Source: Clostridiales bacterium
GTDB lineage: Bacteria > Bacillota > Desulfitobacteriia > Desulfitobacteriales > Desulfitobacteriaceae
NCBI GenBank assembly: GCA_027357125.1
Contig: DAHVVW010000015.1
Coordinates: 1 to 13,372, forward strand
Reading direction: 5' to 3'
Length of the DNA stretch: 13,372 bases
In this document: piece by piece, positions 1 to 13,372 of the stretch
Layout: each line of letters starts with the position of its first letter
Position numbering within the stretch: position 1 is the first letter of the stretch
Notes under the pieces: model-generated
What the model was told of the DNA's origin: nothing
Seen by the model: only the letters and a program-made list of their open reading frames with translations
The model's database searches: none
Made by a program: the position numbers and the translations under genes

Positions 1-129
1 AACTTCTTTCACCCCTGTCAGCCCGCTTACGCCTGTCTGAAGGAAATCGACCGTAGAAATATCCAATACCCCTTCCAGAAAAAGCACAGCCCTCTGCTCA
101 GAGATCTCCGTCCGGATTTGCAACAACAT
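1..129 (-). CDS. STAS-domain protein, anti-sigma-factor antagonist-like (5' part only)
   Basis: The first 43 codons of a gene that runs off the left edge. It begins MLLQIRTEISEQRAVLFLEG and continues with VLDISTV, the alternating beta-strand pattern and 'LDIS' turn seen near the N-terminus of STAS proteins such as SpoIIAA and RsbV. In that family a conserved Ser, phosphorylated by an anti-sigma kinase and freed by a PP2C phosphatase, controls partner binding; that residue would lie outside the window, so it cannot be checked. The ATG is five bases past the fapA-like stop and has a GGAG ribosome site inside the end of that gene, so the two are translationally close. The PP2C phosphatase two genes upstream is a natural candidate enzyme for it. 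STAS membership rests on a short fragment; the role is inferred from context. Confidence 0.7.
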   Translation of the reverse strand, partial: MLLQIRTEISEQRAVLFLEGVLDISTVDFLQTGVSGLTGVKEV

Positions 130-134
130 TCCAC

Positions 135-1952
135 TCACGACTCCTTTCTGGTACCGGGATACTCTCGCTCCAGCCTTAAGTCCCCGTCCTTGCCTACGCT
201 GGCTCGCAAACGGCGGCAGTTCTCCGCAATAACCAGGTGATCCGCACCGTGTTCAATGGTTACAACCGGATGGACAATATTGGCTTCCAAACAACAATTG
301 TCGAGCATCCGGATAATTACCTGTGCATCATTGGGGGAACCCAGTTCCTGAACCTGGATTTTTTCCCGGGCAGTCAGGCGGCCGCCTCTTACCTTGCCAC
401 CGCTGATTAGAATTTGACCTGCGGCGTCCAGCTCCGAAACAATGCTGCCCTGTCCTTTCACAATGATGTTTCCGCTCGCCCACACCACACTGTTTTGCAC
501 ATAGCCCACCTGCACATCGGCTGTATTGCTGATCAGCCACATCAGAGTCTCTAGGGTCTGTTGCACCTCTTGGCTTAGCAACTCCATTTCAGCCTGCTTT
601 TTTATGCGAAGCGGACCTAAATTACACAGTTTTTCGTTTAGATCCCGCCCTAACTCAACCAGTTCTTGTTGCGGCCAATTTTCCGTTTCAGCCAACACGG
701 CCAGAAAATCATTGACAAGCTTTGGTACATCCTTATACTTGAAATCCATTAAGAGCTGAACCAAGCGTCCTTCGCCATTCAGCTTCAGATCCGCGGTGTT
801 AAAAGACGGTTGGCGTTTCAGAACTTCCATGGAACTGAGCAGTTGCTTCAGGCGGTCTGCCAAATGCTTAAGCACCCCATATATTCGCCTGTACTGGGAC
901 GAGAAGCCGCCGGCCTGGATCCGGGCAGTGATAGCCTTGTTATGAATAATGATCTCGTTATTAGCATAAAGAGAAGCGTGCAGGACATCGCCCCATACCT
1001 CGATGCTCCCTCCGGCTTCCACACCAAAGCCGTCCAGAACGCTGCCCGTCACCACAATGTTGCCTTTGAACTTGATATTTCCGGTCTTTCTATCCACGTC
1101 TCCGTTGATGATGTGCACAGGCTGGACGGACAAATACTTACGGATTGATCCGTCTAAGACCGGTTTGCCGGAAACTGCAGCCACCGCAACCGCTCCGTTT
1201 TGAATGAGACTTACCCCACTCTTGATAAGGATCGGTTCGTCTCGCGGAGGGCGGGGTTGTATGATTTTACCTGTCACGTCCATTCCTGCCTTCCCGGCCA
1301 CAGGAAGGTTTTTGACCGCTAAAACAGTCCCTATGGCAACAGACAAAGGATTGCCCTGGCCGTAAGGTTCAACCGTTCCCTGGAAGCGCCCGCTATTTTG
1401 AAAGGTATAAACAATCCCGGCATCCTGGGGTGGTATTGGTGCCTGACCGGCTGCTGCCTCAATACTCATGTTCTCGTCTTCCAGCTCAACCGCTTGCCGG
1501 ATTGCTTCCTCGTTAATTCCGTAAACAACCTGATTTTGGTGCAGGAGATCCCGCACCTGTTCGAAAGTAAGCTGCGGCCAGATGACTTGAGCAAAGCAGG
1601 CTTTAACCACTGCTTCCCCTGTCGGCGGAATATCTTCAACCACATAGCGTTTCCCGGGCTTTTTCCGCACTTGCAAAAAAGCTTTAAGCTTGTCACTGCT
1701 TAATTTAACCTCCACGGCCAGAAAGGGTTCCGTATTAAGGAGTTGTAATTCAACACTGTCCCCTTCGTGGACAAAAGCAGTCCGAACTATTTTTTCTCCA
1801 TTAAGGAGAACTTGCACATTCTTGTCCGGACTGAGCGTCGGAAACTTGCCGAGCCCCCGGGGATTGCACACGATAACTTGACCGTTCTTAATTGTAACCC
1901 AGCCATCCTGATCCGGCAGATCCGCTTGTTGCCCAACTCCTATGCCAACCAT
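135..1952 (-). CDS. DUF342 / FapA-family protein
   Basis: A 605-residue soluble protein of the DUF342 family, now usually named flagellar assembly protein A after the Vibrio vulnificus FapA protein. Older databases often call members 'polymerase', without support. The N-terminal ~160 residues hold small beta-rich segments. Residues about 175-350 carry the typical DUF342 beta-helix rungs, with the family-like run GTVLAVKNLPVAGKAGMDV (209-227) and repeated G-x-I/V turns (VTGSVLDGFGVEAGGSIEV). A predicted helical, coiled-coil-like stretch follows (about 355-480), then more beta-helix repeats rich in Gly (about 490-570). No signal peptide or membrane segment is seen. Start is ATG with GGGGAAG about ten bases upstream. 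It lies 23 bases after the PP2C gene and five before the STAS gene. No flagellar gene is in view, so a motility role is inferred from the family and the c-di-GMP context only. Confidence 0.88.
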   Translation of the reverse strand: MVGIGVGQQADLPDQDGWVTIKNGQVIVCNPRGLGKFPTLSPDKNVQVLLNGEKIVRTAFVHEGDSVELQLLNTEPFLAVEVKLSSDKLKAFLQVRKKPGKRYVVEDIPPTGEAVVKACFAQVIWPQLTFEQVRDLLHQNQVVYGINEEAIRQAVELEDENMSIEAAAGQAPIPPQDAGIVYTFQNSGRFQGTVEPYGQGNPLSVAIGTVLAVKNLPVAGKAGMDVTGKIIQPRPPRDEPILIKSGVSLIQNGAVAVAAVSGKPVLDGSIRKYLSVQPVHIINGDVDRKTGNIKFKGNIVVTGSVLDGFGVEAGGSIEVWGDVLHASLYANNEIIIHNKAITARIQAGGFSSQYRRIYGVLKHLADRLKQLLSSMEVLKRQPSFNTADLKLNGEGRLVQLLMDFKYKDVPKLVNDFLAVLAETENWPQQELVELGRDLNEKLCNLGPLRIKKQAEMELLSQEVQQTLETLMWLISNTADVQVGYVQNSVVWASGNIIVKGQGSIVSELDAAGQILISGGKVRGGRLTAREKIQVQELGSPNDAQVIIRMLDNCCLEANIVHPVVTIEHGADHLVIAENCRRLRASVGKDGDLRLEREYPGTRKES

Positions 1953-1975
1953 CGGTTTTCACACTTCCCCACTTT

Positions 1976-3190
1976 TTATTCAACCTTAAACAATAAAAAG
2001 CTAATGTCATCTCGTTGCCTGGTATCACCTATGTATTGTCCAAGGTGAATAATTAATTTGTCGGCGATTTCCGCTGCGCTGAAGAGAGCGTTTTTTTCTA
2101 AAACGTCAACCACCTTGCACAAGCCGAATTGTTGTCCTTCCGCATTGGCGGCTTCCGTTACACCGTCACTGTAAAACAAAACAATATCGCTTTCTTTCAG
2201 CTGCACCCCTGCCAATTTGAATTTGTAATGTTCCATACCCCCTATGTAAACCCCTTTTACTTTAAGCAGTTCAAATTGCCCGGTCCGGCCATGATATATC
2301 AGCGGCGGGAGATGACCGGCATTGGCCAAAAACAGAACCTTTTTGACAGGCTCATACAGAGCGTACTGCAGCGTCACAAAAATGCTTTGACCGGCTAGAT
2401 CCGGATAAAGACCCCTATTCACTTCCGCAAGCACGGCATCAGGCTGAGAAAAAGTCCGGGCCGCAGTACGGAGGGCCACCCTGGTCATAGCCATCCATAA
2501 GGCAGCAGGAATCCCTTTCCCCATCACATCTCCCACGGCAATCCCCAACAGCTTATTCGGTGTTTGAAATAAGTCCAGGTAATCACCGCCTACCTCATGG
2601 GCCATCAACGAGCGCATGGCCAGGGAAATCCCTTTGATATCCGGTATTTTTTCCGGCAACAGACCTGTTTGGATATGCGCTGCCATTTCCAATTCTTTGC
2701 TCAGGCTCCTACCGTTGACACCGGAATGATAAGTATAATTGTAAATCCCCTGCGCCAGGTCGCGGCTAATTTGATGTACCAGCATCAGCGGGGCGTTCCC
2801 AGCGTGGATATCCGGAGCAAACCACAGGCAAACGGCTCCTATGACCTGAGTTTGTCTGACCAAGGGGCTGGCGATAAGGAGCAACTCCTGATTTCCTCCG
2901 ACCCGAAGTTTTTGCCAAACAAGAGCTTGCTCCTGCTCGATTGCCTGCTTGGCTACTGCAAAATCCAAGTTAACAAGTTCCGACGGCAAGTCCTTAACGG
3001 CTTGATACATCGCCAAGCGCTCCTGGCTTCGCCCCCCGCCGGAGCGAGCCAGCCACAGACTACAGCAGGAAGCTCCCAGATCCAAGCACAGGCGGCAAGT
3101 GATTTCTGTAAAAGCCTGCTCGTCTGCTTGCGCTTGCAGGAGGAGAGAACAGACCTGGTATAGAATTTCCTTCTCCTCTGTCTTTATCAT
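1976..3190 (-). CDS. GAF-PP2C (SpoIIE/RsbU-type) serine phosphatase
   Basis: A 404-residue protein with an N-terminal GAF-like sensor region (about 1-150), a short helical linker (KELEMAAHIQTGLLP, 165-179) typical of RsbU/RsbP-type enzymes, and a C-terminal PP2C SpoIIE domain. The metal-binding motifs are all present: GGDYLD (201-206), GDVMGKG (220-226), SDGVTEA (341-347) and DDISF (394-398), so it should be catalytically active. Family members dephosphorylate STAS anti-anti-sigma proteins; the STAS gene two places downstream is the likely substrate (inference). The frame can be extended ten codons upstream, but I chose the ATG one base after the previous stop because GAGGGG lies about seven bases before it and the extension would run into the HD-GYP gene. 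No membrane segment is present, so the sensor acts in the cytoplasm. The ligand of the GAF-like region is unknown. Confidence 0.9.
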   Translation of the reverse strand: MIKTEEKEILYQVCSLLLQAQADEQAFTEITCRLCLDLGASCCSLWLARSGGGRSQERLAMYQAVKDLPSELVNLDFAVAKQAIEQEQALVWQKLRVGGNQELLLIASPLVRQTQVIGAVCLWFAPDIHAGNAPLMLVHQISRDLAQGIYNYTYHSGVNGRSLSKELEMAAHIQTGLLPEKIPDIKGISLAMRSLMAHEVGGDYLDLFQTPNKLLGIAVGDVMGKGIPAALWMAMTRVALRTAARTFSQPDAVLAEVNRGLYPDLAGQSIFVTLQYALYEPVKKVLFLANAGHLPPLIYHGRTGQFELLKVKGVYIGGMEHYKFKLAGVQLKESDIVLFYSDGVTEAANAEGQQFGLCKVVDVLEKNALFSAAEIADKLIIHLGQYIGDTRQRDDISFLLFKVE

Positions 3191-3191
3191 C

Positions 3192-4268
3192 TCAATTCCC
3201 CTCATCCAAGAGCCGGACAATACAGCAGTTCGGATTTAACGCCAAATCCAACTCATAGGGCGGAACAATTCTTTTTCCTCCAGAATCGGCCAGCACTCTG
3301 ACCCGGGGCCGCGTTGGGTGTTCTTTGCAGGTCTGCACGACTACCCCTTTTTCTTGCGTATTGAGCATGATCAAGGTTCCAATGGGAAAAACAGCAACCG
3401 TGTTCATGAAATTTTCCACCACGTCAGGGTGAAAGAACTTTTCCCGGTTGGCAATAATTAATTCAAGAGCCTGAAAAGGCAAACAGCGAGGCTGCCCACC
3501 CCACCCGCTGGTTAACTTATCATAAAGATCGGTTACCGCAACAATCCTGGCAAATTCATTGATTGACTCCTTTGGCAGTTGCCTGGGATAGCCGCTACCG
3601 TTGTAACGTTCATGGTGTTGTAAAGCCACATGGGCAGCAGACAAACTAAAGTTTTCCAACTTGCGCAAAACCTTGAACCCCAGAACGGTATGCTGTTGAT
3701 ACAGGTTTTCTTCTTCGTCGGTCAAAGGCCTGTCCTGCTTCAAGACATTTTCCGGCAGCAAAGTATTCCCGATATCATGGAACAGAGCCCCTGTTCCCAG
3801 CTTGCAGAGTTTCTCCCGCTCATAGCCCATGGCAATCCCAGTAATCAGAGAAAGAATAGCCACATTCACACTGTGCCCAAACGTGTAATCGTTCAGAGCG
3901 CGGATATCCACCAAGTTAACGATTACATCCTTGTTGCTCAGCAATTCTTCGATAATATCGTCAACCACTGACTTTACCTTAGACAGCTCCAAAGCCGGGC
4001 TCAGCTTGAGATTATCCATAGCCTCCTTCGTTATTTTCAGGGCTTGCAACCGGGTCTTCTCCGAAACGACATCGTTGATTTCAAGATCGCCCACCTCTTC
4101 GTCATGAATATAAAGAGCAAGCACTCCCAGCTCTTGGAGCCTCTGAATATAGCGGGGAGTCAATGTGATCCCGGCAGCCAGCAAGGTCTCGCCGCTGGCC
4201 CCGTAAATCGCTCTGCTCACCTGCATACCCGCCCGCACCTTGTCAATGGGCATAGCCCGCACACTCAT
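3192..4268 (-). CDS. HD-GYP domain protein, divergent active site
   Basis: A 358-residue protein with a small N-terminal domain (about 1-70) and an HD-GYP domain (about 120-290) followed by a short beta-rich tail. H132, the HD pair (164-165), H193, HH (218-219), GYP (226-228) and D247 are present. Two usual features differ: the HDxGK lysine is Asn (HDIGN, 164-168), and the segment after D247 reads LYDKLTSGWGGQPR in place of the common DALTxDRPYR. HD-GYP enzymes hydrolyse c-di-GMP (or related dinucleotides) with a metal centre; here most metal ligands remain, but activity may be reduced or altered. The chosen ATG follows a GGGGGAGGG run at short spacing. An ATG at 4307, overlapping the previous stop as TGATG, gives 13 more residues and is a real alternative, though I see no good ribosome site for it. 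Confidence 0.87.
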   Translation of the reverse strand: MSVRAMPIDKVRAGMQVSRAIYGASGETLLAAGITLTPRYIQRLQELGVLALYIHDEEVGDLEINDVVSEKTRLQALKITKEAMDNLKLSPALELSKVKSVVDDIIEELLSNKDVIVNLVDIRALNDYTFGHSVNVAILSLITGIAMGYEREKLCKLGTGALFHDIGNTLLPENVLKQDRPLTDEEENLYQQHTVLGFKVLRKLENFSLSAAHVALQHHERYNGSGYPRQLPKESINEFARIVAVTDLYDKLTSGWGGQPRCLPFQALELIIANREKFFHPDVVENFMNTVAVFPIGTLIMLNTQEKGVVVQTCKEHPTRPRVRVLADSGGKRIVPPYELDLALNPNCCIVRLLDEGN

Positions 4269-4306
4269 CACCCTCCCCCTGGGGATTCCTGCCTGAAAGT
4301 CTCTCA

Positions 4307-5422
4307 TCAAGCCGATGGGTTAAATTCCGGTCGTGAACCTGAGTTGCGATCAAAGGTAATACTATTTACGGTTAAAGTGCGATTTTTCCTTAAGTCAATA
4401 ATCTTTTCTCCCTGTACAGGCCTTCCCTGCCGATCCGCAATGATGCGCACCACCGGACGGGTGGGTAAATCAGAGGCAAGCGCAATCACGACGCCCGTTT
4501 CTCCGCTGTTCAAAGTCACTGTGGAATGTTCTGGATAGAGGAGAACACAACTTCGCCAAGCCCGCACCACTTCCGGAGCATAACTCAAACCTGATCCGTT
4601 CAAGATCATCTCCAAGGCATGGTAAGGAGACAACCCAACTTTGTACGGACGGTCTTCAGTTAAGGCATCAAAAACATCCGCCACCGCTACGATTTGGGCA
4701 TTGGGATGAATTTCACCCGCCCGCAAACCGTCTGGGTAGCCTTGTCCTCCCCACCGCTCGTGGTGCTCCCGAATCACCCGCAAAACCTCGTCCGGCCAGC
4801 CCGCATCCCGTAAGACCTGTTCCCCGCGAACAGGATGGCTCTTGATCACTTGAAATTCCTCCGGCGACAAAGCGGACGGCTTGTGCAAAATCTCACGGGG
4901 AACCAGTAATTTGCCCCAATCGTGCAACACGGCGCCACTTGCTAAGTTGGTGAGTTCCTCAATCTCATACCCCAGATAGATGCCGATGATCGTCGCCAGC
5001 AAAGCCACATTCACAGAATGAATATAGGTATACCGATCATGGTTATCCAGCCAGGAGAAGCCGGGAAATCCGTGACACCTCTCCAGATCCTGCAGGGATC
5101 TTGCCAAAATCGGCAGCGCCTGTTTAAGATAATCAATCCGGATAAAATGAGAATTGTAGCGTATATGCTTAAGGGGGGCTTTCTGAAACTGATCGTCCTT
5201 GAAATCAACCGACTGTTTACGCCCCGCTAATTCGCTCCACTCATAGCTGACTACATAGATCTCTTTTTTACAGGCAAGCTCGAAAACTTGTGCGCTAACT
5301 GCTTCCCCTTTCTCCAAAAGTAAATAGCCTCCCTGATCAAACAAATCGAACGGTGAGGGCTTACCCTGTAAAACAGTATCAACCTGAATCGGAACAATCT
5401 GCAGTTTCAAGACACCATTCAC
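4307..5422 (-). CDS. HD-GYP domain c-di-GMP phosphodiesterase (canonical)
   Basis: A 371-residue protein and first gene of the c-di-GMP riboswitch operon. Residues 1-115 form a domain without a clear family. Residues about 120-300 are a full HD-GYP domain: H135, HDWGK (167-171), H196, HHERWGGQGYP (220-230), and AVADVFDALTEDRPYK (246-261). All expected metal ligands and the substrate-associated GYP and RPYK stretches are present, so c-di-GMP hydrolysis to pGpG/GMP is the expected activity. No membrane segment or receiver domain is visible; regulation may come through the N-terminal domain. The start is uncertain: GTG at 5422 begins inside the AAGGGG(TGA) ribosome-like site, while a TTG four codons later (5410) is spaced better from it. 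It overlaps or nearly abuts the second HD-GYP gene. Being under a c-di-GMP sensor suggests feedback control. Confidence 0.93.
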   Translation of the reverse strand: MNGVLKLQIVPIQVDTVLQGKPSPFDLFDQGGYLLLEKGEAVSAQVFELACKKEIYVVSYEWSELAGRKQSVDFKDDQFQKAPLKHIRYNSHFIRIDYLKQALPILARSLQDLERCHGFPGFSWLDNHDRYTYIHSVNVALLATIIGIYLGYEIEELTNLASGAVLHDWGKLLVPREILHKPSALSPEEFQVIKSHPVRGEQVLRDAGWPDEVLRVIREHHERWGGQGYPDGLRAGEIHPNAQIVAVADVFDALTEDRPYKVGLSPYHALEMILNGSGLSYAPEVVRAWRSCVLLYPEHSTVTLNSGETGVVIALASDLPTRPVVRIIADRQGRPVQGEKIIDLRKNRTLTVNSITFDRNSGSRPEFNPSA

Positions 5423-5431
5423 CCCTTTTTT

Positions 5432-5463
5432 AAAACAAAAGCGCCATACCCAGGAGGTATGGC
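5432..5463 (-). terminator. Intrinsic terminator, expression platform of the c-di-GMP riboswitch
   Basis: On the minus strand GCCATACC-TCCTG-GGTATGGC forms a perfect 8-bp stem with a 5-base loop, followed after two bases by TTTTGTTTT. It lies between the aptamer (ending near 5487) and the ribosome site of the first HD-GYP gene (from about 5431). That position is typical of a transcription-control platform. I could not identify a convincing antiterminator by eye. Confidence 0.82.
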
Positions 5464-5486
5464 AACTCTAACCAACTACTCCCTGT

Positions 5487-5570
5487 TCGGTAACCCAGCC
5501 GTCATCACCTTGAAGTGGAAGACCTGTGGCTTTGCGCCCCCGGCTTTCGCCGGGTTTGCCTTTGTCGCAG
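5487..5570 (-). promoter_or_regulatory. c-di-GMP class I (GEMM-I) riboswitch
   Basis: Read on the minus strand, the region shows the conserved GEMM-I pieces in order. First GGCAAACC (5560 down). Then a stem with a GAAA tetraloop (CCCGGC-GAAA-GCCGGG). Then GGCGCAAAGCCAC, a second variable stem, and finally ATGACGGC-TGGGTTACCGAA. These match the class I aptamer, in which the GAAA loop docks into the second arm and the ligand lies at the three-way junction between GGCAAACC and GCAAAGCC. The RNA leads directly into a terminator hairpin and then an HD-GYP c-di-GMP phosphodiesterase gene, a well-matched target. Boundaries are approximate. Whether ligand turns the operon on or off is not decided by what I see; feedback logic favours activation of a phosphodiesterase by c-di-GMP, but this is inference. 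Confidence 0.94.
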
Positions 5571-5610
5571 CGTTATGAATTATTCTGAACGAATTTTCAT
5601 TCTCTCTTGG

Positions 5611-5628
5611 TGCCACACTGATGTGGCA
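5611..5628. repeat. Perfect inverted repeat near the start of the riboswitch leader
   Basis: TGCCACA-CTGA-TGTGGCA, a 7-bp stem with a 4-base loop. It lies between the candidate minus-strand promoter and the riboswitch aptamer, just after the likely transcription start. It could be a 5'-end stem-loop of the mRNA or an operator; there is no T-run to make it a terminator on either strand. Confidence 0.6.
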
Positions 5629-5637
5629 TAGTGCCTG

Positions 5638-5667
5638 AATATATAACTTTAATGTAAGTATAAGTAA
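5638..5667 (-). promoter_or_regulatory. Weak candidate promoter of the c-di-GMP operon
   Basis: On the minus strand TTACTT and TATATT are separated by 18 bases in a very AT-rich stretch upstream of the riboswitch. It is the best sigma-A-like pair I found in the right place, but the match is modest and such pairs arise easily in AT-rich DNA. It would start RNA near 5631. Confidence 0.3.
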
Positions 5668-5709
5668 ATTTATATATAATCTTGTTTCAAATTGTACCAT
5701 TTAATCAAT

Positions 5710-5738
5710 TTGATGGTTAGATTCTAACAGTATATAAT
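5710..5738 (+). promoter_or_regulatory. Sigma-A promoter of the XRE regulator gene, with built-in palindrome
   Basis: TTGATG (5710-5715), 17 bases, then TATAAT (5733-5738), a near-consensus sigma-A promoter pointing at the XRE gene, with a likely start near 5745. The spacer holds a palindrome (5716-5728), and a second one starts four bases after the -10 box. Confidence 0.85.
5716..5728. promoter_or_regulatory. Candidate operator, palindrome inside the XRE promoter
   Basis: GTTAGA-T-TCTAAC, a perfect 6+1+6 palindrome filling most of the spacer between the -35 and -10 boxes. Small XRE repressors commonly bind such sites and block RNA polymerase; autoregulation by the adjacent XRE protein is the simple reading (inference). 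Confidence 0.5.
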
Positions 5739-5741
5739 TTT

Positions 5742-5756
5742 GTCTATTTTATAGAC
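5742..5756. promoter_or_regulatory. Candidate operator, palindrome at the XRE transcription start
   Basis: GTCTAT-TTT-ATAGAC, a perfect 6+3+6 palindrome covering the expected transcription start of the XRE gene. Its sequence differs from the spacer palindrome, so either it is a different site or one of the two is fortuitous. Confidence 0.4.
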
Positions 5757-5779
5757 TAATAGTTTGTAAACACTTATTG

Positions 5780-5809
5780 CACCTCCAGCTACAATAGGAG
5801 ATGGAGGTG
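5780..5809 (+). promoter_or_regulatory. Leader hairpin that can hide the XRE ribosome binding site
   Basis: CACCTCCA (5780-5787) is exactly complementary to TGGAGGTG (5802-5809), leaving a 14-base loop. The second arm contains GGAGGTG, the ribosome site for the TTG start at 5816. In the mRNA starting near 5745 this 8-bp stem would compete with ribosome binding, suggesting translational damping or a conditional switch. Confidence 0.6.
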
Positions 5810-5815
5810 ACAGGG

Positions 5816-6136
5816 TTGCATGATATACGAAAACTCGTAGGGTATAACATAAGATATTTTCGCAAGTTAAAGGGGTTTACGCAGGAAAAGCTGGCCGAAA
5901 TGATCGGTGTCAGCGGGGCATACATAGGATATATCGAAAGAGGAAAAAGAGGACCTTCCTTGGAACTCCTGGCGGAAATCGCTGCAAGCCTCATCGTAGA
6001 GCCGGCAGCATTGCTAACTTCATACGACGCCAAAGAACGCGAACTTTGTCAACTGCTGGCTGTTATGTCCGATAAAAAATCAAAACAAGTCAAATTTATC
6101 AGGGAAGTAGCTCAAGCCTACTTTCGGTCTTTGTAA
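5816..6136 (+). CDS. Small XRE-family transcriptional regulator
   Basis: A 106-residue cytoplasmic DNA-binding protein. Residues about 5-62 form a Cro/CI-type helix-turn-helix: NIRYFRKLKGFTQEKLAEMIGV is followed by SGAYIGYIERGKRGPSLELL, the classic 'LR..rGlTQ..LA...gvs...is..ErG.r.Ps...l' pattern. The C-terminal ~40 residues are helical and may mediate dimers. The start is TTG at 5816, chosen because GGAGGTGA ends about six bases before it. An in-frame ATG at 5801 would add five residues (MEVTG), but it overlaps that ribosome site and has AGGAG at zero spacing. It is the only plus-strand gene here, divergent from the c-di-GMP operon, with palindromes in its promoter. I infer autoregulation and possibly control of the divergent operon. 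It has no visible sensor domain. Confidence 0.88.
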   Translation: MHDIRKLVGYNIRYFRKLKGFTQEKLAEMIGVSGAYIGYIERGKRGPSLELLAEIAASLIVEPAALLTSYDAKERELCQLLAVMSDKKSKQVKFIREVAQAYFRSL

Positions 6137-6156
6137 AGCTAAAGAAAACAGAGTAG

Positions 6157-6193
6157 GGAAAAGGCCCTCGGCATCACGCCGAAGGCCTTTCCT
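6157..6193 (+). terminator. Hairpin terminator after the XRE gene, possibly bidirectional
   Basis: AAAGGCC-c-TCGGC, loop ATCAC, GCCGA-a-GGCCTTT: a 12-bp stem with one mismatch. The plus-strand tail is short (TTTCC). On the minus strand the tail is TTTTCCC, so it could also back up the rnpB terminator. Confidence 0.6.
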
Positions 6194-6204
6194 GGCACTG
6201 CCAG

Positions 6205-6248
6205 AAAAAACTGAAGGGAAACCGAATGCTATAGCATCTCAGTTTCCC
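6205..6248 (-). terminator. Rho-independent terminator of rnpB
   Basis: On the minus strand GGGAAAC...GTTTCCC (6248-6242 with 6222-6216) encloses further pairing (ATGC-TATA-GCAT plus TGA/TCG), about 14 bp with one bulge. It is followed by TTCAGTTTTTT. It lies a few bases after the mature end of the RNase P RNA. Confidence 0.85.
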
Positions 6249-6256
6249 ATGAGCAT

Positions 6257-6635
6257 GGCGAAGTCTCCGTTAAGCCGAGTTCTGTTCCTCTCTTAAGAGA
6301 GGTGATGATCATCTATCTGGGACCGCTGTTGCCAACGGCCTCATGCGACCTTACCCGGGAACGAAGCGGGCCGCTTCCTAGCTCCCCTATTCGGTCTTGC
6401 TTCAGGTGGGGTTTACAGGGCCAGCCAGTCACCTGGCTGCCGGTGAGCTCTTACCTCGCCTTTCCAGCCTTACCCAGCACTCAGTCGCCTGAGTGCCTGG
6501 CGGTATATCTCTGTTGCACTTTCCTTGGGGTAACCCCCACTGGGCGTTACCCAGCACCTTGCCCTATGAAGCTCGGACTTTCCTCAGAGACGACCTTTCG
6601 GTCCTTGCCTCCGCGATCATCTCGTCAACTTCGCC
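6257..6635 (-). ncRNA. rnpB: RNase P RNA (catalytic subunit), A-type-like
   Basis: The RNA that cleaves 5' leaders from precursor tRNAs. The minus strand shows the conserved landmarks in order: GAGGAAAGTCCG near the 5' end (the CR-I part of the core), GGGTAACGCCCAG and a paired arm, AACAGAGATATACCGCC, AGGTAAGAGCTCACC, AAGCAAGACCGAATAGGGG, and near the 3' end CAGATAGATGATCATC and GAACAGAACTCGGCTTA. The ends pair, GGCGAAGT at the 5' end with ACTTCGCC at the 3' end, giving about 379 nucleotides, usual for the family. The general layout looks A-type, as in many Clostridia, rather than the B-type of Bacillus, but I have not folded it. It has its own promoter whose spacing puts the start on the first G of the terminal helix, and its own terminator. 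Confidence 0.96.
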
Positions 6636-6640
6636 ACATA

Positions 6641-6669
6641 ATACTACTGCAAAAAATGAATTTGGTCAA
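6641..6669 (-). promoter_or_regulatory. Sigma-A promoter of rnpB
   Basis: On the minus strand TTGACC (6669-6664), 17 bases, TAGTAT (6646-6641), then TATGTG and the first G of rnpB at 6635. Spacing to the folded 5' end of the RNA fits exactly. Confidence 0.85.
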
Positions 6670-6704
6670 ATAAATTTTGCTGGTTGCAGATCCAGAGTTT
6701 GGGC

Positions 6705-6863
6705 TTACGCTCTGTTTGTATGATCGGCGCTATCTTCGAGTTCTTCCATTTCATCGTCAATATCCATAAGAGCTATTAACCACTTAGTCCGATTTTCGTA
6801 ATCGGAAGCGAGGTTAGCCAAAACTCTTTCTCGCTCGCGCCGCAACATTTCCGTACGACTCAT
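6705..6863 (-). CDS. Small hypothetical protein, 52 residues
   Basis: A short gene I do not recognise. The product begins MSRTEMLRRERERVLANL and is very charged, basic at the front and acidic near the end (MDIDDEMEELEDSAD). It is probably mostly helical, with no Cys, no signal peptide and no membrane segment. Support for it being real is good: AAAGGAGGG ends seven bases before the ATG, and a consensus sigma-A promoter (TTGACA-N17-TATCAT) lies about 110 bases upstream. It ends 36 bases before the -35 box of rnpB on the same strand. The promoter and ribosome site are among the best in the window, so the gene may be highly expressed. A function cannot be stated. Being next to rnpB may be chance. 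Confidence 0.75.
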   Translation of the reverse strand: MSRTEMLRRERERVLANLASDYENRTKWLIALMDIDDEMEELEDSADHTNRA

Positions 6864-6968
6864 GTTTTTACCCTCCTTTGCGATTCAGATTAAAATAGCA
6901 AAATACTTTATTAATAACTATCTTGTCTATATTTTTATTAATTTATAAATATTCTTCCTTTACTCCAC

Positions 6969-6997
6969 ATGATAGATTATCCGAGTAAAATTGTCAA
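6969..6997 (-). promoter_or_regulatory. Consensus sigma-A promoter of the 52-residue gene
   Basis: On the minus strand TTGACA (6997-6992), 17 bases, TATCAT (6974-6969). It would give a leader of about 100 bases that is rich in A and T before the ribosome site. Confidence 0.85.
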
Positions 6998-7018
6998 GTA
7001 TTGAATATGACAATAGTT

Positions 7019-8299
7019 CTATTGTTTTTCACTCGTTTGCACTATCCAAGGAGATTTATCCGCCGCACTGATAATAAACTCCACTCCTTGGAGGGCTTTG
7101 GCAGAACGCAAGTAGTGGGCCAAGTTATAAAGCATTGGTCTTTCGCTAATAAAATGTCCAATATCTGCCACCGCCATACCTCCTTGGAGAGCATCTAGTG
7201 CGGCATGATGATCAATATCCCCTGCAATAAAAAGGTCAGCACCCTGAAAAAGCGCTTTCTGGACAAAACTGCCGCCACTGCCGTTAACAACCGCCACTTT
7301 GCGCACAGATTTGGCTAAGTCGCCGGCCAGGCGGATTCCACCCAGACAATGTATAGCAGTCTTACCACTATTAGCATCAGTAACCATGTCGTCTGTAATA
7401 TTCCGCTCATATACAGGTCTTTGTTCCGACACGTAATCATTATTAACCCTGTACTGAATTTCGGCCCAAGGTTCGTCTCTTAGAAGTGCGGTCAGACGCT
7501 GCCAGACACTACCCAAGCTTTCAGCCTGCGGCAAATAGCCAGTGATGCCGTACCCCCTAGCTTGGCCGCGGTTCTGAAGAGGTATTAAGTCATAAGCAGG
7601 TTCTTCATAAGGATGGGCTTTAAGCAATGCTTTGATTGCCCGCTCCACCGTTCTCTCAGGCAGAATGCTTTCTAACTTAACCTCTTCCACCCTTGTTAAA
7701 TCTCCAACAGAGCCTATACTAGGCTCAGCGCCGGGCAGCGGACGAAACATTCCTTCCCCAGTACTTTGAAAAAAGCTCTCCGCATAAAAGCCGCTATGCG
7801 GTCCACCCGTAATACTCTCACCCACCCCTGCTTTGACCAAAGCCTGGCGCACCTTTTCTACATCTACCGCAGGCATAAAGACAGCAAGTTTGACAAGTGT
7901 TTCATATCCGGTCACGGCCAGATAATCCATCTCTTTTAATCCCAGGCTCTGGCCCAAAAGCCAACTGGAAGAGAAACTGGACTGATCTAAATTGGTGTGC
8001 GCGCTGTAATATGAAATACCGTGCTTAAGAAGCTTTAATGGCACCTCGGCTTGGGGATTATCTGCTCGCAGGTTTTTCAGGGAGCGAAACATGAGCGGAT
8101 GATGAGCAACAATCATCTCTGCACCGCGCTCGCTTGCCTCAGCCCCAACTTCCGGGGTTCCATCCACGGCAAGTAAGACCCTTTCCACACTGTCAGCCAT
8201 ATTTCCCACTAATAAGCCCACATTATCCCATTCTTCCGCCCAATACTTGGGGGCAACCTTTTCAAGGGTCTGAGCGATTGAACCGACTGTCACCGCCAT
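7019..8299 (-). CDS. Nif3-like dinuclear metal centre protein with YqfO/PII-like insert
   Basis: A 426-residue member of the Nif3/YqfO family (GTP cyclohydrolase I type 2 homologue in older annotation). The N-terminal part has AEEWDNVGLLVG (21-32), HHP (66-68) and HTNLD (101-105), all metal-site motifs. The middle (about 125-240) carries the extra PII/CutA-like domain found in the long Firmicute forms, with LLKAHPYEEPAYD. The C-terminal part returns to Nif3 motifs: AGDIDHHAALDA and GHFISERP. These proteins form hexamers with two metals per subunit; the cellular function is not settled. The reading frame is open upstream to an ATG at 8344. I prefer the second of two adjacent ATGs (8299; the first is at 8302) because GGAGG lies seven bases before it and the family normally begins here. 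It follows trmK, as in Bacillus subtilis (yqfN-yqfO). Confidence 0.93.
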   Translation of the reverse strand: MAVTVGSIAQTLEKVAPKYWAEEWDNVGLLVGNMADSVERVLLAVDGTPEVGAEASERGAEMIVAHHPLMFRSLKNLRADNPQAEVPLKLLKHGISYYSAHTNLDQSSFSSSWLLGQSLGLKEMDYLAVTGYETLVKLAVFMPAVDVEKVRQALVKAGVGESITGGPHSGFYAESFFQSTGEGMFRPLPGAEPSIGSVGDLTRVEEVKLESILPERTVERAIKALLKAHPYEEPAYDLIPLQNRGQARGYGITGYLPQAESLGSVWQRLTALLRDEPWAEIQYRVNNDYVSEQRPVYERNITDDMVTDANSGKTAIHCLGGIRLAGDLAKSVRKVAVVNGSGGSFVQKALFQGADLFIAGDIDHHAALDALQGGMAVADIGHFISERPMLYNLAHYLRSAKALQGVEFIISAADKSPWIVQTSEKQ

Positions 8300-8385
8300 C
8301 ATCTTTCCTCCAATCAAACTGTACTTTCTCCTGATTTTTAACATCGATTATCCAACAGATTCACTTTCGCAGAAAACTATTTTGG

Positions 8386-9228
8386 CTAAGGAGTAGCAAG
8401 CAAAATGCTTTCTATACTCTTAATTACTTTAAGTTGCAATGTTTTATCCTGAAGAAGCCTGCCTATTGTTTCCGGTTTTCCCTTGCGTATCTCTTCCAAC
8501 TGATGCGTTAGTTCCTGGTAGTTTTCATCGAATCGTCTCACAAGTAGTCTCCTGCTTTGAGAAAGAATTAGGGGACCATACTCCCACACTAAAGAGCGGG
8601 TAATTTCAGAGTATTTAACAACATCAGCATTCGGAATAGGGTAAGAATTAGCATTAATTTCAACGTTTGAAGCCAAGCTTTGTAATACTTTATCCTGCCA
8701 CCACCGAACCTTTTCTTCCAGTTCCGCAGCCGTAAATCCTTCTTGGCGCATATACACAATCACTGTGTAAACACGGTTAGCTTCTTCTATTAAGACCTCA
8801 TCTTTTAAGCGCCAACCCCTGCTGCCTAAACTTTCCCTTACTCTGCCCTCTGCGCCCTGAGGCTGCAGAATGAGCGTACTCACCTCATGCAAGACCTCCG
8901 GCTTATTATTTAGTATCTCCAGGATTGTAACCCCGCCCATCCCGGCCAAGACCAAGGCATCCACTTCCCCGGGCACAAGAGGTTCCAGCCCGTCCCCAAA
9001 GCGGACATCAATCCGGTCTGCCAGACCTGTACTATACACTGCGTTCAGGGCAGACTGATAAGGTCCTTTGTGAACATCAATGGCAACAGCACCGGTGATC
9101 TTCCCGTCTGCGACCAGAGCCAGCGGCAGGTAAGCATGGTCTGTCCCGATATCCCCCAGCCTTGCTCCCGGGGGCACAAAGTTTGCAATCGTTTGTAAAC
9201 GCGGTCCCAACTCGGATAAAGTATGCAA
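8386..9228 (-). CDS. trmK: tRNA (adenine(22)-N1)-methyltransferase TrmK
   Basis: A 280-residue SAM-dependent methyltransferase that makes m1A at position 22 of tRNA, in the cytoplasm. The N-terminal Rossmann domain has the TrmK signature: LGDIGTDHAYLPL (24-36, motif I with the SAM loop), the acidic end of the second strand AIDV (49-52), and LVLAGMGGVTILEIL (92-106), the motif IV region. The last ~80 residues form the expected coiled-coil C-terminal domain (VRRFDENYQELTHQLEEIRKG). Length agrees with the family, perhaps slightly longer than the Bacillus form. Start is TTG with GAGGTGA a few bases upstream; no in-frame ATG is nearby. The gene lies about 85 bases before the Nif3-like gene and is probably co-transcribed with it. 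The tRNA genes just upstream are on the same strand but separated by a strong terminator. Confidence 0.95.
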   Translation of the reverse strand: MHTLSELGPRLQTIANFVPPGARLGDIGTDHAYLPLALVADGKITGAVAIDVHKGPYQSALNAVYSTGLADRIDVRFGDGLEPLVPGEVDALVLAGMGGVTILEILNNKPEVLHEVSTLILQPQGAEGRVRESLGSRGWRLKDEVLIEEANRVYTVIVYMRQEGFTAAELEEKVRWWQDKVLQSLASNVEINANSYPIPNADVVKYSEITRSLVWEYGPLILSQSRRLLVRRFDENYQELTHQLEEIRKGKPETIGRLLQDKTLQLKVIKSIESILLATP

Positions 9229-9364
9229 ATTCTCACCTCATATCAAAACACTGTTAGGCAACTCGGCAGTTCTACATATAGATAGTTTTGTCAGAATCTA
9301 AATTATTCAATCCGCAGGCAAAGTAAAGTAATATTATTCCATGCCCTGATGGGCTTTGAAAGAC
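9229..9364. other. Intergenic stretch before trmK
   Basis: AT-rich, with no coding signal I trust. It should hold the trmK promoter, but no pair of boxes stands out. It contains a near match (11 of 13 on the plus strand, 9289-9302 region) to the palindrome in the XRE promoter, and a small GCCC-TGAT-GGGC hairpin (9342-9353). Confidence 0.5.
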
Positions 9365-9398
9365 AGCAAAAGCCCTGCTCTTCAGCGGGGCTTTTGCT
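9365..9398 (-). terminator. Strong terminator after the tRNA operon
   Basis: AGCAAAAGCCCTGCT and AGCGGGGCTTTTGCT form a continuous 15-bp stem (one G-T pair) with a 4-base loop CTTC. A U-rich stretch lies in the 3' arm (CTTTTGCTGTCTTTC on the minus strand). It separates tRNA-Val from trmK and, being symmetric, may act in both directions. A weaker AGGG...CCCTTTT hairpin lies nearer to tRNA-Val (about 9480-9494). Confidence 0.75.
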
Positions 9399-9504
9399 AA
9401 TTATTCCGGCAACTTATGTCGACTCAATATATGTGTTCTGCATTCCCGTTGCATTAACTTTACACGCCAAGCTATTTCAAAAGGGCCGAAACCCTAGACA
9501 TAAC

Positions 9505-9580
9505 TGGTGGGCGATACTGGGATCGAACCAGTGACCTCATCCGTGTGAAGGATGCGCTCTCCCGACTGAGCCAATCGCCC
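9505..9580 (-). tRNA. tRNA-Val (anticodon CAC)
   Basis: A full cloverleaf on the minus strand: acceptor GGGCGAT/ATCGCCC, D arm GCTC...GAGC, anticodon stem CATCC/GGATG with loop TTCACAC (anticodon CAC, reading GTG), T arm ACTGG-TTCGATC-CCAGT, discriminator A and encoded CCA. Last gene of the three-tRNA operon. Confidence 0.96.
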
Positions 9581-9583
9581 AAA

Positions 9584-9699
9584 CTCGATGTTCGATGTTC
9601 GATGTTCGATATTCGATGTTCGAAAATGAAAGTTGGATTTGAGGTCAAGAAACGCCATCCCCAGCTTCGAACTACGATCTTCGAACCTCGAACCACGAT
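9584..9699. repeat. TCGATGT heptad repeat element between tRNA genes
   Basis: From 9585 to 9623 the 7-base unit TCGATGT occurs five times with one change (TCGATAT) plus a partial copy. About 40 unremarkable bases follow, then a second block (9666-9699) built from TTCGAA and ACGATC pieces. The two blocks share the TTCGA core. The element spaces tRNA-Val 121 bases from the previous tRNA, while the other two tRNAs are 20 bases apart. It looks like a short dispersed repeat of the kind scattered between genes in some bacteria, and it is not coding. Confidence 0.8.
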
Positions 9700-9701
9700 C
9701 A

Positions 9702-9776
9702 TGGTGGGCCCACCTGGGATCGAACCAGGGACCGACCGGTTATGAGCCGGCTGCTCTACCGCTGAGCTATAGGCCC
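9702..9776 (-). tRNA. tRNA with CAT anticodon, probably tRNA-Ile2 (lysidine)
   Basis: Cloverleaf on the minus strand: acceptor GGGCCTA/TGGGCCC, D arm GCTC...GAGC, anticodon stem GCCGG/CCGGT with loop CTCATAA (anticodon CAT), T arm CCTGG-TTCGATC-CCAGG, discriminator A and CCA. It is not the initiator: position 1 pairs with 72 and the three G-C anticodon pairs are absent. C4-G69 and C5-G68 are the pairs used by TilS to pick tRNA-Ile2, so Ile2 is favoured over elongator Met. Confidence 0.93.
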
Positions 9777-9796
9777 ATGTCCTAACAAAAATAAAT

Positions 9797-9871
9797 TGGC
9801 TCCCCGAGCAGGACTCGAACCTGCAACCTACCGGTTAACAGCCGGTTGCTCCACCATTGAGCTATCGAGGA
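9797..9871 (-). tRNA. tRNA-Asn (anticodon GTT)
   Basis: Cloverleaf on the minus strand: acceptor TCCTCGA/TCGGGGA, D arm GCTC...GAGC, anticodon stem ACCGG/CCGGT with loop CTGTTAA (anticodon GTT), T arm GCAGG-TTCGAGT-CCTGC, discriminator G and encoded CCA. First gene of the operon. Confidence 0.96.
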
Positions 9872-9889
9872 AAGCCCTTTGCATCAAGT

Positions 9890-9918
9890 ATTATAAGGGA
9901 TTTGTCTTAGTGCGTCAA
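9890..9918 (-). promoter_or_regulatory. Strong sigma-A promoter of the tRNA operon
   Basis: On the minus strand TTGACG (9918-9913), 17 bases, TATAAT (9895-9890). The start would be near 9883, about a dozen bases before tRNA-Asn, as usual for tRNA operons. Confidence 0.9.
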
Positions 9919-9951
9919 GCTTAATTCGCCATTTTAAAAATTTACAGGACA

Positions 9952-9973
9952 AAATCTAAACACCTTTAGATTT
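9952..9973. terminator. AT-rich hairpin after rpoD, weak terminator candidate
   Basis: AAATCTAAA-cacc-TTTAGATTT, a perfect 9-bp stem of mostly A-T pairs, about 50 bases after the rpoD stop. On the minus strand it is followed by TGTCCTGTAAATTTTT. The low G+C content makes it a poor intrinsic terminator, but nothing better lies before the tRNA promoter. Confidence 0.4.
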
Positions 9974-10021
9974 ACCAACTTTGAGTTCCGAGTCAGCTAC
10001 CAGTTTGAAAGCAGAAAATTT

Positions 10022-11137
10022 TTATTCCAGATAATCTTTCAGCTTTTTACTGCGGCTGGGATGACGCAGCTTACGCAAAGCTTTGGCTTCAATTTGACGG
10101 ATGCGTTCCCGCGTTACTCCGAATTCCTGCCCGACCTCTTCCAGAGTCCGGGTACGCCCGTCATCAAGGCCGAAGCGCAGACGCAGGACTTTCTCCTCCC
10201 GGGGAGTGAGTGTCTCCAAGACCTCCTCAAGCTGTTCCTTTAGGAGAATAAAGGAAGCTGCCTCAGAGGGAGCAGGGGCATCCTCATCCGGGATAAAATC
10301 TCCTAAATGCGAGTCTTCTTCTTCTCCGATAGGGGTCTCTAAGGATACAGGCTCCTGCGCGATCTTCATAATCTCGCGCACACGCTCAACCGGAATATCC
10401 ATAACTTTGGCAATCTCTTCCGGAACCGGCTCCCGGCCCAGCTCTTGCAAAAGCTGGCGCGAAACCCTGATGAGTTTATTAATCGTTTCAACCATATGCA
10501 CCGGGATTCGAATTGTGCGGGCCTGATCGGCAATAGCGCGGGTAATGGCTTGGCGAATCCACCAAGTTGCATAGGTACTGAATTTAAATCCTTTGCGAAA
10601 ATCGAATTTCTCTACTGCTTTGATCAGCCCGAGGTTCCCTTCTTGGATTAAATCCAAAAAAAGCATACCCCGACCCACATATCTTTTGGCAATACTTACG
10701 ACCAAGCGTAGGTTGGCTTCGGCCAAACGGCGTTTGGCAGCTTCATCCCCAGCTTCCATCCGTTTTGCCAGCTCAATCTCTTCTTCAGCGGTAAGCAGAG
10801 GTACGCGTCCGATTTCTTTCAGGTACATACGGACTGGATCATCAATGCCGACTCCTTCGGGAACGGAGAGGTCTACTTCAGTTTCTTCGATTTCTTCTGG
10901 TTCTTCAGTCAGTTCATCAGCCGCTTTCTCGAGCACCTCTTCTTCTATTTCTTCAGGCTCAGGTACCACATCAATGCCCATCCGGCCAAGTTGCTCATAT
11001 ATCTCATCTATCTGGTCAGCGGTGAGTTCGATTCCCTGGAGGGCGTCCATTATTTCACCATATGTGAGTGAACCTTTCTTATGGCCCTTTTGGATGAGGA
11101 TCTTCACGCTCTCCATCTTTACTTCCTCTTCGCTCAC
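10022..11137 (-). CDS. rpoD: RNA polymerase primary sigma factor RpoD (SigA)
   Basis: The housekeeping sigma factor that directs RNA polymerase to most promoters. With the start chosen here it has 371 residues, the length of Bacillus subtilis SigA. Region 1.1 (about 1-70) is followed by an acidic linker rich in Glu (about 75-110). Region 1.2 starts at [16 protein letters not shown]; region 2 has [38 protein letters not shown] and [13 protein letters not shown] (-10 recognition); region 3 follows [11 protein letters not shown]; region 4 has [15 protein letters not shown] and [18 protein letters not shown] (-35 recognition). The GTG at 11137 is chosen because AAGGAGGT sits seven bases before it. 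A GTG at 11197 would add 20 residues overlapping the dnaG end and has no good site. It follows dnaG by 49 bases and is probably co-transcribed. Confidence 0.98.
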
Positions 11138-11186
11138 CAGATTACCTCCTTCCTTTGGGTCATTTATTTTGGTACCTACAACCTTA

Positions 11187-13007
11187 TTATTCGCCACGTC
11201 TTAACCGCTCTCCTATCTCTCTTAACAGAACCATGGCTCCAGCCAGGTCTCCTGATTTTTCCAGTATGGTTAGGCGCTCTTGAAGATCAGCGATGTCTTC
11301 CTCCGTTTGCCCTGATTTGATACGGCGCACAGAGTCTTCGAAAAGTTGCTCGGGACGCGTCAGGTCTATATCATCAAGCATAATGGCTGCCAGCTTCCCC
11401 TGAGTGTTCTCCGGTAGGTCTGCCTGGGAACCTAAGCCGCCCGCGCACAAACTCCGGTAAATCTCTTTATGCTCCTCTAGTTTCCAGGATTCAATATTTA
11501 ATTCCTCTTCGAAGCGCGCAATAAAACGGGGAAATTCAAACATAAGACGTAAGAGGATTATCTCTGCCCGGTAAATACCCATAGGCACGGCGGATGCAGG
11601 CTGAACATACCTAATGATATTATCTCTATTTTTTACAGAAATATCCTGTCCTAAGCGGGAATTTTCGCTTTCCCGCCCATTTTTGGGCTTTTTCTGTTCC
11701 TGGCGCAAGATCTCGCTTTGAACAGCCTCTAAGGTAAGCCCTAACTCCAAGCCTAGAAAACGTTCATACCCTTCTCTTTCCGCCGGACTGGTTACTTTTA
11801 TTATGTCCGGGGCCAGCTTGGAAATGAGTTCCGCCTTCTCCGGAATACTGCGGGGCGCACTGCCACCACTTAATATATTGTACTTAAATTCAATAAAAGT
11901 ACGGGCATTATTAAAAACTGTAGTGATTTCCTGTGCTCCATGCTTACGCAGAAACTCATCAGGGTCTTTACCATCCGGCCACTGAAGCACCTGTACGGCC
12001 AGACCCACATCTCTAAGAATCTCCCCCGCCCGCACCGCAGCCTGCACACCGGCAGCATCAGCATCATACCCGATCATAATCTTATTGGTATAGCGCCTGA
12101 GAAGCTTGGCCTGATCCTTAGTGAGTGCTGTACCCAAGGAGGCTACTGCATTAGGATATCCTGCCTTCTGCATCGCAATAACATCCATGTACCCTTCAAC
12201 TAAGAGCGCAAAGCCTTGTTCCCGGATTCCCTGATGAGCCCGGTGCATACCATATAAGTGCTGACCTTTGCTAAAAAACTCCGTCTCAGGTGAATTGAGA
12301 TACTTCGGTAAAGAGTCGTCAAGCACCCGCCCACCAAAAGCGACCGGACGCTGGCTGCTGTCTAATATACTGAATATTACGCGGTTGCGGAAACGGTCGT
12401 AAACACGTCCCCCCTGGCCGCCGGAATTCTCCGCTTCAAGAGCCAACCCCGCCTCTACCATTTCTGCCAAAGTAACGCCATGCTCACTAAGGGTCTTTAT
12501 TAAGCCATCCCAACGTGGGGGAGCATACCCTAGGCGGAAAGAGCGGATAGTCTGCTCATCAAGGCCACGGCTGTGCAAGTAGCGTCTTCCCGCTTCACCC
12601 TCCGGTTTCTCTAAGAGTATTTCCTGAAAATAAGCGGCTGCCCACTCGTGAATTTCTTCCCAACGGCGGCGGCGCTCCCGCTTTTTACGCTCCGTAGCGG
12701 AGAGTTCCCGCTCCGGCAGGGAAACCCCGCTTCTGTGAGCGAGGTGGCGTACGGTTTCTATGAAAGTCCAATTTTCCCTCTTCATTAAAAAAGAAAAGAC
12801 ATTCCCGCCAACGTGACAGCCAAAACAGTAAAATATCTGCTTTTCCGGAGTAACTGTAAAACTGGGGGTTTTTTCCGCATGGAAGGGGCACAGTACTAGA
12901 TGATTTTTGCCCTTGCGCTGGAGTGTCACGTATTCAGAGATAATTTCCACAATATCTGTGCGCACGCGCACTTCTTCAATGATTTCTTCCGGAATTCCGT
13001 ATTCCAC
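11187..13007 (-). CDS. dnaG: DNA primase DnaG
   Basis: Makes RNA primers at the replication fork. The 606-residue protein has the usual three parts. The N-terminal zinc finger is C40, H43, C61, C64 (CPFH...CFGC). The RNA-polymerase core has the basic motif [10 protein letters not shown] (205-214) and [16 protein letters not shown], and the TOPRIM centre has LLVEGYMD (E271) and GYDADAAG (D315, D317). A C-terminal helicase-interacting domain (from about 440) is less conserved. All catalytic residues are present. The start is GTG, with a modest AAAGG about ten bases upstream; [14 protein letters not shown] is the normal family N-terminus. A candidate sigma-H promoter and 0A-like box precede it, and rpoD follows, the gene order of the Bacillus sigA operon. 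Confidence 0.98.
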
Positions 13008-13144
13008 CTTGCTTCAACCTTTACTATCCCTGCCACAATTCTTTCCGTTTGTCAACCCTTTGCTATAGAATTCTTCGCCAAAAAAGCGCGGAATCCTCTT
13101 TTTCCCCACGAGGAAAAAAGTTTGAAGTTAGTCAGGGTGTAACT
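13008..13144 (-). other. dnaG leader region
   Basis: About 130 bases between the candidate sigma-H start (near 13138) and the dnaG GTG. It holds a stem of CTTTTTCC with GGAAAAAAG (13099-13121, one bulged base) and a TTGACA (13054-13049) that has no acceptable -10 box at the right distance. No sigma-A promoter could be assigned with confidence. Confidence 0.45.
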
Positions 13145-13172
13145 ATTCTCTGTTAAGAACATTAAATCCTTC
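13145..13172 (-). promoter_or_regulatory. Candidate sigma-H promoter of dnaG-rpoD
   Basis: On the minus strand GAAGGATTT (13172-13164), 12 bases, AGAGAAT (13151-13145). Both boxes fit the Bacillus sigma-H consensus RNAGGAWWW / RNNGAAT at every fixed position with allowed spacing. The Bacillus subtilis sigA operon also has a sigma-H promoter (P3) just before dnaG, so the location is expected. Confidence 0.6.
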
Positions 13173-13176
13173 CACC

Positions 13177-13183
13177 TTCGACA
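13177..13183 (-). promoter_or_regulatory. Possible Spo0A box (0A box)
   Basis: TGTCGAA on the minus strand, an exact 0A-box core, five bases upstream of the candidate sigma-H -35 box. A 7-base match is weak alone; the position next to a sporulation-type promoter raises interest. Confidence 0.4.
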
Positions 13184-13191
13184 AAATTTAT

Positions 13192-13228
13192 ACAAAAAAA
13201 TAATGTGAGCTTGGCATCGCGCTCACAT
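13192..13228 (-). terminator. Rho-independent terminator after the right-edge gene
   Basis: On the minus strand ATGTGAGC, a 10-base loop, GCTCACAT, then TA and seven Ts. The 8-bp stem is perfect. It ends the transcript of the probable dGTPase gene and isolates the dnaG promoter. Confidence 0.88.
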
Positions 13229-13243
13229 GCCTAATGAAAATGT

Positions 13244-13372
13244 TTAATGCCTTGGCACAAACAAACCTTGGAACAAATCAATCGCATAATTATCGGAAAG
13301 CCCGGAAACATAGTCAACCACTGCCTGGGCCTTGTCTCCGGCGGCCCACTCTAAATACCCCGAAGGAAGCCG
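13244..13372 (-). CDS. Probable dGTP triphosphohydrolase, C-terminal 42 residues
   Basis: The end of a gene that enters from the right edge. The visible tail contains AVVDYVSGLSDNYAIDLFQG followed by LFVPRH and a TAA stop. The 'V-DY-(I/V)-(A/S)-G-(M/L)-(T/S)-D-x-(Y/F)-A' run matches the C-terminal end of HD-domain deoxyguanosinetriphosphate triphosphohydrolases (Dgt), which hydrolyse dGTP to deoxyguanosine and triphosphate. In many Clostridia a dgt gene lies just before dnaG, which agrees. The HD catalytic motifs lie outside the window, so this is a call from a short tail plus gene order. Confidence 0.7.
   Translation of the reverse strand, partial: RLPSGYLEWAAGDKAQAVVDYVSGLSDNYAIDLFQGLFVPRH

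Follow-up and report, generated by a model that had tools for sequence, protein, structure and literature searches.

Two riboswitches that share their fold with the one analysed here, together with the c-di-GMP-I-GGC family (RF03167), are the closest described systems. In the accessible part of Landgraf et al. 2022 (PMC9262584), Cd1, which belongs to the C. difficile flagellar operon, acts as an OFF switch at the level of transcription, its terminator being able to coexist with the aptamer and its antiterminator using strand A; the pilM cGAMP riboswitch of Geobacter metallireducens is an ON switch whose terminator uses an aptamer strand, and for both the decision is modelled as a kinetic one. 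Set against this account, the window (the whole stretch of DNA analysed, 13,372 nucleotides) resembles Cd1 in its aptamer class, in a terminator lying apart from the aptamer and in a strand A that could pair with the terminator as an antiterminator, and differs from it in its HD-GYP operon target and in a sign of control that we infer from sequence. Many leaders in the bacterial family of the window also differ from Cd1 in their predicted antiterminator strand, which is the 5' strand of P1. With pilM it shares the fold and terminator control, but it carries G20, unlike the cGAMP sensor, and its terminator does not overlap the aptamer. Within the sources searched, some of them accessible in part, no HD-GYP gene was found named under a c-di-GMP-I OFF switch, which is a statement about those sources and not a claim of absence from print. 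The elements of the leader and the genes behind it are as follows.

5640..5668, minus strand: candidate promoter TTTACT-17-TATATA, recognised by eye, 8/12 consensus bases
5485..5570, minus strand: c-di-GMP-I riboswitch aptamer, from Rfam models and pocket bases G20/A47/C92
5564..5568, minus strand: GCGAC (P), 5' strand of the aptamer, with GUUGC (5462-5466) as possible partner
5539-5554, minus strand: P2 hairpin with GAAA loop, inside the aptamer
5477..5485, minus strand: strand A, CAGGGAGUA, outer P1 or antiterminator strand
5443..5463, minus strand: core of the intrinsic terminator hairpin, site called at 5464-5442 independently of the aptamer, with CTTTTGTTTT directly after
5451..5459, minus strand: UACCUCCUG, inner terminator 5' arm and loop, possible partner of strand A
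5432..5440, minus strand: U-tract UUUUGUUUU, from the sequence
5420..5427, minus strand: Shine-Dalgarno-like AAGGGGTG, recognised by eye
4307..5410, minus strand: HD-GYP gene 1 with unaltered HDWGK, TTG 5410 favoured as its start (called: GTG 5422)
3192..4310, minus strand: HD-GYP gene 2, HDxGK motif reading HDIGN
1976..3220, minus strand: SpoIIE/RsbU-type phosphatase gene, probably in the same operon
135..1952, minus strand: FapA family gene (fapA), probably in the same operon

A sequence-only reading of this DNA had proposed a GEMM-I aptamer on the minus strand and named an Rfam covariance search as its check. This search recovered the aptamer, both with the parent c-di-GMP-I family (RF01051, 5486-5570 minus, 77.4 bits, the cut-off being 35) and, in the scan of the window, with c-di-GMP-I-GGC (RF03167, 5485-5569 minus, 76.5 bits, E 4.5e-17, cut-off 59), the latter being Rfam's best label by E-value. 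All 20 base pairs of P1, P2 and P3, as defined from the Rfam structure line, are standard ones, and P2 carries the GAAA loop. The pocket bases, in Vc2 RNA numbering, are G at position 20, A at 47 and C at 92. A at position 20 marks the cGAMP riboswitch (GEMM-Ib), and the window has G20. The consensus of the GGC model in its printed alignment has G at the position equated with A47, to which its name presumably refers; since the window has A there, we do not consider the GGC label apt, in spite of a score above the family cut-off. An effect of G20A is mentioned in the accessible part of PMC7288161. Read together, G20, A47 and C92 make this pocket one of the c-di-GMP type, with c-di-GMP as the predicted ligand.

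The proposed 8-bp terminator with its T-run was likewise recovered, by an independent terminator-like call whose core pairs GCCAUACC with GGUAUGGC. Its 5' arm begins 17 nt after the end of the aptamer, without overlap, and the whole leader folds better than 200/200 dinucleotide shuffles (z -3.32). Strand A has two possible partners: its CAG (5483-5485) may form the outer part of P1 with CUG (5568-5570), or all of it may pair with 5451-5459 as an antiterminator. In the full-length minimum-energy fold, GACAAAGGC pairs with the U-tract side; this pairing was set aside because the U-tract G is replaced by A in G011, a close relative. Upstream, the candidate promoter is identical in the same-genus relative G001 and lies below the threshold of the site scan, which lists none there, and the palindrome TGCCACATCAGTGTGGCA (5611-5628), considered as an operator, was discarded as not kept in G001.

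The assignment of the first gene to the HD-GYP family also held. HD-GYP 1 matches HD_5 (E 7e-29) and contains LHDWGK and HHERWGGQGYP, that is, the HDxGK and HHExxxGxGYP motifs; judged by eye, TTG 5410 is its likelier start, the called GTG 5422 overlapping the Shine-Dalgarno sequence. Aptamer class and HD-GYP target are secure. HD-GYP 2 departs from HDxGK with HDIGN and is possibly catalytically dead. Successive genes from HD-GYP 1 to fapA are separated by overlaps or a short gap, so the four probably form one operon; weak terminator-like matches inside it keep this at a probability (10 terminator-like matches in window 1-5480, both strands and the riboswitch's own included, against 6.3 expected from shuffles). 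The same four-gene order occurs in G001, with proteins 91-95% identical. In G011 the next of the four genes found after HD-GYP 1 is fapA (83% identity), with neither HD-GYP 2 nor the phosphatase gene between them; about 400 extra bases separate terminator and HD-GYP gene in this relative (locus L069). The genome of the window (76% complete) encodes six GGDEF domains, so c-di-GMP could be made, and holds two further RF01051 matches.

We propose that this c-di-GMP-I riboswitch controls transcription into the HD-GYP operon. Bound c-di-GMP would hold the P1 strands of the aptamer together, leaving neither the 5' nor the 3' strand free as antiterminator, whereupon the terminator would form and the operon would be OFF. 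When c-di-GMP is scarce, one of the P1 strands would pair with the 5' arm or loop of the terminator and transcription would continue. Low messenger would thereby give more phosphodiesterase and high messenger less, a positive (double-negative) feedback. OFF control, and with it positive feedback, is the better-supported sign and, from sequence comparison and folding models, the one we hold to be somewhat more likely than not, mostly because of what the family of leaders displays. How the messenger behaves over time is set by a riboswitch of this kind, which governs a gene for the removal of its own ligand; if OFF, the double-negative loop could confer memory on the decision of a cell to be motile or sessile.

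Matches to c-di-GMP-I were present in 51 of the 61 genomes searched. Our survey comprises the full listing of 64 such matches from 12 related genomes, 63 of them above the cut-off. An HD-GYP reading frame, recognised by motif, lies downstream of 13 of the 64, a count that rests on a simple choice of ORF and may be higher or lower in truth. For folding, 21 HD-GYP leaders were used: 14 chosen for an aptamer just upstream of an HD-GYP 1 homologue and seven from the survey. A terminator-like hairpin occurs within 120 nt in 58 of the 64 surveyed leaders and in the other six there is none; some of the 58 are weak (e.g. L136). In 57 of these 58 the hairpin begins downstream of the aptamer; the exception is L158, whose overlapping, ON-type hairpin is predicted to terminate with 0.995 when the RNA is free and 0.0 when the aptamer is folded. 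By the distinction between Cd1 and pilM drawn in the accessible part of PMC9262584, 57 leaders have the OFF layout and one the ON layout.

The P strand (5' strand of the aptamer plus upstream flank) and the terminator 5' arm (T) moreover covary across leaders. Over the 55 of 64 leaders that entered the permutation test, from which six without a hairpin, the overlapping one and two whose hairpin lies over 40 nt off were dropped, the mean P:T energy was -6.12 kcal against -4.65 kcal for permuted pairings (sd 0.27), and 0/5000 permutations were as low. The outcome was again 0/5000 after removal of the antiporter group (45 leaders), and also when each distinct P strand in those 45 was represented once (41 leaders). 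False-strand controls gave 51/2000 for the P2 loop region, a weak excess, and 1943/2000 for the other strand; the corresponding test of strand A across the survey was weaker than P:T (217/5000). The helix of the window itself (5 bp including one G-U) is weak, with an energy of -6.5 and rank 27/55. An early energy test with shuffled arms (14-leader mean -10.8 against -8.0 kcal, below 500/500 shuffles) was superseded by the permutation test, the window leader having been matched by 129/500 shuffles and its pairing found partly with the 5' strand of P2.

Folding of the 21 HD-GYP leaders pointed the same way. Pairing of the terminator arm with P averaged 0.50, against 0.23 for shuffled arms, and forcing the aptamer to fold lowered predicted termination in 0/21 leaders and raised it steeply in some, from 0.002 to 1.000 in G024, from 0.001 to 0.985 in L160 and from 0.069 to 0.964 in G017. 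In the random-stem control, the mean shift of 2.34 kcal was only modestly above that of random stems (1.58; best of 25 random sets 2.26), an excess carried by the 21 leaders together and absent in the lineage of the window; for this reason, and as forced aptamer folding tends to favour any outside stem, equilibrium folding was rejected as sole judge of the sign.

The lineage of the window comprises four leaders of close relatives: its own, G001, G003 and G011. All nine bases of strand A are identical in the four, and 20 of the 21 bases of terminator core and loop are kept, the single change, C to U in G003 (within 5451-5459), preserving its pair as G-U; the spacer to strand A varies. Such invariance around a variable spacer is what an antiterminator of strand A with the terminator would require. 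The hairpin of strand A with UACCUCCUG is predicted at -10.3 kcal and at -8.8 with CAG blocked as in P1, and this blocking weakens it in 4/4 leaders. The folding with and without aptamer suggested by the sequence-only reading therefore yielded an antiterminator candidate, but almost no switch at equilibrium: termination in the window leader is predicted at 0.995 for the free RNA and 0.997 once the aptamer is folded, and it exceeds 0.99 in either state in all four leaders. The sequence-only reading was right to leave the sign open on sequence alone. Random stems of the same composition shifted at least as much as the real one in 17/25 cases for the window, 8/25 for G001, 19/25 for G003 and 23/25 for G011, and shuffled arms paired equally well with P in 14/40, 7/40, 35/40 and 20/40, respectively. 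In partial transcripts ending at +11, +13 and +15, terminator formation in the window is 0.07, 0.26 and 0.84 free against 0.01, 0.07 and 0.59 folded, and in G001 0.10, 0.33 and 0.84 against 0.00, 0.05 and 0.79, so that in both the free RNA forms its terminator slightly ahead of the aptamer-folded one, a lean towards ON; the tendency in G003 and G011 is towards OFF, and by +17 the terminator has formed in all four. With partial transcripts this mixed, a kinetic switch is an assumption. A P1 strand acting as antiterminator in the manner of Cd1 is thus supported in the family and weak or mixed in the window, whose own predicted folding is weak evidence on the sign and leans partly the other way.

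Of the two signs that the sequence-only reading had entertained, then, family comparison favours OFF with positive feedback, while folding of the window is undecided and partly leans ON. An ON switch, in which c-di-GMP would prevent termination and phosphodiesterase would be made when its substrate is high, would close a homeostatic, negative-feedback loop and fits the three partial-transcript lengths in the window and G001. We regard it as unlikely, as a folded aptamer does not block a terminator whose 5' arm starts 17 nt downstream, termination in that state being predicted at 0.997, and the overlapping layout is confined to the single leader among the 58 with a hairpin. Somewhat less probable still is a strong terminator that is mostly ligand-independent, serving constitutive attenuation or controlled by another factor. 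Predicted termination above 0.99 either way in the four lineage leaders speaks for it; against it, conservation in these leaders extends jointly to strand A, the terminator loop and the aptamer, and transcriptional riboswitches may decide kinetically, which equilibrium folding does not see.

That the aptamer senses something else, such as 3',3'-cGAMP or the ligand of the GGC group, appears very improbable. It would account for the best Rfam label by E-value and for the fact that 5z7c, the solved relative with the top sequence score against HD-GYP 1, is named a 3'3'-cGAMP-specific phosphodiesterase; yet the parent family does no worse than GGC in score (77.4 and 76.5 bits, respectively), the pocket has neither A20 nor the G47 of the GGC consensus, and the 5z7c match covers residues 125-299, the HD-GYP domain. 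Returning to OFF control by c-di-GMP, we give roughly even chances to its wider form, namely that in Desulfosporosinus and kin HD-GYP genes have repeatedly come under c-di-GMP-I OFF switches with antiterminators drawn from P1 strands, so that c-di-GMP would silence its own destruction and an RNA-based positive feedback could lock a high or a low state. With the leaders assembled in this analysis, the sign can be put to a direct test in vitro.

Several aptamers among the relatives depart from the pocket of the window. In five of the 21 HD-GYP leaders (G026, G021, G020, G022 and G025; loci L143, L155 and L072-L075), position 92 is U instead of C, while G20 and A47 are retained. Pockets with A20, of the cGAMP type, precede HD-GYP genes reading HDIGT instead of HDxGK at L157, L160, L172 and L226. 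In the survey, A20 was found in 3/3 HDIGT leaders and G20 in 10/10 HDxGK leaders; a link between A20 and HD-GYP proteins without the HDxGK lysine was nevertheless dropped, as three of four further HDIGT leaders have G20 (L227, L228 and L229, by eye) and one A20 (L226).

Ten of the 64 RF01051 matches form a distinct group (L176, L177, L178, L181-L185, L190 and L191), of which L176 belongs to the genome of the window (C353:2109-2202 minus). They share GUUGGNG(C/U)AAAC, one additional U preceding A47 (GCUAAA), the 3' end UACAAG and the platform ACUUCU...GGGAGAG, and possibly represent a variant of altered ligand. Scanned proteins downstream of five of the ten are transporters of the Na+/H+ antiporter 1 (two), NhaB (one) and CitMHS/ArsB (two) types. 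Among 398 genomes sampled from the phylum, five matched a pattern for this group, all in the family of the window and its own genome among them. The Rfam scan of the window also placed a bacterial class A RNase P RNA at 6256-6632 on the minus strand (295.7 bits).
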